From positions 186,001 to 250,000 of the forward strand of contig NZ_CP094466.1 in the NCBI RefSeq assembly GCF_023347255.1: a stretch of 64,000 nt of DNA, given 5' to 3'. The DNA is from Faecalibacterium sp. I4-3-84. Lineage in GTDB: Bacteria; Bacillota; Clostridia; Oscillospirales; Ruminococcaceae. Position numbers and translations under genes: made by a program. The notes under the pieces are model-generated. The model was not told where the DNA came from. It saw nothing but the letters and a program-made list of their open reading frames with translations, and did no database searches. This document shows positions 1 through 64,000 of this stretch, in pieces. The stretch's first letter is position 1. Each line of letters starts with the position of its first letter.

Positions 1-1652
1 TCACCGTTCAGGATCATCTGCACGGCTTTTTCGTGGGAGAAGGCTTTTTTATAGCAGCGTTCGCTGGTCAGCGCATCGTATACATCGGCCAGCGAAACCA
101 GTTGTGCGCTGATGGGAATTTCATCGTCCTTCAGCCCATCCGGGTAGCCGCGCCCATCCCAGCGTTCGTGGTGCCAGCGGGCGATCTCGTAGGCGGTTTG
201 CAGCAACGGCTGCTCGGCAAATTCATCCAGATCATGCAGCATCCCGGCTCCAAGCATACTGTGGGTCTTAATGATTTCAAATTCCTCCGGGGCCAGTTTT
301 CCGGGTTTATTAAGAATTTTTTCGTCAATGCCAATTTTTCCGATGTCATGCAAGGCGGAGGCCAGCGGGATCATATCCTGCTGTTCCGCAGAGATCGAGT
401 ACCTGTTGCTGACCCCCAATAGGCAGTGGAGCAGCATTTCTGTGATGATACGAATGTGCCGCACATGGGCACCGCTTTCGCCGTTGCGGAATTCTACGAT
501 ATGGCTCAGTACACCCACCAGCATATCCGTATTATTCTCACGGGCGCGGATCTGGTCAGAGACCATCTGCACCAGCCGCCGCTGCTTGGCGTACAGCTTG
601 ATGGTGTTGGTCACGCGGCGGTATACGATGCGTGCATCGAAGGGGCGGTTGACATAATCACTTGCGCCCAGTTCGTAGGACTTCCGAATTGCAGCGTCGG
701 AGTCCTCGCTGGAGATCATAATGACTGGGGTATCCTCGATGGTGTGGTTGACATTCATGGCTTTCAGCACTTCAAAGCCGTTCATGACCGGCATATTGAT
801 GTCCAGCAGCACCAGTGCAATGTTTCCGGCTTCTGCCTGCAATTTTTCCATGCATTCCTGCCCGTTTTCTGCTTCCAGAATATGGTAGCTATCTCCTAAG
901 ATCTCTGCCAGTATCATGCGGTTCATTGCAGAGTCGTCCACAAGCAGGATCTGGGATTTTTCCTGCAAAAGCGTTTCCCGTGTGGTCAGGCTATGCCCCG
1001 GAACCTCCACCATGACGGCATTTTTGCGGCACTTTGCCTGATACATCAGCCAATCTGCACGACGAACGATGTTTTTCATAGGGTCGGCGAGGGACTGTAT
1101 CGTTCCGCCAATGCTCAGCGAGATGCGGAAATGCGAACAGCCGGGTACGGATGCCATCTGCACGGCAGTGCGGATCTGTTCCAGTTTGGTTTGCAGGAAG
1201 TCTCCCGGAATGCCGGGCAGGACCAATAGAAACTCATCCCCGCCGTAGCGGATGAGCAGGTCCGACTCCCGGATGCAGGACTGAATGGCGTTTGCTGCCG
1301 TTTTCAGTGCCATGTCCCCGGCGTAATGCCCATAGGTGTCGTTACAGATCTTGAAATTGTCCACATCCAGCAGTGCGACACCCGCCGGGCCGATGGTCTT
1401 GCGGACGACCTCTTCGTAATAGCGGCGGTTGTAAGCACCTGTCAGAGAATCCCGATAGAGTTCTTCTTTGAATGCCCGCTCCCGTGCAGCACGCTGCTTG
1501 GTGGTTTCGTCCATCAGTGTTTTCTGATTTTCGGTCAATTGTTTCAGCGTTTGCTCCGCTGCGGCAAGAGCGGCTTCCTGTTGATGAAGTTTTTCCAACA
1601 GCTGCTGCTCACGCGCTTTGTAATATTCCTCGATCTCGGAAAGTGTATTCAC
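1..1652 (-). CDS. GGDEF-REC-HD-GYP cyclic-di-GMP signalling protein, partial (C-terminus outside window)
   Basis: The frame is open from a GTG start at 1652 (GGAGAAGAT lies upstream) to the left edge, about 550 residues. A helical, probably coiled-coil segment (1-65) precedes a GGDEF diguanylate cyclase domain (66-215) with an intact GGDEF at 137-141 and an RESD inhibitory I-site five residues before it. A receiver domain follows (234-355; phospho-acceptor D284 in LLDINMP), in which the usual KPF lysine is an arginine (NRPF). An HD-GYP phosphodiesterase domain comes last (LHDIGK at 434-439, GRGYP at 500-504). It can therefore in principle both make and degrade cyclic-di-GMP, gated by phosphorylation. 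The partner kinase was probably the wrecked gene just upstream at 1672-2237. The far end of the HD-GYP domain is not seen. Confidence 0.93.
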   Translation of the reverse strand, partial: MNTLSEIEEYYKAREQQLLEKLHQQEAALAAAEQTLKQLTENQKTLMDETTKQRAARERAFKEELYRDSLTGAYNRRYYEEVVRKTIGPAGVALLDVDNFKICNDTYGHYAGDMALKTAANAIQSCIRESDLLIRYGGDEFLLVLPGIPGDFLQTKLEQIRTAVQMASVPGCSHFRISLSIGGTIQSLADPMKNIVRRADWLMYQAKCRKNAVMVEVPGHSLTTRETLLQEKSQILLVDDSAMNRMILAEILGDSYHILEAENGQECMEKLQAEAGNIALVLLDINMPVMNGFEVLKAMNVNHTIEDTPVIMISSEDSDAAIRKSYELGASDYVNRPFDARIVYRRVTNTIKLYAKQRRLVQMVSDQIRARENNTDMLVGVLSHIVEFRNGESGAHVRHIRIITEMLLHCLLGVSNRYSISAEQQDMIPLASALHDIGKIGIDEKILNKPGKLAPEEFEIIKTHSMLGAGMLHDLDEFAEQPLLQTAYEIARWHHERWDGRGYPDGLKDDEIPISAQLVSLADVYDALTSERCYKKAFSHEKAVQMILNG

Positions 1653-1671
1653 GTTCTAATCTTCTCCTGCA

Positions 1672-2237
1672 TCATTTACATCGTTTGTGTGCTTCCTCTG
1701 CGGAAACGCGCTTGTCCATGCCGGCTTCCCTGCTCTTCTGCATATCCTCAAGGAAGGCATTGGCGGTCATGGCAAGGGTGGGAATGATCCTGCTCAGCGG
1801 GTCAACAATGTTCTTGGTGATGGCCATACCAAGGCCGGTGCCCTGCACCTTGTTGGTGCCGGAGCGCTCCTCGCGGGTAAAGGGGTCAAAAAGGGTCTTC
1901 TGGTAGGCCTCGCTCATGCCAATGCCGTCATCCTGCACCACAAAGCGGTATCGGGCGTAGTGCTCGTTTCGGGGCAGCTCGTCCACCTCAAACCGGATAT
2001 GCCCGCCGGTGGGCGTATACTTGACTGCGTTGGAGAGGATATTCATCAGCACCTGATTCAGACGGTTGGGGTCTGCCAGCACGTTTTCGTGCTGCAGATG
2101 GGTGTTTACCGTAAAGGTCTGGCGGCGCTGGCCTGCCTGCTGGCGGATGATGCGGTCAAGCCGCTCCTTTGCCTCCGCAAAGGAAGAACCGTGCAAATAG
2201 GACATCCGGGAGTCGTCCGCAGTCAGCGAGCTGGAAA
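1672..2237 (-). pseudogene. hybrid histidine kinase remnant (HATPase plus end of receiver)
   Basis: The reading frame retains part of a histidine-kinase core: the end of the dimerisation region, the N box (NQVLMNILSNAVKYTP), the G1 box (VQDDGIGM) and the G2 start (GTGLGMAITKNIVD). It then jumps straight to the tail of a receiver domain (IIPTLAMTANAFLED..AGMDKR). The expected end of the ATPase domain and most of the receiver are missing, so an internal in-frame deletion has occurred. At the 5' side it is fused to a solute-binding fragment. It lies 20 bp upstream of the GGDEF-REC-HD-GYP gene and was presumably its cognate kinase. It cannot be a functional kinase as it stands. Confidence 0.8.
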
Positions 2238-2495
2238 CATAGACCGTAAGGGTGCATACATCCGGTAGGTCGCCCGCCGTAAACATATTCTGTAGGCAGG
2301 TAGTGGGGTGTTATCGCCGCTGTACGGCACGATCTCAACATTCACTTCCGGGTAAACGCTGTGAACCTGCTCGATAAAGGCTCCTACCTCCATATACGGT
2401 GCCATAAAGGTAACGGCTTCGTGCGCATCGTCTTCTTTAGCCGTTTCGGTCTTACCGCCGCCGTGGCTGTCAGCACACCGGCGGCCTGTCCGCAT
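2238..2495 (-). pseudogene. extracellular solute-binding domain remnant, frameshifted
   Basis: From about 2495 the frame reads like the mature start of a sugar-type solute-binding protein (KTETAKEDDA, then VHSVYPEVNVEIVPYSGDNT). The expected continuation (CLQNMFTAGDLPDVCTLTVY) is found in a second frame from about 2300, so a single-base indel near 2305-2310 breaks the gene. The fragment then runs without a gap into histidine-kinase sequence. Inference: the ancestor was a sensor kinase with an extracytoplasmic substrate-binding domain, now reduced to two short pieces. Confidence 0.6.
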
Positions 2496-2577
2496 GGGCT
2501 TTGCGCCGAGCTTCCATAAAATAACATTATTATTGTACCATTGCAACAAAAGTGTTTCAAGTTGTTTTTGAAGGCTT

Positions 2578-2815
2578 TTACATACGAAAGAACTTTTTAT
2601 ATATGATTCTGCCTTTTGCATGGCATAAAATGCAAAGCGACCTATTGAGGAAATAATCGTAGATGGTTAGCATGAATGGAAAAATGTGCAGGTTCATCAT
2701 CAACACTAAACCACCCAGTGTGAAGAAGAACTTTTCACATCCGGCGGCTGCGTGGATCAGCTGCTGCCAAAGGCCCTTTTTCTGCATAAACAAGATCCAG
2801 CCCATGAAGGCAATA
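2578..2815 (-). other. unrecognised hydrophobic ORF fragment
   Basis: A minus-strand frame here encodes a stretch with two likely membrane segments (around FFFTLGGLVLMMNLHIFPFM). It looks like a piece of a membrane protein. The longer open frame continues rightwards only as antisense through the integrase remnant, so no complete gene is supported. It is probably debris left at the junction between the signalling locus and the island. The 3' end of the solute-binding remnant and an AT-rich spacer (2500-2580) lie beside it. Confidence 0.25.
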
Positions 2816-3056
2816 TAGGCCATGCCGACACCGAGATGACTGAGTATTATCTCCATGTTCAGGAATCCATTCGGCAGAGTGCGATTCAGTTGTTCAGTGA
2901 GGCGTTTTCGGCCTGAAAATTGGACGGAACGACACGAATTGGACCAGATAAAATCGTTGGCATTGTGGTCAAAATTGTGGTCAAAACCAAATGAGGTCGG
3001 CCCACAAACAAAAAAATCCAACGATTTCTAACGTGAAATCGTTGGATTTATGGTCC
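2816..3056. repeat. left copy of 241-bp direct repeat (integrase 3' end, tRNA terminator, att core)
   Basis: This segment matches 12995-13235 over the same 241 bp without gaps and with scattered mismatches. On the plus strand it holds the last codons of a tyrosine integrase (GHADTEMTEYYLHVQ..FSEAFSA, stop at about 2919), then a spacer, then the hairpin CCAACGATTTC-loop-GAAATCGTTGG that terminates the tRNA-Pro transcript in the other copy, and finally TGGTCC, the complement of the tRNA 3' end with its CCA. To the right of 3056 the match to the tRNA gene stops. It is read as the distal attachment site of the island and as the scar of an older element at the same tRNA. Confidence 0.85.
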
Positions 3057-4529
3057 AGCAGAGCTGGACAAATCCGAACTATCTCCTTCTACCCCATCAG
3101 CCGTCAAAGTGTCCTCAAACCGGACAGTTTGGGTGCCATCCTTGTAGTTGAACGTAATCAGCATCCGGTCATCGTACAGAAAAATGGCATTTACAAAAAT
3201 TTCGATCAGCGCTTTTCTCTGCTTTTTCTGCGAAATATCGAACTTTCTAAATTTCATCAGCCAGAATCGGATGAAATCCTCATTGAAGCTGGGCTTCTTC
3301 AATTTTTCATCTGCAATTTTTGCAGTCAGCTCATCTTTCTGGTTCTCCAGTGCTTCCAGATGCTCTTTCGTTGTCCGGGTGTACAAGCCGTCCTCGATAG
3401 CCTTCATCAGGTTGTCCAGCTTTTTGTTGACCTCTCGCAGTTGCTTTTCCAGCAGCGGGATCGTGGTATTCTCCTGATTCTGGACATCCATGATCAATTG
3501 AACGATCTTGTCGATCACCGCATCGTCCTGAATCAGCTTCATGGTTTCCCGGACGACCAGATCTTCCAGCCAGTCCTTCTGCACGGTCTTTTTGTTGCAG
3601 CCCTTGCGCCGTTTGACGTTGGCGCATTTATAATAATAGTAGGTGCGTCCGGTGGCGCTGGTTCCGCTTTCGCCGAACATCAGTGCACCGCACTTACCGC
3701 AGAACAGCTTGGTGGTCAGCAGATATTCCTCGTCTGCCTTGCCACAGGCAGGGGCACGCTTGTTCTTATCCAGACGCTTCTGCACCCGGTCAAACAGGTC
3801 TTTCGGAACAATAACCGGAATTGCATCCGGCACAACGATATCCCGGAAAGACAGTTCGCCAATGTACCGGCGGTTCTTCAGCATGGTGTTCACGCTACTG
3901 TGGGTCATTTTGCCGCCCAACATATTGCGGACACCCTTGTCGTTGAGGAAGTTTACGATCTCCACCATTTTATCGCCGTTGTCATACCGCTGAAAGGCTT
4001 CCAGCACCAGCGGAGCAGTCAGCGGGTCAAGATGATAAAACTTGTCCTCGTCGATTTTATAGCCAATGGTTCCCGTACCGCCAGTGCACTTACCCTTCAA
4101 AGCGTTCTCGGTCTGACCACGAATCACCTTTTCGGACAACTCTGCCGAATAGTATTCTGCCATGCCTTCCAGCAGCGTTTCCACCAGAATGCCCTGTGAG
4201 CCCTCGGCAATGGGTTCCATAACGGAGATCAGGTGGACATCGTTCTTTTTCAGGATCATCTTGTAATTTGCGCTATCAAAACGATTCCGGGCAAAGCGGT
4301 CAAATTTCCAGACGAGAACAACATCAAACAGCTTCTTGCCGCTGTCTTTGATCATCTGCTGGAACTCCGGGCGATTGTCTGTTTTGGCGGAGAATGCACG
4401 ATCAATGTAGTGTTTGATGACCGTGATACCGTTTTTTTCCGCATAGGCCGTGCATTCCCGAATCTGCCCTTTGATGGATTCTTCACGCTGGTTGTCCGAT
4501 GAATAGCGGGCATAGATCACGGCGGTCAT
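3048..4529 (-). CDS. large serine recombinase (site-specific integrase/resolvase family)
   Basis: The 493-aa protein starts with the resolvase catalytic domain (MTAVIYARYSSDNQRE, nucleophile Ser at about residue 9-10; KFDRFARN and an E-x6-YSAELS region). It continues with the recombinase domain (about 160-260), a zinc ribbon (CGKCGALMF...CANVKRRKGC, about 275-310), a long coiled coil (about 350-410) and a C-terminal tail. Large serine recombinases integrate and excise elements without tRNA homology. AAGGGG seven bases before the ATG supports the start. It lies 13 bp behind the toxin gene and may be co-transcribed with it. Its last residues and stop codon (GGACCATAA) fall inside the flanking direct repeat. 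The gene appears intact. Confidence 0.93.
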   Translation of the reverse strand: MTAVIYARYSSDNQREESIKGQIRECTAYAEKNGITVIKHYIDRAFSAKTDNRPEFQQMIKDSGKKLFDVVLVWKFDRFARNRFDSANYKMILKKNDVHLISVMEPIAEGSQGILVETLLEGMAEYYSAELSEKVIRGQTENALKGKCTGGTGTIGYKIDEDKFYHLDPLTAPLVLEAFQRYDNGDKMVEIVNFLNDKGVRNMLGGKMTHSSVNTMLKNRRYIGELSFRDIVVPDAIPVIVPKDLFDRVQKRLDKNKRAPACGKADEEYLLTTKLFCGKCGALMFGESGTSATGRTYYYYKCANVKRRKGCNKKTVQKDWLEDLVVRETMKLIQDDAVIDKIVQLIMDVQNQENTTIPLLEKQLREVNKKLDNLMKAIEDGLYTRTTKEHLEALENQKDELTAKIADEKLKKPSFNEDFIRFWLMKFRKFDISQKKQRKALIEIFVNAIFLYDDRMLITFNYKDGTQTVRFEDTLTADGVEGDSSDLSSSAGP

Positions 4530-4542
4530 GCAAACACCCCTT

Positions 4543-4863
4543 TCACTTCATTCTCCGCAGGCGGCGCACAAGGTCAGATGCACTGTACAGCACACGAGCC
4601 ACCGACACGGTATCCTCGCCCACGATGTAGAACACCGAGTAGTTGTCCACCAGCATCTGCCGCAGCCCTTGGGTGCGCTCCGGTTCGCTTTCCACCAGCG
4701 CACAACGTTCCGGCAGGATGTTCAGCGACTGGATGGCTTCTGCAATACGGTTATACTGCCCCATAGCCGTGTCAGGCTCCAGCAGACGGTCTGCAATGTA
4801 GCTGTAAATCTGCTCCATATCGCTGAGGGCTGCATGAGAAATTTTCACGTCATACTGCTTCAT
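4543..4863 (-). CDS. RelE/ParE-family toxin
   Basis: A 106-aa basic protein of RelE/ParE size. The typical features are an N-terminal strand and helix (YDVKISHAALSDMEQIYSYI), a central LPERCALVES segment, and a C-terminal strand run with R-x-LYS (VSVARVLYSASDLVRRL). RelE-like members cut mRNA on the ribosome and ParE-like members poison gyrase; the sequence alone does not say which. The start overlaps the antitoxin stop by four bases (ATGA), so translation is coupled. It sits in the island next to the serine recombinase and may stabilise it. Confidence 0.85.
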   Translation of the reverse strand: MKQYDVKISHAALSDMEQIYSYIADRLLEPDTAMGQYNRIAEAIQSLNILPERCALVESEPERTQGLRQMLVDNYSVFYIVGEDTVSVARVLYSASDLVRRLRRMK

Positions 4864-5165
4864 CTGTGCTGTTCCCTGAATTGTGCGAATGCGCTTGCGG
4901 CATCCACGGTATCACCGTTCTGAATCTCCTTGATGCCTACCTGCAAGGCTGCATGGAGCTGATCATCAGTCATGGTATCAGCGTTCAGAGCCGTAGGAGC
5001 TTTCGGCAGGGACAGCGAGAAGGGAATGCCGCCAGTCATGGTAATCTGGCGCAGGTACATATCAATGGCAGTTGCCATCGGGATACCAAGCTGCTTCAGC
5101 ACATCCTCGGCCTGCTGTTTCACGGTGGGGTTGACACGGAGATTGAGTGTCATCGTTTTTTCCAT
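4860..5165 (-). CDS. RelB/DinJ-family antitoxin
   Basis: About 101 residues. The N-terminal half has the ribbon-helix-helix pattern of RelB/DinJ (TMTLNLRVNPTVKQQAEDVL, then LGIPMATAIDMYLRQI), and the C-terminal half is the flexible toxin-binding part. The ATG at 5165 (MEKTMTLNL) is preferred over an upstream in-frame ATG at 5195, because GAGGTGA lies eight bases before it. It is the first gene of the toxin-antitoxin operon and probably represses its own promoter through the inverted repeat just upstream. Confidence 0.85.
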   Translation of the reverse strand: MEKTMTLNLRVNPTVKQQAEDVLKQLGIPMATAIDMYLRQITMTGGIPFSLSLPKAPTALNADTMTDDQLHAALQVGIKEIQNGDTVDAASAFAQFREQHR

Positions 5166-5183
5166 GGTTATCACCTCAGCTTT

Positions 5184-5212
5184 ATTGTAACGCATTTTAC
5201 GTCACTTTTCAA
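5184..5212 (-). promoter_or_regulatory. relBE promoter with candidate operator
   Basis: On the minus strand TTGAAA (5207-5212) and TACAAT (5184-5189) are separated by 17 bp. The imperfect inverted repeat GTAACGcattttaCGTCAC (5187-5205) lies between and over these boxes, where an antitoxin repressor would bind. Confidence 0.6.
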
Positions 5213-5218
5213 TAGGGC

Positions 5219-5461
5219 TTATTGATTTCTGCGGGCTGCACAAAATTTGCCGAAAAATTTTGGTACTTGCCCAGATGGACATCGTTCACCCCCAACTAAT
5301 TTTAAACCTGCGATTCTCGTCCTTCTATAGCAGTTTGCGTTTTTAATGCACAAGCAACATCCGCAAACTGCATATCGCAAATATACCGTGTTGATGGGCA
5401 CTATTTTTGAAAATTGCGATAATAATTGCTTATTCCTCCCTTCCATTCCGTAAAAAAGCGC
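5219..5461. other. intergenic, no supported gene
   Basis: AT-rich spacer between the toxin-antitoxin promoter and the methylase remnants. A minus-strand 86-codon frame is open but has no ribosome site and no recognisable family, so it is not called. Confidence 0.4.
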
Positions 5462-5506
5462 AAAGGCGGCCATCTGCACCCATGCAGACAGCCGCCTTTG
5501 GTTTTT
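5462..5506. terminator. intrinsic terminator, bidirectional
   Basis: AAAGGCGGC at 5462-5470 pairs with GCCGCCTTT at 5491-5499, followed by a T-rich stretch on the plus strand. On the minus strand it lies just downstream of the methylase fragment. Confidence 0.7.
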
Positions 5507-5523
5507 ATGCTGTATTCTATTTC

Positions 5524-5919
5524 TCAGTCTCTGAAAATCTTATCCAATTCCCTTTCCATGGTGCCCGCCTTGGCAAATTCCAGCGTATCCGCCTGACGGA
5601 TATGGTGGGCGGTGATGCCGTGATCCTTTGCAAAGCCCAGAATGTAGCTGATGGCAATGCGGTAGATGATCTCAGTCGGCGCAAGCCCATAGACCTGTTT
5701 GGCAAAGATATGCTCCAGCCGGGCGTTGTCGTCCGGAAAAGCCTGCCGCATCTTCTCGCTGCGGTAGAGCCGCTTGACGATCTCCGTAATGTACAGACCA
5801 GACTTCATGTAGGGGTCGAGAAAGGTCTTGCCGGGGTCATCGAAGCAGCCGGGGTTTTCCTGCTCCAGCAAATCCACCATCTTTTTCACCACCCATCCTC
5901 TAACATTTTCTGATTCCAC
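5524..5919 (-). pseudogene. Eco57I-like DNA methylase N-terminal fragment
   Basis: The 131-aa frame carries the motif-I neighbourhood of a type IIG/Eco57I-like adenine methylase: WVVKKMVDLLEQENPG, DPGKTFLDPYMKSGLYITEI, then FAKQVYGLAPTEIIYRIAISY. This block normally begins the methylase domain and should be followed by an NPPY motif, but the frame ends at residue 131. It also begins abruptly inside the 3' end of the gene upstream. Deletion has joined pieces of two related methylase genes. It is not expected to be active. Confidence 0.75.
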
Positions 5920-7079
5920 GCTTTCGGTGTAGAGCCCGCATTGAACAAAAACCGTGCCGGGTGAATCAATTCTACTTTATCTGCCACTTTATAGGTTTCA
6001 TCCATAAAGAGATTATAGACCGGTGGCGCATACGTTCCATTATCGCCAAGGGTTTCATCCTGATACGGCGGGTTTCCGATGACATAATCAAACTTCATGC
6101 TGGTACTCCTTTCCTGAATGGTTTCAAAGTTCTGGGTCGTTCCATGGCCACCCTTGCGCCAGTTTTTCACTTTGCAGGATACCGTGGGCGGCTGCTCCTC
6201 TGCCGCCTCGAACATGGAGAACAGGTCAAGCTGTTCCGCCTCCGGCTGGGGCTTGCCGCCGGGCACGGAGAGGTGCAAACCGTCCATCTGCCACAGGTTC
6301 CAACTGATGTTTTTGGCGATGGTTTGCAGCTCCTCTTTTGTTGGCTTGCGCTGCCAGCGGGCTTGCAGATGCTCCGCAAAGGTCAGCAGCAGGTTGACCC
6401 GTGCCAGCAACAAATTATCGCCCTGATACTCGTAGCCGTAGGTGGACTGCACCGCATGGGTGGCATATTTGCGCCACTCGTCCTCGGTGGCGGCGTTCTC
6501 GCTTACCACACGCAGCTTGCGGTCCAGAATGCCAATGCGCCGGGCTACCGGGATCATCTCGCCGGTGGCGGCATCGTACCGGGACGCCAGAAAGGGGGCT
6601 TCGCCGCAGGTCACCTCCAAGCGGCGGCTCTGCACATACTGCACCCATGCCGGGGCTCTGCCCCCGCAAGCCGGGAACTGCACCGGCGTTTCCACCGTCT
6701 GCCAGCCTTGGGGCAGTTCCACCGTGAACTGTCCAGCGGTCTGCTCTGCCCCCAGCGCACCGAACCAGTCGGCATCCAGTGCGTTGTTCATCTTGTTGCA
6801 GACCCATGCCGGGCTGAACACCTCGCCTTTTTTGCGGGTGCGCTGCTGCTGAGTGTCGGTCTGTTTCATCATCCGGGGCAGCACCACCTCGTAGTGGGTC
6901 AGCCCGAGCTGCTGGGTGGTGATCTGGGATCTATCCGTGACAGGTTCGTACATCACCGTTTGCAGTTCCTCCGGCGGGTCGGTTGCCCAGATGATGTTTT
7001 TACCGGTGGAGCGATCTTTTAGAAGTGTATCCAGCACCGCCTGCACTTCCGGTGCGTGAAAGTCGATCAGTTGTTCCAA
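5886..7079 (-). pseudogene. Eco57I-like restriction-modification methylase, C-terminally truncated
   Basis: A 397-residue frame from TTG at 7079 (GAGGG eight bases upstream). It contains KGEVFSPAWVCNKM near residue 85, a conserved YGYEYQGDNLLLARVNLL block, and the methylase catalytic motif IV NPPY in FDYVIGNPPYQDET, near residue 337. It continues into VELIHPARFLFNAG and then stops at KMLEDGW. Family members run on for several hundred residues of target recognition and nuclease sequence. An internal ATG at about 6097 with AAGGAG could start a shorter product. The next frame belongs to a different methylase fragment, so the system looks dead or reduced to a partial methylase. Confidence 0.75.
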
Positions 7080-7201
7080 CGGGGATTCCCTCGCTTTGCC
7101 TTAGCGTTGTGGCGGAAGTGATAATATTCTTAGCATTTCCAGCCTATACTAATAAGTGTCTTATCACTTTCAAGGCAAATTAACAAGATTCTCGGCGCTT
7201 T

Positions 7202-7232
7202 TTGCCAAAAGTGATAAGAAGTATCTATACTT
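7202..7232 (+). promoter_or_regulatory. promoter and operator of the XRE regulator
   Basis: TTGCCA (7202-7207) and TATACT (7226-7231) are 18 bp apart. The -10 is embedded in a perfect 14-bp palindrome AAGTATCTATACTT (7219-7232). The word AGTGATAA or its complement occurs three times between 7113 and 7217, a plausible operator set shared with the divergent methylase gene. Confidence 0.55.
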
Positions 7233-7256
7233 ATGGCAAAGAAAGGCGGGAAAAGG

Positions 7257-7559
7257 ATGATTGGAGCACGATTAGCTGACCTACGAGATTGGAATAACCA
7301 AACACAGGAAGAACTCGCCAAAGCCCTTAATGTTGCAACTTCTACCATCCGTAGTTGGGAGCATGAAAAGAGTTCCCCAAACCACGAGATGCTGATTGCC
7401 ATCTGCAAGCTCTACGGCACCTCCGCCGACTACCTTCTGGGCTTGACCGACATCGACCCCTCGGACGAAGCCCGCAAGCAGCGCCAACGCCTGACCGAAG
7501 AAGAACAGAACGAGATGCACCGCTACGAGGAATATTTGCTCTGGAAACGCAAAAAATAA
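7257..7559 (+). CDS. XRE-family transcriptional regulator (possible RM controller)
   Basis: About 100 residues. An HTH_3 domain begins at the start (ARLADLRDWNNQTQEELAKA, LNVATSTIRSWEHEKSSPN, then LYGTSADYLLGLTD). A charged helical tail ending in WKRKK follows. The ATG at 7257 is chosen over 7233, because the promoter -10 ends at 7231 and a start at 7233 would precede the transcript start. It is divergent from the methylase remnant and may be its controller protein or an element repressor. It ends at a strong terminator shared with the convergent reverse-transcriptase gene. Confidence 0.85.
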   Translation: MIGARLADLRDWNNQTQEELAKALNVATSTIRSWEHEKSSPNHEMLIAICKLYGTSADYLLGLTDIDPSDEARKQRQRLTEEEQNEMHRYEEYLLWKRKK

Positions 7560-7600
7560 GCCGCCCAGCAAGACCGTAAGGTCGCTGGGCGGCTGTTGTT
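7560..7600. terminator. bidirectional terminator between convergent genes
   Basis: GCCGCCCAGC (7560-7569) pairs with GCTGGGCGGC (7584-7593), with an inner ACC/GGT pair and a T-rich tail on the plus strand. It separates the XRE gene from the 3' end of the reverse-transcriptase gene. Confidence 0.8.
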
Positions 7601-7607
7601 ATATGTA

Positions 7608-8924
7608 TCAATGATTTTTTAAGGCTTTTCGTATTTTCCCCATATTATTTTTCAAATCACGCCGAATATCTTCATCCTGCCCATATTCTTCTTCGGCGTG
7701 TTCAATATAAGTAAAATAATTTCCTCGTTTGCTCTTTGCACCATGTTCAGAATAAAGCGTATACAGACCAGAAAGATTGATATGATTTCCTTTTCCAGTA
7801 TACCCTCCTGTTTTTGCAATATTTTTTGCCTTTCTGTACATCCGATAATAGTATTTAGCCGTTGTTTTAGAACGGATAAACACTTTCTTTCCATCGAACG
7901 AAAATCCCAAGAAATTGATAAACTTTTTACTATCGTCTGCATCTTTAGAAACCGCTTTTCCGATATTCTCAACTTCTTTTTCTACATAACGGAAATATTG
8001 CGTTTTGCTTGGCTCTAGTATCAATCTTGGCGCACTGGCGATAAACTCTCGCACTTCTGAAAAAACATTCAAAACTTGACCTTCCGGTCTATCTGGCAAC
8101 ACTACTATAAAATCATCGCTATACCTCATATAGAATCCTTTATATTGTTCTATAAGGTCATGGATTTTCCTATCAACTTCTAACATATAGAGGTTTGCCA
8201 GCATTCCGCTGATTGGCGATCCCTGTGGAATTCCGTAATGATTTCTATTCGATTGTATATGAGAACGATTGTTTTTATATTGCTCTGCTGTCAATACCCT
8301 TGATTGCTTATTGAGCGCACGATGGCCTGCTTTGTTATCTTTCAGCGCATTTATTTTCAACAAGTCCGTCAATTCCCATTGACTAAACAATGTGATGTTC
8401 TTAAAAACATTATAATGGTCCTTCGGCAGTCTTTCACATCCCAGTAAAGAGCACCATTGTTTTTTCAAATAAGCATGATCTAAGTTATCAAAGAAATGCG
8501 TAAAATCGCCAATCATCACATAGCAGTTCTCTGTTTTACGGATAAAATCGTAGGCAGCTTTGGAGAATTGAATATTGCTCTTTCCTAAATTAGTACGATA
8601 AGCAACAGCAACATCAGAAATCCTATCACTAATTGTTCTCTCATTATACAATTCATTTAAAATGTGACTGTAATACTGATAAATACACCGATCAATATGC
8701 GCTGCATAACAAATATCACGGGTTTTAGGAACCAGTCCTTTTTCTTTATTAAATTTGCTCATATCCATTTCATAGTGGATAAAGGGGTAGAAGCCGTGCA
8801 TTGCAACAGATTGCGGATTCGAAACGTAATCTGTTACATGACCAATATCAGTTTTTACATCAAAATGTGCATAATACCGTTTGATTTTCCGAATAGTTTC
8901 TTTATCACTCAACCAAGCATCCAT
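7608..8924 (-). CDS. DRT-type antiviral reverse transcriptase, probable class 2 (UG2)
   Basis: The 438-residue protein has the reverse-transcriptase palm: motif A with Asp140 in GDFTHFFDN, motif B GIPQGSPISGMLANLYM (231-247), and the catalytic YSDD at 268-271. Its N-terminal region (KRYYAHFD near 15-22, YPFIHYEMD near 46-54, KTRDICYAAHID near 67-78) lacks the retron, group II intron and DGR accessory domains. By memory it fits the defence-associated Drt2 group; that assignment is not checked. The ATG at 8924 has AGGGGA seven bases upstream; a TTG at 8930 is too close to that site. The gene follows its own structured leader RNA and is AT-rich against its surroundings, which suggests recent transfer. 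DRT2 enzymes copy an adjacent non-coding RNA by rolling circle upon phage infection. Confidence 0.8.
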   Translation of the reverse strand: MDAWLSDKETIRKIKRYYAHFDVKTDIGHVTDYVSNPQSVAMHGFYPFIHYEMDMSKFNKEKGLVPKTRDICYAAHIDRCIYQYYSHILNELYNERTISDRISDVAVAYRTNLGKSNIQFSKAAYDFIRKTENCYVMIGDFTHFFDNLDHAYLKKQWCSLLGCERLPKDHYNVFKNITLFSQWELTDLLKINALKDNKAGHRALNKQSRVLTAEQYKNNRSHIQSNRNHYGIPQGSPISGMLANLYMLEVDRKIHDLIEQYKGFYMRYSDDFIVVLPDRPEGQVLNVFSEVREFIASAPRLILEPSKTQYFRYVEKEVENIGKAVSKDADDSKKFINFLGFSFDGKKVFIRSKTTAKYYYRMYRKAKNIAKTGGYTGKGNHINLSGLYTLYSEHGAKSKRGNYFTYIEHAEEEYGQDEDIRRDLKNNMGKIRKALKNH

Positions 8925-8939
8925 CTTCAATTCCCCTAA

Positions 8940-9237
8940 AATGCAATATCCACCGGCACGAGGAATAGCGTCTCTAAGCCGGTGGATATACGTTTGACGT
9001 GGTTACCCCTATTACCATAAAGGGTTTTCAGAGTTTCCAGCTATTCTGTTAGCGCAATCATCAATTATGGTATAATCGACGAGGAGGCGATTGTCTTGAT
9101 TCTTGGAATCACTCTGATTATAGCTTCAACTACATCAGCATCAACAACCGTGTCAACTGTGCTGCTAAATGTTCTCGAGAACATTCTAGCAGGATGGTTG
9201 ACAACAATCTCCTTCCCTCATACCTTTTGTATGAGGC
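8940..9237 (-). ncRNA. structured RNA upstream of the reverse transcriptase (candidate DRT template RNA)
   Basis: From a predicted start near 9237 the RNA can fold into several strong hairpins. In RNA order these are CCTCATAC-AAAAG-GTATGAGG at the 5' end, a long arm CTGCTA-g-AATGTTCT with AGAACATT-TAGCAG enclosed by TGTCAAC/GTTGACA, a TATAATC/GATTATA pair, and a perfect 12-bp stem ATATCCACCGGC/GCCGGTGGATAT (8945-8982) just before the ribosome site. About 300 nt upstream of an RT gene is the layout known for DRT2. The sense strand carries a stop-free frame from 9217 to 9068. No experimental ends are known. Confidence 0.6.
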
Positions 9238-9243
9238 ATTTTA

Positions 9244-9271
9244 ATTATAGCACTTTTTACCAAGTAATCAA
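9244..9271 (-). promoter_or_regulatory. promoter of the RT leader RNA
   Basis: On the minus strand TTGATT (9266-9271) and TATAAT (9244-9249) are separated by 16 bp, placing the RNA start near 9237, at the edge of the first hairpin. Confidence 0.65.
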
Positions 9272-9299
9272 TGCTGTTCATAATAAATTAACCTGCCGT

Positions 9300-10014
9300 T
9301 GTGCATAGTCCGACTTATTATATTAACTTCATTAAGATGTTTTAGTAGCCCATCCTTAATTTCAAAGTTATGCCGCAATTTTCTGGCTCGCAGCACCTTA
9401 ATTCCGATTCAATAGTCCTACCCTTTTCACTTTACTGCCATAAATTTTTCAAATTTCTCTTGACGAATTCCACATACAGTGGTATTTTTCTTGTAAATCC
9501 CACCGATTTTGTTGAGTAGCCTGAATCTCTCCACAAGATGTGGTCGTGTTCATTTTGAATACAGCCTCTCCGTGGATTATCCCTAAAAGATTTACCGCCC
9601 CGCAACACACCCGATCATTTTGCCGCCGTTTCACCCCGACAAAATCCTTCGCCTGTACTGCGTGGGCGGTATTTTTCTTTTCCGGGAAGCACCGTACCTT
9701 GATAATTTCATTAGCCGTCCGAACGCGATACCGGCTTTTCAGTCAACGCTGCTGCAAAACAGGGGCAGGAACTTCGTTCGGAACAACCGGTGACCCCCTT
9801 ACATGAGCAGCACCACCTCTACTTATTTTTTGCGTCTTAACAATTCGGAAACATTTGTCGAAAGTTGATTTTGAGCGCAGCGGTAGAGGGCAAGAACCGT
9901 CCCATGGCCACAAATTTTCAATTCTTGAAAATCTTGTGTTCCACCGGGACTTCACATCTGCAACTCTTGTGAGTTTTGATGTGATCTTGTTGGGGCGTGC
10001 CTGCCCCAAACCCT
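9300..10014. other. intergenic and decayed region before the mob gene
   Basis: No complete gene is supported. Two short frames look like coding debris: a minus-strand tail (9449-9634) containing GEAVFKMNTTTSCGEIQATQ, and a plus-strand piece (about 9588-9793) containing GGIFLFREAPYLDNFISRP. Neither has a recognised family or a ribosome site. The final part (9850-10010) resembles non-coding leader sequence upstream of mobilisation genes. Confidence 0.4.
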
Positions 10015-10085
10015 GCTCATGGTTCGCACCTGACGGTGCGAACAGCAACGGCGTGTCGTGCTTACATAACTTCACCGAGGAGTTA
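10015..10085 (+). other. candidate origin of transfer (oriT)
   Basis: A perfect inverted repeat GTTCGCAC-ctgacg-GTGCGAAC (10022-10043) is followed by AGCAACGGCGTGTCGTGC and TTACATAACTTC, just upstream of a mobC-type gene. A hairpin plus nick-region next to mobC is the usual place of oriT in mobilisable elements. The nick site is not known. Confidence 0.45.
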
Positions 10086-10105
10086 TCGAACAGACAGGAG
10101 GTACA

Positions 10106-10894
10106 ATGACCAAAACGAATGTTCAACCGATTCCTAGCAATTCTCAGCACCACGACACGCCGAACAACAAAACGCACATCATCAAGTTCCGTGTGACAGC
10201 GGAGGAAAAAGCGTCACTGGAACTCACTTGCAAACTCCTAAATCTCTCCCTCTCCACTTTTATCCACCGCGCCATCCACAACGTCAAGATCGAGAAAACG
10301 GTCATCGTTGCCGGCGGTGGCGAAGAAACCCTGACTGCCGTTTCCACTCTGCTTGCCCAGTGCAGCAGGGTGGGCACCAACCTCAACCAGCTTGCAAGGC
10401 ACTTCAATTCTGGCGGTGCGGACACCGAGCAGATCCGGGCGAAACTCCTTGACGAACTTAATGTGCGAGTTTTTCTGAAAATTGTAGAGCAACTAGAACT
10501 AAAGAAAGTGACCTTTATTAGCATCAGAGAAAATCTTGATACTTCTACATCTATCGGAAAGTTCGCTGTATCTATTTTGACCGAATTAAAACAGCTCGAG
10601 CATGAAAATCTTCTTGAACGTCAGCGTATTGGAATTGAGCAAGCTAAGGCTGAGGGAAAGCACAAAGGTAGAAAACCGATTGAAATAGACGAGACACAAT
10701 TTGAAAGATTGTATAACGACTGGCAAAATGGAAAAACAACACCTAAAATTATGATGAATGAACTCCATCTGAAACCTGCAACATTCTGGCGCAAGGTTAA
10801 AGATTATCGTAACCGCAACAAAATAACAGATGCTCCGACCATGAGACGGTGGCACAGCGACTCGGCGGAAGCAAATAATAAAGAGGAACTTTGA
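10106..10894 (+). CDS. MobC-resolvase chimera
   Basis: Residues 1-118 are a MobC-type relaxosome accessory protein: an RHH-like region (HIIKFRVTAEEKASLELTCK), then LLAQCSRVGTNLNQLARHFN. From about residue 119 the sequence changes to the second half of a serine resolvase: SIRENLDTSTSIGKFAVSIL, ELKQLEHENLLERQRIGIEQ, GKHKGRKP, then a C-terminal helix-turn-helix (TPKIMMNELHLKPATFWRKV). The catalytic serine and the first half of the resolvase are absent. Base composition falls sharply to AT-rich at about 10460, marking the join. The frame is intact, so a fused protein could be made, but neither parent function is assured. GGAGG precedes the ATG. Confidence 0.8.
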   Translation: MTKTNVQPIPSNSQHHDTPNNKTHIIKFRVTAEEKASLELTCKLLNLSLSTFIHRAIHNVKIEKTVIVAGGGEETLTAVSTLLAQCSRVGTNLNQLARHFNSGGADTEQIRAKLLDELNVRVFLKIVEQLELKKVTFISIRENLDTSTSIGKFAVSILTELKQLEHENLLERQRIGIEQAKAEGKHKGRKPIEIDETQFERLYNDWQNGKTTPKIMMNELHLKPATFWRKVKDYRNRNKITDAPTMRRWHSDSAEANNKEEL

Positions 10895-10895
10895 A

Positions 10896-11612
10896 TTGGG
10901 TAATAATCTACTAAAATACCTTGTAAAGTTTGTAACTGAAGAAGCATATGCAAATGACTTGCTCGACGGAAAACTATTTATGCGTCCGGCTCGATATTTT
11001 AGAAGCCTTGAATCAGAAAACTTGGATCATAGTCGAGGTGACCAGACAGAGGGAGCAATTTTTGCAGATACCAGAGGAACAGCAGTTAACTATCTTGGGT
11101 TTTTTCAAAATGATGACCTGCCAATTTTTTGTACATATACTGTTTACGAGAATGACATAGCAGATAATAGAATTGCAATTTCAAAGAAAGTTATAGAAGA
11201 ATTCAACTGCGAGCAAGGATTTGCTGTACTCATAGACTATCTTGGATTCAAACAGGATTTGGAAAAAACAAAAGCAGCGCAAGGCATAAATTATTGTGAG
11301 CATACGGTGTTGTATCAACCGCCCTCAAGAGATAAGTCAAAAGAAATGTTCGTAAATGGAACGGTTGAAAACCTTTTTTATAAATCTCCCCGATATCAAT
11401 ACCAAAGAGAGCATCGTGTTGTAATGGGAGAAATCATAGACGGAGTTCAGATTATTGACGGAAAAAGAGTTCCTAACTACTTTTTTGATGGATGGAAAAA
11501 GCTCGAATCTAAAACATATAAAATTCAAGAAAAAATCCACTATAATCCAATAAAAATATCATTGGCTTCATCAGAGCAATCTTCGGATTTTTATATGCTG
11601 AAGTTACCATAG
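10896..11612 (+). CDS. unrecognised 238-aa protein, island cargo
   Basis: A TTG start with AGAGGA about nine bases upstream. The protein is soluble-looking, without signal peptide or membrane segments. Recognisable patterns are an N-terminal LVKFVTEEAYANDLLDGKLF followed by RPARYFRSLE and a SRGDQTEGAIF segment, and later RYQYQREHRVVMGE. I recall similar short gut-Firmicutes proteins with an F-x-L-dGkLymrp...yFR...GD-x-EG pattern but know no function. It is strongly AT-rich, overlaps nothing, and follows the resolvase half with one base between stop and start, so the pair was probably transferred together. A defence or anti-defence role is only a guess from its position. Confidence 0.6.
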   Translation: MGNNLLKYLVKFVTEEAYANDLLDGKLFMRPARYFRSLESENLDHSRGDQTEGAIFADTRGTAVNYLGFFQNDDLPIFCTYTVYENDIADNRIAISKKVIEEFNCEQGFAVLIDYLGFKQDLEKTKAAQGINYCEHTVLYQPPSRDKSKEMFVNGTVENLFYKSPRYQYQREHRVVMGEIIDGVQIIDGKRVPNYFFDGWKKLESKTYKIQEKIHYNPIKISLASSEQSSDFYMLKLP

Positions 11613-11631
11613 AATATCCAAATACAGTTAG

Positions 11632-12252
11632 TTGGGGCGGCGCAACCTCACCCCGGAGCAGAAGAAGTTCCTCATTGGAAAGCAGTACAGTGTGGAGCAT
11701 CGAAAGCCCGGTGAAAACGGCAACAACCAGCACACGACTGCTTCCAAGAAAACCATACAGGAGGAATTGTGTCAAATTGACACAATTCCTCCCACCTCTG
11801 CGGAAGCAAGCATCCGCAAGCAGATTGCAGAGCGGAACAATGTCAGTGAATCCTATGTTGTCCGCTCGGAAAAGTTCATGCGGGGCGTGGAGATCATGGA
11901 GCAGATGATGCCCGGTACGAAAGAGAAGGTCCTGTCCAGGCAGTTCAAAGTCCGTGATGCCGATATGCACCGCCTCGCCAGAGCCGATTTTCCGAACCTC
12001 AAGCAAATCGTGCACGAAATTCTGCACCCGGAGGCCCGCCCTGCTCCGCAGAAACGAATCTACGGGATCAACTATTCTGCACTGGAAGCTGCCGTCCGGC
12101 GAATCCAGCAGGATGTTGATTTCCTGATGAAGTATCTCCCCCAGGTGCCTGATGATGCCTATGTGAAAATGGAATCCATGAAGATCCTAAAACAGCACAA
12201 GGCGTATATGGCACAGTTTGAAGAACTGCTGAACGATAAAAAAGTCGCATAA
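11632..12252 (+). pseudogene. ParB-like DNA-binding protein, N-terminus missing
   Basis: The frame resumes GC-rich sequence directly after the AT-rich cassette and reads NLTPEQKKFLIGKQYSVEHR, GENGNNQH, IRKQIAERNNVSESYVVRSEKF, then a long helical tail ending NDKKVA. This is the C-terminal half of a ParB-nuclease-type plasmid or phage protein. The N-terminal ParB/sulfiredoxin-like domain is absent, and an in-frame TAG lies directly upstream of the TTG at 11632. The gene was cut when the resolvase-238-aa cassette arrived. Whether a short product is translated is unknown. Confidence 0.65.
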
Positions 12253-12395
12253 CAACAGGCCCTTGTAAGCCATCAACGAGCCACCAGCCGCAAGAGCAGG
12301 GTGGAAAATATCTGCGCCCTTGCGCCTGATAAAAACTGGAACTTTGATTTTCTCGCCCGGCTTTGCCACGGTGGGACGATCAAAGGAGCGTGCGT

Positions 12396-12520
12396 TTGAA
12401 CAAAAAGAAAAAGTCCACAAACACTTCCCCCTACCCCGATGAAGTCATTGACCGTCTGGCACGGGCATTCTACCCGGCCATCCTTGCCTGCTGGAACAGC
12501 GAGGAAGGTCAACGGTCACT
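12396..12520 (+). pseudogene. small element-encoded protein, truncated
   Basis: TTG at 12396 has AAAGGAG seven bases upstream. The first 40 codons (KKKKSTNTSPYPDEV, then LARAFYPAILACWNSEEGQR) look like a small protein common in gut mobile elements. After about 12515 the frame turns into non-sense (GARPLHLLH...) and reads out of frame across the integrase remnant. It is a truncated gene. Confidence 0.5.
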
Positions 12521-12569
12521 TGTCGGGGCAAGGCCCCTCCATCTGCTTCACAGACCGTTCGGTTGCTCA

Positions 12570-12590
12570 AAAGCCCCACTGGGGCTTTTG
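12570..12590 (+). terminator. relic hairpin
   Basis: AAAAGCCCC-act-GGGGCTTTT forms a 9-bp stem ending in T residues, within the debris between the truncated small gene and the integrase remnant. Confidence 0.5.
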
Positions 12591-12693
12591 TTGCTGCGCA
12601 AACGCAAGCTTGTCTTTGGCAGGCGGAGCAGGCTCATATCTCTGGCAAAGAAAAACAGGAAGTTCCCGTTGGGGGAACTCCCTGCCTTACTTA

Positions 12694-13095
12694 AAGGTCG
12701 TAAAAAGTACGGTCAGCATCGGCAGTCCGAAATCCAAAGACAGTATCCGGGATATTCCGGTGCCGCTGAATGTCCGCTCGTGTGCCATCAAGCTGCGGGA
12801 TACCAACGACCAGTTCATCTGGGAAAGCCCCAAGACCGGCTTGCCCTGCAATCCCACCCATTTCCGGGATGTGTTCCGCAAATCTCTGGAAGAAGCGGGC
12901 GATGTCCGCTTGCTCACGCCGCACAGCTGCCGCCACACCTATGTGTCGCAGATGCAGGCGTTGGGCGTGGATATCCAGACCATCCAGAGCATCGTAGGCC
13001 ACGCCGACACCGAGATGACTGAGCATTATCTCCATGTTCAGGAATCCATTCGGCAGAGTGCAATCCAGTTGTTCAGTGAGGCGTTTTCAGCCTGA
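12694..13095 (+). pseudogene. tyrosine integrase, only the C-terminal catalytic part
   Basis: The last about 134 codons match the catalytic half of a phage-type integrase: SPKSKDSIRDIPVP, then PHSCRHTYVSQM (the H-x-x-R box), GHADTEMTEHYLHV (second His and the nucleophile Tyr) and the tail LFSEAFSA. The N-terminal arm and core-binding domains and the first catalytic Arg box are gone, and no start codon with a ribosome site exists. It cannot mediate recombination. Its 3' end lies 137 bp from the tRNA-Pro gene, the normal position of such integrases. The last 33 codons are duplicated at the left end of the island. Confidence 0.85.
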
Positions 13096-13235
13096 AAATT
13101 GGACGGAACGGCACTAATTAGACCAGATAAAATCTTTGGCATTGTGGTCAAAATTGTGGTCAAAACCAAATGAGGTCAGCCCACAAACAAAAAAATCCAA
13201 CGATTTCTAACGTGAAATCGTTGGATTTTTGGTCC
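12995..13235. repeat. right copy of 241-bp direct repeat (attachment site at tRNA-Pro)
   Basis: Same content as 2816-3056, but here the TGGTCC end runs on into a complete tRNA-Pro gene. This is therefore the tRNA-proximal attachment site of the island. Confidence 0.85.
13184..13224 (-). terminator. tRNA-Pro terminator
   Basis: On the minus strand CCAACGATTTC-loop-GAAATCGTTGG (13197-13224) is followed by a run of T residues (complement of 13184-13196), directly downstream of the tRNA. Confidence 0.8.
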
Positions 13236-13307
13236 GAGTGGCGAGAATCGAACTCACGGCCTCTTGAACCCCATTCAAGCGCGCTACCAAAACTGCGCTA
13301 CACCCGG
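13230..13307 (-). tRNA. tRNA-Pro (GGG)
   Basis: The minus strand folds as a cloverleaf. Acceptor CCGGGTG pairs with CACTCGG (one G-U), and the discriminator A is followed by an encoded CCA. The anticodon stem CTTGA/TCAAG closes the loop ATGGGGT, giving anticodon GGG for CCC codons. The T-arm is GTGAG-TTCGAAT-CTCGC. The 3' end is the integration target of the island. Confidence 0.92.
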
Positions 13308-13442
13308 ATATCGACCGCCGCTTCCCTACCGAAGCGTGGCGACATGAAATATTATACTCAGATGCAGCAGTTTTGTCAACCGATTTTTGCAATTTTCTTT
13401 GCTTTTTTCTCAAAAAGTCTGATTTTTGCGAAAGTACGCGCT

Positions 13443-16307
13443 TTATTTATTTTGCTCTTTTTCTTGCAGGAGCTTGTCTTTTTCCAAAAGCGGTTTCAGA
13501 TATTGACCGGTAAAGCTGCCTGGCACCTCTGCCACCTGTTCAGGCGTGCCTTCGGCCACGATCTCACCGCCTGCACTGCCGCCTTCAGGGCCAAGGTCAA
13601 TGATATGGTCGGCGCACTTGATAAGATCCAGATTGTGCTCGATGACAATAACCGTGTTGCCCGCATCTACCAGCTTCTGCAGCACCTCGATCAGGCGGTG
13701 CACATCTGCAATATGCAGGCCGGTAGTAGGCTCGTCCAGAATATACACGGTCTTACCAGTGCTGCGGCGGGCCAACTCATTGGCCAGCTTCACGCGCTGT
13801 GCTTCGCCGCCGGAAAGGGTGGTGGCGCTCTGGCCCAGTGTTACATAACCAAGACCCACGTCCAACAGGGTCTGCAGTTTGCGGGCGATCTTGGGCTGGT
13901 TGGAAAAGAATACCACTGCTTCCTCCACGGTCATGTTCAGCACATCGGAGATGGTCTTTTCCTTATACTTCACTTCCAGCGTTTCGCGGTTGTAACGCGC
14001 CCCCTTGCATACCTCGCAGGGCACGTACACATCCGGCAGAAAGTGCATCTCGATCTGCAGAATACCGTTGCCCTCACAGGCTTCGCAGCGGCCGCCCTTG
14101 ACATTAAAACTGAAACGCCCCGGGCCGTAACCGCGCATTTTGGCATCCTGCGTCTGGGAGAATACCGTGCGGATATCATTGAACACACCGGTATAAGTGG
14201 CCGGATTGGAGCGCGGCGTACGGCCAATGGGCTGCTGGTCGATACCGATGACCTTATCCACAAATTCCAGCCCTTCTACCCCATCGCATTTGCCTGCGCG
14301 GGAACGCGCACCGTTCAGCTCGCAGGCAAGCGTCTTATACAGAATTTCGTTGATGAGGCTGGACTTGCCGGAGCCGGAAATTCCGGTAACGCAAATAAAC
14401 TCTCCCAGCGGGAATTTCACGTCGATATTGCGCAGGTTATTTTCCCGTGCACCCCGTACAGTAAGGTAATTGCCGTTGCCGGTGCGGCGGGTCTGCGGCA
14501 CGGCAATGCGTTTGCGGCCGGAGAGATAATCGCCGGTGATGCTGCGCTTTGCCTTGCAGATGTCCTTCACGCTGCCAGCAGCTACGATCTCACCGCCATG
14601 CACGCCTGCGCCCGGGCCTACATCCACGATATAATCCGCGCTGCGCATGGTATCTTCATCGTGCTCTACCACGATCACCGTATTGCCGAGGTCGCGGAGA
14701 TTTTTCAGGGTGGCAATGAGCTTGTCGTTATCGCGCTGATGCAAGCCGATGGACGGCTCGTCCAGCACATAGAGCACGCCGGAAAGCGCACTGCCGATTT
14801 GAGTGGTCAGGCGGATGCGCTGGCTCTCACCGCCGGAAAGAGTGCCTGCTGAGCGGGCCAGCGTGAGATAATCCAGACCCACGCTCTGCAAAAACTGCAG
14901 GCGGTTCCGGATCTCCTTCATGATCTGCCCGCCGATCTGCTTCTGCTTTTCGGTCAGGTTCGGCTCGTTCTCGGCAATGAATTTCAGCTCGTCCCGGATG
15001 GACATTTCGCAGAAATCGCTGATGTTCTTATCCCCGATGGTCACAGCCAGCACCACGGGTTTCAGGCGCTTGCCGTGGCAGTCCGGGCACTCCACGCCGG
15101 ACATGAAGCTGCCGATTTCTTCCTTCATCCACTCGCTGTTGGTCTCGCGGAAGCGGCGCTCAAGGTTCTCCACGATGCCCTCGAAGGTATTATAATACAC
15201 ACCGCTGCCGAACTCATTCGTGCGGTGCATCTCAATTTTTTCGCCATTAGTTCCGTACAGCAACGCATTGACAGCTTCGGTGCTCATCTCTTTGATGGGC
15301 GTATCCAGCGTAAATCCGTACTTTTTTCCAAGACCCAGATAATACATTTCGGATACAGACCCCTCGGCATAGTACCAGCCGCTGGCCTTGATGGCACCCT
15401 CACGGATGGAAAGGTTCCGGTTGGGCAGGATGCGTTCCTCGTCCACCCGCATAAAAGTGCCAAGGCCGGTACACTTTTCGCAGGCTCCCAGCGGGTTATT
15501 GAAGGAGAAGAGCCGCGGCGACAGGTCGCTGATGGAAATGCCGTGCTCCGGGCAGGCAAAGTTCTGACTGAAGGTCATGCACTCGCCGCCGATCACATCC
15601 ACCTCGGCGATGCCGCCGGTAAGCGCCAGCGCGGTTTCCAGCGAATCTGCCAGACGGCCCCGGATGCCCTTGCGCATGGCAAGGCGGTCCACCACGATCT
15701 CCACCGTATGCTTGATGTTCTTTTCCAGCTTGATCTCTTCGTCCAGATCATACAGGTTGCCGTCGATCTTCACACGAGCATAGCCACCGCGGCGGGCAGC
15801 ATCCAGCTCTTTCTGCTGGGTGCCTTTGCGCTGGCGCACCACAGGAGCCAGCACCTGAAACTTCGTACCTTCGTCCAGTTTGAGCACCGCGTCCACCATT
15901 TCGTCCACGGTCTGCTGGCTGATCACCCGCCCGCACACCGGGCAGTGGGGCACACCCACGCGGGCGTACAGAAGTCGCAGATAATCGTAGATCTCCGTCA
16001 CGGTGCCCACGGTGGAACGCGGGTTGTGGCTGGTGGTTTTCTGGTCGATGGAAATTGCCGGTGACAGGCCGGTAATCTCGTCCACATCGGGCTTGTCCAT
16101 GCGGCCCAAAAACATGCGTGCGTAGCTGGAAAGGCTTTCCACATAGCGGCGCTGGCCGTCGGCATAGATGGTGTCGAACGCAAGGCTCGACTTGCCCGAA
16201 CCGGAAAGGCCGGTCATGACGATCAGCTTTTCCCTCGGGAGGGTCAGGTTAACATTTTTCAGGTTGTGCTCGCGGGCACCTTTGATGACGATCTTATCGT
16301 TTGCCAA
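13443..16307 (-). CDS. uvrA: excinuclease ABC subunit A
   Basis: A 954-aa UvrA with two ABC ATPase modules: Walker [14 protein letters not shown] near the start and [13 protein letters not shown] in the second half, signature LSGGE twice, and [11 protein letters not shown] / [11 protein letters not shown]. The zinc-finger cysteines are present ([26 protein letters not shown]). UvrA dimers find bulky DNA damage and load UvrB. TTG at 16307 ([15 protein letters not shown]) is chosen because GGGAGA lies upstream; the open frame further left runs inside uvrB. It overlaps the uvrB end by 14 bp, so the two genes form one operon. Confidence 0.97.
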
Positions 16308-18351
16308 GGTATTTTCTCCCTTTTCGTTGTGTCTGTGAATGGTTCTGTTTGCGCTCCGTTTCTGCCGCAGAGTCCACCGTCGGGTTCTCGCCCCGGCGCA
16401 GTCGGTCGATCTGGTCACGCAGGAAGGCCGCGTGCTCAAACTCCAGCAGCTTCGCCGCCTCCTTCATCTCGCGGGTCAGGCGCTCGATGGCGGCCTCCCG
16501 CTCCATCCTGCCCATGCGGCGGGTGTTCAGCTTAGCGTTCTCCGCTTTATCGCTGATCTCGATGCTGTCTGCAATGGCCTTGACGATGGTTTTTGGCACG
16601 ATGCCATGTTCTTTATTGTAGGCCATCTGGATGGCGCGGCGGCGCTCGGTCTCGGTGATGGCGCGGTCCATGCTGTCGGTGACGACATCCGCGTACATGA
16701 TGACAAGGCCCTCGGCATTGCGGGCCGCGCGGCCAATGGTCTGGATCAGGCTGGTCTCGCTGCGCAGAAAGCCCTCTTTGTCGGCATCCAGAATGGCCAC
16801 AAGGCTCACCTCGGGCAGGTCAAGACCCTCGCGCAGCAGGTTGATGCCCACCACAACATCAATGGAGCCAAGGCGCAGGTCCTTGATGATCTCCATGCGC
16901 TCAAAGGTGTCCACCTCGTGGTGCATATACTTGACCTTGATGCCCTGTTCGGTAAGGTAGTCGGTCAGGTCTTCGGCCATTTTCTTGGTCAGCGTGGTCA
17001 CGAGAACGCGCTCGTGCCGCTGGATGCGGGTATTGATCTCGCCCAACAGATCCACCACCTGCCCTTCCACCGGGCGCACCGAAATGAGCGGGTCCAAAAG
17101 GCCGGTGGGCCGGATGACCTGCTGCGCCACCTGCGTGCTGTTCTGCCGCTCGTAGTCGCCGGGCGTAGCCGAAACGAAGATCATCTGGTTCAGCTTGGAC
17201 TCCACTTCCTCGAACTTGAGCGGGCGGTTATCGAAGGCGGACGGCAGGCGGAAGCCGTACTCCACCAGCGTTTTTTTGCGGGCATAGTCGCCGCCGTACA
17301 TGGCGCGCACCTGCGGCAGGGTAACATGGCTCTCGTCCACAAACAGCAGAAAATCATCCGGGAAATAATCCAGCAGAGTGGTGGGCATACTGCCCGGCGC
17401 ACGGCCCGAAAGCACCGCCGAATAGTTCTCGATGCCTTTGCACATGCCCACCTCGTTGAGCATCTCAATGTCGTAATTGGTGCGCTGGGCAATGCGCTGC
17501 GCCTCGATCAGCTTGCCCTCGGCGGTGAACTGCTTCACCTGCGCGTCGCACTCGGCGCGGATCTTTTCCAGTGCTGCGGCCTTCTTCTCGGCGCTGACGA
17601 TATAGTGGCTGGCCGGGAAGATGGCTACATGCTTGACCACATTCTGCTTGGCCCCGGTGAGAGGGTTGAACTCCGTGATGCGGTCGATCTCGTCCCCAAA
17701 AAATTCCACACGGATGGCAAGCTCGCTCATATAGGCAAGGTAGATGTCCACGATATCGCCGTGCACACGGAACTTGTTGCGCACAAAATTCACGTCGTTG
17801 CGCTCATATTGCAGAGTGACCAGCTTCTGGCACAGCTCGTCCCGCTCCATCTGCATGCCGGGGCGCAGGCTGATGACCATGCTGCGGTAGTCGATGGGGT
17901 CGCCCAGCGAGTAGATGCAGGAAACCGATGCTACAATAATCACATCCCGCCGCTCCGAAAGCGCCGCCGTGGCCGAATGGCGCAGGCGGTCGATCTCGTC
18001 GTTGATGGCGCTGTCCTTTTCAATATAGGTATCCGTGCTGGGGATATAGGCTTCCGGCTGGTAGTAATCGTAGTAGGAGACGAAATACTCCACCGCGTTG
18101 TTGGGGAAAAACGACCGGAACTCGGTGCACAGCTGGGCCGCCAGCGTTTTGTTGTGGGCCAGAACCAGCGTGGGCCGGTTGCATTTTGCAATAACATTTG
18201 CCATGGTAAAGGTCTTGCCGCTGCCGGTAACACCCAGCAGGGTCTGGCAGCGGTCGCCCCGCTCCACGCCTTTCACCAGTGTTTCAATAGCCTGCGGCTG
18301 GTCGCCGGTGGGCTGGTAAGAGGATACCAGTTCAAATTTTTCGTCTGTCAT
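16294..18351 (-). CDS. uvrB: excinuclease ABC subunit B
   Basis: A 685-aa UvrB, the helicase-like subunit that verifies damage and recruits UvrC. Walker A is [13 protein letters not shown], and the beta-hairpin region [20 protein letters not shown] is intact. Other motifs are DESHV, the helicase motif IGRAARN, and a C-terminal UVR motif ([20 protein letters not shown]) that contacts UvrC. It is the first gene of uvrB-uvrA. The promoter TTTACA-17-TATAAT lies upstream. No clear LexA box was seen there. Confidence 0.97.
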
Positions 18352-18411
18352 CTTCCCTCTCCTCTCCGGCCCTCACGCAAAGAACCACAATCAGTTGTAT
18401 TTTACGGTTTG

Positions 18412-18440
18412 ATTATAGCACACCAGTTTTATAATGTAAA
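18412..18440 (-). promoter_or_regulatory. uvrBA promoter
   Basis: On the minus strand TTTACA (18435-18440) and TATAAT (18412-18417) are separated by 17 bp, about 60 bp upstream of the uvrB start. Confidence 0.7.
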
Positions 18441-18462
18441 CACTTTTTTGTTGTTTCACGAA

Positions 18463-19182
18463 TCAAGGCCAGAAAAGCGTACCTGTTTTAAAGTCATAGA
18501 TCGGCAGGCGGTTTGCGTCCCGCATGGAGAAATACTCCGTATCGGTCAGGATGAAGTGATCCAGCAGATGGATGTTCACAAGGCCCAATGCCCGGGCAAT
18601 ATTGCCAGTGGCCTCCAGATCCTCCATGGAGGGCAAGGCCGCACCGTTGGGGTGGTTGTGGCTGAGCACCACCGTGTCGGTGCCGCCCTTGATGGCCGCA
18701 GACACCACATCCTTGATGTCCAGACTTACCCGGTCGGTGGTGCCTTCCCGCAGCCAGACCGCCGCGCGCACCCGCTTACGGCTGTCCAGACTGACCAGCA
18801 TTGCACGCTCGTAATCCGACCACGCAAACTTCGCCATCAAATAGCTGCCCATCTGCTCCGTAGTTCTGATGCAGCGGGTGGTGCTGGTACGGCTGCGGCC
18901 ATAGTAGCGGCTGATCTCCGGCAGCAGATGCAGCATCCGGGCTGTGGCCGGGCCTACGCCCTCCACAGTGCACAGCTCTTCCTCGCTGGCTTCCAGCACA
19001 GCGGCAAAATCGCCAAAGCGGTCGATCAGGTCATGAGCGATGCCGTTGGTGTCCTTCTGGGCGTTGGTGAGGTACAGCACATATTCCAGCGCTTCGTGCT
19101 CGGCCAGACTGTCCAGACCGTAGTTCTGCACCCGTTCGCGCATCCGCTGACGGTGTCCCTGATGCCGTTTGTGTTCTGCCAT
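18463..19182 (-). CDS. radC: RadC family JAB-domain protein
   Basis: About 239 residues. A helix-hairpin-helix region (CTVEGVGPATARMLHLL) is followed by a JAB/MPN domain with the metal-binding motif SHNHPNG and a downstream Asp (SMEDLEAT). RadC was named for DNA repair but its function is uncertain; JAB members are often isopeptidases. The ATG at 19182 (MAEHKRHQ) has GAAGGAGAG seven bases upstream and is preferred over the ATG eight codons earlier. A monocistronic position downstream of a divergent gene. Confidence 0.92.
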   Translation of the reverse strand: MAEHKRHQGHRQRMRERVQNYGLDSLAEHEALEYVLYLTNAQKDTNGIAHDLIDRFGDFAAVLEASEEELCTVEGVGPATARMLHLLPEISRYYGRSRTSTTRCIRTTEQMGSYLMAKFAWSDYERAMLVSLDSRKRVRAAVWLREGTTDRVSLDIKDVVSAAIKGGTDTVVLSHNHPNGAALPSMEDLEATGNIARALGLVNIHLLDHFILTDTEYFSMRDANRLPIYDFKTGTLFWP

Positions 19183-19344
19183 TGCGGTACTCTCCTTCTG
19201 ATTCATTCCTTATAATAGTACCCATTTTGCGCCCGGAACTCAAGGCTTTGCGGTAAAATAGTTTTGATCCGGGGCGTTTCCGCGTTGACTTGCAGCCAAG
19301 GCTGTATTACTATAAAGGTATCTCTTGAAAATTGAGGAACATTT

Positions 19345-20352
19345 ATGAAACAATATACCGCAACCGCCAACGACGACGGCGTTCGTCTTTCCCGCTTTGT
19401 GCAGAGCGTGACCCGCGATTTTCCCACCAGCCTTTTGTACAAGAGCTTCCGCAATAAGCGCGTGAAGGTAAACGGAAAAAAGGCCGTGCCGGAGTACCGC
19501 ATTCAGGCAGGCGACCTGATCGAGCTGTACATCAACGACGAGTTTTTCCCGCCGGAAGGCGCAAAAACCGTGCAGAAGGCCGCGCCGAAAAAAAAGCAGA
19601 ATCAGCCCAAGGTCAATGTCATTTATGAGGACGAAAACATTGCTGTGCTGTACAAACCCACCCACCTTTTGTGCCATAGCGACCGCACCGGCGATGCAAA
19701 CCTTGTGGACGCTTTTACCCAGTATCTGGCCGAAAAAGGCGAATACGACCCCCACGGCGAGAACCGGTTCAAGCCCGGCATTTGCAACCGGCTGGACCGC
19801 GGCACCGAGGGCCTTGTGATCGCCGCCAAGAGCTACACCGCCCTGCGGGACATGAACGAGATCATCCGCACTGATCTACTCAAAAAGGAGTACTACACCA
19901 TCACGGTGGGTATCCCGCAGTCCGGGCGGTTCACCGCATGGTGGGAGCACGACGAGAAGAACAACAAGGTAAGCATCCACGCACACCAGTCGCAGGACGA
20001 GCGCCGCAAGCAGATCATTACGGACGTGGACGTACTGCGCACCGCCGGGCCGTTCGCCCTGTGCAAGATCGGCCTTGTCACCGGCCGCACCCACCAGATC
20101 CGTGCACATCTGGCCTATCTGGGCCGTCCGGTTCTGGGCGATATCAAGTACGGCAACCGCAAGATGAACGAGCGCACCGGCACCAAAACGCAGGCCCTGT
20201 GCGCTGTGCGGGTCACTTTCCTTGATATTCCCGAGGAAAACACCCTGCATTATCTCTCCGGCAAGGTCGTCAAGCTGAAGGACCCGCAGATCGTAAAGCA
20301 GTTCGATGCACTGGATAAAAGCAAGGCGGATGGAGAAAACAACCATGCATAA
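19345..20352 (+). CDS. RluA/RluD-family pseudouridine synthase
   Basis: The 335-aa protein has an N-terminal S4 RNA-binding domain (RLSRFVQSVTRDFPTSLLYK...KVNGKKAVPEYRIQAGD). The catalytic domain carries the RluA-type motif NRLDRGTEGLVIAAK, in which the Asp attacks uridine, and GRTHQIRAHLAYLGRPVLGD. It isomerises specific uridines in rRNA or tRNA; the target site cannot be read from sequence. A weak promoter TTGACT with TACTAT lies at about 19285-19315. The stop overlaps the next start, so both are probably one transcript. Confidence 0.93.
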   Translation: MKQYTATANDDGVRLSRFVQSVTRDFPTSLLYKSFRNKRVKVNGKKAVPEYRIQAGDLIELYINDEFFPPEGAKTVQKAAPKKKQNQPKVNVIYEDENIAVLYKPTHLLCHSDRTGDANLVDAFTQYLAEKGEYDPHGENRFKPGICNRLDRGTEGLVIAAKSYTALRDMNEIIRTDLLKKEYYTITVGIPQSGRFTAWWEHDEKNNKVSIHAHQSQDERRKQIITDVDVLRTAGPFALCKIGLVTGRTHQIRAHLAYLGRPVLGDIKYGNRKMNERTGTKTQALCAVRVTFLDIPEENTLHYLSGKVVKLKDPQIVKQFDALDKSKADGENNHA

Positions 20353-20965
20353 AATCGACATGAACACGTGGCCGCGGGCAGAGCTGTTCCGGTTCTTTTC
20401 CGGAGTGTCGCAGCCATTTTACAGTGTCACCTTCCGGGTGGACGTGACGAATCTCCACGCCTACACCAAAGCCCGCGGCATTTCCTTTTATTATGCCCTC
20501 GGCTATCTCGTGACCGATGCCGTGAACAGCGTGGTGAATTTCCGCTATACCATCCGGGACGGCGAGGTCTGGCTTCTGGATAAGCGCATCCCCAGCCTGA
20601 CCGATCTGAAGCCCGGCAGTGAGCAGTTCCACATCGTCACACTGCCCAAGACCGGCACGCTGGACGAGTTCTGCTGCGCCGCAAAAGCTAAGAGCGCTGC
20701 ACAGCAGAGCTTTCTGGATCAGGACTGCGAGACGGACGCGCTGATCTACATTTCCACCACGCCGTGGTTTGATCTGACCAGTTGTACCAACGAGCGGGAT
20801 TTTGACAAAGACGACGCCATCCCCCGCATCACATGGGGCAAGTTTGTACCGGAAAACGGCCGCGAAACGCTGGGCATGAGCCTTGAGGTGAGCCACCGGT
20901 TCATCGATGGGTATCACCTGGGACAGTTTTATCAAAAGCTTCAAAAAAGCATTGATGAATTGTAA
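20345..20965 (+). CDS. chloramphenicol acetyltransferase-like enzyme
   Basis: About 206 residues, CatA-like in size and pattern: FSVTFRVDVT-like opening (PFYSVTFRVDVTNLHAYTK), ISFYYALGYLVTDAVN, and the active-site region SLEVSHRFIDGYHLG. The catalytic His with Asp four residues later is kept, although the usual HH is SH. The start at 20345 has GGAG upstream and overlaps the synthase stop by eight bases. Many chromosomal CatA-like proteins do not confer resistance and acetylate unknown substrates, so the drug is not asserted. Confidence 0.8.
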   Translation: MHKIDMNTWPRAELFRFFSGVSQPFYSVTFRVDVTNLHAYTKARGISFYYALGYLVTDAVNSVVNFRYTIRDGEVWLLDKRIPSLTDLKPGSEQFHIVTLPKTGTLDEFCCAAKAKSAAQQSFLDQDCETDALIYISTTPWFDLTSCTNERDFDKDDAIPRITWGKFVPENGRETLGMSLEVSHRFIDGYHLGQFYQKLQKSIDEL

Positions 20966-20966
20966 A

Positions 20967-21006
20967 AAACGGCTGCTGTACTTTACCGTACAGCAGCCGT
21001 TTTTCT
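20967..21006. terminator. bidirectional terminator
   Basis: AACGGCTGCTGTA pairs with TACAGCAGCCGTT around a short loop, A-rich before and T-rich after. It serves the plus-strand acetyltransferase and the convergent minus-strand gene. Confidence 0.9.
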
Positions 21007-21015
21007 CTTTGTTCT

Positions 21016-21420
21016 TTACTTTTTGTCGGAGTCCTGCTCCGCTTTTTCCTGCGATTCCTGTTCACGGCGCAGCTCTTTGATGCGCTTTTTCTCGCTCTGG
21101 ACATGGGGCCATGGCCAGCTGAAGCCCTCATTTTCGCGGCACCATTTGACCAGCGGATAGAACGCGAAGGCCAGACCGAAGAGGTACAGCAGAGCGTACA
21201 GCAGGGCATCCAGCGTGATGAGTGCATCCAGTGCACCGATCACCGCCACCACGCAGCCTGCCTTCAAAAAGAACAGGCCGTTCTGGCGGCAGTATTCCTC
21301 AAAGTGTTCCGCTTTGACGGCACGGCGGCCCTGATCTCCCCAGACACGGGGATTTTTCATGACCGAATAGCCGTAGAATACCATCATCAGGCCAAGGGTG
21401 AGCTGAAAGCCAAAAAACAT
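21016..21420 (-). CDS. small membrane protein, function unknown
   Basis: 134 residues with an N-terminal membrane segment (FFGFQLTLGLMMVFYGYSVM), two more around residues 50-90 (FLKAGCVVAVIGALDALITL and LLYALLYLFGLAFAFYPLV), and a charged helical tail (KKRIKELRREQESQEKAEQ). It resembles small DUF3784-like membrane proteins of Firmicutes but this is not certain. It lies 12 bp behind lysA on the same strand and is probably co-transcribed. Confidence 0.75.
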   Translation of the reverse strand: MFFGFQLTLGLMMVFYGYSVMKNPRVWGDQGRRAVKAEHFEEYCRQNGLFFLKAGCVVAVIGALDALITLDALLYALLYLFGLAFAFYPLVKWCRENEGFSWPWPHVQSEKKRIKELRREQESQEKAEQDSDKK

Positions 21421-21432
21421 TTATGATACCTC

Positions 21433-22719
21433 TTAATCTTCAAACAGTGGCTTCATCAGGGGCAGGAAATCCAGCGTTGCAAAGTAATCGCGCGGAGTCT
21501 CGGCACGGCGGATCAGACGGTGGGTGCCATCCTCGCACAGCAGCACTTCGGCGCTGCGCAGCTTGCCGTTGTAGTTGTAGCCCATGGCAGAGCCGTGTGC
21601 ACCGGTGTCGTGGATATAAACGATGTCGCCAATGTCGATCTTGGGCAGCATCCGGTCAATGGCAAACTTGTCGTTGTTCTCGCACAGACCGCCCACCACA
21701 TCGTACATATGGTCGCAAGGCTCATTTTCCTTGCCCAGCACGGTGATGTGGTGGTAAGCGCCGTACATGGCCGGGCGCATCAGGTTGGCTGCGCAGGCAT
21801 CCAGACCGATGTATTCCTTATAGATGTGCTTTTCGTGGATGGCAGTTGCCACCAGTGCGCCGTAGGGGCCGGTGGTAAAGCGGCCCATCTCAGTAAAGAT
21901 GGCCACATCGCCCATGCCTGCGGGCACCAGAATTTCCTCAAACTTCTTGCGCACACCCTCGCCGATGGCCATGATATCGTTCTCGGTCTGCTCCGGGCGG
22001 TACGGGATGCCCACACCGCCGGACAGGTTGATGTAACCGATGTGCACACCGGTGGCCTTCTGCACCCGGACAGCCAGCTGGAACAGGATACCTGCCAGCT
22101 CCGGGTAATACTCATCGGAAATGGTATTGGAAGCAAGGAAAGCGTGGATGCCGAAGTTCTTGGCACCCTTGGCGGCCAGCTTCTTGTAGCTTTCGATCAT
22201 CTGCTCCTCGGTCATGCCGTACTTGGCATCGCCGGGCTTGTCCATGACCTGAAAGCCCTCTTCGCTCTCGCCCAGACTGAAGGTGCCGCCCGGGTTATAG
22301 CGGCAGAAGATGTTCTCCGGCACACCGGCGACACGCTCCAGAAATTCCACCATGGTGGCATCGTCCAGATTGATATAGGCACCCAACTCGTAGGCCTTCT
22401 TCATATCCTCCACGGGAGTCTGGTTGGAGGAGAACATGATTTCACTGCCGGAGAAACCGCACACCTCGCTGAGCATCAGCTCCGTCAGGGACGAGCAGTC
22501 CACGCCGCAGCCCTCCTCCTTGAGGATCTGCAGGATGACAGGGTTTGGCAGAGCCTTAACGGCAAAATACTCCTTGAAGCCTTTGTTCCAGCTGAATGCC
22601 TTGTTGATGCGGCGGGCATTTTCACGGATGCCCTTCTCATCGTAGACATGGAACGGCGTGGGCACATCCTGAATGATCTCCTGTGCCATCGCCTCGGTCA
22701 GAAACGGTTTCTTTTCCAT
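21433..22719 (-). CDS. lysA: diaminopimelate decarboxylase family enzyme
   Basis: The 428-aa fold-III PLP decarboxylase has the PLP lysine in EYFAVKALPNP. The barrel motif GYINLSGGVGIPYRPEQ and the cofactor phosphate and substrate sites FTEMGRFTTGPYGALV, GGLCENND and DTGAHGSAMGYNYNG are present. LysA converts meso-diaminopimelate to lysine. The sequence is a somewhat divergent LysA, so a related amino-acid decarboxylase cannot be wholly excluded. Start ATG with GAGAGGGAT upstream. Confidence 0.88.
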   Translation of the reverse strand: MEKKPFLTEAMAQEIIQDVPTPFHVYDEKGIRENARRINKAFSWNKGFKEYFAVKALPNPVILQILKEEGCGVDCSSLTELMLSEVCGFSGSEIMFSSNQTPVEDMKKAYELGAYINLDDATMVEFLERVAGVPENIFCRYNPGGTFSLGESEEGFQVMDKPGDAKYGMTEEQMIESYKKLAAKGAKNFGIHAFLASNTISDEYYPELAGILFQLAVRVQKATGVHIGYINLSGGVGIPYRPEQTENDIMAIGEGVRKKFEEILVPAGMGDVAIFTEMGRFTTGPYGALVATAIHEKHIYKEYIGLDACAANLMRPAMYGAYHHITVLGKENEPCDHMYDVVGGLCENNDKFAIDRMLPKIDIGDIVYIHDTGAHGSAMGYNYNGKLRSAEVLLCEDGTHRLIRRAETPRDYFATLDFLPLMKPLFED

Positions 22720-22778
22720 AGTAACATCCCTCTCATTTTATATGCACGCGGCCGATCGCCGCAGTGGCATCAGTAGAA

Positions 22779-22990
22779 ACTCCTTTCGTCATCGCTGATG
22801 CGATGCCACCCATTCCCTTTTTGTCGCTGGCGCGACATCTGTTCCTCTCTTTGTCACCTGCGGTGACATTTCTCCCCGGCGCGGGGAGAATCTGTCCCGG
22901 CCGGGGGAAGTCTTTCTCAAAGAGGGAGGCTTTGCCGCACGGACAGGCTCCCTCTTTGAGGGGGCTGTCTGCGCAGCAGACTAGGGGAGT
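22779..22990. repeat. hairpin-rich dispersed element (REP/MITE-like)
   Basis: A run of small hairpins: GTCGC/GCGAC, GTCACC/GGTGAC, TCTCCCC/GGGGAGA and a 13-bp CTCAAAGAGGGAG/CTCCCTCTTTGAG stem. The outer ends are ACTCC and GGAGT. The left 30 bp match, inverted, the right end of the element at 55836-55951 (GGTGGCATCG..GCGATGACGG). It abuts the stop codon of the next gene. Confidence 0.65.
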
Positions 22991-24886
22991 TTACAGCTTC
23001 AGATTCTGGCGGGTGGGGGTGAAGGTCGGGATCATCTTTGCCAGCTGCTGCACCACACCCTCGTCGTTGTGCTCTGCCGCAGCGGCAAGCTCCTGCAGCT
23101 GCCCGTAGAACTCGGCCAGATCGATGCTGCGCGGCGAAGCCACAAAAATTTTATTGTGCTGGGTGCGGCGCATCTTATCCTGCTCCTCGTCCATCATCAG
23201 CTCTTCGTAGAGCTTCTCGCCCGGGCGCAGACCCACGATCTTGATCTCCATATTCACGCCCGGCTCATAGCCGTAAAAGCGGATGAGCTGCTTGGCAAGA
23301 TCCATGATCTTGACCGGCTCGCCCATGTCCAGCACATAGATATTGCCGCTTTCGGCCAGCGCACCGGCCTGCAGCACCAGCTGGGCCGCTTCCGGAATGG
23401 TCATAAAGTAGCGCTCAATGTTGGGATCCGTCAGGGTGACAGGCCCGCCTTTTTTGATCTGAGCCTCAAACAGCGGAATGACGCTGCCGTGGCTGCCCAG
23501 CACATTGCCAAAACGCACAGCCACACACTTCATATCCGTGTTGCCCGCAAAGGTCTGGATGAGCATTTCGCAGATGCGCTTGGTACAGCCCATCACACTG
23601 GTGGGATTCACAGCCTTATCGGTGGAAAGCTGCACGAACCGCTCCACGTCGTGTTCGCTGGCGCTCACCAGCAGATTTTTGGTGCCCAGAACATTGTTCT
23701 TGACCGCTTCTGCAGGGCTGACCTCCATCAGCGGCACATGCTTGTGTGCTGCCGCATGGAACACCACAGTGGGATGATATGTTTCAAAAACCTCATCCAG
23801 ACGCTTTTTATCGCGGATGGAGCCAATGAGCACCGTTACCGGGATATCCCGGCCGTACTTCTGCTGCAGCTCCATGAGCAGCTCGTAGGCGCAGTTCTCG
23901 TAGATATCAAAAATAAGCAGCTTGCCGGGCTTGAAGCGCATCACTTGACGGCACAGTTCGCTGCCGATGGAGCCGCCGCCGCCCGTGACCAGAACGGTCT
24001 TGCCGGTGAGGTAGCCGGAGATCTGATTGGTATCCAGAGTCACCTCATCGCGGGAAAGGAAGTCCGCCGGGTTCAACTCGCGGAAGGCTCCCTGCTGCGG
24101 TGTACCGCTGCCCACCAGCTGCGGGTCACTAAGCAGCTGCACCGCACAATGGGTGCTGACGCACAGGTCGATGACATGGTTCAGCTTGCTGCCCTTCAGG
24201 GTAGGAATGGCGATGATGATGCTGTGGATGCCGTAGCGCTTGCACAGGTCCGGGATCTCTTCCAGCGTGCCCTTCACCGGCACCCCGTGGATGGTCTGGT
24301 TGAGTTTTGTGGGATCATCGTCCACCGCCACCACCGCGTGGCCGTATTCCTTATTGGACTTGCACACGTTGATGGCCCATGCACCGGCCTCCCCTGCACC
24401 CACGATCATCACGGGCCGGTTGGGGTCCTTGCTTGCAGCGCCGCGCAGCCTTTCGCCCAGCGGATGGTTCAAAAACAGCCGCCATGCCAGACGGCTGCCG
24501 CCCACCAGCAGGAAGATGAGCACCGCCGCCATACAGTTGGCGGAGTTGAACAGCACTCCGTGGATGCACAGCCGGTTGACAAAGTACACAATGACGGTTG
24601 GTACGCCGATCATTCCGGCAAGGCGGATCAGATCGCGCTCACCGGCGTACTTCCACAGAACGGAGTACAACCCGCCTGCCAGAAAGCAGATAATATATAC
24701 CGCCACGATCCACGGCAGGTTTGCGTACAGAATGGCACGGTTGTGGGGCCACCATGTGGCTTCCACTGCACCGTCTGCACGCAGCAGCAGCGCAAAATAA
24801 AAGCTGAATGCAACAATGGCTGCATCCAGCAGCACAAGCAACGCCCGGCGCGCAAGCACCTGCGGCGTGTTCTTTTTATCTTTCAC
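22991..24886 (-). CDS. membrane nucleotide-sugar 4,6-dehydratase (CapD/PglF type)
   Basis: About 631 residues. Four membrane helices (about 10-130) are followed by a first Rossmann-like domain (MIVGAGEAGAWAINV) and a catalytic short-chain dehydrogenase domain with the NAD site VLVTGGGGSIGSELC. Later motifs are HKHVPLMEVSPAEAVKNN and STDKAVNPTSVMG. Family enzymes convert UDP-GlcNAc to 4-keto-6-deoxy sugar for capsule or glycan synthesis. The GTG at 24886 (VKDKKNTPQ) has GAGGA seven bases upstream and is preferred over the GTG at 24913. A flippase gene lies just upstream, fitting an envelope-polysaccharide role. Confidence 0.9.
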   Translation of the reverse strand: MKDKKNTPQVLARRALLVLLDAAIVAFSFYFALLLRADGAVEATWWPHNRAILYANLPWIVAVYIICFLAGGLYSVLWKYAGERDLIRLAGMIGVPTVIVYFVNRLCIHGVLFNSANCMAAVLIFLLVGGSRLAWRLFLNHPLGERLRGAASKDPNRPVMIVGAGEAGAWAINVCKSNKEYGHAVVAVDDDPTKLNQTIHGVPVKGTLEEIPDLCKRYGIHSIIIAIPTLKGSKLNHVIDLCVSTHCAVQLLSDPQLVGSGTPQQGAFRELNPADFLSRDEVTLDTNQISGYLTGKTVLVTGGGGSIGSELCRQVMRFKPGKLLIFDIYENCAYELLMELQQKYGRDIPVTVLIGSIRDKKRLDEVFETYHPTVVFHAAAHKHVPLMEVSPAEAVKNNVLGTKNLLVSASEHDVERFVQLSTDKAVNPTSVMGCTKRICEMLIQTFAGNTDMKCVAVRFGNVLGSHGSVIPLFEAQIKKGGPVTLTDPNIERYFMTIPEAAQLVLQAGALAESGNIYVLDMGEPVKIMDLAKQLIRFYGYEPGVNMEIKIVGLRPGEKLYEELMMDEEQDKMRRTQHNKIFVASPRSIDLAEFYGQLQELAAAAEHNDEGVVQQLAKMIPTFTPTRQNLKL

Positions 24887-25045
24887 AAAAAAGTCCTCTT
24901 TTACATACGGCACAAGAGCCGCAGTTTTGGCCGGAAAAGCTTCCGGCGTTCCGTCCTGCCCGGCGCACCGGACAGCCCTATCTTTATATTATACTCAGAA
25001 CACTGCAGAATGTCCAGAAAATTTGAATCCGCTGCCAAACTCCCT

Positions 25046-26617
25046 CTATTTTTTCGGTCTGCCGGGCCGGTGCGCAGCCCAGAGCGCGGCTGCTTCCTCT
25101 CCAAGGCCCAGCGGCCATGCCGCCAGCAGGAACACTCCTGTGGTAGCGCAGCCGCCTACGCCCAACGCGGCCAGCTGCAAAGGCAGCCGAGCCGCAAACC
25201 CATCCGCAAGCAGCTTCCGCAACGCCATGCCAGCCGCCGCGGCCAGCACAGCTGCCAGTGCCGGTGCACCCAGCCAGCGGCGGAATGCATGCTGCGTGCC
25301 GCTGGAAAACAGCAGATGCCCGGTGTTGGCCGCACAGGTGTACAGGCTGGAAAGCAGGATCACTGCCAAAAAGCCCTTCATGCCAAAGCGCGGCAGCAGC
25401 GCCACCACCCCGCCAATGCGCAGGATGGAATCCCACACGCTGTAGCGGAAGGCCGCCTTCTGCTCCCCTACCCCTTTCATGGCACCGTCCACCATGCTTT
25501 CCAGATACATCAGCGGCATGGCAGGAGCCAGCGTTTCCAGATAAAACCCGGCATCCGCACTTTGGTACAAAAGCTGTGCCAGCGGCCGTCCCCACACCCA
25601 GAACAGCACCCCTGCCAGCGCGGAAAAATAACCGGTGAGCCGCAGCATCCGGTTCAAAAGTGCGTTGAGCCGTTCGGTCTGGCCCAGAATATGAGCCTGC
25701 GTGATCTCCGGCATCAGCAGCACCGAAAGACTGCCCAGCAGGCCAAATGGGAACGTAAGCAGCGGCAGAGCCATGCCTTTCAGTTCTCCGTACTGCTCCA
25801 GCGCGGCGGTGCGCCCGCCCGCGTTGATCAGATAGACCGCAAGGCAGGCGGGCACCAGCATATTCTCCGCCGTGTGCAGGGCGCTTGCCAATACCCGCCC
25901 GCCCTCCACCGGCCACAGGATCTCCCACAGACGGCGGGCAGGGTCTGCCGGGCGGACGGCTTTTTGCCCCGCAAAGGCACTGCGGGCATCCCGCCGGTAA
26001 AAGGCCAGCATGCACAGCGCCGACACCGCTTCGCTGACGGCGGTAGCTCCCAGCACCAGCATACAGCGCACGCCCACCGCAAGGCCCTCGGTGCGGGTAA
26101 GCGCCAGTGCCACCAGCGCGATGCGCACCGTCTGCTCCGTAAGCTGGCTGAACACATTGGGGGCCACATGCCGCCGGGCGATGAAAAAACCGCGCAGCAC
26201 CGCAGACACTGCCATCCATGGCATTCCCAGCGCTGAAACGCGCAAAGCACCGACGGCGCGGACATCGCCAAGCCACAACCGGGCCGCAAGATCCGCTGTT
26301 GCCAGCTGCAGTGCAGCGGCAAATAGCCCCAGCACAAGTCCTGCCGCCAGCAGACGGCGCAGCATGCCGCGGGCTGCACCACGGGCGGAAGCCGGGCCGC
26401 TGAGTTCCTCGGTCATGAGCCGGGTAGCCGCCACCGAAACGCCCGCCGTTGCCAGCGTGACGAACAGTGAATACACCGCCAGCACCAGCTGGTAAAGGCC
26501 CATTCCCTCGCCGCCCAGCTCGTTTGCCAGCCAGATGCGCAGGCCCATGCCGGCCAGCCGCAGCACCACGTCTGAGCCGGTGAGCAGCGCCGCATTTTTC
26601 AAATAGCTCTGCCGCAT
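25046..26617 (-). CDS. MurJ/SpoVB-like polysaccharide flippase
   Basis: About 523 residues with some 14 predicted membrane helices and the MATE-superfamily pattern of polysaccharide exporters (RQSYLKNAALLTGSDVVLR, ANELGGEGMGLYQLVLAVYS, FPFGLLGSLSVLLMPEI). Such proteins flip lipid-linked sugars across the membrane. Length and N-terminus are close to SpoVB. The start at 26617 has AGGAGGTG upstream; the frame extends further left without a ribosome site. It is followed by the CapD/PglF-like gene. Confidence 0.88.
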   Translation of the reverse strand: MRQSYLKNAALLTGSDVVLRLAGMGLRIWLANELGGEGMGLYQLVLAVYSLFVTLATAGVSVAATRLMTEELSGPASARGAARGMLRRLLAAGLVLGLFAAALQLATADLAARLWLGDVRAVGALRVSALGMPWMAVSAVLRGFFIARRHVAPNVFSQLTEQTVRIALVALALTRTEGLAVGVRCMLVLGATAVSEAVSALCMLAFYRRDARSAFAGQKAVRPADPARRLWEILWPVEGGRVLASALHTAENMLVPACLAVYLINAGGRTAALEQYGELKGMALPLLTFPFGLLGSLSVLLMPEITQAHILGQTERLNALLNRMLRLTGYFSALAGVLFWVWGRPLAQLLYQSADAGFYLETLAPAMPLMYLESMVDGAMKGVGEQKAAFRYSVWDSILRIGGVVALLPRFGMKGFLAVILLSSLYTCAANTGHLLFSSGTQHAFRRWLGAPALAAVLAAAAGMALRKLLADGFAARLPLQLAALGVGGCATTGVFLLAAWPLGLGEEAAALWAAHRPGRPKK

Positions 26618-26699
26618 GGCGCACCTCCTGCCGGAATGTTCCGGTTCCAGCATATGAAGCGGCGGAACAGGATATGCAAAAGCAGAGCGGCGCGGCGGG

Positions 26700-26728
26700 T
26701 TGTTTCCTGAGCGCTTTTATGGTATAGT
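26700..26728 (+). promoter_or_regulatory. mrp promoter
   Basis: TTGTTT (26700-26705) and TATAGT (26723-26728) with 17 bp between, divergent from the flippase gene. Confidence 0.6.
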
Positions 26729-26782
26729 AAAGGGGCGGCTTTTATATGGCCGTATTCTGTTTAAGGAGGAAGCACACGGCCA

Positions 26783-26818
26783 ATGCCTCTGAGCCAGCCG
26801 TGCGCAAAAAGAGAATGA
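26783..26818 (+). CDS. possible leader peptide MPLSQPCAKRE
   Basis: An 11-codon frame starting ATG at 26783, with AAGGAGG at 26763-26769 (spacing 13, longer than usual). Its TGA overlaps the mrp ATG (ATGA). It could couple translation to mrp; it could also be chance, since mrp itself lacks a strong nearby ribosome site. Confidence 0.3.
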   Translation: MPLSQPCAKRE

Positions 26819-27648
26819 GCGAAGAATGTACCCATGACTGCTCCAGCTGTGGAGCAGCATGTTCTTCCCGCGATGCAGCGCCCAAGCACGATGCCCCCAA
26901 CCCCAACAGCAGCGTCAAAAAAGTCATCGGCGTTGTGTCCGGCAAGGGCGGCGTTGGCAAGAGCATGACCAGCGCCCTGCTGGCCTGCGCCATGGCACGC
27001 CGCGGCTACCACTGCGGCATTCTGGATGCCGACATCACCGGCCCGTCCATTCCCAAGCTGTTCGGCATCCATGGCCGTGCCATGGCCGACGACAAGGGCT
27101 GCTGGCCCATCCAGAGCCGCATGGGCATTGATGTCATGAGCATCAATCTGCTGGTGGAAAACGAGGAGGATCCCGTTGTGTGGCGCGGCCCGGTGATCGC
27201 CGGTGCTGTCAAGCAGTTCTGGACCGACGTGGTCTGGAAGGACGTGGACTTTCTGTTCGTGGACATGCCTCCGGGAACCGGTGATGTGCCCCTGACCGTG
27301 TTCCAGAGCCTGCCGGTGGACGGCATTGTTGTGGTGGCAAGCCCGCAGGAGCTGGTGAGCATGATCGTGGCCAAGGCCGTGAACATGGCTGAGATGATGA
27401 AGGTGCCCATGCTGGGCATTGTGGAGAACATGAGCTACATCGTCTGCCCCGACTGCGGCAAGCACATCAATGTGTTCGGCAACAGCCATGTGGATGAGGT
27501 GGCTGCAAAGCACGGCCTGCCCGTGCTGGCCAAGTGCCCCATCGATCCCCAGCTGGCTGCGCTTTCCGATGCCGGCATGATCGAAACCTACGGCGGCGAG
27601 TATCTGGAAGGTGCCGCAGACGCCTGCGAAAAGCTGCTGAAGAAGTAA
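26815..27648 (+). CDS. mrp: Mrp/NBP35-type Fe-S cluster carrier ATPase
   Basis: About 277 residues. An N-terminal cysteine cluster (CTHDCSSCGAAC) of NBP35 type precedes a P-loop ATPase (VSGKGGVGKSMTSALLACAM), the switch motif DMPPGTGD, and near the C-terminus CPDCGKHINVFG, whose CxxC bridges a 4Fe-4S cluster at the dimer interface. Mrp proteins carry clusters to apo-enzymes. The ATG at 26815 is chosen so that the protein begins at the cysteine cluster. Downstream are gltB/gltD and hcp, all Fe-S enzymes. Confidence 0.92.
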   Translation: MSEECTHDCSSCGAACSSRDAAPKHDAPNPNSSVKKVIGVVSGKGGVGKSMTSALLACAMARRGYHCGILDADITGPSIPKLFGIHGRAMADDKGCWPIQSRMGIDVMSINLLVENEEDPVVWRGPVIAGAVKQFWTDVVWKDVDFLFVDMPPGTGDVPLTVFQSLPVDGIVVVASPQELVSMIVAKAVNMAEMMKVPMLGIVENMSYIVCPDCGKHINVFGNSHVDEVAAKHGLPVLAKCPIDPQLAALSDAGMIETYGGEYLEGAADACEKLLKK

Positions 27649-27660
27649 AAATCGTTTCTC

Positions 27661-27695
27661 TGCCCTGTGCCGTTTGCGTGGTGCAGGGCTTTTTG
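27661..27695 (+). terminator. mrp terminator
   Basis: GCCCTG..CAGGGC hairpin followed by TTTTTGGTT, 13 bp after the mrp stop. Confidence 0.75.
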
Positions 27696-27890
27696 GTTGC
27701 AGAAAATATAGCTTTCTGCGCCTGCAGAATGCAGCAAAATGGAGAAAAGACGTTCTTTTCCGTATTTCTTTTGTTCTGCCAGCGCTTTAAAAAACAAGGT
27801 TCTGTGCCGTTTTTTTCTTTTATTTTTCGTTTTGTGAAGCGGTCTCAACTTTTCATCTGTTTTTTTGAAGCATTTTCTGCTTTCTCGCTA

Positions 27891-27919
27891 TTGTCAAACC
27901 CACAGAAATGCTTTATAAT
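27891..27919 (+). promoter_or_regulatory. gdhA promoter and long leader
   Basis: TTGTCA (27891-27896) and TATAAT (27914-27919) with 17 bp spacing. The transcript would have a leader of about 150 nt before gdhA, without a recognised riboswitch. The rest of the 27650-28075 gap holds only AT-rich sequence and small hairpins. Confidence 0.8.
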
Positions 27920-28048
27920 AATAAAGCGGTCTGCAGCCATAAGCAGGCCGGTGTGTAAGAACGGAAATCCGGGATCGTCCCAAAGCGTTTTAGCAGCGCG
28001 TCCGCTGTGCGGCGGGCCGGGCGGTTTCGTCTTTTTCAAATTTTATAG

Positions 28049-29428
<1,380 letters not shown>

Positions 29429-29445
29429 GTCATACCGCGTCGTCT

Positions 29446-29478
29446 AAGAGCCGCGCCCGCAGGGGTGCGGCTCTTTTT
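29446..29478 (+). terminator. gdhA terminator
   Basis: AGAGCCGC pairs with GCGGCTCT, followed by TTTTT, 18 bp after the stop. Confidence 0.85.
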
Positions 29479-29541
29479 GGGTATAACCCCGCCCCGCTCT
29501 GCCCACACTGGCAGTATCTTATGGCAGAAAGGGAGTTTTGT

Positions 29542-31122
29542 ATGGACGAGCAGATGTTTTGTTTTCAGTGTGAGCAGGCGGCGGGCTGCACCGCCTGCAC
29601 CGGCGCAGCGGGGGTGTGCGGCAAGTCGGCCGAGACAGCCGCCGCACAGGACCGGCTCACCGGGGCGCTCATCGCGTTTGCCGGGCAGCTCATCGCGGCG
29701 GGGCGCGGCCCGACCCCGGAACAGGCCCGGCTGCTGATGCAGGGGCTGTTCACCACCATTACCAACGTGAACTTTGACCCCGCCGCCGTGGACGCGCTGA
29801 CCCGCCGGGTGCACGACGCCAGCCCCGGCACCGGCCCGGACTACGACATGCAGGCCCTCTGGCGGGAACCGGACGCCGACCGGCGCAGCCTGAAATGCTT
29901 TGTGCTGTTCAGCCTGCGGGGCATGGCCGCCTACAACTACCACGCCCGGGTGCTGGGCCGCATCGACCCGGAGCTGGACCGGTTCTTCTGTACCGCCCTG
30001 CAGGCCGTGGGCGACCCCGGCCAGACCACCGACGCCCTGTGGCAGCTGGTGCAGGCCACAGGAGAAGCCAGCTACCGCTGCATGGAGCTGCTGGACGCGG
30101 CCAACACCGGCGCGTTTGGCGATCCGGAACCGGTGCAGGTGCCCCTGACCATTGAAAAGGGGCCGTTCATCGTGATTTCCGGCCACGACCTCTACGACGC
30201 ACAGCAGCTGCTGGAACAGACCGCAGGCCGGGGCGTCAACGTCTACACCCACTCGGAGATGCTGCCCGCCCACGGCTACCCGGAGCTGAAGCGCCGCTAC
30301 CCCCACCTCAAGGGCAACTTTGGCACCGCATGGCAGAACCAGCAGCGGGAGTTCGAGGACATCCCCGCGCCCATCCTGTTCACCACCAACTGCATCATGC
30401 CCCTGCGCGCCAGCTACGCCGACCGGGTGTTCACCACCTCGGTGGTGGCTTACCCCGGCGTGCCCCACATCGACGAAGGGCGCGACTTTTCCCCGGTGAT
30501 CGAAAAGGCGCTGGAGCTGGGCGGCTACGCGCAGGACACCCTGCTGCCCGGCCTGAACGGCGGCTCCACGGTGACCACCGGTTTTGCCCGCACCGCCGTG
30601 CTGCAGCACGCGGACGAGATCGTGCAGGCGGTGCGGGACGGTAAGCTGCGGCACTTCTTTCTGGTGGGCGGCTGCGACGGCACCCGGCCCAGCCGCCGCT
30701 ACTACACCGAGTTTGCCCGCCTTACCCCGCCCGACACCATCCTGCTGACCCTGGCCTGCGGCAAGTTCCGCCTGAACGACCTGCCCCTTGGCACCGTGCC
30801 GGGCACCAGCCTGCCCCGCATCCTAGACGTGGGCCAGTGCAACGACGCCTACAGCGCCATCCGCATCGCATTGGCGCTGGCCGACGCCTTTGGCTGCGGC
30901 GTCAACGACCTGCCCCTCTCGCTGGTGCTGTGCTGGTTTGAACAGAAGGCCGTGTGCATCCTCATCGCGCTGCTGGCGCTGGGCATCCGGAACATCCGGC
31001 TGGGGCCTACCCTGCCCCCGTTCCTCTCGCCGGTCGTTGTGGCTGCCCTGCAGCAAAAGTACGATTTAAAAGCCGTAACAACGCCGGAAAATGACCTGCA
31101 GGCCATTCTGGGCAGACATTGA
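29542..31122 (+). CDS. hcp: hydroxylamine reductase / hybrid-cluster protein
   Basis: About 526 residues. The N-terminal cluster is CFQCEQAAGCTACTGAAGVCGK, and the hybrid-cluster ligands are spread through the second half (SGHDLYDAQQLLEQ, FTTNCIMP, VGGCDGTRPSRRYYTEF, LACGKFRLNDL, DVGQCNDAYSA). It reduces hydroxylamine to ammonia or acts on nitric oxide under anoxia. The start at 29542 has AAGGGAG upstream. Codon use is visibly more GC-rich (long runs of GCC, CGG, CTG) than gdhA and gltB on each side, which hints at separate origin. Its ammonia could be fixed by the neighbouring GDH and GOGAT. Confidence 0.95.
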   Translation: MDEQMFCFQCEQAAGCTACTGAAGVCGKSAETAAAQDRLTGALIAFAGQLIAAGRGPTPEQARLLMQGLFTTITNVNFDPAAVDALTRRVHDASPGTGPDYDMQALWREPDADRRSLKCFVLFSLRGMAAYNYHARVLGRIDPELDRFFCTALQAVGDPGQTTDALWQLVQATGEASYRCMELLDAANTGAFGDPEPVQVPLTIEKGPFIVISGHDLYDAQQLLEQTAGRGVNVYTHSEMLPAHGYPELKRRYPHLKGNFGTAWQNQQREFEDIPAPILFTTNCIMPLRASYADRVFTTSVVAYPGVPHIDEGRDFSPVIEKALELGGYAQDTLLPGLNGGSTVTTGFARTAVLQHADEIVQAVRDGKLRHFFLVGGCDGTRPSRRYYTEFARLTPPDTILLTLACGKFRLNDLPLGTVPGTSLPRILDVGQCNDAYSAIRIALALADAFGCGVNDLPLSLVLCWFEQKAVCILIALLALGIRNIRLGPTLPPFLSPVVVAALQQKYDLKAVTTPENDLQAILGRH

Positions 31123-31221
31123 GCCTGCACTGTTCTCATTATAGCTACAACTGACCGCCATACGCGGCGTTTCGCACAAGAAGTGGTGTAAAGCAGTTGT
31201 CATATTTGGTGCAGCTGTCAC

Positions 31222-31249
31222 TTGAAGATTTTTCAGCGTTCAGTATAAT
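31222..31249 (+). promoter_or_regulatory. gltBD promoter
   Basis: TTGAAG (31222-31227) and TATAAT (31244-31249) with 16 bp spacing. Confidence 0.65.
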
Positions 31250-31264
31250 AATAGTTACCGGAAC

Positions 31265-31317
31265 AAAGGCGTTCTGCAAGGGTAAAGTATGCCCTTGCGG
31301 GGCGCTTTTCTTTTTTG
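31265..31317 (+). terminator. terminator-like hairpin in the gltB leader (candidate attenuator)
   Basis: AAAGGCG (31265-31271) pairs with CGCTTTT (31303-31309), and inside it GCAAGGG pairs with CCCTTGC. A T-rich run follows to 31316. It lies between the promoter and the start codon, so transcripts must read through it to reach gltB. Confidence 0.6.
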
Positions 31318-31361
31318 TCAAAATGCGGAGGGTGCCGCACCGGTGAGGATTTTAGATAAGG

Positions 31362-34300
31362 ATGGGAAAGTCTATGGAAAACTTTACAGAGCAGAAAAAC
31401 ACCCTTGGTCTGTACGATCCACAGTTTGAGCACGATGCCTGCGGCATTGGCGCTGTGGTGGATATCAAGGGCCGCAAAAGCCACCAGACCGTGGACGACG
31501 CGCTGGCCATTGTGGAACGGCTGGAGCACCGTGCCGGCAAGGATGCCGAGGGCAAGACCGGCGACGGTGTGGGCATTTTGCTGCAGATCAGCCACAAGTT
31601 CTTCTCCAAGGTGGCCGAAGAACTGAACATCAGCCTTGGCAACGAGCGCGAGTACGGTGTTGGCATGTTCTTCTTCCCCCAGAGCGAGCACCTGCGTGCG
31701 CAGGCCATGAAGCTGTTCGAGGTGGTCACCCGCAAGGAAGGCCTCGAATTTCTGGCATGGCGCAAGGTTCCCGTGAACCCGGATGCCGTGGGCCAGAAAG
31801 CCCGCGACTGTATGCCTGCTATCTGGCAGTGCTTCATCAAAAAGCCCGCCAAGGTGAGCAAGGGCATCGATTTTGACCGCAAGCTGTACATTGTGCGCCG
31901 CGTGTTCGAGCAGGCCAGCAACGGCACTTATGTGCCCAGCCTGTCCAGCCGCACCATCGTGTACAAGGGCATGTTCCTTGTGCACGACCTGCGCCTGTTC
32001 TATACCGACCTGCAGGACGAGGATTATGAATCCGCTATCGGCATGGTGCACAGCCGCTTCTCCACCAACACCAACCCCAGCTGGATGCGCGCACACCCCA
32101 ACCGCTTCATCCTGCACAACGGCGAGATCAACACCATCAAGGGCAACACGGATGCCATGCTGGCCCGTGAAGAGAGCATCTCCAGCTCCATCATGCAGGA
32201 CGACATGAACAAGATCCTGCCCATCATCAACACTTCCGGCTCCGACTCCGCCATGCTGGATAACGCGCTGGAATTCATGGTGATGAACGGCATGGATCTG
32301 CCTCTGGCCGTGATGATCACCATTCCCGAGCCGTGGGAGAACAACAAGAACATCAGCCAGAAAAAGCGCGATTTCTACCAGTATTATGCCACCATGCTGG
32401 AGCCTTGGGATGGCCCCGCTGCCATCCTCTTCTCGGACGGCGACGTGATGGGCGCTGTGCTGGACCGCAACGGTCTGCGCCCCAGCCGCTATTACATCAC
32501 CAAGGACGGCCGCATGATCCTGTCCTCCGAGGTGGGTGTGCTGGAATGCGAGCCGGATAATATTTTGGTCAAGGATCGTCTGCGCCCCGGCAAAATGCTG
32601 CTGGTGGACACCGTGAAGGGCGAAGTGGTGGACGACGAAAAGCTCAAGGAGTTCTACGCCAGCCGTGAGCCTTACGGCGAGTGGATCGACCGCAACCTTG
32701 TGGAGCTGGCCAGACTGAAAATTCCCAACGTGAAGGTGGAAAGCTACACCGGCGATCAGCTCACCCGCCTGCAGAAGGTGTTCGGCTACAAGTATGAGGA
32801 TGTGAACACCATGATCCTCTCCATGGCACGGGCAGGCGCAGAGCCTTCCGGCGCTATGGGCACCGACACCCCGCTTGCTGTGCTGAGCAACCAGCATCCG
32901 CCGCTGTTCAATTACTTCAAGCAGCGCTTTGCGCAGGTCACCAACCCGCCCATTGATGCCATCCGCGAAAAGGTGGTCACTTCCACCAGCGTGTATATTG
33001 GCGCACACGGCAACCTGCTGGAGGACAAGCCCGAGAACTGCAAGGTGCTCAAGGTGCACAACCCCATCCTGACCAGCACCGACCTGCTCAAGATCAAATA
33101 CATGAACGTGCCCGGCTTCAAGGTAGCCACGGTGTCCATCAACTACTATAAGAACACCAGTCTGGAAAAGGCCATCGACCGTGTATTTCTGGAGGTCGAC
33201 CGCGCCTACAAGGATGGTGCAAACATCATCATCCTTTCTGACCGTGATGTGGATGAATACCACGTGACCATTCCCAGCCTGCTGGCAGTTTCCGCGGTTT
33301 CGCAGTACCTGATCCGCACCAAGAAGAGCACCGCACTGGCCCTGATCCTGGAAAGTGCAGAGCCGCGCGAGGTGCACCACTTTGCCACCCTGCTGGGCTA
33401 CGGTGCATGCGCCATCAACCCCTATCTGGCACATGAGACCATCGGCCAGCTCATCGACGAGGGCCTGCTGGATAAGGATTACTACGCAGCCGTGGAGGAC
33501 TACGACAACGCCATCCTCAGCGGCATTGTGAAGATTGCCTCCAAGATGGGCATTTCCACCATCCAGAGCTACCAGAGCAGCCAGATCTTTGAGGCTGTGG
33601 GCATCTCCAAGGATGTCATCGACAAATACTTCACCGGCACGGTGAGCCGTGTGGGCGGCATTACCCTTTCGGACATTCAGGCCGATGTGGAAGCCCAGCA
33701 CAACGCAGCCTTCGACCCGCTGGGTCTGGACATCAACATGGAGCTGGCCGACAGCGGCGCACACAAGTTCCGCAGCGGCAAGGAAGAACACCTGTTCAAC
33801 CCCCAGACCATCCACCTGTTCCAGAAAGCCTGCTGGACGAACGACTACTCGGCTTTCAAGCAGTTCACCAGCACCGTGGACAATATGGGTGCTGACGGCG
33901 TGCATCTGCGCAGCCTGTTGGACTTCAACTACGCTCCTGACGGCGGCATCCCGCTGGAAGAGGTGGAGCCGGTGTCCAGCATCGTCAAGCGGTTCAAGGG
34001 CGCAGCCATGAGCTACGGTGCACTGAGCAGCGAAGCCCATGAGACCATTGCCATTGCCCTGAACCGTCTGGGCGGCCGCAGCAACACCGGCGAGGGCGGC
34101 GAACCCGAAGAGCGCTACCACAGCGAGAGCAATTCCAAGATCAAGCAGGTGGCTTCCGCACGCTTTGGTGTAACGAGCAAATACCTCGTTTCTGCGGAAG
34201 AGATCCAGATCAAGCTGGCACAGGGTGCAAAGCCTGGTGAGGGCGGCAACCTGCCCGGTGCCAAGGTATATCCGTGGATTGCAAAGACCCGCCACAGCAC

Positions 34301-35909
34301 CACCGGTGTGGGCCTGATCTCTCCCCCGCCGCACCACGATATCTACTCCATCGAAGACCTTGCAGAGCTGATCTACGACCTGAAGAACGCCAACCGCAGC
34401 GCCAACATCAATGTCAAGCTGGTCAGTGAGGCCGGCGTTGGCACCATTGCGGCCGGTGTTGCCAAGGGCGGCGCACAGGTCATTCTGGTGTCCGGCTACG
34501 ACGGCGGCACCGGTGCAGCACCGCGTACTTCCATCAAGCACGCTGGCCTGCCGTGGGAGCTGGGCATCGCCGAGACCCATCAGACCCTGATCCTGAACGG
34601 CCTGCGCACCCGCGTGCGCATCGAAAGCGACTCCAAGCTGCTCTCCGGCCGCGATGTTGCCATCAGCTGTATGCTGGGCGCAGAGGAGTTCGGCTTCGGC
34701 ACTACCCTGCTGATGGCCGAGGGCTGCGTGATGATGCGTGTGTGCAATCTGGATACCTGCCCCATGGGCATCTGCACCCAGAACCCGGAGCTGCGCAAGA
34801 ACTTCAAGGGCAAGCCGGAATACATCATCAACTACCTCACCTTTGTGGCCGAGGAGCTGCGCGAGTACATGGCAAAGCTGGGCGTGCGCACCATCGATGA
34901 ACTGGTGGGCCGCACCGACCTGCTCAAGGTCAAGCCTGCCGCACCCGGCAGCCGCGCTTCCAAGATGGATCTCGACTGCATCCTGCACAACCCTGCCATC
35001 GAGAACAGCAATGTTCACTTCGTGAAGGAGGACACCTACGACTTCCATCTGGAAAACACCCTCGATATGAAGGTGCTGATGAAGAAGTTCAAGCTCAGCA
35101 GCAAGAATGCCCAGAGCGTGACGCTGGATGTCTCCAACACCGACCGCGCCTTTGGTGCCATCTTTGGCAGCGAGATCACCCGCAAATACGGCAACAGCCT
35201 GCCGGATGATGTTTACACCGCCCACTGTGTGGGTGCAGGCGGCCAGAGCTTTGGTGCGTTCATCCCGGGCGGCCTGACGCTGGACCTTGTGGGCGACTGC
35301 AACGACTACATGGGCAAAGGCCTTTCCGGCGGCAAGATCGTCGTGCGCCCGCCCAAAGGCATCACCTTTAAGCCCGAGGAGAACATTATCACCGGCAACG
35401 TGGCCCTGTACGGTGCTACCAGCGGCAAGGCGTTCATTTCCGGCGTGGCCGGTGAGCGCTTCGCCGTGCGCAACAGCGGTGCCACCGCCGTTGTGGAGGG
35501 CGTTGGCGACCACGGCTGCGAGTACATGACCGGCGGCACGGTGGTGGTTCTGGGCCAGACCGGCAAGAACTTTGCAGCCGGTATGACCGGCGGCATCGCC
35601 TACGTGCTGGACGAGAACTGGGACTTCTACCAGCGCGTGAACAAGGAGACCGTCAGCCTGGAGCCTGTGGAGCACAAGTACGATGTTGCCACCCTGAAAG
35701 AGCTGATCCGCGAACATGTGGAGGCCACCGGCTCTCCCCGCGGTAAAGAGATCCTTGACAACTTCAGCGAATTCCTGCCCAAGTTCAAGAAAGTTCTGCC
35801 CTACGATTATGACCGTATGCTGCGTGTGATCGCATCCGTTGAGGAGCGCGGTCTGGACGGCGAGCAGGCACAGATCGAAGCATTCTACACGGTGCAGAAG
35901 AAGAAGTAA
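31362..35909 (+). CDS. gltB: glutamate synthase, large subunit
   Basis: About 1,515 residues. It starts with a short propeptide before the catalytic Cys of the class-II glutaminase domain (HDACGIGAVVDIKGRKSHQ). The central and FMN-binding synthase domains follow (GRSNTGEGGEPEERY, PGEGGNLPGAKVYPWIAKTR, SGYDGGTGAAPRTS), with the 3Fe-4S cysteines MRVCNLDTCPMGICTQ. A GXGXG beta-helix domain closes the protein (GDHGCEYMTGGTVVVLG). It transfers the glutamine amide to 2-oxoglutarate. A second in-frame ATG (31374) is an equally possible start. gltD follows after 13 bp. Confidence 0.97.
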   Translation: MGKSMENFTEQKNTLGLYDPQFEHDACGIGAVVDIKGRKSHQTVDDALAIVERLEHRAGKDAEGKTGDGVGILLQISHKFFSKVAEELNISLGNEREYGVGMFFFPQSEHLRAQAMKLFEVVTRKEGLEFLAWRKVPVNPDAVGQKARDCMPAIWQCFIKKPAKVSKGIDFDRKLYIVRRVFEQASNGTYVPSLSSRTIVYKGMFLVHDLRLFYTDLQDEDYESAIGMVHSRFSTNTNPSWMRAHPNRFILHNGEINTIKGNTDAMLAREESISSSIMQDDMNKILPIINTSGSDSAMLDNALEFMVMNGMDLPLAVMITIPEPWENNKNISQKKRDFYQYYATMLEPWDGPAAILFSDGDVMGAVLDRNGLRPSRYYITKDGRMILSSEVGVLECEPDNILVKDRLRPGKMLLVDTVKGEVVDDEKLKEFYASREPYGEWIDRNLVELARLKIPNVKVESYTGDQLTRLQKVFGYKYEDVNTMILSMARAGAEPSGAMGTDTPLAVLSNQHPPLFNYFKQRFAQVTNPPIDAIREKVVTSTSVYIGAHGNLLEDKPENCKVLKVHNPILTSTDLLKIKYMNVPGFKVATVSINYYKNTSLEKAIDRVFLEVDRAYKDGANIIILSDRDVDEYHVTIPSLLAVSAVSQYLIRTKKSTALALILESAEPREVHHFATLLGYGACAINPYLAHETIGQLIDEGLLDKDYYAAVEDYDNAILSGIVKIASKMGISTIQSYQSSQIFEAVGISKDVIDKYFTGTVSRVGGITLSDIQADVEAQHNAAFDPLGLDINMELADSGAHKFRSGKEEHLFNPQTIHLFQKACWTNDYSAFKQFTSTVDNMGADGVHLRSLLDFNYAPDGGIPLEEVEPVSSIVKRFKGAAMSYGALSSEAHETIAIALNRLGGRSNTGEGGEPEERYHSESNSKIKQVASARFGVTSKYLVSAEEIQIKLAQGAKPGEGGNLPGAKVYPWIAKTRHSTTGVGLISPPPHHDIYSIEDLAELIYDLKNANRSANINVKLVSEAGVGTIAAGVAKGGAQVILVSGYDGGTGAAPRTSIKHAGLPWELGIAETHQTLILNGLRTRVRIESDSKLLSGRDVAISCMLGAEEFGFGTTLLMAEGCVMMRVCNLDTCPMGICTQNPELRKNFKGKPEYIINYLTFVAEELREYMAKLGVRTIDELVGRTDLLKVKPAAPGSRASKMDLDCILHNPAIENSNVHFVKEDTYDFHLENTLDMKVLMKKFKLSSKNAQSVTLDVSNTDRAFGAIFGSEITRKYGNSLPDDVYTAHCVGAGGQSFGAFIPGGLTLDLVGDCNDYMGKGLSGGKIVVRPPKGITFKPEENIITGNVALYGATSGKAFISGVAGERFAVRNSGATAVVEGVGDHGCEYMTGGTVVVLGQTGKNFAAGMTGGIAYVLDENWDFYQRVNKETVSLEPVEHKYDVATLKELIREHVEATGSPRGKEILDNFSEFLPKFKKVLPYDYDRMLRVIASVEERGLDGEQAQIEAFYTVQKKK

Positions 35910-35922
35910 GGAGGGCAGCGTT

Positions 35923-37401
35923 ATGGGTAAGACAACTGGATTTATCGACTATACGCGCAAAACCAGCACGGATGTTCCGCCGCTGGAACGCATTGAAAAC
36001 TTTAACGAATTTCACGTCTGGCTCTCACGCGAGGAGCAGCAGACGCAGGCAGCACGCTGCATGGACTGCGGTGTTCCCTTCTGTCAGGCCGGCATGATGA
36101 TCGGCGGCATGGCTTCCGGCTGCCCGCTGAACAATCTCATCCCGGAGTGGAACGACCTTGTTTATCATGGCAAGTGGGAGCTGGCCATGCACCGTCTGAT
36201 GGCCACCAACCGTTTTCCTGAGTTCACCAGCCGGGTGTGCCCTGCCCTGTGTGAAGCGGCCTGCACCTGCGGCGATGTGACCGGCAGCAGCGTGACCGTG
36301 CGTGAGAACGAGCACGCCATTATCGAAACGGCTTACGCCAAGGGCTGGCTGCACGCCGCACCGCCGCCCTCCCGCACCGGCAAGAGCGTAGCCGTGGTGG
36401 GCAGCGGCCCCTCCGGCCTTTCGGTGGCTGAATACCTGAACAAGCGCGGCCACGCCGTGACTGTGTTCGAGCGTGCAGACCGCGTGGGCGGCCTGCTGAT
36501 GTACGGCATTCCCAACATGAAGCTGGACAAATCCGTCATCGAGCGCCGCATCAAGATCATGCAGGCCGAGGGCGTGGAGTTCCGCACCAACATGGATGTG
36601 GGCGGGACTGTTGCCGCCGAAGAGCTGCTGAACGGCTACGATGCCGTGGTGCTGTGCTGCGGTGCCAAGAAGGCCCGCGACCTGAATGTGCCCGGCCGCG
36701 ATGCAAACGGCGTGCACTTTGCCGTGGACTACCTGACCAGCGTGACCAGAAGTCTGCTGGACAGCCAGTTCGCGGACGGCAAGGCCATCGATGCCAAGGG
36801 CAAGAATGTTCTGGTGATCGGCGGCGGCGACACCGGCAACGACTGTCAGGGCACGGCCCTGCGGCAGGGCTGCACCGATCTGGTGGCACTGGAAATGATG
36901 CCGCAGCCGCCCAAGGAGCGTGCAGCCTCCAACCCGTGGCCGGAGTGGCCCCGTGTGCTGAAGGTGGACTACGGCCAGACCGAGTGCCTTGCAAAGTTTG
37001 GCAAGGACCCGCGCGTGTACCAGACCACCGTGAAGGAATTTTTGAAGGATGATGCGGGCAATCTGACCGGTGCTATCATCTCCTACCTGAAGCCGGAGCG
37101 GAACCCCGAGACCGGCCGTACCAGCATGGTGCCCACCGGTGAAGAATTTACCTACAACTGCCAGCTGGCGTTCATCGCCGCAGGCTTTACCGGCTGCGAA
37201 AGCTACGTGGCCGATGCATTTGGTGTGGAGCTGACCGCCCGCGGCAACGTGGCAGACCACAGCTTCAAGACCAACGTGGAAAAGGTGTTCGTTTGCGGCG
37301 ATATGCGCCGCGGCCAGAGCCTTGTGGTGTGGGGCCTGCGCGAAGGCCGCGACTGCGCCGCCGAGGTAGACCGCTACCTGATGGGCTACACCAACCTCTA
37401 A
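35923..37401 (+). CDS. gltD: glutamate synthase, small subunit
   Basis: About 492 residues. The N-terminal Fe-S region is MDCGVPFCQAG and PALCEAACTCG. The FAD site is VAVVGSGPSGLSVAEYL and the NADPH site is VLVIGGGDTGNDCQGTAL, with a C-terminal GD motif (VFVCGDMRRGQSLVVWG). It supplies electrons from NADPH to the large subunit. The ATG at 35923 has AAGGAGG upstream. The operon ends at a strong terminator. Confidence 0.97.
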   Translation: MGKTTGFIDYTRKTSTDVPPLERIENFNEFHVWLSREEQQTQAARCMDCGVPFCQAGMMIGGMASGCPLNNLIPEWNDLVYHGKWELAMHRLMATNRFPEFTSRVCPALCEAACTCGDVTGSSVTVRENEHAIIETAYAKGWLHAAPPPSRTGKSVAVVGSGPSGLSVAEYLNKRGHAVTVFERADRVGGLLMYGIPNMKLDKSVIERRIKIMQAEGVEFRTNMDVGGTVAAEELLNGYDAVVLCCGAKKARDLNVPGRDANGVHFAVDYLTSVTRSLLDSQFADGKAIDAKGKNVLVIGGGDTGNDCQGTALRQGCTDLVALEMMPQPPKERAASNPWPEWPRVLKVDYGQTECLAKFGKDPRVYQTTVKEFLKDDAGNLTGAIISYLKPERNPETGRTSMVPTGEEFTYNCQLAFIAAGFTGCESYVADAFGVELTARGNVADHSFKTNVEKVFVCGDMRRGQSLVVWGLREGRDCAAEVDRYLMGYTNL

Positions 37402-37426
37402 CTAAGCCATTCTCTTTCCTATCCTA

Positions 37427-37478
37427 AACAAGCAGAAGCGGGGGCCTTTGCAAGGCTCCCGCTTCTGCTTTTGTTTTT
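37427..37478. terminator. bidirectional terminator
   Basis: AAGCAGAAGCGGG pairs with CCCGCTTCTGCTT, with T residues on the plus side. It separates gltD from the convergent pseudokinase gene. Confidence 0.9.
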
Positions 37479-39193
37479 TAGTCTGTATTGTATTCCGGTT
37501 CCGTGGGGGTAGGATCTGTTGTTTCCGGAGGGGCCGGCTCTGTCGTGGTGGGTTCGGTAGCGGCGGGTTCCTCCGGTGTGACAGTGATCTGCACACTGGG
37601 GTCTGCCGCAATATATACCGTAATGACTGTGCCCACTTCCACCTTGGTGCCCGGCTCCTCGCTGGTACGCACCACGCAGCCGGATGCATAGGAGCCATCG
37701 TTCACCACCATAAAGCAGCTGGCCACAAGGCCCCGGGCTTCCAGTTCCTTTACCGCGCCATCCTGCGTAAAGCCGATGATATTGGGCATCTCGGCCATCT
37801 GCGGGCCTTTGCTCACCACCAGCCGTATGGTCTCCCCTGCCTTGAGCACAGTGTCCGCGCTCGGCTCCTGCTGGATGATCTGGCCCGCCGGGGCGGTATC
37901 GCTGTATTCCTCGGTGACGTAGAACAGATACATGCTGGTATATTCCCGGTTGTTCTGCACCTGCGTGTAGTCCATGCCAATAAAGTTCGGCACAAGGTTC
38001 TGCGGCACCATCACCTCGCTGCTGGCCGGTTCCGACTCCGCAGCCGACGCGGCAGGCTGGTGGATGTGCTGGCTCAGCACGCTCCACAGCGTGAGCAGAA
38101 TGAGGATGGACAGCAGGATCACGATGCCTGCCAGCAGCGCTTTTAAGCTGAGCAGATGCTCCTTGCGTTCCGGCTCCGGCTGGGCTGTGCGCACCGGAGT
38201 CTCCGGCTTCATGGTGCGGGTCAGCTCGGCGGTGTATTCCTTGGAAGAAAGGGCCTGATACAGCTGCGGCACGGTCTGGATGCGCTCCATGGGCCGCAGG
38301 CGCAGGCCCAGCTGCAGCACCTGCGAGACGTACAGCGGCAGGCTGCCGTTCACCGATTTTGCGCGTGGGTTGGAGTCTGCCACCATGCGCTGCGCTGCAG
38401 GCACCGGGGCCTGCCCGCACACCATGCGGTAGAACACGGCCGCAAGGCTGTATTCATCGGTATAGCGGCCCTCGAACTCTGCGGTGGAATACTGCTCCGG
38501 GGCGGAATAGCCTTCGTACAGCTGTTCGCGCAGGCCGCTGCCCGCCGTGCGCAGGCCCACCGTGGCATAGCCCGCCAGACGGCAGCGGTCGTTTTCCATC
38601 ACGCGGATGTTCTCCGGACAGATACCGCGGTGCACCAGACCGATCTTGTGCATGGCGGCTACGCCTTCAAACACCGGCTGCAGCATGGTGCAGGCATCGT
38701 CCGGGCGGATGGTGCCGGGGTGGTTTTCCAGCCACTGATCCAGCGGGGTGCCGCCCAGATTTTCCAGAATGGCGTAAACGCTGTTATTGGCTTCCACCAC
38801 ATCCAGCACGGCTTCCAGGCCATTGGCCGGAGTGATGCGCTGGATGGAGCGGTACAGGTCCGCAAAATCCATGCGGGTGGTCTTGAACAGCACCTCACTG
38901 CCGGTCTTGGGCCGCAGGGTGCTTTCTGCCGTGCGCTCCGCCGTGAGGGTAATGGGCAGATATTCCTTGATGGTCACCCGGAAACGGCCCAGATTCTCTG
39001 CGCCGCGGTAGAGGATGCCCTCGCCGTCGATGCTCAGCATTTCCCCTACGGTGTAGCGCCCGGCCAGCACGGTGCCCACCGGCAGGGTGCCGCCGGGGTT
39101 GCGCCCGGCAAAGCTTTTGCCGCAGTGCGGGCAGCTTTGTGCTGCTCCGGGCAGCGGCTGCAGGCAGTATGGACACAGGCGTGTTGCTTCCAT
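37478..39193 (-). CDS. zinc-ribbon, PASTA-domain membrane pseudokinase
   Basis: 571 residues. A zinc ribbon (CPYC at 7-10, CPHC at 21-24) precedes a PknB-like kinase fold with the beta-3 lysine (VTIKEYLP) and an APE-like YSAPEQY. The catalytic loop is HRGICPEN instead of HRD-x-K-PEN, and the DFG metal site is AGY. Both essential Asp residues are therefore lost, and phosphotransfer is unlikely. A single membrane helix (about 345-370, LLAGIVILLSILILLTLWSV) is followed by two PASTA domains (VPNFIGMDYTQVQ, MPNIIGFTQDGAV) and a Pro/Thr/Glu tail. PASTA domains bind peptidoglycan fragments. It is last in the run starting at pcrA and near mltG, so an envelope-sensing scaffold is plausible. Confidence 0.88.
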   Translation of the reverse strand: MEATRLCPYCLQPLPGAAQSCPHCGKSFAGRNPGGTLPVGTVLAGRYTVGEMLSIDGEGILYRGAENLGRFRVTIKEYLPITLTAERTAESTLRPKTGSEVLFKTTRMDFADLYRSIQRITPANGLEAVLDVVEANNSVYAILENLGGTPLDQWLENHPGTIRPDDACTMLQPVFEGVAAMHKIGLVHRGICPENIRVMENDRCRLAGYATVGLRTAGSGLREQLYEGYSAPEQYSTAEFEGRYTDEYSLAAVFYRMVCGQAPVPAAQRMVADSNPRAKSVNGSLPLYVSQVLQLGLRLRPMERIQTVPQLYQALSSKEYTAELTRTMKPETPVRTAQPEPERKEHLLSLKALLAGIVILLSILILLTLWSVLSQHIHQPAASAAESEPASSEVMVPQNLVPNFIGMDYTQVQNNREYTSMYLFYVTEEYSDTAPAGQIIQQEPSADTVLKAGETIRLVVSKGPQMAEMPNIIGFTQDGAVKELEARGLVASCFMVVNDGSYASGCVVRTSEEPGTKVEVGTVITVYIAADPSVQITVTPEEPAATEPTTTEPAPPETTDPTPTEPEYNTD

Positions 39194-39203
39194 TGTGGTC
39201 TCC

Positions 39204-40427
39204 TTATACCGTTTTGCGCCGCAGCAGGCTCATGGGCGGCAGCTCCGGCGTGGGAATGGTGTATTTTTCCATGGCATGCGGGGTGCTCTCCACCCGCTCA
39301 CCGGCTTCGTTTTCGATCCACTCAGGGTTCAGCGGAATGCTGCGGCCATCCGGGCAGAGGGCTTCCAGAGTGTCGCCCAGGCTCCACTTGCCGCGCTGCT
39401 GGCAGGAGGCAACGCCGTTCTCCCAGCCGTCCACCGTGCCCACAAACTCCCACTCGCGGATGTAAGTAGCGCTGTCGGTGGCCTGTCTGGCCTGCTCGCG
39501 GCCAAAGTAGAAGCCCGGCGAGTAATGGCGGTGGCTGGTACGGGTAAGCTCCTCGTACACTTCAGCAGGCAGCTCAAAGTTGTCGTTGAGCGGGTCGGCC
39601 AGATAAGCGTCCAGCGCCCTGCGGTAGGCGGCGGTAACGCTTGCCACATAGTAGAAGGTCTTGGCACGGCCCTCGATTTTCAGGCTGTCCACCCCTGCCT
39701 TGCAGATCAGGTCAAGGAAAGGTGCGGTGCACATATCATTGGCGTTGAGGATGTAGCTGCCGTTCTCGTTCTCGCCGATCTCGTACAGTTGTCCCGGACG
39801 GGTCTCCTCGCTGAGATAGTATTTCCAGCGGCAGGGCTGGGCACACTGGCCACGGTTCGCGTCGCGGCCCGCCATGTAGTTGGAAAGCAGGCATCGGCCC
39901 GAAACGCTCATGCACATCGCACCGTGCACAAAGGCTTCGATCTCCAGCTCCGGTGGTGTTTTATCGCGCAGGATCGCAATATCCTGCAGGGTCATCTCAC
40001 GGGCCAGCACCACGCGCTTTGCGCCCATATTGTAGGCGGCGCGGGCCGCAGCCCAGTTGGTGATGCCTGTCTGGGTGGACATGTGCACATCGATGTCCGG
40101 TGCAAAGGTCTTGCAGGCATCCAGCACACCAAGGTCTGCCACGATAAAGGCATCCACACCGGCCTTGGCTGCTTCCTTAATGGCCTCGGGCAGGCGGTCG
40201 GCTTCCTCGTTGGTGGGCAGGGTGTTCATGGTCAGGTAGACCTTGCGGCCGCGGGCGTGAGCGTAGATGACACCCTCGGCCAGCTGTTCCGGCGTAAAGT
40301 TGGCCGGAGCAGACCGCATTCCAAATTCAGGCAGGCCGCAGTAAACGGCATCGGCACCGTAGTTGATGGCATAGCGCAGGCGTTCCAGATCGCCTGCCGG
40401 GGCCAGCAGTTCCGGGATTTGCAGCAT
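39204..40427 (-). CDS. U32 family peptidase-like protein (TrhP/RlhA type)
   Basis: 407 residues. It begins with the U32 pattern PELLAPAGDLERLRYAINYG and carries the family cysteine block with EAFVHGAMCMSVSGRCLLSN and GRDANRGQCAQPCRWKY. Relatives are required for hydroxylation of tRNA or rRNA bases and probably bind an Fe-S cluster; true peptidase activity is doubtful. It lies 14 bp downstream of mltG and 10 bp upstream of the pseudokinase. Confidence 0.92.
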   Translation of the reverse strand: MLQIPELLAPAGDLERLRYAINYGADAVYCGLPEFGMRSAPANFTPEQLAEGVIYAHARGRKVYLTMNTLPTNEEADRLPEAIKEAAKAGVDAFIVADLGVLDACKTFAPDIDVHMSTQTGITNWAAARAAYNMGAKRVVLAREMTLQDIAILRDKTPPELEIEAFVHGAMCMSVSGRCLLSNYMAGRDANRGQCAQPCRWKYYLSEETRPGQLYEIGENENGSYILNANDMCTAPFLDLICKAGVDSLKIEGRAKTFYYVASVTAAYRRALDAYLADPLNDNFELPAEVYEELTRTSHRHYSPGFYFGREQARQATDSATYIREWEFVGTVDGWENGVASCQQRGKWSLGDTLEALCPDGRSIPLNPEWIENEAGERVESTPHAMEKYTIPTPELPPMSLLRRKTV

Positions 40428-40441
40428 AGTTCAAATTCCTC

Positions 40442-41581
40442 TCATTTTTCCGTATTCACAGTTTTGTTCACTTGTGCTGCCTTCTGGCAGTTTGCGTTGT
40501 GTTCGCTCAGGGTGCGGGCATAATAATAGCTGCCCTTGAGGTCGGTCACAAAAAAATAGGCATCCTTGGCTTCCTCATTGGGCTGTGGGGCCAGCGCTGC
40601 CTTGATGGCCGCAATGCCGGGGTTCGAGATCGGCCCAGCAGGCAGACCCTTGCAGCTGTAGGTATCATACGCAGCCACGATATTTCCCGGGATATTATCC
40701 CAGCCTCCATAGTAGGGTGCGACCCAGTTCCAGAGGTAATTGTTGTCACTGTCGCTCTGGATATAGCTGGAGGTGTTGCTCTGCAGGCGCGGATAGGGCG
40801 AATCCGCAGCCAGACGGTTGCGGAACACCTGTGCCACGTTCGAGTCCTGACTGTTGCCCGCTTCCTCCTGCACAAAGGATGCCAGTGTGATCAGCTGGGG
40901 CAGGGTCATATCCTGCTTTTTTAGTTCTGCATACATCTCATCGGTGATCTGTGCATCGAACTGGGCATAGTAGGTGGCTACATAGTTGTGCACGGTGTCG
41001 TCCTTTAAAAATTCGTAGGTCTCCGGGAAGAGATAGCCCTCGCACTTCATAAAGCGGTCCGGCGCGTCGGCATCGTCCGGCACGTACTGCCAGAAGGTGT
41101 ATTCGCTGAAATCACCCTCGTTGGCTTCCTTCAGGAAATCCTTGGCGTTGCACAGCCCGGCGGCTTCCATCTTCTGGGCAATGGCAATGGCCGTGGTTCC
41201 CTCTGGGATGGTCACGCGCACCGTTTCGGCCTTGGCGTAGGTGGACAGGACCGCAATAATGGCATCGTAAGAACAGGCACTCTTCTGCAGGGTAAAATCG
41301 CCATACTGCAGCTTTGATGCCGCGCCCTTTTGCCCCACATACCAGCGGAACAGATAGGCCGAGCGGATCACACCCGCATCCTTGAGCTTTTGCGCAATAA
41401 CGGAAACGCCGCTGCCCTGTGGGATGCTCACCGTTACCTCCGTGCCGGGTCTGCCATTGCCGCTGATCTCGTTGTGCGCAAACAGCAGCGCCCCGCCAAC
41501 GGCCAGTGCCAGCAGTACCACCAGCACCTGCAGGATCTTCCCTACACCGCCTTTTTTGCGGGTGTTTTTTTCGTGTGCCAT
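40442..41581 (-). CDS. mltG: endolytic murein transglycosylase
   Basis: About 379 residues. A basic N-terminus and one membrane helix (ILQVLVVLLALAVGGALLFA) precede a LysM-like region (VTIPEGTTAIAIAQKMEAAG) and the YceG-type catalytic domain, whose active Glu lies in ASFVQEEAGNSQD. PYNTY-like and GLPAGPISNPG motifs are near the end (YSCKGLPAGPISNPGIAAIK). MltG cuts nascent glycan strands at the membrane. The ATG at 41581 has AGGAAGGTG upstream. Confidence 0.94.
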   Translation of the reverse strand: MAHEKNTRKKGGVGKILQVLVVLLALAVGGALLFAHNEISGNGRPGTEVTVSIPQGSGVSVIAQKLKDAGVIRSAYLFRWYVGQKGAASKLQYGDFTLQKSACSYDAIIAVLSTYAKAETVRVTIPEGTTAIAIAQKMEAAGLCNAKDFLKEANEGDFSEYTFWQYVPDDADAPDRFMKCEGYLFPETYEFLKDDTVHNYVATYYAQFDAQITDEMYAELKKQDMTLPQLITLASFVQEEAGNSQDSNVAQVFRNRLAADSPYPRLQSNTSSYIQSDSDNNYLWNWVAPYYGGWDNIPGNIVAAYDTYSCKGLPAGPISNPGIAAIKAALAPQPNEEAKDAYFFVTDLKGSYYYARTLSEHNANCQKAAQVNKTVNTEK

Positions 41582-41599
41582 AAGCACCTTCCTTTTATC

Positions 41600-42415
41600 T
41601 TAGTTTTCCAGCATCAGGCGCATGTAGCTTTCGGCTACATCAAAGGGTTCGGCATCAAAGCGGATCATGCCGTAGTCCTGCCGGGTGCCCTCGCCGAGGA
41701 ACAGCGGCTGGGATGCGCCCACTGTAATGACCGCCTTTTCCACGATGACTTCCTTTTCGCGGGCGGCTTCCATCAGTACTTCGGCGGCGCGGTCATTGTC
41801 GGCCTGCAGCTCCACAAAGTAAAGCGTATCCTCCTTGCGGAAATAAATACCATAGCCGTGGGCGCTGGAAACGATGGTGGCACCGGAGGAGTACAGATCT
41901 CCCAACACCACGGCCATGCGCTCCGGGGTCAGCTGCACGGTATCGGGCCAGAAGCGCTCCCGCAGCTCACACAGCTTTTTGGCGGTGACGGAATCAAATT
42001 CCGCCTGACTCCACAGGTTGCGCTCCACCTCGCGGGGAAGACAGCGCAGGGCGAAGGCCCATGCAAAGCCCTTATCCTGCAGCAGTGCGGCCTGCTCCGG
42101 GCTGGTGGGCACCGCCACCGTAAACCCTGCGCCGCGCAGCTTTTGCTGGGCACACAGATAGTCCACAAGGCCCGCCAGGATCAGGCTGCCCTCGCCGCAC
42201 AGACCGTACAGGTAGGTGCCGCTGCGGCCCTGCAGCGTGACCGGCACAGCCAGCGCCACCGCGGCGATCTCGTCATTTTCCTCGGCCACATAGACGTTCT
42301 GCTCGCCTGCAAACTGCTCAATGGCCTTTTTGGCAAATTCTTCCGATTCATTGCGCTGGCTCTGCCATAAAGCCAGCACTGCCGGTTTATCTTCCGGCTG
42401 CATCAAACGATACAT
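41600..42415 (-). CDS. GNAT-family acetyltransferase
   Basis: 271 residues. The first half has a GNAT-like pattern (MYRLMQPEDKPAVLALW, VYVAEENDEIAAVALAVPV, ending GAGFTVAVPTSPEQAALLQDKGF). The second half (RERFWPDTVQLTPERMAVVL and onward) resembles the C-terminal domain of two-domain GNAT-like proteins. The acetyl-CoA loop is degenerate, so the activity is uncertain and the substrate unknown. It sits within the thyX-tmk-mltG operon. Confidence 0.65.
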   Translation of the reverse strand: MYRLMQPEDKPAVLALWQSQRNESEEFAKKAIEQFAGEQNVYVAEENDEIAAVALAVPVTLQGRSGTYLYGLCGEGSLILAGLVDYLCAQQKLRGAGFTVAVPTSPEQAALLQDKGFAWAFALRCLPREVERNLWSQAEFDSVTAKKLCELRERFWPDTVQLTPERMAVVLGDLYSSGATIVSSAHGYGIYFRKEDTLYFVELQADNDRAAEVLMEAAREKEVIVEKAVITVGASQPLFLGEGTRQDYGMIRFDAEPFDVAESYMRLMLEN

Positions 42416-42443
42416 CTGTCAGGATGCCCCCTCTTATCGAAAA

Positions 42444-43115
42444 TTATGTCAGCTGCTTCAACACGATCTCCTGCACTTCAGCCTGAATGTCTTCGATGCT
42501 GCGCATGTTGTCCCCGCTGGTGCAATGCACGACGGCCCAGCCAAGGTGCGCGGCACAATACTCGGCGGCGCAGCGGCTGCGGGCAAGATACTCGGTATCC
42601 TTCTCGTGCACATCCTTCCTGCTCTCGTCGCCGTGGTAACGCTGGGTCATAAGCTTCTGGCTCACGGCGGGGTCTACCTGTAAGTAGATCACCTCATCCG
42701 GCGCAGGCAGGCCCAGCAGATGGAACTCAAAATCAAACAGCCAGCCGAGAAAACTCTCCCACTGCTCCGGCGGAAGCTTGGAGCACTGGTGCACCGCGTT
42801 GGAGGTGGTGTAGCGGTCGGCAATGACGATGCCGCCATTCTCGTAAAAACTGCCCCAGTCCTTTTTGTAGCTGGCATAGCGGTCCACCGCATAAAAGCTG
42901 GAGGCTGCATAGGCGTTTACATCGTCCGGGTGCTGGCCGAACTGCCCTGCCAGATACATTTTTACAAGGGCGCTGGAGTCACTGCCGTAGTCCGGGAAGC
43001 TCACCTCGCGCACCGCAAGGCCCTGTGCAGCCAGATACCCGGCCAGCAGCTTTGCCTGCGTGGCCTTGCCGCTGCCGTCCAGTCCTTCAATGGCGATCAG
43101 TTTTCCCTTGCTCAT
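42444..43115 (-). CDS. tmk: thymidylate kinase
   Basis: 223 residues. P-loop IAIEGLDGSGKATQAKLLAG, the DR(Y/H) motif ADRYTTSNAVHQ, and a lid region with VSQKLMTQRYHGDESRKDVH. It phosphorylates dTMP to dTDP, the step after ThyX. Its ATG overlaps the thyX stop by four bases, so translation is coupled. It is the longer Firmicutes variant, slightly divergent. Confidence 0.92.
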   Translation of the reverse strand: MSKGKLIAIEGLDGSGKATQAKLLAGYLAAQGLAVREVSFPDYGSDSSALVKMYLAGQFGQHPDDVNAYAASSFYAVDRYASYKKDWGSFYENGGIVIADRYTTSNAVHQCSKLPPEQWESFLGWLFDFEFHLLGLPAPDEVIYLQVDPAVSQKLMTQRYHGDESRKDVHEKDTEYLARSRCAAEYCAAHLGWAVVHCTSGDNMRSIEDIQAEVQEIVLKQLT

Positions 43116-43891
43116 ACGCCTGCAGCCTCCTTGATGGATGCATATTTTGCGCGCACCTCAGCGGTTTTCCCGCAGCACATTTTTCCCTCCGGGCAGGGGC
43201 CGGATACACAGGCCGGGCCGGACTTTGCAAAGATATGCGGTGCCACCGGATACACCAGCTCAAACATTTTTTCGGCCAGCTCCCGGATCTCCCACTGGGC
43301 GCGACTGCAGCAGCGCAGGTGGAAAAAGTTCTGCAGGCTGCGGGCATTCATGGTGACCACCATCTTAGTCTCGCAAGCGTTGGGCAGTACAAAGCGGGCA
43401 TCCTCGTTGGCCTGCTTGCTGGCCTTGGCGCGGGCCTGCTTTTCCGGCATTCCTTCAGCCATCAGGCGGGCGGTGTGGCCTTCTTCCAGCTTGTGGGCAA
43501 GGTCGAGGTAGCGCTTTGCGTCCTCTTCCATGCTGGCAAGGAAAGCTTCCTTTGCTTCCGGGATGGCTTCGATCTCGGGCGGTACCACATAACGGAAATC
43601 GTCCAGCCGTACATAGCGCTGGCTCTGCACACTGAAGGATGCAATGCGGTGGCGGGTGATCTGCGCCAGCAAAGTGCGGCTGACCCCCTCGATGCCAAAG
43701 GTGAAGCTGGCATGTTCAATGGGGCTGGCATGGCCCAGATCGCTGAGCATGGTCAGGAACTTCGCGGTCTTTTCCTCGGTCAGGCCGTCCAGCAGGTCGG
43801 TGATGTGCGCATCGGAATAGCAGAGCTTTGCCGCTGCAGCCACCACCTTTTCCGGTTCAGGGGTATGTGCGATCAAACGAACAGTCATCAT
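43112..43891 (-). CDS. thyX: flavin-dependent thymidylate synthase
   Basis: 259 residues. The ThyX signature is complete: RHRIASFSVQSQRYVRLDD, preceded by PIEHASFTFGIEGVSRTLLA. FAD-binding residues lie in MNARSLQNFFHLRCCSRAQW. It methylates dUMP with methylenetetrahydrofolate and FADH2. It has a cysteine-rich C-terminal extension (GPACVSGPCPEGKMCCGKT) seen in some clostridial members. Eight bp behind pcrA and overlapping tmk. Confidence 0.96.
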   Translation of the reverse strand: MMTVRLIAHTPEPEKVVAAAAKLCYSDAHITDLLDGLTEEKTAKFLTMLSDLGHASPIEHASFTFGIEGVSRTLLAQITRHRIASFSVQSQRYVRLDDFRYVVPPEIEAIPEAKEAFLASMEEDAKRYLDLAHKLEEGHTARLMAEGMPEKQARAKASKQANEDARFVLPNACETKMVVTMNARSLQNFFHLRCCSRAQWEIRELAEKMFELVYPVAPHIFAKSGPACVSGPCPEGKMCCGKTAEVRAKYASIKEAAGV

Positions 43892-43898
43892 AAGTGTG

Positions 43899-46598
43899 TT
43901 ATTCCTCCGCAGTGATTTTGGTCAGGGGCGCAAAATTGGCCATGGTCTTTTTGATGCCCACCTTTTCAAAGTTGATCTCCACGATCTGATCTCCGGCGGC
44001 AGGCTTCACAGCCACCACCTGACCGCGTCCGAACACCTTGTGCTCCACAAGATCGCCCGGCTCATAGTGTTTTGCGCCTTTTGCAGCGGTTTTTGCTGCC
44101 GGCGTGCCTGTAAAGGAGATTTGCTTTGCAGATTTTTTCTGCGTTGTTCCGTCAGAATATGCAGAACTGTAACCAGAACCATATCCAGTACCTGCGCCGC
44201 TGCGGCCATAGCCGGAACCGTATCCGCTCTGGCTCTGGCCCCGGTTTGCATAGGCCGAGCCAAAGCCGCGGCCCTCGCCCGCGTTGTATTCGCGGTTCAG
44301 GTAGCCGCTGCGATTGCTATAGCCGCTTCCGTAGCCGCCCGTACCGTACCCACTGGCGCTGCGGCCCCATCCGGACGGCCCGGAGTAACCGGATGCACCA
44401 CCGGGCACCGTATCACGATAGCTGTCGCCCCAGCCGCCAAAGCGGGAGCGCTGTTCCAGTACCGGGCTGCGGGTCTCCTCGATATACTCCGGCTCGATCT
44501 CCCGCAAAAAGCGGCTCGGCTCGTTGCGCTGGGTGCGGCCATACAGCATCCGGGAAACGCTGTTGGAGATGTACAGCTCCTTCTTGGCGCGGGTGATGCC
44601 CACGTAGGCAAGGCGGCGCTCCTCTTCCAGATCAGCTTCGGAATACTTGCTCATCTCGCTGGGGAACACGCCCTCCTCCATGCCAATCAGGAACACATAC
44701 GGAAATTCCAGACCCTTGGCGGAGTGGATGGTCATGAGCACCACCTGATCGGCGCTCTCGTTATAGCTGTCGATATCGCTGATGAGGGCGATATCTTCCA
44801 GATAGCCTTCCAGCGTGGCTTCCTCACCGTGCTGGTCGCAGTAGTTCTTGACGTTGTTGACCAGCTGACCAAGGTTCTGCAGGCGGTCAGCCGCATCCTC
44901 GTGGCCCTTGGCTGCATCGGCTTCCAGCATGGCCTTATAGCCGGTCAGCTCGATCACATCGGCTGCAAACTCGTCCAGCGTGCGGGTCTCCAAAGAATCC
45001 TGCAGGCGCTGATAGATCTGCCAGAACTTGAGCAGCGGCATTACGGCGCGGCTGAGCTTTGCATATTGGTCGGCATGGCCGATGATGTCCAGCATGCTCA
45101 CGCCCTCCTGCGCGGCCAGATCGGCAATGACCTCCACGGTGGTGGCACCGATCTTGCGGGCAGGCTCGTTGATGATGCGGCGCAGGCGCACATCATCGCG
45201 GGGGTTCGCCACGATGGACATGTAGGAATGGATATCCTTGACCTCTTTGCGGTCGTTGAAGCGCTGGCCGCCCACGATCTTGTGTGGGATGCCTGCACGG
45301 GTAAAGTAGCTTTCGATGGGGGCCGATTGGGCGTTCATGCGGTAGAGGATGGCGTGGTCGGCCAGATGTCCGCCCTCTTTCAGGTGCTGGCCGATCACAT
45401 CCGCGATGTGGCTGGCCTCGTCCTGCTCGTTCTCGGCGGTGTACACCTGCACCTTATCGCCCTCGCCATTGCTGGTCCACAGGGTCTTGCCCTTGCGCTC
45501 GGTGTTGTGCTGAATGACACAGTTCGCCGCGTTCAGGATATTGGACGTAGAGCGGTAGTTTTGTTCCAGACGGATGGTCTTGGTGCCCGGGTAAACGCGC
45601 TCGAAATTAAGGATGTTCTCAATGGTAGCGCCGCGAAAGCGGTAGATGCTCTGGTCATCATCGCCCACCACGCAGATGTTCTTTTCCGGGCCGGTGAGGA
45701 GGCTCACCAGACGGAACTGCGCCACACTGGTGTCCTGATACTCGTCCACCAGCAGATAGCGGTATTTGTTCTGGTAGAAATCCCGCACATCCTTGTGCTC
45801 GGCCAGCAGCTGCACAGTCTGGTAGATCAGATCGTCAAAGTCGAATGCTCCGGCTTCTTTGAGCTTTTTCTCATAAGCGGCATATGCTCTGGCCGAAATT
45901 TCGCATTTATATCGATCGTACTTGCCCTCAATTCCCAATGTTGGATCTTTTAACGCATCGGTGGGGCTAACCATTTGATCTTTTCGTGCGCTCATCATAT
46001 TGATTGCCGTCTTAATTGCTACAGATTTCTCATCTAAGCCAAGCTCTTTATACACGGCCTTCATCACGCGCTGGGAATCATCGGTATCGTAGATAGTAAA
46101 GCTGCGCGGATAGCCGATCTCCTCCGCCCAGCGGCGCAGGATGCGCACACAGGCCGAGTGGAAGGTGGAAGCGAACACTTCGTCGCCTTCTTCACCGCCC
46201 AGCATCCGGCGCAAACGTTCCTTCAGCTCCCCTGCCGCCTTGTTGGTAAAGGTGATGGCCATCACGTTCCAGCTGCGCACAGCGTTCTGGCGCAGCATCC
46301 CGTCCAGCCAGCTGGGGGCGGCAGTGCCGGTCATGATGGCGTTGCGCAGAGCCTTGATATCGTCCTCCGTGGCCGGGCGCGGTGTCTGTTTGGAGCCGTG
46401 GGCCGAGCCGAACCGGATGAGGTTTGCAATGCGGTTTACCAGCACGGTGGTCTTGCCGCTGCCTGCACCAGCAAGGATGAGCAGCGGGCCATCGGTGGTG
46501 AACACTGCCTGCCGCTGCATATCGTTCAGGCGGCCAAACTGTTTTTCGATATAGGTATCGCGCAGAGCGCAGAATTCCTGTGTGAGATCTGTTGCCAT
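43899..46598 (-). CDS. pcrA: UvrD/PcrA-type DNA helicase with Gly/Tyr/Ser-rich linker
   Basis: About 899 residues. SF1A helicase motifs are intact: Q-motif LNDMQRQAVFTTDG, Walker A LAGAGSGKTTVLVNRI, motif Ia ITFTNKAAGELKERL, II DEYQDTS, III VGDDDQSIYRFRGA, IV LEQNYRSTSNIL, VI VGITRAKKELYIS. PcrA unwinds DNA during repair and replication and clears RecA and stalled RNA polymerase. Between the helicase core and a C-terminal Tudor-like tail (GDLVEHKVFGRGQVVAV) lies an unusual low-complexity stretch of about 90 residues rich in Gly, Ser, Tyr and Arg. The ATG at 46598 with AGGGGAAACC is used instead of the longer open frame. It is first in a seven-gene run. Confidence 0.95.
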   Translation of the reverse strand: MATDLTQEFCALRDTYIEKQFGRLNDMQRQAVFTTDGPLLILAGAGSGKTTVLVNRIANLIRFGSAHGSKQTPRPATEDDIKALRNAIMTGTAAPSWLDGMLRQNAVRSWNVMAITFTNKAAGELKERLRRMLGGEEGDEVFASTFHSACVRILRRWAEEIGYPRSFTIYDTDDSQRVMKAVYKELGLDEKSVAIKTAINMMSARKDQMVSPTDALKDPTLGIEGKYDRYKCEISARAYAAYEKKLKEAGAFDFDDLIYQTVQLLAEHKDVRDFYQNKYRYLLVDEYQDTSVAQFRLVSLLTGPEKNICVVGDDDQSIYRFRGATIENILNFERVYPGTKTIRLEQNYRSTSNILNAANCVIQHNTERKGKTLWTSNGEGDKVQVYTAENEQDEASHIADVIGQHLKEGGHLADHAILYRMNAQSAPIESYFTRAGIPHKIVGGQRFNDRKEVKDIHSYMSIVANPRDDVRLRRIINEPARKIGATTVEVIADLAAQEGVSMLDIIGHADQYAKLSRAVMPLLKFWQIYQRLQDSLETRTLDEFAADVIELTGYKAMLEADAAKGHEDAADRLQNLGQLVNNVKNYCDQHGEEATLEGYLEDIALISDIDSYNESADQVVLMTIHSAKGLEFPYVFLIGMEEGVFPSEMSKYSEADLEEERRLAYVGITRAKKELYISNSVSRMLYGRTQRNEPSRFLREIEPEYIEETRSPVLEQRSRFGGWGDSYRDTVPGGASGYSGPSGWGRSASGYGTGGYGSGYSNRSGYLNREYNAGEGRGFGSAYANRGQSQSGYGSGYGRSGAGTGYGSGYSSAYSDGTTQKKSAKQISFTGTPAAKTAAKGAKHYEPGDLVEHKVFGRGQVVAVKPAAGDQIVEINFEKVGIKKTMANFAPLTKITAEE

Positions 46599-46721
46599 GG
46601 TTTCCCCTGTTCCTTTTATGTTTATACTATCAAAATACAGTATACCACATTTCAAAACGATTGAGAATAGCCGCCGCGTTCGCTCTGGCTATTTTCAGCG
46701 GAAAAAATATTTTTATAATTT

Positions 46722-46757
46722 GTAACTCCGAAAAGCCTGCGGGCTTTTCGGAGTTAC
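46722..46757. terminator. perfect 16-bp hairpin
   Basis: GTAACTCCGAAAAGCC and its exact complement enclose a 4-base loop, followed by TTTTTCAC. It lies in the 402-bp gap between pcrA and oadB and could be a terminator or a small repeat. The rest of the gap (46758-46946) is AT-rich with no gene. Confidence 0.6.
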
Positions 46758-46939
46758 TTTTTCACGAAAGAGGTCGTAGAGAAAAATTGCATCTGATAAA
46801 ACAGCAGCCGTTTTTCGTTACGGCCTTTTTGTGAAAATGTGTTTGGAGCAGCCCGCAGGCTGCGACAAACACGAAATAAATAATATAATTTCCTTATTTT
46901 ATGCCCAAAGCAAACGCGGCGGGCATTTCAAATCGTAAA

Positions 46940-46980
46940 ACAAAAACCGCCCGGCAGCTCTTGCGAACCGACGGGCGGAA
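46940..46980 (-). terminator. oadGB terminator
   Basis: CCGCCCG (46947-46953) pairs with CGGGCGG (46972-46978). On the minus strand it is followed by TTTTTGTTTT. Confidence 0.85.
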
Positions 46981-47000
46981 AAATGCTTTTCAGAAAGCGC

Positions 47001-48209
47001 TTAGCTGAAAATGTTGATCAGGATACCAGCAGCAACGGCGGAGCCGATAACACCGGCCACGTTGGGGCCCATTGCGTGCATCAGCAGGAAGTTGGAGGGA
47101 TTCTCGCTCTGGCCAACCTTCTGGGAAACGCGAGCGGCCATAGGCACAGCGGAAACGCCTGCGGAACCGATCAGCGGGTTCACCTGACCACCGGTCAGCT
47201 TGTACATCACCTTGCCGCACAGCACACCGGCAGCAGTGCCGAAGGAGAATGCGATCAGGCCCAGCACGATGATGAACAGGGTGCGGGTGTTCAGGAAGGT
47301 GTTTGCAGAGGTGGTGCAGCCAACGGACAGTGCCAGGAAGATGGTGATAATGTTCATCAGCTCATTGCCGGCAGTCTTCTGGATGCGATCCACAACGCCG
47401 CACTCCTTCATCAGGTTGCCCAGCATCAGCATACCCACCAGAACAGCGGCATCGGGCACGATCAGAGAGACAATGATGGTGACCATGATCGGGAAGATGA
47501 TCCTCTCGGTCTTGGAGACGGTGCGCAGCTGCTTCATCACGACGGTACGTTCCTTCTTGGTGGTCAGTGCCTTCATGATGGGCGGCTGGATAACAGGCAC
47601 CAGAGCCATGTAACTGTAGGCCGCCACAGCGATGGAGCCCAGCAGCTCAGGTGCCAGACGGGAGGTAACGAAGATAGCGGTAGGACCGTCTGCACCGCCG
47701 ATGATGGCGATAGCAGCAGACTGCTTCTGGGTGAAGTCCACCAGACCGGTAGCGGTCAGCAGACGAGCGCCCATGTAAGTACCGAAGATGCCGAACTGAG
47801 CGGCAGCGCCCAGCAGCAGGCTCTTGGGGTTGGAGATCAGGGGTGCGAAGTCGGTCATGGTGCCGATGCCCAGGAAAATCAGCGGCGGGTAGATGCCCAA
47901 CTTAACGCCCATGTAGAGCATATCGGCCAGACCACCGTTGTTCAGGATCTCCACCCACATGGGGTGTTCCAGACCGTCACCGACGAAATATTGCATGTGG
48001 ATAACGCCGCTGCCGGGCAGGTTTGCCAGGATCATGCCGAATGCCATGGGCAGCAGGATCAGCGGCTCAAACTCTTTGACGATGGCCAGGTACAGCAAAA
48101 AACAGCCCACGCAGATCATAACTGCGTACAGGTAGCCGCCCGGCTCGCCAAACTTCGCAAAGCCGGAGCTTTGGAAAATACCGACCAGAGTATCAATAAA
48201 CTGTGTCAT
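47001..48209 (-). CDS. oadB: Na+-translocating decarboxylase, beta subunit
   Basis: 402 residues with about 11 membrane segments and the conserved sodium-site motif GGADGPTAIFVTSRLAPELLG region, plus NPLIGSAGVSAVPMAARVSQ and HAMGPNVAGVIGSAVAAG near the end. OadB pumps sodium out, driven by decarboxylation of carboxybiotin. It belongs to an oxaloacetate, methylmalonyl-CoA or glutaconyl-CoA decarboxylase; the alpha subunit and biotin carrier are not in this window. Confidence 0.94.
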   Translation of the reverse strand: MTQFIDTLVGIFQSSGFAKFGEPGGYLYAVMICVGCFLLYLAIVKEFEPLILLPMAFGMILANLPGSGVIHMQYFVGDGLEHPMWVEILNNGGLADMLYMGVKLGIYPPLIFLGIGTMTDFAPLISNPKSLLLGAAAQFGIFGTYMGARLLTATGLVDFTQKQSAAIAIIGGADGPTAIFVTSRLAPELLGSIAVAAYSYMALVPVIQPPIMKALTTKKERTVVMKQLRTVSKTERIIFPIMVTIIVSLIVPDAAVLVGMLMLGNLMKECGVVDRIQKTAGNELMNIITIFLALSVGCTTSANTFLNTRTLFIIVLGLIAFSFGTAAGVLCGKVMYKLTGGQVNPLIGSAGVSAVPMAARVSQKVGQSENPSNFLLMHAMGPNVAGVIGSAVAAGILINIFS

Positions 48210-48224
48210 GCTCTTCCTCCTCTG

Positions 48225-48584
48225 TTAAAACGGTGCGGTGGTGTCGTTTACACCCGCATTGCCCCAGCCGTTCTTGCTGCGGCGCACAGCCTTGAGGGTG
48301 TACTTGCCGTTGCCCATTGCATGGATTGCTGCCATAATGGCGGCGATCACATCACCGGGAATGCCCTCTTCCACCTGAGGAGCGGGAGCAGCTGCGGCCT
48401 GCTGCACGGGTGCAGCGGGCTGTGCAGCGGGAGCCTTGGCGGCTTCCTTGGCAGCCTTCTTCTTTGCGTTCATCGAATCGAAGATCTTGCCTTCCAGCGT
48501 GATAATCGCCATCAGCAGGATAAGGATCAAGAACACCAGTACGATGCCGGTAATGGTAACGACCACGTCAAAACCTAAATCCAT
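48225..48584 (-). CDS. oadG: decarboxylase gamma-subunit-like membrane protein
   Basis: About 119 residues. One N-terminal membrane helix (VVVTITGIVLVFLILILLMA), a charged linker, an Ala/Pro-rich hinge, then a soluble tail (DVIAAIMAAIHAMGNGKYTL, ending AVRRSKNGWGNAG). OadG anchors the soluble decarboxylase to OadB. The ATG at 48584 has CAGGAGG upstream. It is first of oadG-oadB. Confidence 0.88.
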   Translation of the reverse strand: MDLGFDVVVTITGIVLVFLILILLMAIITLEGKIFDSMNAKKKAAKEAAKAPAAQPAAPVQQAAAAPAPQVEEGIPGDVIAAIMAAIHAMGNGKYTLKAVRRSKNGWGNAGVNDTTAPF

Positions 48585-48652
48585 GGTTTTCCTCCTGTTT
48601 CTTGTATACTGCGTCCGATACAAGATCGTCAGCAGAAAATCAATTTGGGTAC

Positions 48653-48681
48653 ATTATACCTTATTTTCCAATTTATTTCAA
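48653..48681 (-). promoter_or_regulatory. oadGB promoter
   Basis: On the minus strand TTGAAA (48676-48681) and TATAAT (48653-48658), 17 bp apart. Confidence 0.8.
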
Positions 48682-48747
48682 CAAAAATAGATATTTTTTC
48701 TTTTTGGCGCTTTTGTTCAGATTCATGGATAAATGGTGCAGCTTTGA

Positions 48748-49773
48748 TTATCTGCGGCCAATGCGGGGCGTTGCATCCAAAAAGCCGGTTTCCAGCTTGT
48801 CGTTCAGGCCAAGGCTCATGGCAGTGCCCAGTGCCACACAGTTGACGGGATCGGGCGAAACTGTCACCTCCACCTTCAGCTCTTCGCTCAGGTATTCGGT
48901 AAGGCCGTGCAGCTGTGCACCGCCGCCGGTCAGCATGACACCATTGCGGAAGATATCGCCTGCCAGTTCCGGAGGGGTCTTTTCCAGCACCTGATGGGCT
49001 GCGGTGCCGATCTGCTCGCTGAGCATCATGACCGGGTCGTACAGGTCGTCAGTGGAAACATTCACACGCACCGGCAGGCCGGTGAGCAGGCTGCGGCCCT
49101 TGATCTCCATGGTCTCGTGGAAATCAGTCTTCTGGGGGCAGCAGGCCACATTCTTTTTCAGCTCTTCGGCGGTGCGCTGGCCAATGGCAACGCTGTACTT
49201 GTTGCGCACGAACTTGAGGATCTCTTCGTCGTAGTGGTTGCCGGCCACGCGTACGCTGGTGGCCTTGACCTTGCCGCCCAGAGAAAGCACTGCAATATCG
49301 GTGGTGCCGCCGCCGATATCAATGATCATGCGGCCCTCCGGCTGGGTGATGTCGATGCCGGAGCCAAGGGCAGCGGCAATGGGTTCGTCGATCAGGTACA
49401 CCTGACGGGCACCAGCGGCCACCACAGCCTCCACCACGGCATCGCTTTCAATGCCGGTAATGGCGGCGGGCACACAGACGGCCACGCGGGGCTTGACCAT
49501 GTGGGAGCTGTACACCTGCTTGACAAAACGGCAGATCAGCTCACGGGTCATGGTATGGTCACTGATCACACCGTCCTTCAGCGGGAAGATGGCAGAAATA
49601 TAGTTCGGGGTGCGGCCCACCATAGCAAGGGCCTTATCGCCTGCTTCCAGCACGGTCTTCTTGCGGGTATCCATTGCCACAACGCTGGGCTGGTTGAGCA
49701 CAACACCCTTGCCCTCCTGCGCAATGATAATAGTAGTGGTACCAAGATCGATACCGATATCGTTCTGTGCCAT
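48748..49773 (-). CDS. mreB: MreB/Mbl-family actin-like protein
   Basis: About 341 residues, typical MreB length. Phosphate-1 loop DIGIDLGTTTIIIAQEGKG, AVCVPAAITGIE, phosphate-2 IIDIGGGTTDIAVLSLGG, and the adenosine motif MLTGGGAQLHGLTEYLSEEL. It polymerises under the membrane to guide wall synthesis. The ATG at 49773 follows AAAAGAGAAC. The usual mreCD partners are absent, so it may be an Mbl-type paralogue. Confidence 0.92.
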   Translation of the reverse strand: MAQNDIGIDLGTTTIIIAQEGKGVVLNQPSVVAMDTRKKTVLEAGDKALAMVGRTPNYISAIFPLKDGVISDHTMTRELICRFVKQVYSSHMVKPRVAVCVPAAITGIESDAVVEAVVAAGARQVYLIDEPIAAALGSGIDITQPEGRMIIDIGGGTTDIAVLSLGGKVKATSVRVAGNHYDEEILKFVRNKYSVAIGQRTAEELKKNVACCPQKTDFHETMEIKGRSLLTGLPVRVNVSTDDLYDPVMMLSEQIGTAAHQVLEKTPPELAGDIFRNGVMLTGGGAQLHGLTEYLSEELKVEVTVSPDPVNCVALGTAMSLGLNDKLETGFLDATPRIGRR

Positions 49774-49909
49774 AAGTTCTCTTTTTCCTTTCTCTGGTTC
49801 CTCTATCGAAACAACGGCCTGTTGATGCAGGCCGGAAATCATACCAGCTTACAGTATAGCATAGTTGCCGCAAAATGTATACCGGTTTTGACGCAATGCA
49901 GTATTGTCA

Positions 49910-50046
49910 CCGTTCACTCCGTCCCGCCTGCGCTCGCCAGACCACCAGCGTGAGAAGTCCTCGCACTTCCCGTCGGGCTTTTCTGTCGATTTTAGTCGCA
50001 GCCTACACTTTAGACATGGCTTCGCGCATCTTGCCGGAGCGAACGG
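49910..50046. repeat. inverted-repeat element 1
   Basis: CCGTTCACTCCG at the left and CGGAGCGAACGG at the right form imperfect inverted ends of a 137-bp element without coding capacity, in the gap between mreB and recD2. Confidence 0.5.
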
Positions 50047-50065
50047 TGCCGATGCCATCAGGACG

Positions 50066-50166
50066 GCAGATAGTTTCTCCAGCGAATGACCGGGAAGTGG
50101 GGCCCCGATACGAAGTATTGGGGCGGAACCGTGGGTTCCGGGCTGTTCGCGGAGAAAGCTATCTGC
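50066..50166. repeat. inverted-repeat element 2
   Basis: CAGATAGTTTCTCCAGCGAA at the left and TTCGCGGAGAAAGCTATCTG at the right are near-perfect inverted ends of a 101-bp element with internal hairpins (GGGGCCCC, CGGAACC-gtg-GGTTCCG). It ends nine bases before the recD2 stop. Confidence 0.6.
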
Positions 50167-50175
50167 TGGCCTGCC

Positions 50176-52398
50176 CTATTCTGTTTCCGTCTGTTCCGGC
50201 GGCAGCTCTGCCTGCAAAAGATAGGCAAGGCCGCTGTAGCGCAGGTTCTGGCGGATGTTGCCCATCATGCGGTTCACAACGTCCCTGCGGCCCGCCACGA
50301 TGCACAGCTTCCGTGCACGGGTAACGCCGGTGTAGAACAGGTTGCGGTAGCACAGCCGCGGCGGCACCTGCGCCACCGGCAGGATCACCGCCGGGAACTC
50401 GCTGCCCTGACTTTTGTGTACCGTGATGGCATAGGCGATCTCCAGCTCGCCCAGGTTCTCTGCCGGGTAGACCAGCCGCTTGTCATCCATGCGCACCACC
50501 ATGGAGCGATCCCGCGTGTTGATGCTCTCCACAATGCCGATGTCGCCATTGTAGGCACCCACGCCCTGCTCCCCGCCAATGCGGTTCCAGATGATCTCGT
50601 AATTATTGCGCACCTGCATCACCTTATCGCCCACGCGGAACACCCGGGATGCGCTTTGCAGCTGGGGCTTGCCCGTCTGCTCCGGGTTGAGCAGGTTCTG
50701 CAGCTCCACGTTCAGTGCCTGTGTGCCGGTAGGGCCAAGCTTGGTGGGGCACAGCACCTGAATGTCCCGGATCGGATCGAAGCCGTAGCTGCGCGGCAGG
50801 CGGGTGGTGACCAGATCACACACCAACCGCTGGGCCGCATCGCCGTCCGATTCCAAAAAGAAGAAGTCGTCGGTCTTACCGCCCTTCTGCAGCGGTTCAC
50901 CTGAGATGATGTGGTGGGCGTTCTCCACGATCAGGCTGCGCTTTGCCTGCCGGAAGATCTCGTTCAGGCACACGGTGGGCACCAGCCCGGAGCGGATGAT
51001 CTCGCCCAGAATATTGCCGGGGCCGACGCTGGGCAGCTGGTCGGCATCACCTACCATGATAATGCGGCAGCTGTAGCGCAGCGCTGCGATCAGGGCCTGA
51101 AACAGCTTCACATCCACCATGCTCATTTCGTCCAGAATGACCACATCGCACTTGAGCAGATTCTTGTCGTTGTGGATAAAGCTGACCACGCCGCCGGTGT
51201 AGTCCACCTCCAAAAGACGGTGGATGGTGCTGGCCTTGCGGCCGGTCAGCTCACTCAGCCGTTTAGCCGCGCGGCCGGTGGGCGCACACAGGGCCACCCG
51301 TTCCGCCTGATCTTCCAGCAGCTGCAGAATGGCGTTGACGGTGGTGGTCTTGCCGGTGCCGGGGCCACCGGTAAGCACAAGGCAGTTCTCGGTCATGGCT
51401 TTGCGGATGGCTTCCTTCTGCAGGGGCGCATAGGCAAAGCCCTGCGTCAGTTCCAGAATTTGAATGTTTTTATCCAGCCCGTGGGCGGTATTCTTGCCCC
51501 GTTTTGTCAGCATGGCAAGCCGGGCGGCAATGTCCTCCTCGGCTTCCAGCAGGTCTGGCAGATAAATATACGGTGTGCCGTCAAACAGCTTCACCCGCAG
51601 TTCTTCGGTGCGGATGCACTCGTCCAACGCAGTAGCCAGCTTTTCCGGCGGCTGATGGATAAAATTGGATGCTGTTTCCAGCAGCTGGGTGCGCGGCAGG
51701 CAGGTGTGGCCGTTGCCCGCGTTGTGGCGCAGGGTGCGCAGCAGGGCCGCTTCCAGCCGCTGGGCGCAGTCGCCTTCCATGTGGTAATACTGGGCAATGC
51801 TATCCGCGTGGCGGAAATCCAGCTGCAGCGGTTCGCCGCAGAGCAGATAGGGATTTGCCGCAATGGCCTGCATGGCCCCGGGGCCGAAGGTGCGGAACAC
51901 CTCCATCGCGCGGCGCGGGCTGATCTCGAACTGCGCCAGATAGGCGATCAGCTCCCGCATCCCAAACATCCGCTTGAATTCCTGCTGGATGCGGTCGGCC
52001 TTGTCCGCCGAGATGCCGGGCACCTGCGTGAGCCGGGCCGGGTCGTTGGCGATCACCTCAAGCGCCTCGGCACCGAACAGGTCGATGATCTTATCCGCCG
52101 TCTTGGCCCCGATGTACGGCAGTGACCGGCTGGCAAGGAACGCGTACACCGCTTCCAGATCCTTGGGCATGTCGGTCTCGCACTCCTGTGCGTGGAACTG
52201 GCGGCCATAGGTGGCGTGGTTCTCGTAGCGGCCGCGGCAGACCACGCTTTCGCCCGCGTGCAGTTCACCTACAATGCCGCACACCACTGTGACCACACCG
52301 CCGCCGGACACCTCGAACACCATATAGCCGTTGTCGGTGTTCTCGTAGATGATGTCCTCCACGGTGCCCTCGATCTGTTCCAGCTGCTGCTCTGCCAT
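50176..52398 (-). CDS. recD2: RecD2-type helicase
   Basis: About 740 residues. An OB-like N-terminus, a helix-hairpin-helix region (LPYIGAKTADKIIDLFGAEA, TQVPGISADKADRIQQEF), Walker A LTGGPGTGKTTTVNAI, Walker B ILDEMSMVDVKLF, DADQLPSVGPGNIL, and the C-terminal UvrD-like motif AYAITVHKSQGSEFPAVILP. RecD2 works 5' to 3' and acts in repair without RecBC. The ATG at 52398 has AGGAGG upstream. Confidence 0.95.
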   Translation of the reverse strand: MAEQQLEQIEGTVEDIIYENTDNGYMVFEVSGGGVVTVVCGIVGELHAGESVVCRGRYENHATYGRQFHAQECETDMPKDLEAVYAFLASRSLPYIGAKTADKIIDLFGAEALEVIANDPARLTQVPGISADKADRIQQEFKRMFGMRELIAYLAQFEISPRRAMEVFRTFGPGAMQAIAANPYLLCGEPLQLDFRHADSIAQYYHMEGDCAQRLEAALLRTLRHNAGNGHTCLPRTQLLETASNFIHQPPEKLATALDECIRTEELRVKLFDGTPYIYLPDLLEAEEDIAARLAMLTKRGKNTAHGLDKNIQILELTQGFAYAPLQKEAIRKAMTENCLVLTGGPGTGKTTTVNAILQLLEDQAERVALCAPTGRAAKRLSELTGRKASTIHRLLEVDYTGGVVSFIHNDKNLLKCDVVILDEMSMVDVKLFQALIAALRYSCRIIMVGDADQLPSVGPGNILGEIIRSGLVPTVCLNEIFRQAKRSLIVENAHHIISGEPLQKGGKTDDFFFLESDGDAAQRLVCDLVTTRLPRSYGFDPIRDIQVLCPTKLGPTGTQALNVELQNLLNPEQTGKPQLQSASRVFRVGDKVMQVRNNYEIIWNRIGGEQGVGAYNGDIGIVESINTRDRSMVVRMDDKRLVYPAENLGELEIAYAITVHKSQGSEFPAVILPVAQVPPRLCYRNLFYTGVTRARKLCIVAGRRDVVNRMMGNIRQNLRYSGLAYLLQAELPPEQTETE

Positions 52399-52507
52399 GC
52401 GCTCACCTCCTGCCAAATTACACAATTATAAGTAGTATAACGCTTTTGGCGGGATTTGTAAATCATCCGGGCAGACTGCAGTGCAGCCCTACCGTGGAGA
52501 AACACAT

Positions 52508-52677
52508 GATACAGTGAGAAATATATAACTTACTTATGTTTCTTTTTGCCAGTGTATCAGGTTGATACACTGGCCTGCCCTGATACACTGACTCACTGTA
52601 TCAATCAAGGGGCACTGTATCAGCTTGATACACTGTATTTTTCATCGCATCAGCGTTAATAATCCGTCACTGTATCA
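52508..52677. repeat. array of eight TGATACACTG-type sites
   Basis: Copies of TGATACA(C/G)TG or its complement lie at 52508, 52551, 52563, 52581, 52594, 52613, 52626 and 52668. Six of them form three palindromes with 3-bp spacers (52551-52572, 52581-52603, 52613-52635), about 31 bp apart, with single copies outside. The array sits between the MATE terminator and the recD2 leader. No gene fits in this 387-bp gap. Confidence 0.85.
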
Positions 52678-52746
52678 GATAAAACTCCCACAGTAGCACC
52701 TGATAAAGTTCCCTGAAACCGTAGGCTGCCCTACAGCCCGAACAGC

Positions 52747-52776
52747 AAAAAAGCTCCCCTTTGCAGGAGAGCTTGC
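52747..52776 (-). terminator. MATE gene terminator
   Basis: On the minus strand AGCTCtCCTGC-loop-GGgGAGCT is followed by TTTTTTG. Confidence 0.75.
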
Positions 52777-52785
52777 GAACATTCT

Positions 52786-54159
52786 TTAAGCGTTTGCGGT
52801 GCGGGCATCGTGTTCCTTCTCGATGTCCTTTTCCTTCTGCAGGCGTTTGCGCACCACAAAATAGGCCGGAATGAGGAAGAAGCAGGCAAAGAACCATGCC
52901 ACTGGGTTTGCGATGCAGGCCGCAAAGTAGCCCCACAGCGGCACGAACCAGAAGCCCACCATGGCGCGGGCCACCATCTCGGCCACACCGGCAAACATGG
53001 CAAGGCCGGAGAAGCCCAGACCCTGAATGGTGTAGCGGTAGATAATGAGCACCGCCAGCGGGATATAGAATACGCTGTTCCAGAAGATGAAGCTCTGGGC
53101 GTTGGCCATGATGGCGGTCTCGCTGGCATCCAGGAACAGGCCGATGAGCAGCTTATCCGTCACGCGCAGGATGAGGAAGGACGCAATGCTGTATACGCAG
53201 CCGATGCCGAGGGCGGTGTTCACGCCGCGGTCCACGCGGTCCAGATCCTTCGCGCCCATATTCTGGCTGGTGTAGGTGGTCATGGCGGTGCCGATGCTTT
53301 CCAGCGGCACACTCAGGAACTGCGCAGCCTTGCCGCCGGCGGTCTGCGCGGCCACGATGTCGCTGCCCAGACCGTTCACCGCGCCCTGCAGCACCACGCT
53401 GCCAATGGCGGTAATGCTGCACTGCAGGCCCATGGGAAGGCCCATGCTGCACAGCTTTGCGCAGTGGGTCAGGCTGAAACAGCCCTCTTCCCTGCTCCAG
53501 CGCAGTTCCGGGTAGTGGCGCATGATGTAAATAAGGCTGCCGATGCCCGCCACAGCCTGACTGACCACAGTGGCAAATGCCGCACCGAATGCCCCCATCT
53601 GGAACACGATGATGCACACCAGATCCAGCCCGATGTTCAAAAAGCTTGCCACCAGCAGGAAATACAGCGGGCGCTTGCTGTCGCCCAGTGCACGCATCAG
53701 GGCGCTGGTCACATTATAAAGCAGAGTGAAGGGGATGCCTGCAAAAATGGTGCGGATATAGATATCCGCAAGGTCGATGATATCGGCCGGGGTGTTCGTC
53801 CACACCAGCACCAGCCGGGTCATAGCCACCGTAACGATGGTGAGCACCGTGGCAAAAGCGATGGACAGCCACACGGTATTGGCAGTGTAGCGGCGCATCT
53901 CCTTGTAGTCCTTTGCGCCGAAAGTCCACGAGATGGGGATGGAAAAACCGCAGGCGATGCCGTTCACAAAGCCCAGCACCAGATAGTTCAAACCGCCCAC
54001 GCTGCCCACAGCGGCCAGCGCTTCCACGCCCACAAAGCGGCCCACGATGATGGTATCGGCCAGATTGTAGAACTGCTGGAACAGGCTGCCCAGCATCAGC
54101 GGCACCGCAAACGCAAGGATCAGCTTGAGCGGACTGCCTTGGGTCATATCCTTTGTCAT
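52786..54159 (-). CDS. MATE-family efflux transporter
   Basis: About 457 residues, 12 membrane helices in two halves. N-terminal pattern PLKLILAFAVPLMLGSLFQQ FYNLADTIIVGRF is typical of DinF/NorM-like members, with the second half starting near GLPMGLQCSITAIGSVVLQG. It exports drugs or metabolites using Na+ or H+. The ATG at 54159 has AGGAGG upstream. The substrate is unknown. Confidence 0.93.
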   Translation of the reverse strand: MTKDMTQGSPLKLILAFAVPLMLGSLFQQFYNLADTIIVGRFVGVEALAAVGSVGGLNYLVLGFVNGIACGFSIPISWTFGAKDYKEMRRYTANTVWLSIAFATVLTIVTVAMTRLVLVWTNTPADIIDLADIYIRTIFAGIPFTLLYNVTSALMRALGDSKRPLYFLLVASFLNIGLDLVCIIVFQMGAFGAAFATVVSQAVAGIGSLIYIMRHYPELRWSREEGCFSLTHCAKLCSMGLPMGLQCSITAIGSVVLQGAVNGLGSDIVAAQTAGGKAAQFLSVPLESIGTAMTTYTSQNMGAKDLDRVDRGVNTALGIGCVYSIASFLILRVTDKLLIGLFLDASETAIMANAQSFIFWNSVFYIPLAVLIIYRYTIQGLGFSGLAMFAGVAEMVARAMVGFWFVPLWGYFAACIANPVAWFFACFFLIPAYFVVRKRLQKEKDIEKEHDARTANA

Positions 54160-54351
54160 AGTATAAAATCCTCCTGCCACACTGGGAACCGGCTTGATGT
54201 CGTGATTTTTGCCGTGAAAAACGCCCTGCCGGAAAGGGGCAGGACGTCGTGTACATTCATGAATGATATTATAGTGGAGTGACGCAGGATTTACAAGATT
54301 TGCATTGCATCAACATTTCCAAATTTTTGCCGCAAGAATTGGTGATTTTGC

Positions 54352-55134
54352 TTATTCCGAGTAATGCGCAAGGAACTGTTTGGTGCGCTCCTCCTGTGGG
54401 TGCTCAATGAGCTGCTTGGCAGGGCCTTCCTCCACCACCACGCCGCCATCCATGAACATGATGCGGTCGGCCACGTCACGGGCAAAGTGCATCTCGTGGG
54501 TGACGATGATCATGGTGGTCTTGCGGTCGGCAAGGTCGCGCAGGACGCGCAGCACCTCGCCGGTCAGCTCCGGGTCGAGGGCCGAGGTCGGCTCGTCGAA
54601 GCAGAGAATGTCCGGGTGCAGAGCCAGTGCGCGGGCAATGGCCACGCGCTGCTGCTGACCGCCGGAAAGCTGGTGCGGGTAGTGGCCTGCCCGGGCAGAA
54701 AGGCCCATCTGGGCCAGAAGTTCCTGTGCCTGCTGTTCCAGCTCGGCATGGATGGCCTTTTTGTTGGCCTTGTAGTCCGGGCGCTCCTTCGCCAGCAGTT
54801 CACCCGCCAGCATTACGTTCTGCAGGGCGGTGTACTGCGGGAAGAGGTTGAAGTTCTGGAATACCAGACCAAAGTGCAGCCGCTTTTTGCGGATCTCGCT
54901 CTCGCGCTGGGTGGCGGGGTCGGCAGCGTCCCACATGGTCTCGCCGTTCACCTTGATGATGCCAGTGTCCGGCCGTTCCAGAAAGTTCAGGCAGCGCAGC
55001 AGAGTGGTCTTACCGGAGCCGGACGAGCCGATGATCGCCAGCGCTTCGCCCTGTTCCAGCGTGAGTGAGATATCCTTGAGTACTTTGGTATCGCCAAAGT
55101 TTTTGCCGATGCCGGAGGCTTCAAGCAGTGCCAT
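54352..55134 (-). CDS. polar amino-acid ABC transporter, ATP-binding protein
   Basis: 260 residues. Walker A IIGSSGSGKTTLLRCLN, Q-loop GLVFQNFNLFPQYTALQNV, signature LSGGQQQRVAIARALAL, Walker B ILCFDEPTSALDPELTGEVL, switch His in IIVTHEMHFARDVAD. This is the GlnQ/ArtP type. It is the last gene of binding protein, permease, ATPase. Confidence 0.95.
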   Translation of the reverse strand: MALLEASGIGKNFGDTKVLKDISLTLEQGEALAIIGSSGSGKTTLLRCLNFLERPDTGIIKVNGETMWDAADPATQRESEIRKKRLHFGLVFQNFNLFPQYTALQNVMLAGELLAKERPDYKANKKAIHAELEQQAQELLAQMGLSARAGHYPHQLSGGQQQRVAIARALALHPDILCFDEPTSALDPELTGEVLRVLRDLADRKTTMIIVTHEMHFARDVADRIMFMDGGVVVEEGPAKQLIEHPQEERTKQFLAHYSE

Positions 55135-55155
55135 GATCTAATTTCCTCCCTTTCA

Positions 55156-55806
55156 TCAGCGGAAATAATCCAGTTTCTTTTCGGCCCAGCCAAACAGCAG
55201 GGTGAGTGCGCCCACGAACACCAGGAAGAAGATGGCAGTGGAGAACAGCGGCCAGATCAAGCCCTTTGCGCTGTACTCCTTGGCCATCATGATGATTTCC
55301 TTGTTGGCAATGGTGTTTGCCAGCGAGGTATCCTTGACGAGGGTGATCACCTCATTGCCCATGGGGGCCAGAATGCGCTTGACCACCTGCAGCAGCGTCA
55401 CCTTGAAAAAGATCTGGGTCTTGGTCATGCCCAGCACCTGACCGGCCTCGGTCTGGCCCTTGGGAACGGCTTCGATGCCGCCGCGGTAGATCTCGGAGAA
55501 GTAGCAGGCGTAATTGATGGCAAAGGCCACCACCGCCGCCACCATGCGTCCGCCGGAGCCGGAGGGCCAAGGGTTATTCATGCCCAGCAGGCCGGGGCCA
55601 AGGTAGATCACGATGATCTGCAGCATCAGCGGCGTGCCGCGGATGACCCACACAAAGGTCTTTACCGCGCCGGAAAGCGGCTTACACCGGCTCATGGAGC
55701 CGAAAGCCACCACCAGACCCAGCGGCAGCGCAAACAGCAGGGTCAGAGCGAACAGCTCACAGTTGAGCAGAAACGCGCCGGAAAGGCGACTCAGAATCAC
55801 AGACAC
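55156..55806 (-). CDS. polar amino-acid ABC transporter, permease
   Basis: 216 residues with five or so membrane helices and the family EAA-type loop (GGIEAVPKGQTEAGQVLGMT). HisM/GlnP size. The opening (LNCELFALTLLFALPLGLVV) and RGTPLMLQIIVIYLGPGLLG are typical. It pairs with the ATPase 22 bp downstream. Confidence 0.94.
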   Translation of the reverse strand: MSVILSRLSGAFLLNCELFALTLLFALPLGLVVAFGSMSRCKPLSGAVKTFVWVIRGTPLMLQIIVIYLGPGLLGMNNPWPSGSGGRMVAAVVAFAINYACYFSEIYRGGIEAVPKGQTEAGQVLGMTKTQIFFKVTLLQVVKRILAPMGNEVITLVKDTSLANTIANKEIIMMAKEYSAKGLIWPLFSTAIFFLVFVGALTLLFGWAEKKLDYFR

Positions 55807-55835
55807 AAGAACACACCCATCAATCCGTTTTTTGA

Positions 55836-55951
55836 ACTCCTTCCATCACCTTCGGTGACAGCTCCCTCAATGAGGGAGCCTCACGCACATCAGTAACAAA
55901 AAGCCTCCCTCACCGAGGGAGGTGGCATCGCGCAGCGATGACGGAAGGAGT
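55836..55951. repeat. MITE-like element inside the ABC operon
   Basis: The 116-bp element has perfect 9-bp terminal inverted repeats ACTCCTTCC / GGAAGGAGT and four internal hairpins (TCACC/GGTGA, GCTCCCTCA/TGAGGGAGC, CCTCCCTC/GAGGGAGG, ATCGC/GCGAT). Its right end matches, inverted, the left end of 22779-22990. It separates the binding-protein gene from the permease gene. Confidence 0.75.
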
Positions 55952-55970
55952 AATTACATTCTTATAGAAC

Positions 55971-56810
55971 TCAGTCGGCCAGAGCCAGATCGTACTTGTC
56001 GGCCAGAGCCTGCATGGTGCCGTCAGCCTTCAGCTCATCAAAGGCGGCATCCACAGCTGCGGCGGCATCGCTGCCCTTGCGGAAGGCCACGCCGTACTCT
56101 TCAGCGTTCAGCTCGTCCACGATCTTCAGGCTTGCATAGTCGGTGCCCTCACCGATCATGGCGTTGGCCAGAGTCAGATCCAGCACAGCGGCATCAGCAG
56201 TGCCTGCGGCAACTTCCATCAGGCAGTCGGTCTGCACGCTCTTGGAGACGTAATCGGCCTGTACAAGGTTCTCGTCGCCCTCAATGGCGGCTTCACCGGC
56301 AGAGCCAGCCTCGGCAACCACGGTCTTGCCCACCAGATCCGCAGTGGAGCTGTAGTCGGTGCCGTCCTTCACGACCACGACCTGTGCGTTCTTGGCGTAG
56401 GCCTTGGTGGTGGCGGTGTTGGCCATGATGTCATCGGTCAGGGTCATACCGTTCCAGATGCAGTCGATGCTCTTGGCATCCAGCTCCACCACCTTGGTAT
56501 CCCAGTTGATCTCCACGAACTCCGGCTCGACTCCCAGCTTTTCGCACACGGCAGTTGCCAGCTCGGTATCAAAACCGGTAAAGTTGCCGTCGGCATCGGT
56601 GTAGTTCATCGGCTCATAGACGGTGTAGCCAATGACCATCTTGCCCTTTTCCTTGATGTAGTCCAGATCGCTGGCTGCGGTCTCGGAGGCGGCTGCGCTC
56701 CCGGAGGCAGAGGCAGAAGATGCCACGGTGGAAGTGGATGCGGCACCGCCGCAGGCGGCAAGGCTCAGTGCCATGGCACCAGCCAGAAAAGCAGAGACAA
56801 GACGTTTCAT
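55971..56810 (-). CDS. polar amino-acid ABC transporter, substrate-binding lipoprotein
   Basis: 279 residues. A lipoprotein signal (LAGAMALSLAACGG, lipidated Cys at about 20) and a Ser/Ala linker precede a family-3 solute-binding domain: MVIGYTVYEPMNYTDADGNF, TGFDTELATAVCEKLGVEPE, DCIWNGMTLTDD, GVAFRKGSD. It captures a polar amino acid outside the membrane; the ligand is not readable. First gene of the transporter operon. Confidence 0.94.
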   Translation of the reverse strand: MKRLVSAFLAGAMALSLAACGGAASTSTVASSASASGSAAASETAASDLDYIKEKGKMVIGYTVYEPMNYTDADGNFTGFDTELATAVCEKLGVEPEFVEINWDTKVVELDAKSIDCIWNGMTLTDDIMANTATTKAYAKNAQVVVVKDGTDYSSTADLVGKTVVAEAGSAGEAAIEGDENLVQADYVSKSVQTDCLMEVAAGTADAAVLDLTLANAMIGEGTDYASLKIVDELNAEEYGVAFRKGSDAAAAVDAAFDELKADGTMQALADKYDLALAD

Positions 56811-56999
56811 AAAAGGCTCCTCCCTTTTTTGTTTCCCAAATGTGTTCCCTCTCGGTTTAGCATTTTATCATGCTAAAGTGTTAAACTGTGACTATAGAAT
56901 AGCGCGTTTGCAGCCATTTGGCAAGAGGAAATGCAAAAGTTAGTGCAGTTCGTCTTTTTTAAGGCTTTTCTGCGCCAATTCTTTGGTCCGATTGCACAA

Positions 57000-57037
57000 A
57001 GAAAAGAGGAAAAGCTTTGCGCCTTTCCTCTTTTCTC
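57000..57037. terminator. terminator of the repeat-domain lipoprotein gene
   Basis: AGAAAAGAGGAAA pairs with TTTCCTCTTTTCT around a short GC-rich loop, T-rich on the minus strand. Confidence 0.8.
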
Positions 57038-57041
57038 CGCT

Positions 57042-58076
57042 TTACTCTTCCGCAAACGCCGCCAGCGCAGCCTTCTGCAGCTCCGTCACCGAGATGGTGC
57101 ACAGTGCCGCAAGGTCGGCATCCGAACCATCGTCCGGGATGCCTGCGATCTCAGTACGGGTCTTGCCCTTCAGGTAATCGCACCAGCCCTCGCTGTGCTC
57201 GTACCATTCCTTGTCCAGACTGGATGCCCCGCGCATCCCGTAGCTGTCGCCCAGTTCCACCTTGGTTTTGACCATCTCCGGTGCCGACACCGTACCATCC
57301 GCGCCCACGGTAAGGGCAGGCTCTGCCACATCCGCCACTGCACCGGTCACACGGCCGTCAGCATCCAGCGTCAGGGCTGCCACTGTGATGTCCACCTGCG
57401 CGGTCACATCGTGGTCATCGTCGGCGGTCAGTTCCTTGGTGTCATTGCGCACTGACACGCCCAGCACAGCGCGGTCGCCGCGGGCCGAGCCGACTGCCTT
57501 TGCATTCTCGCAGGCGCGCACCACAGCATCCCGATAGCCGTCCACCGCAATGGTGCAGGTGGAGAGCAGGTCAGCATCCTTCGGCTTGCCGTCATCGTCG
57601 GTGGCAATCTTCTTCACCTCATCCGGGGTTTTGCCGGTAAGATAATTGCCAAAGGCATCCGCCTGCTCTGCCCAGCCCTTTTTCAGCGAGGACACCGCCG
57701 CCAGCGGGTAATCGTCGCCCTTCTGGCGCTTGGTGCGATCGTCGGTGGGCATCGTCACCTTGCCGGTGCTGTCCCCCGTGACCGAGATCTCCACCTCGTC
57801 CAGCATCACATCTGCCACCCTGCCCTCGGCATCCAGCAGAACGGCAGCTGCGATGGTATCGATCTTGCCCGCGCGTTCCTGATCAGACGCTTCGGTCAGG
57901 ATGCCAAGGCCGGTGCGGTATGCAGCGTTCTGGTCCGCCTGCCCCGTCTGCGATGAACTGCCGCCCATGTTCGTGCTCATGCTGCCGGAGGAACCGGAAT
58001 CGCTTCGACTGCAGGCGGTCAGGGCCAGAGCTGCCGCCAGCGTGCAGCCCAGGATCATGCGAGGTATCTTTTTCAT
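57042..58076 (-). CDS. lipoprotein with duplicated FMN-binding-like domain
   Basis: 344 residues. A lipobox (AALALTACSR) and Ser/Gly linker are followed by two related repeats of about 130 residues. Each has a DGRV-x-(D/A) strand, a strand with T-G-KVTMP or DGTVSAPE, a loop with DSYGMRGASSLDKEWYEHSE or DYPLAAVSSLKKGWAEQADA, and a Y-L-x-GKT motif. The repeats recall the extracellular FMN-binding-type domains of Clostridia, but no known cofactor residue is evident and the function is unknown. A single-gene unit. Confidence 0.75.
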   Translation of the reverse strand: MKKIPRMILGCTLAAALALTACSRSDSGSSGSMSTNMGGSSSQTGQADQNAAYRTGLGILTEASDQERAGKIDTIAAAVLLDAEGRVADVMLDEVEISVTGDSTGKVTMPTDDRTKRQKGDDYPLAAVSSLKKGWAEQADAFGNYLTGKTPDEVKKIATDDDGKPKDADLLSTCTIAVDGYRDAVVRACENAKAVGSARGDRAVLGVSVRNDTKELTADDDHDVTAQVDITVAALTLDADGRVTGAVADVAEPALTVGADGTVSAPEMVKTKVELGDSYGMRGASSLDKEWYEHSEGWCDYLKGKTRTEIAGIPDDGSDADLAALCTISVTELQKAALAAFAEE

Positions 58077-58090
58077 TATAATAAAACGCT

Positions 58091-58148
58091 CCCTTTCCTG
58101 CCCCCATCGTAAAGGGGCTTTTGGGCTAGTTTACCCGGAAAGGGAGTT
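58091..58148. terminator. bidirectional hairpin between cls and the lipoprotein gene
   Basis: CTCCCTTTCC (58092-58101) pairs with GGAAAGGGAG (58138-58147) across a long loop with its own CCCC/GGGG pairing. On the minus strand it is downstream of cls; it also precedes the lipoprotein start. Confidence 0.6.
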
Positions 58149-58152
58149 TTTA

Positions 58153-59694
58153 TCACATCAAGGGGCTCAGCAGCCGCAGCACACTGTCCAGCACCGTGCC
58201 GGGCAGGCTGGTGCGGCATTCCGTCACCTGTATCTCGCGGCACTGCGGCAGCGTGGCCCGTACATCGTCCCGCAGAACTGCCACCTGACTGTTCTTTTGC
58301 AGCAGTACACCGCACTCAAAGTGTAGGAACAGGCTGCGGTAGTCCATGTTGATGCTGCCCACTACGGCAGTTACATCGTCGCTTACCCAGCACTTGGCAT
58401 GCAGAAAGCCGGGCGTATATTCGTAAATGCGTACACCTGCCCTCAAAAGCGGCAGATAGTACGACCGGCTCAGCCGGAACACCAGCTTTTTGTCCGGGAT
58501 TCCCGGCAGCACCAGCCGGATGTCCACCCCGCGCTTGGCCGCGTTTTTCAGTGCGTCCAGCATTTCCTCGCCCACGGCAAGGTAGGGCGTGTAGATATAA
58601 ACATACCGCTGTGCCTGCGCAAGGATGTTCAGGTACACCGTCTCGGCCATCGGTTCCTCGTCCAGTGGGCTGTCCGCGTAGGGCTGCACGATGCCGTCCG
58701 ATACCGGCGGCACCAGCGGCATGGGACGAAATGCATCATAATCCGTCTCGCTGGAGCGGAAGGCGTTCCAGAAGTTGAGGAACATCACCGTAAAATTCCA
58801 CGCGGCATCGCCTTCCACACGCAGGGCTGCATCCTTCCAGTAGCCAAAGCGCTGCTCCGCATTGATATACTCATCTGCCAGATTCACGCCGCCGGTGTAG
58901 GCCACCGTACCGTCAATGACTACGATCTTGCGGTGGTCGCGGTGGTTCATCACCAGCGAGAGCAGCGGCACCACCGGGTTGAACGGGATGCAGCGGATGT
59001 GCGCCCGCTCCATGCGCACGATGAAATCGGCGGGCAGACCCAGCAGACTACCAAAATCATCGTAGATCAGGCGCACATCCACGCCCTGCGCAGCCTTGCG
59101 GCGCAGGATTTTTTCAATGCCGTTCCACATGCAGCCGTGGCTCACGATGAAAAATTCCAGAAAGATGCTCTTTTCAGCCTTTTCCAGATCGGCCAGCAGC
59201 TGCGGATACATGGCTTCACCGCAGGCAAAATACTGCGTGCGAGTGTTCTGCCACGCCGGATAGGGGCCGTACTTTGCCACATATCGGCTCTGCCCCTGCT
59301 CGCGGGCATCCAGACCTTCCAGCACACCCGGCTCCTGTACAAGGTCTTTTTTGTGGGCATCCTCCACCGCCTGCATTTTCAGGCGCAGACGCTTGGCCGG
59401 GCGTTTGTTGCCAAAGGCCAGATACAGCGCACCGCCCAACAGCGGCAGAATGCCGATCAGCGCGATCCAGCCCACCTTGTAGGCGCTGTTCTCATCCTTG
59501 CGCACAAGGTACAGGACGATGAGCAGGCTCAGTGCGTTGAGCAGGCCGTTCACCCACACGCGGCCCGTGCCGGTGGTGATGGCAAACGCCACCCAGCACA
59601 GCCACAGCAGCTGCAATGCCACCAACACAACCGTGATGGTGATGCGGTTCAGAATGCGGCTGAAAAAGCGCACGATCGGTGAACGAAAAAGCAT
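58153..59694 (-). CDS. cls: cardiolipin synthase
   Basis: About 513 residues. Two N-terminal membrane helices and a PLD nuclease domain pair with both HKD motifs (NHRDHRKIVVIDGTVAYTGG and GFLHAKCWVSDDVTAVVGS). It condenses two phosphatidylglycerols into cardiolipin. The ATG at 59694 has AAGGAGGGC upstream. Confidence 0.94.
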   Translation of the reverse strand: MLFRSPIVRFFSRILNRITITVVLVALQLLWLCWVAFAITTGTGRVWVNGLLNALSLLIVLYLVRKDENSAYKVGWIALIGILPLLGGALYLAFGNKRPAKRLRLKMQAVEDAHKKDLVQEPGVLEGLDAREQGQSRYVAKYGPYPAWQNTRTQYFACGEAMYPQLLADLEKAEKSIFLEFFIVSHGCMWNGIEKILRRKAAQGVDVRLIYDDFGSLLGLPADFIVRMERAHIRCIPFNPVVPLLSLVMNHRDHRKIVVIDGTVAYTGGVNLADEYINAEQRFGYWKDAALRVEGDAAWNFTVMFLNFWNAFRSSETDYDAFRPMPLVPPVSDGIVQPYADSPLDEEPMAETVYLNILAQAQRYVYIYTPYLAVGEEMLDALKNAAKRGVDIRLVLPGIPDKKLVFRLSRSYYLPLLRAGVRIYEYTPGFLHAKCWVSDDVTAVVGSINMDYRSLFLHFECGVLLQKNSQVAVLRDDVRATLPQCREIQVTECRTSLPGTVLDSVLRLLSPLM

Positions 59695-59730
59695 GGGCCT
59701 GCCCTCCTTTCCCATTTATAATTATGTGTA

Positions 59731-59759
59731 AGTATAGCGCGGTTTTACAACTTTTTCAA
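59731..59759 (-). promoter_or_regulatory. cls promoter
   Basis: On the minus strand TTGAAA (59754-59759) and TATACT (59731-59736), 17 bp apart. Confidence 0.75.
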
Positions 59760-59772
59760 GTTTTGCGTTGTT

Positions 59773-59812
59773 CAAAAAAAGCAAGCCAGACCCGCAGGCC
59801 CGGCTTGCTTGC
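59773..59812 (-). terminator. degV terminator
   Basis: AAGCAAGCC pairs with GGCTTGCTT; on the minus strand it ends in seven T residues. Confidence 0.85.
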
Positions 59813-59828
59813 AATATCAAAAACTCTT

Positions 59829-60671
59829 TTACTCTGTTTTTCCGTCCTCATAGCCCACCATCAGGCCACCCTGCTCAGCGTAGTAGCTGCACAGGCCGCC
59901 GCACTCGGTCACATCCACCTGCGCTCCTGCAAACACCGCATGGATCATCAGCTTCAGGCGCTTGGCAGCTTCTGGGTTATCACAGTGGGCAATGTGCACT
60001 TTGCCATCGGTAAAGCCGTGATCCTTCAATTCCAGCACGATGCGCTCCAGTGCACCGTGCTCGCCGCGGGTCTTACACAGCACCTCCAGCTCGCCGCTCT
60101 CACTGGCCTGACCAATGACCCGGATGCCCAGCATCCGTGCCACAGCGGCAACGGCAGGCTTCACACGGCCATTGCGGGCCAGATTGGCCAGCGATTCCAA
60201 CGAAAACAGCAGATGTGTGTGCTTGTGGTAAGCCAGGATCGCCTCGCAGATCTCGTCAAACTCCATCCCGATCCGGACGAGATCCCGCAGACGCTCTGCC
60301 AGCAGACGCAGCTCCGGCCCGGCGGACAGGCTGTCCAGAACAAAAACACGGGCCTCCGGGTGCGTTTCCTTGTATTCTTCCGCTGCCAGCAGTGCAGCAT
60401 TGTAGCTGCCGGACAGTGTGCCCGTGATGGTGGCAACAAAGATCTGCTCCGCACCCTCATAAGCAGCCAGCCAGTCTGCCACATTGGGGCAGGAGGTGCT
60501 GGTCTTGCCCTTGTAAGTACGCAGAGACCGGGCCATATCCACAGCATCCAGAGTACCGTCATCCAGATATTCCTGTTCATCCGTGACGATCTTCAACGGC
60601 ACACAGGCAAAATCCACGCCCGGCAGGGCATACAGGCTGGACGAAGAATCCACAACGATCTTGGTTTTCAT
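59829..60671 (-). CDS. DegV-family fatty-acid-binding protein
   Basis: About 280 residues. The start KIVVDSSSSLYALPGVDFA and the central TSTSCPNVADWLAAYEGA, TGTLSGSYNAALLA and VLDSLSAGPELRLLAERL are the DegV pattern. DegV/FakB proteins hold a fatty acid for the kinase FakA. The ATG at 60671 has GGAG upstream. Confidence 0.92.
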   Translation of the reverse strand: MKTKIVVDSSSSLYALPGVDFACVPLKIVTDEQEYLDDGTLDAVDMARSLRTYKGKTSTSCPNVADWLAAYEGAEQIFVATITGTLSGSYNAALLAAEEYKETHPEARVFVLDSLSAGPELRLLAERLRDLVRIGMEFDEICEAILAYHKHTHLLFSLESLANLARNGRVKPAVAAVARMLGIRVIGQASESGELEVLCKTRGEHGALERIVLELKDHGFTDGKVHIAHCDNPEAAKRLKLMIHAVFAGAQVDVTECGGLCSYYAEQGGLMVGYEDGKTE

Positions 60672-60936
60672 AAAATGCACGCTCCAAATCTATTTTGTGA
60701 TAGCAGGTCATTTTTTATTTTCCGTGCCTTACACGCACTTCCGCCTGCATGGTTTTCGGTTCACTGCAGACATCATAGCAGTTTTTCAAAAACCTGTCAA
60801 GGGATTTTATGCATTCTTTAAAAAGTTTTAAAAATCCGTTGACCAGAGAACCGATTTGCGCTATAATACCGCCAGAAAACCATTTTCTGTATCCCGCGCA
60901 GCCCAGCTGCGCCAACCTTAGAAAACTGCTTACGAT

Positions 60937-61485
60937 ATGAAAACTGAAACCAAATGCCGCGTTGCGGCCTGCGCCGCCGGATTTGCCCTGCCCCGGTACG
61001 CCGATCTCCCGCAGATGGGGCTTTATCTTGACCAGACCGTGCAGTACGTCAACAGCTATTTCCGCACCTTCTGCGGCGTGGAGCTCACCTCTTCCATGGT
61101 AAGCAACTACGTTAAAAAGGGCATTTTGTCCCACCCGGTGCGCAAGAAGTACGCCCGCGATCAGATCGCATCCCTGATGTACATTGCAGTCTCCAAAACG
61201 GTGCTCTCAATGGAAAACATCGATGCCCTGTTTAAAATGCAGCGGGCGCACTGTTCCGCCGGGGCAGCTTACGACTACTTCTGCGACGAGATGGAGAACT
61301 GCCTGCCGTTCGTATTCGGCTGCACCAGGGAGATCCGCGACCTTGCCGTGGATGCCGCAGATGAAAAGCTGCTTCTCCGCAGCACGATCCTTGCAGCGGC
61401 AAACAAAATGTACTTGGACTGCTGCTTCAACGCCCTGCGGCAGGAGGAAAATCTCTGGGATACCATTCTGCCCGATCTGGCGTAA
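60937..61485 (+). CDS. DUF1836 protein, putative MerR-like regulator
   Basis: 182 residues. The DUF1836 pattern is visible: LPRYADLPQMGLYLDQTVQY, then LTSSMVSNYVKKGILSHPVR, a winged-helix-like segment, and KYARDQIASLMYIAVSKTVL. This is a Firmicutes family with a MerR-like DNA-binding half and no known target. No ribosome site is clear at the ATG. Promoter-like TTGACC..TATAAT is seen at about 60838-60865. Confidence 0.85.
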   Translation: MKTETKCRVAACAAGFALPRYADLPQMGLYLDQTVQYVNSYFRTFCGVELTSSMVSNYVKKGILSHPVRKKYARDQIASLMYIAVSKTVLSMENIDALFKMQRAHCSAGAAYDYFCDEMENCLPFVFGCTREIRDLAVDAADEKLLLRSTILAAANKMYLDCCFNALRQEENLWDTILPDLA

Positions 61486-61492
61486 GAACACA

Positions 61493-61531
61493 AAAAAGGC
61501 CGTGCCTCCATAAAAGGAAGCACGGCCTTTG
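61493..61531. terminator. bidirectional terminator
   Basis: AAAGGCCGTGCCTCC and its near-perfect complement GGAAGCACGGCCTTT enclose a short loop between convergent DUF1836 and prfB genes. Confidence 0.9.
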
Positions 61532-61549
61532 CATTTTATACGTTCAAGA

Positions 61550-62671
61550 TTAGGTATCCTGCAGCTCCCCGCGGCTTGCAGCCTTGAGGTATGCGAAGAT
61601 GAAACCGTCCAGATCGCCGTCCATCACGGCATCCACATTGCCGGTCTCGTAGTTGGTGCGGTGATCCTTGACCATGGTGTAGGGCATGAACACATAGCTG
61701 CGGATCTGGTGACCCCATGCGATCTCGTTCTGCACGCCCTTGATGTCGTCGATCTTATCCATGTGCTGCTGCTTTGCGATCTGATACAGCTTTGCCTTCA
61801 GCATTTCCATGGCGTAGTCACGGTTCTGGAACTGGCTGCGCTGGGTCTGGCAGCTGACCACGACGCCGGTGGGCTTGTGGATCAGACGGACAGCGGAAGA
61901 GGTCTTATTGATGTGCTGGCCGCCTGCACCGGAGGAACGGTACACCTGCATCTCAATGTCCTCGGGGCGGATATCCACCTGAATGGTGTTATCCAGCTCA
62001 GGCATCACTTCCAGCGAAGCAAAGCTGGTCTGGCGGCGGGCGTTGGCGTCAAAGGGCGACACGCGCACCAGACGGTGCACACCGTTCTCGCTCTTGAGCA
62101 GGCCGTAGGCGTTGGCACCCTTCACCATCATGGAGGCGCTCTTCATGCCGGCTTCATCACCGTCCTGATAATCCAGAACCTCCACGGTCATGCCGTGGTT
62201 GGAAGCCCACTTGTTGTACATGCGGTACAGCATTTCGGCCCAGTCCTGTGCCTCAGTGCCGCCGGTACCGGCATGGAAGGTCAGGATGGCGTTGCTGTGG
62301 TCGTACTCACCGTTCAGCATGGTCATCAGCTGCAGCTCGTCCACAGCCTTGCCCACAGCGTTCACAGACTCCTCTGCTTCGGGGATCATGGCGGGGTCGT
62401 ATTCTTCATCCAGCATTTCCAACATGGTCTCGGCATCATCGTACAGGCCCTGCAGCTTTTCAAAGCGGCTCAGCTTGCCCTTCAGGTCGCCCACTTCGTC
62501 AAAGACCTTCTTGCTCAGGTCTGCATCATCATAAAAGCCGGGGCGGCTCATGGTGTGCTCCAGCTCCTGCACGCGCTTGCGGGAGGCATCAATGGCAAGA
62601 GCTTCTTCCAGGTCCTTGACCGCCTTGCCGTAATCGGCAAGCTGCACCTTCAGTTCGTCAATCGTGATCAT
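61550..62671 (-). CDS. prfB: peptide chain release factor 2
   Basis: 373 residues in one uninterrupted frame. It has the codon-reading tripeptide SPF (VRVSPFDANARRQTSFAS) and the catalytic GGQ (SSGAGGQHINKTSSAVRL). RF2 releases peptides at UGA and UAA. No in-frame UGA or frameshift site is present near codon 25, so the autoregulatory +1 frameshift of many bacteria is absent. Confidence 0.95.
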   Translation of the reverse strand: MITIDELKVQLADYGKAVKDLEEALAIDASRKRVQELEHTMSRPGFYDDADLSKKVFDEVGDLKGKLSRFEKLQGLYDDAETMLEMLDEEYDPAMIPEAEESVNAVGKAVDELQLMTMLNGEYDHSNAILTFHAGTGGTEAQDWAEMLYRMYNKWASNHGMTVEVLDYQDGDEAGMKSASMMVKGANAYGLLKSENGVHRLVRVSPFDANARRQTSFASLEVMPELDNTIQVDIRPEDIEMQVYRSSGAGGQHINKTSSAVRLIHKPTGVVVSCQTQRSQFQNRDYAMEMLKAKLYQIAKQQHMDKIDDIKGVQNEIAWGHQIRSYVFMPYTMVKDHRTNYETGNVDAVMDGDLDGFIFAYLKAASRGELQDT

Positions 62672-62887
62672 TCTCTAAATCCCTCTCGAAATGATAAATA
62701 AGGTAAAGTCCTTTGTACTTGCCAAAAGACACAGTTTATACACAGATACTTCATTAGTATACCGAGAATCTATGCTAAAGTAAAGGGGTAAATGGATTAT
62801 CCTGCTGGAATTTTGAAGATTTTCACCTTTTCTTTTCTCTTTCAGGGGAGTATAATACCAGTATGAACCATACAACAGGAGGAAATC

Positions 62888-63862
62888 ATGCCGAAATATT
62901 ATGGCTGTCCCTGCGAAGGCTGCGGCAGACCGCTGGCGCTGACCGATGATATCGTGGTCTGCCCGGACTGCGGCGCGCCCTATCACCGCGAGTGCTACGA
63001 AAAGCTTGGCCGCTGCATCCACACCCCCGCCCATGGCGCGGGCTATGAATGGACGTTCCCGTACAAAGACGATGCTCTGCGCACCTGCCCCAGCTGCGGT
63101 GAGCGCACCCTGCGCACCGAAGAGCGCTGCCGCTGCTGCGGTGCCGTTCTTCCGCCGGAGAGCCAGTGCCCGGAGCCACCCACCCAGAGCCAGCCCGGCA
63201 CCGACGCAGACGGACGCTTTGACTACAACGACCTTTACCGCCAGTATCAGCAGACGGTGGAAGAACCCACCCGCCGCAACGTGCAGGCGGCCTTTGGCAA
63301 GGAAGAGCTGATCGACGGCATCCCTTACAGCGACTGGAACGATTATATTGGCAAGGCTGCGCCCGTCTACCTGAACGATTACAGCCGGATGCAGCTGCAG
63401 CACACCAAAATTTCCATGTGCTTCTCGGCGCTGGTGTTCGGCCCGTTCTATTTCTTCTACCGCAAGGCGTGGAAGCCCGCCTTTGGTTTTCTGGCCGCAG
63501 AGCTGGTGGTGGCCCTGCCCACCCTGCTGAGCATGATGCAGGCCACCGGCAGTCCGCTCACTGCGGGCATCAGCAGCACTGCCATCGTCATGCTTTCCCG
63601 CATTATGACGGTGTTCAGCTTTGCGCTGGTGATGCTGCGCACCCTGTACGCCAAGTGGCTGTACCGCAAAAGCGCAGCCGAGCGCATCCGCCGCATCCGT
63701 GCCGAGTTCCCGGACGCTGCCCAGCGCCGTGCGGTCCTGTCTGCGCAGGGCGGCGTGAGCATCGCCGGTGTGATCGGTGCCTGTGTACTGCTGATGGTGC
63801 TGGGTGCCTGCGCTACCGTGCTGATGGGTCCGAATCTGGACGCTTTGACCGGGATGCTCTGA
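62888..63862 (+). CDS. zinc-finger (Prok-RING-like) membrane protein
   Basis: 324 residues. An N-terminal RING-like zinc finger (CEGCGRPLAL..CPDCGAPYHRECYEKLG) and a zinc ribbon (CPSCGERTLRTEERCRCCGA) precede an acidic linker and a DUF2628-like C-terminal part with three or four membrane helices (ISMCFSALVFGPFYFFYRKA, then AFGFLAAELVVALPTLLSM). The Prok-RING fold is known; its role is not. AGGAGG precedes the ATG. Confidence 0.8.
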   Translation: MPKYYGCPCEGCGRPLALTDDIVVCPDCGAPYHRECYEKLGRCIHTPAHGAGYEWTFPYKDDALRTCPSCGERTLRTEERCRCCGAVLPPESQCPEPPTQSQPGTDADGRFDYNDLYRQYQQTVEEPTRRNVQAAFGKEELIDGIPYSDWNDYIGKAAPVYLNDYSRMQLQHTKISMCFSALVFGPFYFFYRKAWKPAFGFLAAELVVALPTLLSMMQATGSPLTAGISSTAIVMLSRIMTVFSFALVMLRTLYAKWLYRKSAAERIRRIRAEFPDAAQRRAVLSAQGGVSIAGVIGACVLLMVLGACATVLMGPNLDALTGML

Positions 63863-63865
63863 TCT

Positions 63866-63897
63866 GCAATGCCGCCTGCAAAGGCTGGCATTGCGGA
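63866..63897 (+). terminator. terminator-like hairpin
   Basis: GCAATGCC pairs with GGCATTGC just after the stop of the zinc-finger gene; the T-tail is weak. Confidence 0.5.
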
Positions 63898-63927
63898 TTT
63901 CAAAATAGTAATAGGAGAATATGAATC

Positions 63928-64000
63928 ATGATGAAGAAAGTCACAAAAGCTGTCATCCCTGCTGCTGGCCTTGGCACCCGCGTGCTGCCCGCCACCAAAG
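63928..64000 (+). CDS. galU: UTP-glucose-1-phosphate uridylyltransferase, 5' end only
   Basis: The first 24 codons read KKVTKAVIPAAGLGTRVLPA, the nucleotidyltransferase start with the G-x-G-T-R UTP loop, typical of GalU. The ATG at 63928 has AGGAG upstream. The rest lies beyond the window. Confidence 0.85.
   Translation, partial: MMKKVTKAVIPAAGLGTRVLPATK

What the first reader, a model, noticed from the sequence alone, without database searches (positions are those of the whole stretch)
7608..9271. DRT-type reverse transcriptase with its own promoter-driven structured RNA
The sequence shows a complete RT (GIPQGSP, YSDD) without retron, intron or DGR partners. About 300 nt of hairpin-rich RNA lie directly upstream, with a TTGATT-16-TATAAT promoter. 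In DRT2 phage-defence systems an adjacent non-coding RNA is copied by rolling circle. Here the module sits in an AT-rich patch of a defence-rich island. A Firmicutes gut version with a distinct RNA would be new or barely described.
Basis: partly seen in the sequence, partly recalled or inferred. Interest (0 to 1): 0.9.

Follow-up and report, generated by a model that had tools for sequence, protein, structure and literature searches.

The report
Gut-bacterium DRT2 hiding a rolling-circle gene
This gut-bacterium DNA carries an anti-phage-type reverse transcriptase beside an RNA whose repeated copying is predicted to assemble a hidden promoter and an endless, water-repelling protein gene, much as in one Klebsiella system but with a different jump signal.

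Summary
The reverse transcriptase (7608-8930, minus) is DRT2 (UG2), in a Bacillota branch apart from Klebsiella DRT2. Its upstream RNA is real: Rfam RT-6 covers the 5' end (9164-9238); handle, pseudoknot and tower covary across 27 sequences. New here: read as cDNA (+ strand), CAATC recurs 150 nt apart (9055, 9205). Joining there makes a perfect TTGACA-17-TATAAT promoter, then Shine-Dalgarno, TTG and a stop-free hydrophobic 50-residue repeat: a Neo gene. Choosing junction promoters without looking at frame, 49 of 85 DRT2 loci gave a choice and 49 of 49 were divisible by three and open (43 of 43 without near-duplicates). Open by chance: 1 of 1700 shuffles, 14 of 1748 control tiles, 0 of 1748 with perfect motifs. 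The jump signal is AUUG-type, not the published ACA; units are longer (126-204 nt against 111-129). The mechanism is known; the branch-wide Neo reading, the changed signal and the RT-6 link are the additions. 'Defence-rich island' is not supported among ten neighbours. A nested lineage (L062, L063, L067, L090) keeps the RNA scaffold without a Neo template. Nothing was tested at the bench.

The parts
7608..8930 (-). Drt2 (UG2) reverse transcriptase, 440 aa (TTG 8930; in-frame ATG 8924 is the likelier start, by inference)
   Evidence: PADLOC Drt2 2.2e-141; PDB Drt2 chain 9c0i 3.7e-54; predicted fold best matches 9c0i_A, E 1.6e-33
9266..9271 (-). -35 (TTGATT) of the ncRNA promoter
9244..9249 (-). 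-10 (TATAAT) of the ncRNA promoter; 26 of 27 sequences within one mismatch
8940..9238 (-). ncRNA (5' end near 9237 inferred from the -10 and the RT-6 model; 3' end approximate)
   Evidence: z -7.6; Rfam RT-6 at 9164-9238; covariation
9216..9236 (-). 5' handle hairpin of the ncRNA
   Evidence: 8 pairs, 7 with changes on both sides, 97.7% paired in 27 sequences
9205..9209 (-). [quoted passage not shown]
   Evidence: sequence; ATTG in all 27 aligned rows, but those rows were chosen for a CAAT junction
9055..9059 (-). [quoted passage not shown]
   Evidence: sequence; ATTG in all 27 aligned rows, rows chosen for a CAAT junction
9055..9204 (+). cDNA repeat unit, 150 nt (50 codons); template for predicted rolling-circle reverse transcription
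9198..9203 (+). -35 (TTGACA) of the neo promoter, at the end of the unit
9071..9076 (+). -10 (TATAAT) of the neo promoter, at the start of the unit; 17 nt from the -35 only after joining two units
9081..9087 (+). Shine-Dalgarno GAGGAGG of neo
   Evidence: sequence
9096..9098 (+). likely neo start codon (TTG; GTG in the two congeners)
9057..9206 (+). one Neo repeat, 50 aa, frame 2 of the junction: hydrophobic, no stop, also open in congeners
   Evidence: GRAVY 1.25; the only frame open in the 150-nt units of L134 and L135
9040..9046 (-). pseudoknot, 5' strand (GAAUAGC)
   Evidence: 7 of 7 pairs with changes on both sides, 100% paired in 27 sequences
8963..8969 (-). pseudoknot, 3' strand (GCUAUUC), in the tower loop
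8978..8989 (-). tower hairpin, 5' strand
   Evidence: 12 pairs, 10 with changes on both sides
8946..8957 (-). tower hairpin, 3' strand

Best explanation
A DRT2-type abortive-infection system of the Bacillota branch. The RT and an about 300-nt ncRNA come from one promoter (sequence plus inference). The RT holds the RNA by its 5' handle and its 3' pseudoknot and tower (by homology to the solved Klebsiella complex). On phage infection it copies the 150-nt template. [quoted passage not shown] it shifts back to the second GAUUG at the template's 3' end and starts again, giving tandem 150-bp repeats (inferred). Each repeat junction joins TTGACA to TATAAT at 17 bp. After the second strand is made, this drives transcription of a stop-free ORF (neo) with its own Shine-Dalgarno and TTG start in every repeat (sequence shows the parts; expression inferred). 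The hydrophobic, probably helical repeat protein stops growth of the infected cell (inferred from Klebsiella Neo).
For: Drt2 profiles, PDB sequence match and predicted fold. Unit of 150 nt, perfect junction promoter, open frame; 3 of 20000 shuffles of this upstream region give the like. Frame-blind test: 49 of 85 loci gave a choice by motif and repeat alone, 49 of 49 divisible by three and open; 43 of 43 among 77 loci after near-duplicates were dropped. Perfect motifs with a 4-nt repeat: 27 of 85 loci, all 27 open; 0 of 1748 control tiles. In 26 non-redundant CAAT-junction units the neo frame has 0 stops in 1286 codons (146 and 56 in the other frames) and is the most hydrophobic frame in 26 of 26. 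Congeners with an 87% identical RT keep the 150-nt unit, junction and frame. RNA helices covary. RT-6 is over its cut-off at the expected place in 15 of 20 DRT2 loci. All 7 genomes found by RT-6 alone and over the cut-off (the window's is one) have an open unit, 5 in the strict and 2 in the relaxed scan; three of the units are identical to ones among the 85, so they are not fully independent.
Against: No transcription, cDNA or phage data. 36 of 85 loci give no choice in the strict scan. The relaxed scan, which demands an open unit, passes 68 of 85, but also 534 of 1748 control tiles (326 with spacing 17 only), so it is weak evidence; 17 of 85 have none. With a 3-nt repeat the blind test has exceptions: perfect motifs 35 chosen, 34 open (controls 10 chosen, 5 open); one mismatch 62 chosen, 60 open (controls 152 chosen, 44 open). 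The jump point is inferred from a 5-nt repeat. Neo shows no third-codon-position bias among close pairs, so its protein sequence is not visibly under purifying selection. The published ACA pair is absent. The Shine-Dalgarno begins only 4 nt behind the -10, so the first repeat may be translated poorly. NCBIfam's Drt2 cut-off is narrowly missed (383.5 of 390).
Confidence: 0.86

Rival explanations
1. A DRT2-family RT whose RNA templates repetitive cDNA that acts as DNA itself (as in DRT9 or DRT10), with no Neo protein.
For: Neo amino-acid sequence evolves freely; a nested lineage (L062, L063, L067, L090) keeps the scaffold without a Neo template; DRT9, a near relative, makes homopolymer (PMC12483538, passages).
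Against: Divisibility by three with an open frame in 49 of 49 blind picks; 0 stops in 1286 codons; junction promoter and Shine-Dalgarno; none is needed for a DNA-only product.
Confidence: 0.07
2. The upstream RNA only regulates or marks the RT gene (leader or attenuator); the RT works without it.
For: The RNA lies directly before the RT start and ends near its likely ribosome-binding site (inference).
Against: A handle, pseudoknot and tower are also described for the Klebsiella DRT2 RNA, and here they covary; a variable template lies between two AUUG copies.
Confidence: 0.03
3. A decayed or captured RT (group II intron-like or retron-like) with no defence role here.
For: It sits on a patchy stretch with fragments of an integrase and a methylase; 3 of 31 genomes of the genus hold it, and the other genome of its species does not.
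Against: ORF intact, catalytic motifs present, RNA structure kept in congeners; Rfam finds no intron or retron RNA in the window at gathering scores; Drt2 outscores group II and retron models by far.
Confidence: 0.04

Closest known systems
Klebsiella pneumoniae DRT2 (Wilkinson 2024, PMC12039810; Tang 2024 preprint, PMC11100668)
   Same: RT family and fold (28% identity in the Foldseek match), ncRNA before the RT, handle, tower and pseudoknot, TTGACA and TATAAT out of order in the template and 17 bp apart after joining, unit divisible by three, stop-free hydrophobic ORF (published side: passages and one section)
   Different: Jump signal CAATC/GAUUG instead of ACA; unit 150 nt (126-204 among the non-redundant blind picks) against 111-129 in the published close homologues; the tree places it in a separate 71-row group, 100/100
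Rfam RT-6 RNA (RF03027)
   Same: Window 9164-9238 matches over the whole 75-position model
   Different: RT-6 covers only the handle, the jump signal, the -35 complement and the template's 5' part; the rest of the template, pseudoknot and tower lie outside the model
DRT9 (UG28) and DRT10 (UG17)
   Same: RT with an ncRNA that templates repetitive cDNA
   Different: Published products are homopolymer or short tandem repeats, with no gene reported (PMC12483538, PMC12632851, passages); PADLOC scores 64.9 bits (Drt9) and 64.1 (RT_UG17) against 470.3 for Drt2

Membership tests
DRT2 (UG2) system | RT of the Drt2 lineage | tested here: met
DRT2 (UG2) system | upstream ncRNA with handle hairpin, tower and pseudoknot | tested here: met
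   a third helix (4 pairs, perhaps the buttress) is 93.4% paired and one of its pairs fails in the window itself
DRT2 (UG2) system | template that rebuilds a sigma-70 promoter across the repeat junction | tested here: met
   TTGACA-17-TATAAT, no mismatch
DRT2 (UG2) system | repeat unit divisible by three with a stop-free frame | tested here: met
   150 nt; frames 1 and 2 open; frame 2 is the one open in the other CAAT-type units
DRT2 (UG2) system | tandem-repeat cDNA made by the RT; Neo expression; phage defence | not testable with these tools
   needs bench work
Klebsiella-like DRT2 subgroup | ACA trinucleotides at both template ends (reported for 42 close homologues) | tested here: not met
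   both ends carry GAUUG in the RNA; no ACA at the 5' end; not filed in this subgroup
NCBIfam NF041746 Drt2 equivalog | score at or above the curated cut-off of 390 bits | tested here: not met
   383.5 bits; not filed under this model
Rfam RT-6 | score above gathering 46.7 | tested here: met
   76.9 bits
Retron | retron RT model above cut-off and msr-msd RNA | tested here: not met
   best retron RT model 50.2 bits, cut-off 235; no retron RNA family in the Rfam scan
Group II intron | intron RNA and maturase above cut-off | tested here: not met
   TIGR04416 75.9 bits, cut-off 300; no intron RNA
DGR | template and variable repeats with adenine changes | not tested
   no dedicated search was made

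The most novel reading that the evidence does not exclude
Bacillota DRT2s are a second branch of gene-writing RTs with their own jump code (AUUG- or GUAU-like in the RNA instead of ACA) and longer, fast-changing Neo toxins. Inside that branch a Lachnospiraceae-type lineage (L062, L063, L067, L090; RT with a Cys-rich N-terminus) has thrown away the Neo template and kept RT, handle, pseudoknot and tower over a 53-68 nt template, so DRT2 has switched from making a gene to making another, unknown DNA product.
Probability: 0.45. Interest if true: 0.72.

Novelty: new variant of a known kind. Interest (0 to 1): 0.56.

Why it matters
Tang and colleagues write that Neo was harder to annotate in more divergent DRT2 clades and raise alternative mechanisms there (passage); whether the window's branch is among those clades I could not see. 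Here one rule (junction promoter, jump repeat, length divisible by three, open frame) reads Neo in much of a divergent branch, which supports the same mechanism with a changed jump signal. It proposes a function for the Rfam family RT-6 and lists toxin genes hidden from gene finders in gut bacteria. It also makes two questions testable: what sets the jump point, and what the short-template lineage writes instead.

Tried and rejected
Group II intron, retron and DRT9-like readings: rejected on profile scores and Rfam. Frame 1 of the window unit, also open: rejected because only frame 2 is open in the 150-nt units of the congeners and in the other 25 of the 26 non-redundant CAAT-type units. Purifying selection on Neo: looked for and not seen. 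Defence island: 10 neighbours scanned, one strong hit. Viral contigs: no match with the single protein, one locus with the alignment. Spacing as separate proof: with perfect motifs and a 4-nt repeat, 17 is the peak (27) but other spacings also occur. Relaxed scan as proof: dropped, since 534 of 1748 control tiles pass it. Positive controls outside the set (4 Gram-negative plasmid loci, 1 Enterococcus plasmid): L114 gives an open 111-nt unit; L115 and L021 give no open unit; L116 gives none and its RT match begins 58 nt from the end of the record; L117 has perfect boxes at 17 with a 145-nt unit, which breaks the rule, and an open 144-nt one at 16. The Klebsiella locus itself was not fetched or scanned. 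Short-template lineage in 391 genomes of the class at E 1e-40: 4 matches, the window and three other Drt2s at 41-46% identity, no further close member. Papers: searches returned nothing for RT-6 RNA with RTs; one search listed no paper with 'RT-6 motif' among its 10 rows; two searches listed the DRT2 papers; (15 of 3,106 shown) listed only unrelated ones. Most subscription papers, such as the final version of Tang 2024, are not held, so this is no proof of absence from print.

Rows left out: L084 (no upstream DNA) from the 85-locus scan; L002 and L003 are the same contigs as L054 and L055; one search drops L002, L003, L030, L037, L049, L057, L071, L081. One search drops L030, L037, L049, L055, L081 from 31 CAAT-type units. 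The 27-row RNA alignments hold only CAAT-type loci, chosen after the scan, without L003, L030, L037, L049. The tree leaves out L046, L081, L085, L099, L104 (frame broken or short) and L002, L003.

Full report
The RT. The minus-strand ORF 7608-8930 encodes 440 aa with GIPQGSP and YSDD. PADLOC puts Drt2 first at 2.2e-141, the next RT class at 4.7e-21. NCBIfam Drt2 scores 383.5 bits, just under its cut-off of 390. In the PDB the best sequence match is the DRT2 RT 9c0i (3.7e-54). An AlphaFold2 model from 27 sequences (mean pLDDT 89.8) matches 9c0i_A best (E 1.6e-33, TM 0.81), ahead of DRT9 (3.5e-12) and group II intron RTs. In a tree of 83 RT rows the Klebsiella RT sits in a 12-row group and the window in a 71-row group, both branches 100/100; wherever the tree names a phylum, the first has no Bacillota and the second only Bacillota (3 rows are labelled phages, 1 viral contig; a few name no phylum). 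The root is only a midpoint.

The RNA. Rfam finds RT-6 RNA at 9164-9238 minus (76.9 bits). The 299-nt stretch folds 7.6 standard deviations below shuffles. I aligned 27 sequences: the window and 26 CAAT-type relatives. The 5' handle (8 pairs) is 97.7% paired; slid controls reach at most 57.9%. In the 3' part the pseudoknot (7 pairs) is 100% paired with compensating changes in all seven pairs, the tower (12 pairs) 99.7%, a third helix 93.4%; slid controls for the whole reach at most 52.3%. Wilkinson and colleagues describe a 5' handle, tower, buttress and pseudoknot for the Klebsiella RNA (section 9, part 1 of 2 read). RT-6 was over its cut-off in 15 of 20 DRT2 loci searched, each time before the RT; L018, L039, L059, L074 and L085 had none. 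Searching by RNA alone, 5 of 394 genomes of the order and 3 of 391 of the class were over the cut-off, seven different genomes with the window's own. Six have an open RT frame with YxDD beside it and one a broken Drt2-like ORF. Below the cut-off L110 (42.5 bits) has an RT; L027, L111, L112 and L113 do not.

The hidden gene. On the + strand CAATC stands at 9055-9059 and 9205-9209. Joining at this repeat gives a 150-nt unit with TTGACA, 17 nt, TATAAT, then GAGGAGG and TTG; frames 1 and 2 are free of stops. Published Klebsiella-type units have the same logic: -10 near the 5' end and -35 near the 3' end of the unit, 17 bp apart once joined, lengths divisible by three (passages of PMC12039810).

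Is it chance? I took up to 480 nt upstream of 85 DRT2 loci and chose, without looking at length or frame, the best pair of motifs (at most one mismatch in all, 17 nt apart after joining) with a repeat of at least 4 nt. 49 of 85 gave a choice; all 49 had a length divisible by three and an open frame. Without near-duplicates it is 43 of 43 among 77 loci. Dinucleotide shuffles: 48 of 1700 gave a choice, 1 of them open. Tiles of the same loci outside the RNA: 55 of 1748 gave a choice, 21 divisible, 14 open; several of the 14 lie in the RT gene itself. With perfect motifs 0 of 1748 tiles gave a choice, against 27 of 85 loci, all open. With a 3-nt repeat two exceptions appear, L064 and L077, and controls rise: perfect motifs 34 of 35 open (controls 5 of 10), one mismatch 60 of 62 (controls 44 of 152). 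A relaxed scan that demands an open unit passes 68 of 85 loci but also 534 of 1748 tiles, so I do not rest on it. For the window alone, 3 of 20000 shuffles reach a perfect open unit.

Neo. In 26 non-redundant CAAT-type units the frame set by the junction has 0 stops in 1286 codons, the other two 146 and 56; its mean hydropathy is 0.76 against -0.28 and -0.81, and it is the most hydrophobic frame in 26 of 26. The ends are alike (I/M-L-N-Y-x-I-I, LTT) in part because they carry the promoter and the jump repeat; the middle is free. There is no third-position bias. One repeat is predicted as two helices at low confidence (pLDDT 68.2). Tang and colleagues report helical Neo (passages); Wilkinson and colleagues got low-confidence strands or helices (passages).

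Congeners. Two of the 30 other genomes of the genus carry the RT at 87% identity; the other genome of the same species lacks it. Similarity runs from about 6125, where the DNA held for the congeners ends, to 9322, just outside the ncRNA promoter; in L134 it breaks between 7119 and 7390. The jump repeats, both neo promoter boxes, handle, pseudoknot and tower pairing, and unit length are kept; in the 150-nt unit only frame 2 stays open.

Setting. The module lies in a 10.2-kb stretch between 241-nt direct repeats (2816-3056, 12995-13235) of which the right one reaches a tRNA-Pro (13230-13307), with a serine recombinase, a gene with NikA/MobC-like and resolvase-like parts, and a tyrosine integrase end. 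Of 10 neighbours only the Eco57I-like methylase is a strong PADLOC hit. This looks like a mobile patch, not a shown defence island.

Limits and verdict. Everything on expression, cDNA, toxicity and defence is inferred from the Klebsiella system. The jump point is inferred. 17 of 85 loci show no unit even with relaxed rules: six rows of the Klebsiella-side group, the five rows with the Cys-rich N-terminus, and six others (L075 has little upstream DNA). In four of the Cys-rich rows (L062, L063, L067, L090) handle, pseudoknot and tower remain by eye and alignment of four, but the template is 53-68 nt with no promoter boxes; in L069 no RNA was recognised. The window holds a DRT2 system of a divergent Bacillota branch with a predicted Neo gene behind a different jump signal. 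The mechanism is known; the branch-wide reading, the RT-6 link and the lineage without Neo were not found in the searches made, and of the papers only the passages and the section cited were read.

Noticed in passing
L062, L063, L067, L090 (about 2700-2920 of each); L069: A lineage nested among Neo-bearing DRT2s: RT with a Cys-rich N-terminus, ncRNA with handle, pseudoknot and tower but only a 53-68 nt template without promoter boxes or Neo; L069 has the RT but no such RNA was recognised upstream. Sister L064 has a longer template with both boxes.
   Followed up: partly
2816-3056 and 12995-13235: 241-nt direct repeats (95%) with an integrase 3' end, 10179 nt apart; the right copy runs into tRNA-Pro. 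A further 98% copy of 12995-13310, tRNA part included, lies elsewhere in the genome.
   Followed up: partly
5886-7079 and 5524-5919, minus: Eco57I-like type II methylase followed by a short overlapping ORF with a weak methylase match: looks like a split or truncated restriction-modification gene; at least its part from about 6128 is shared with the congeners L134 and L135.
   Followed up: no
L018 (MT839204.1), L019 (MT837010.1), L020 (CP103976.1): Drt2 RTs with a neo-like open unit (165, 135, 132 nt) in records labelled as phage, among them Clostridioides phage HGP05; L018 also holds group II intron RNA pieces.
   Followed up: partly
9216-9236, plus strand: The handle hairpin reads as a terminator-like site on the other strand; it lies just outside the repeat unit.
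   Followed up: no
L056, L057, L058, L061: Paenibacillus group with weaker boxes; with two mismatches allowed and a CAAC repeat, a 138-nt open unit was found in L057 and L061 only.
   Followed up: partly
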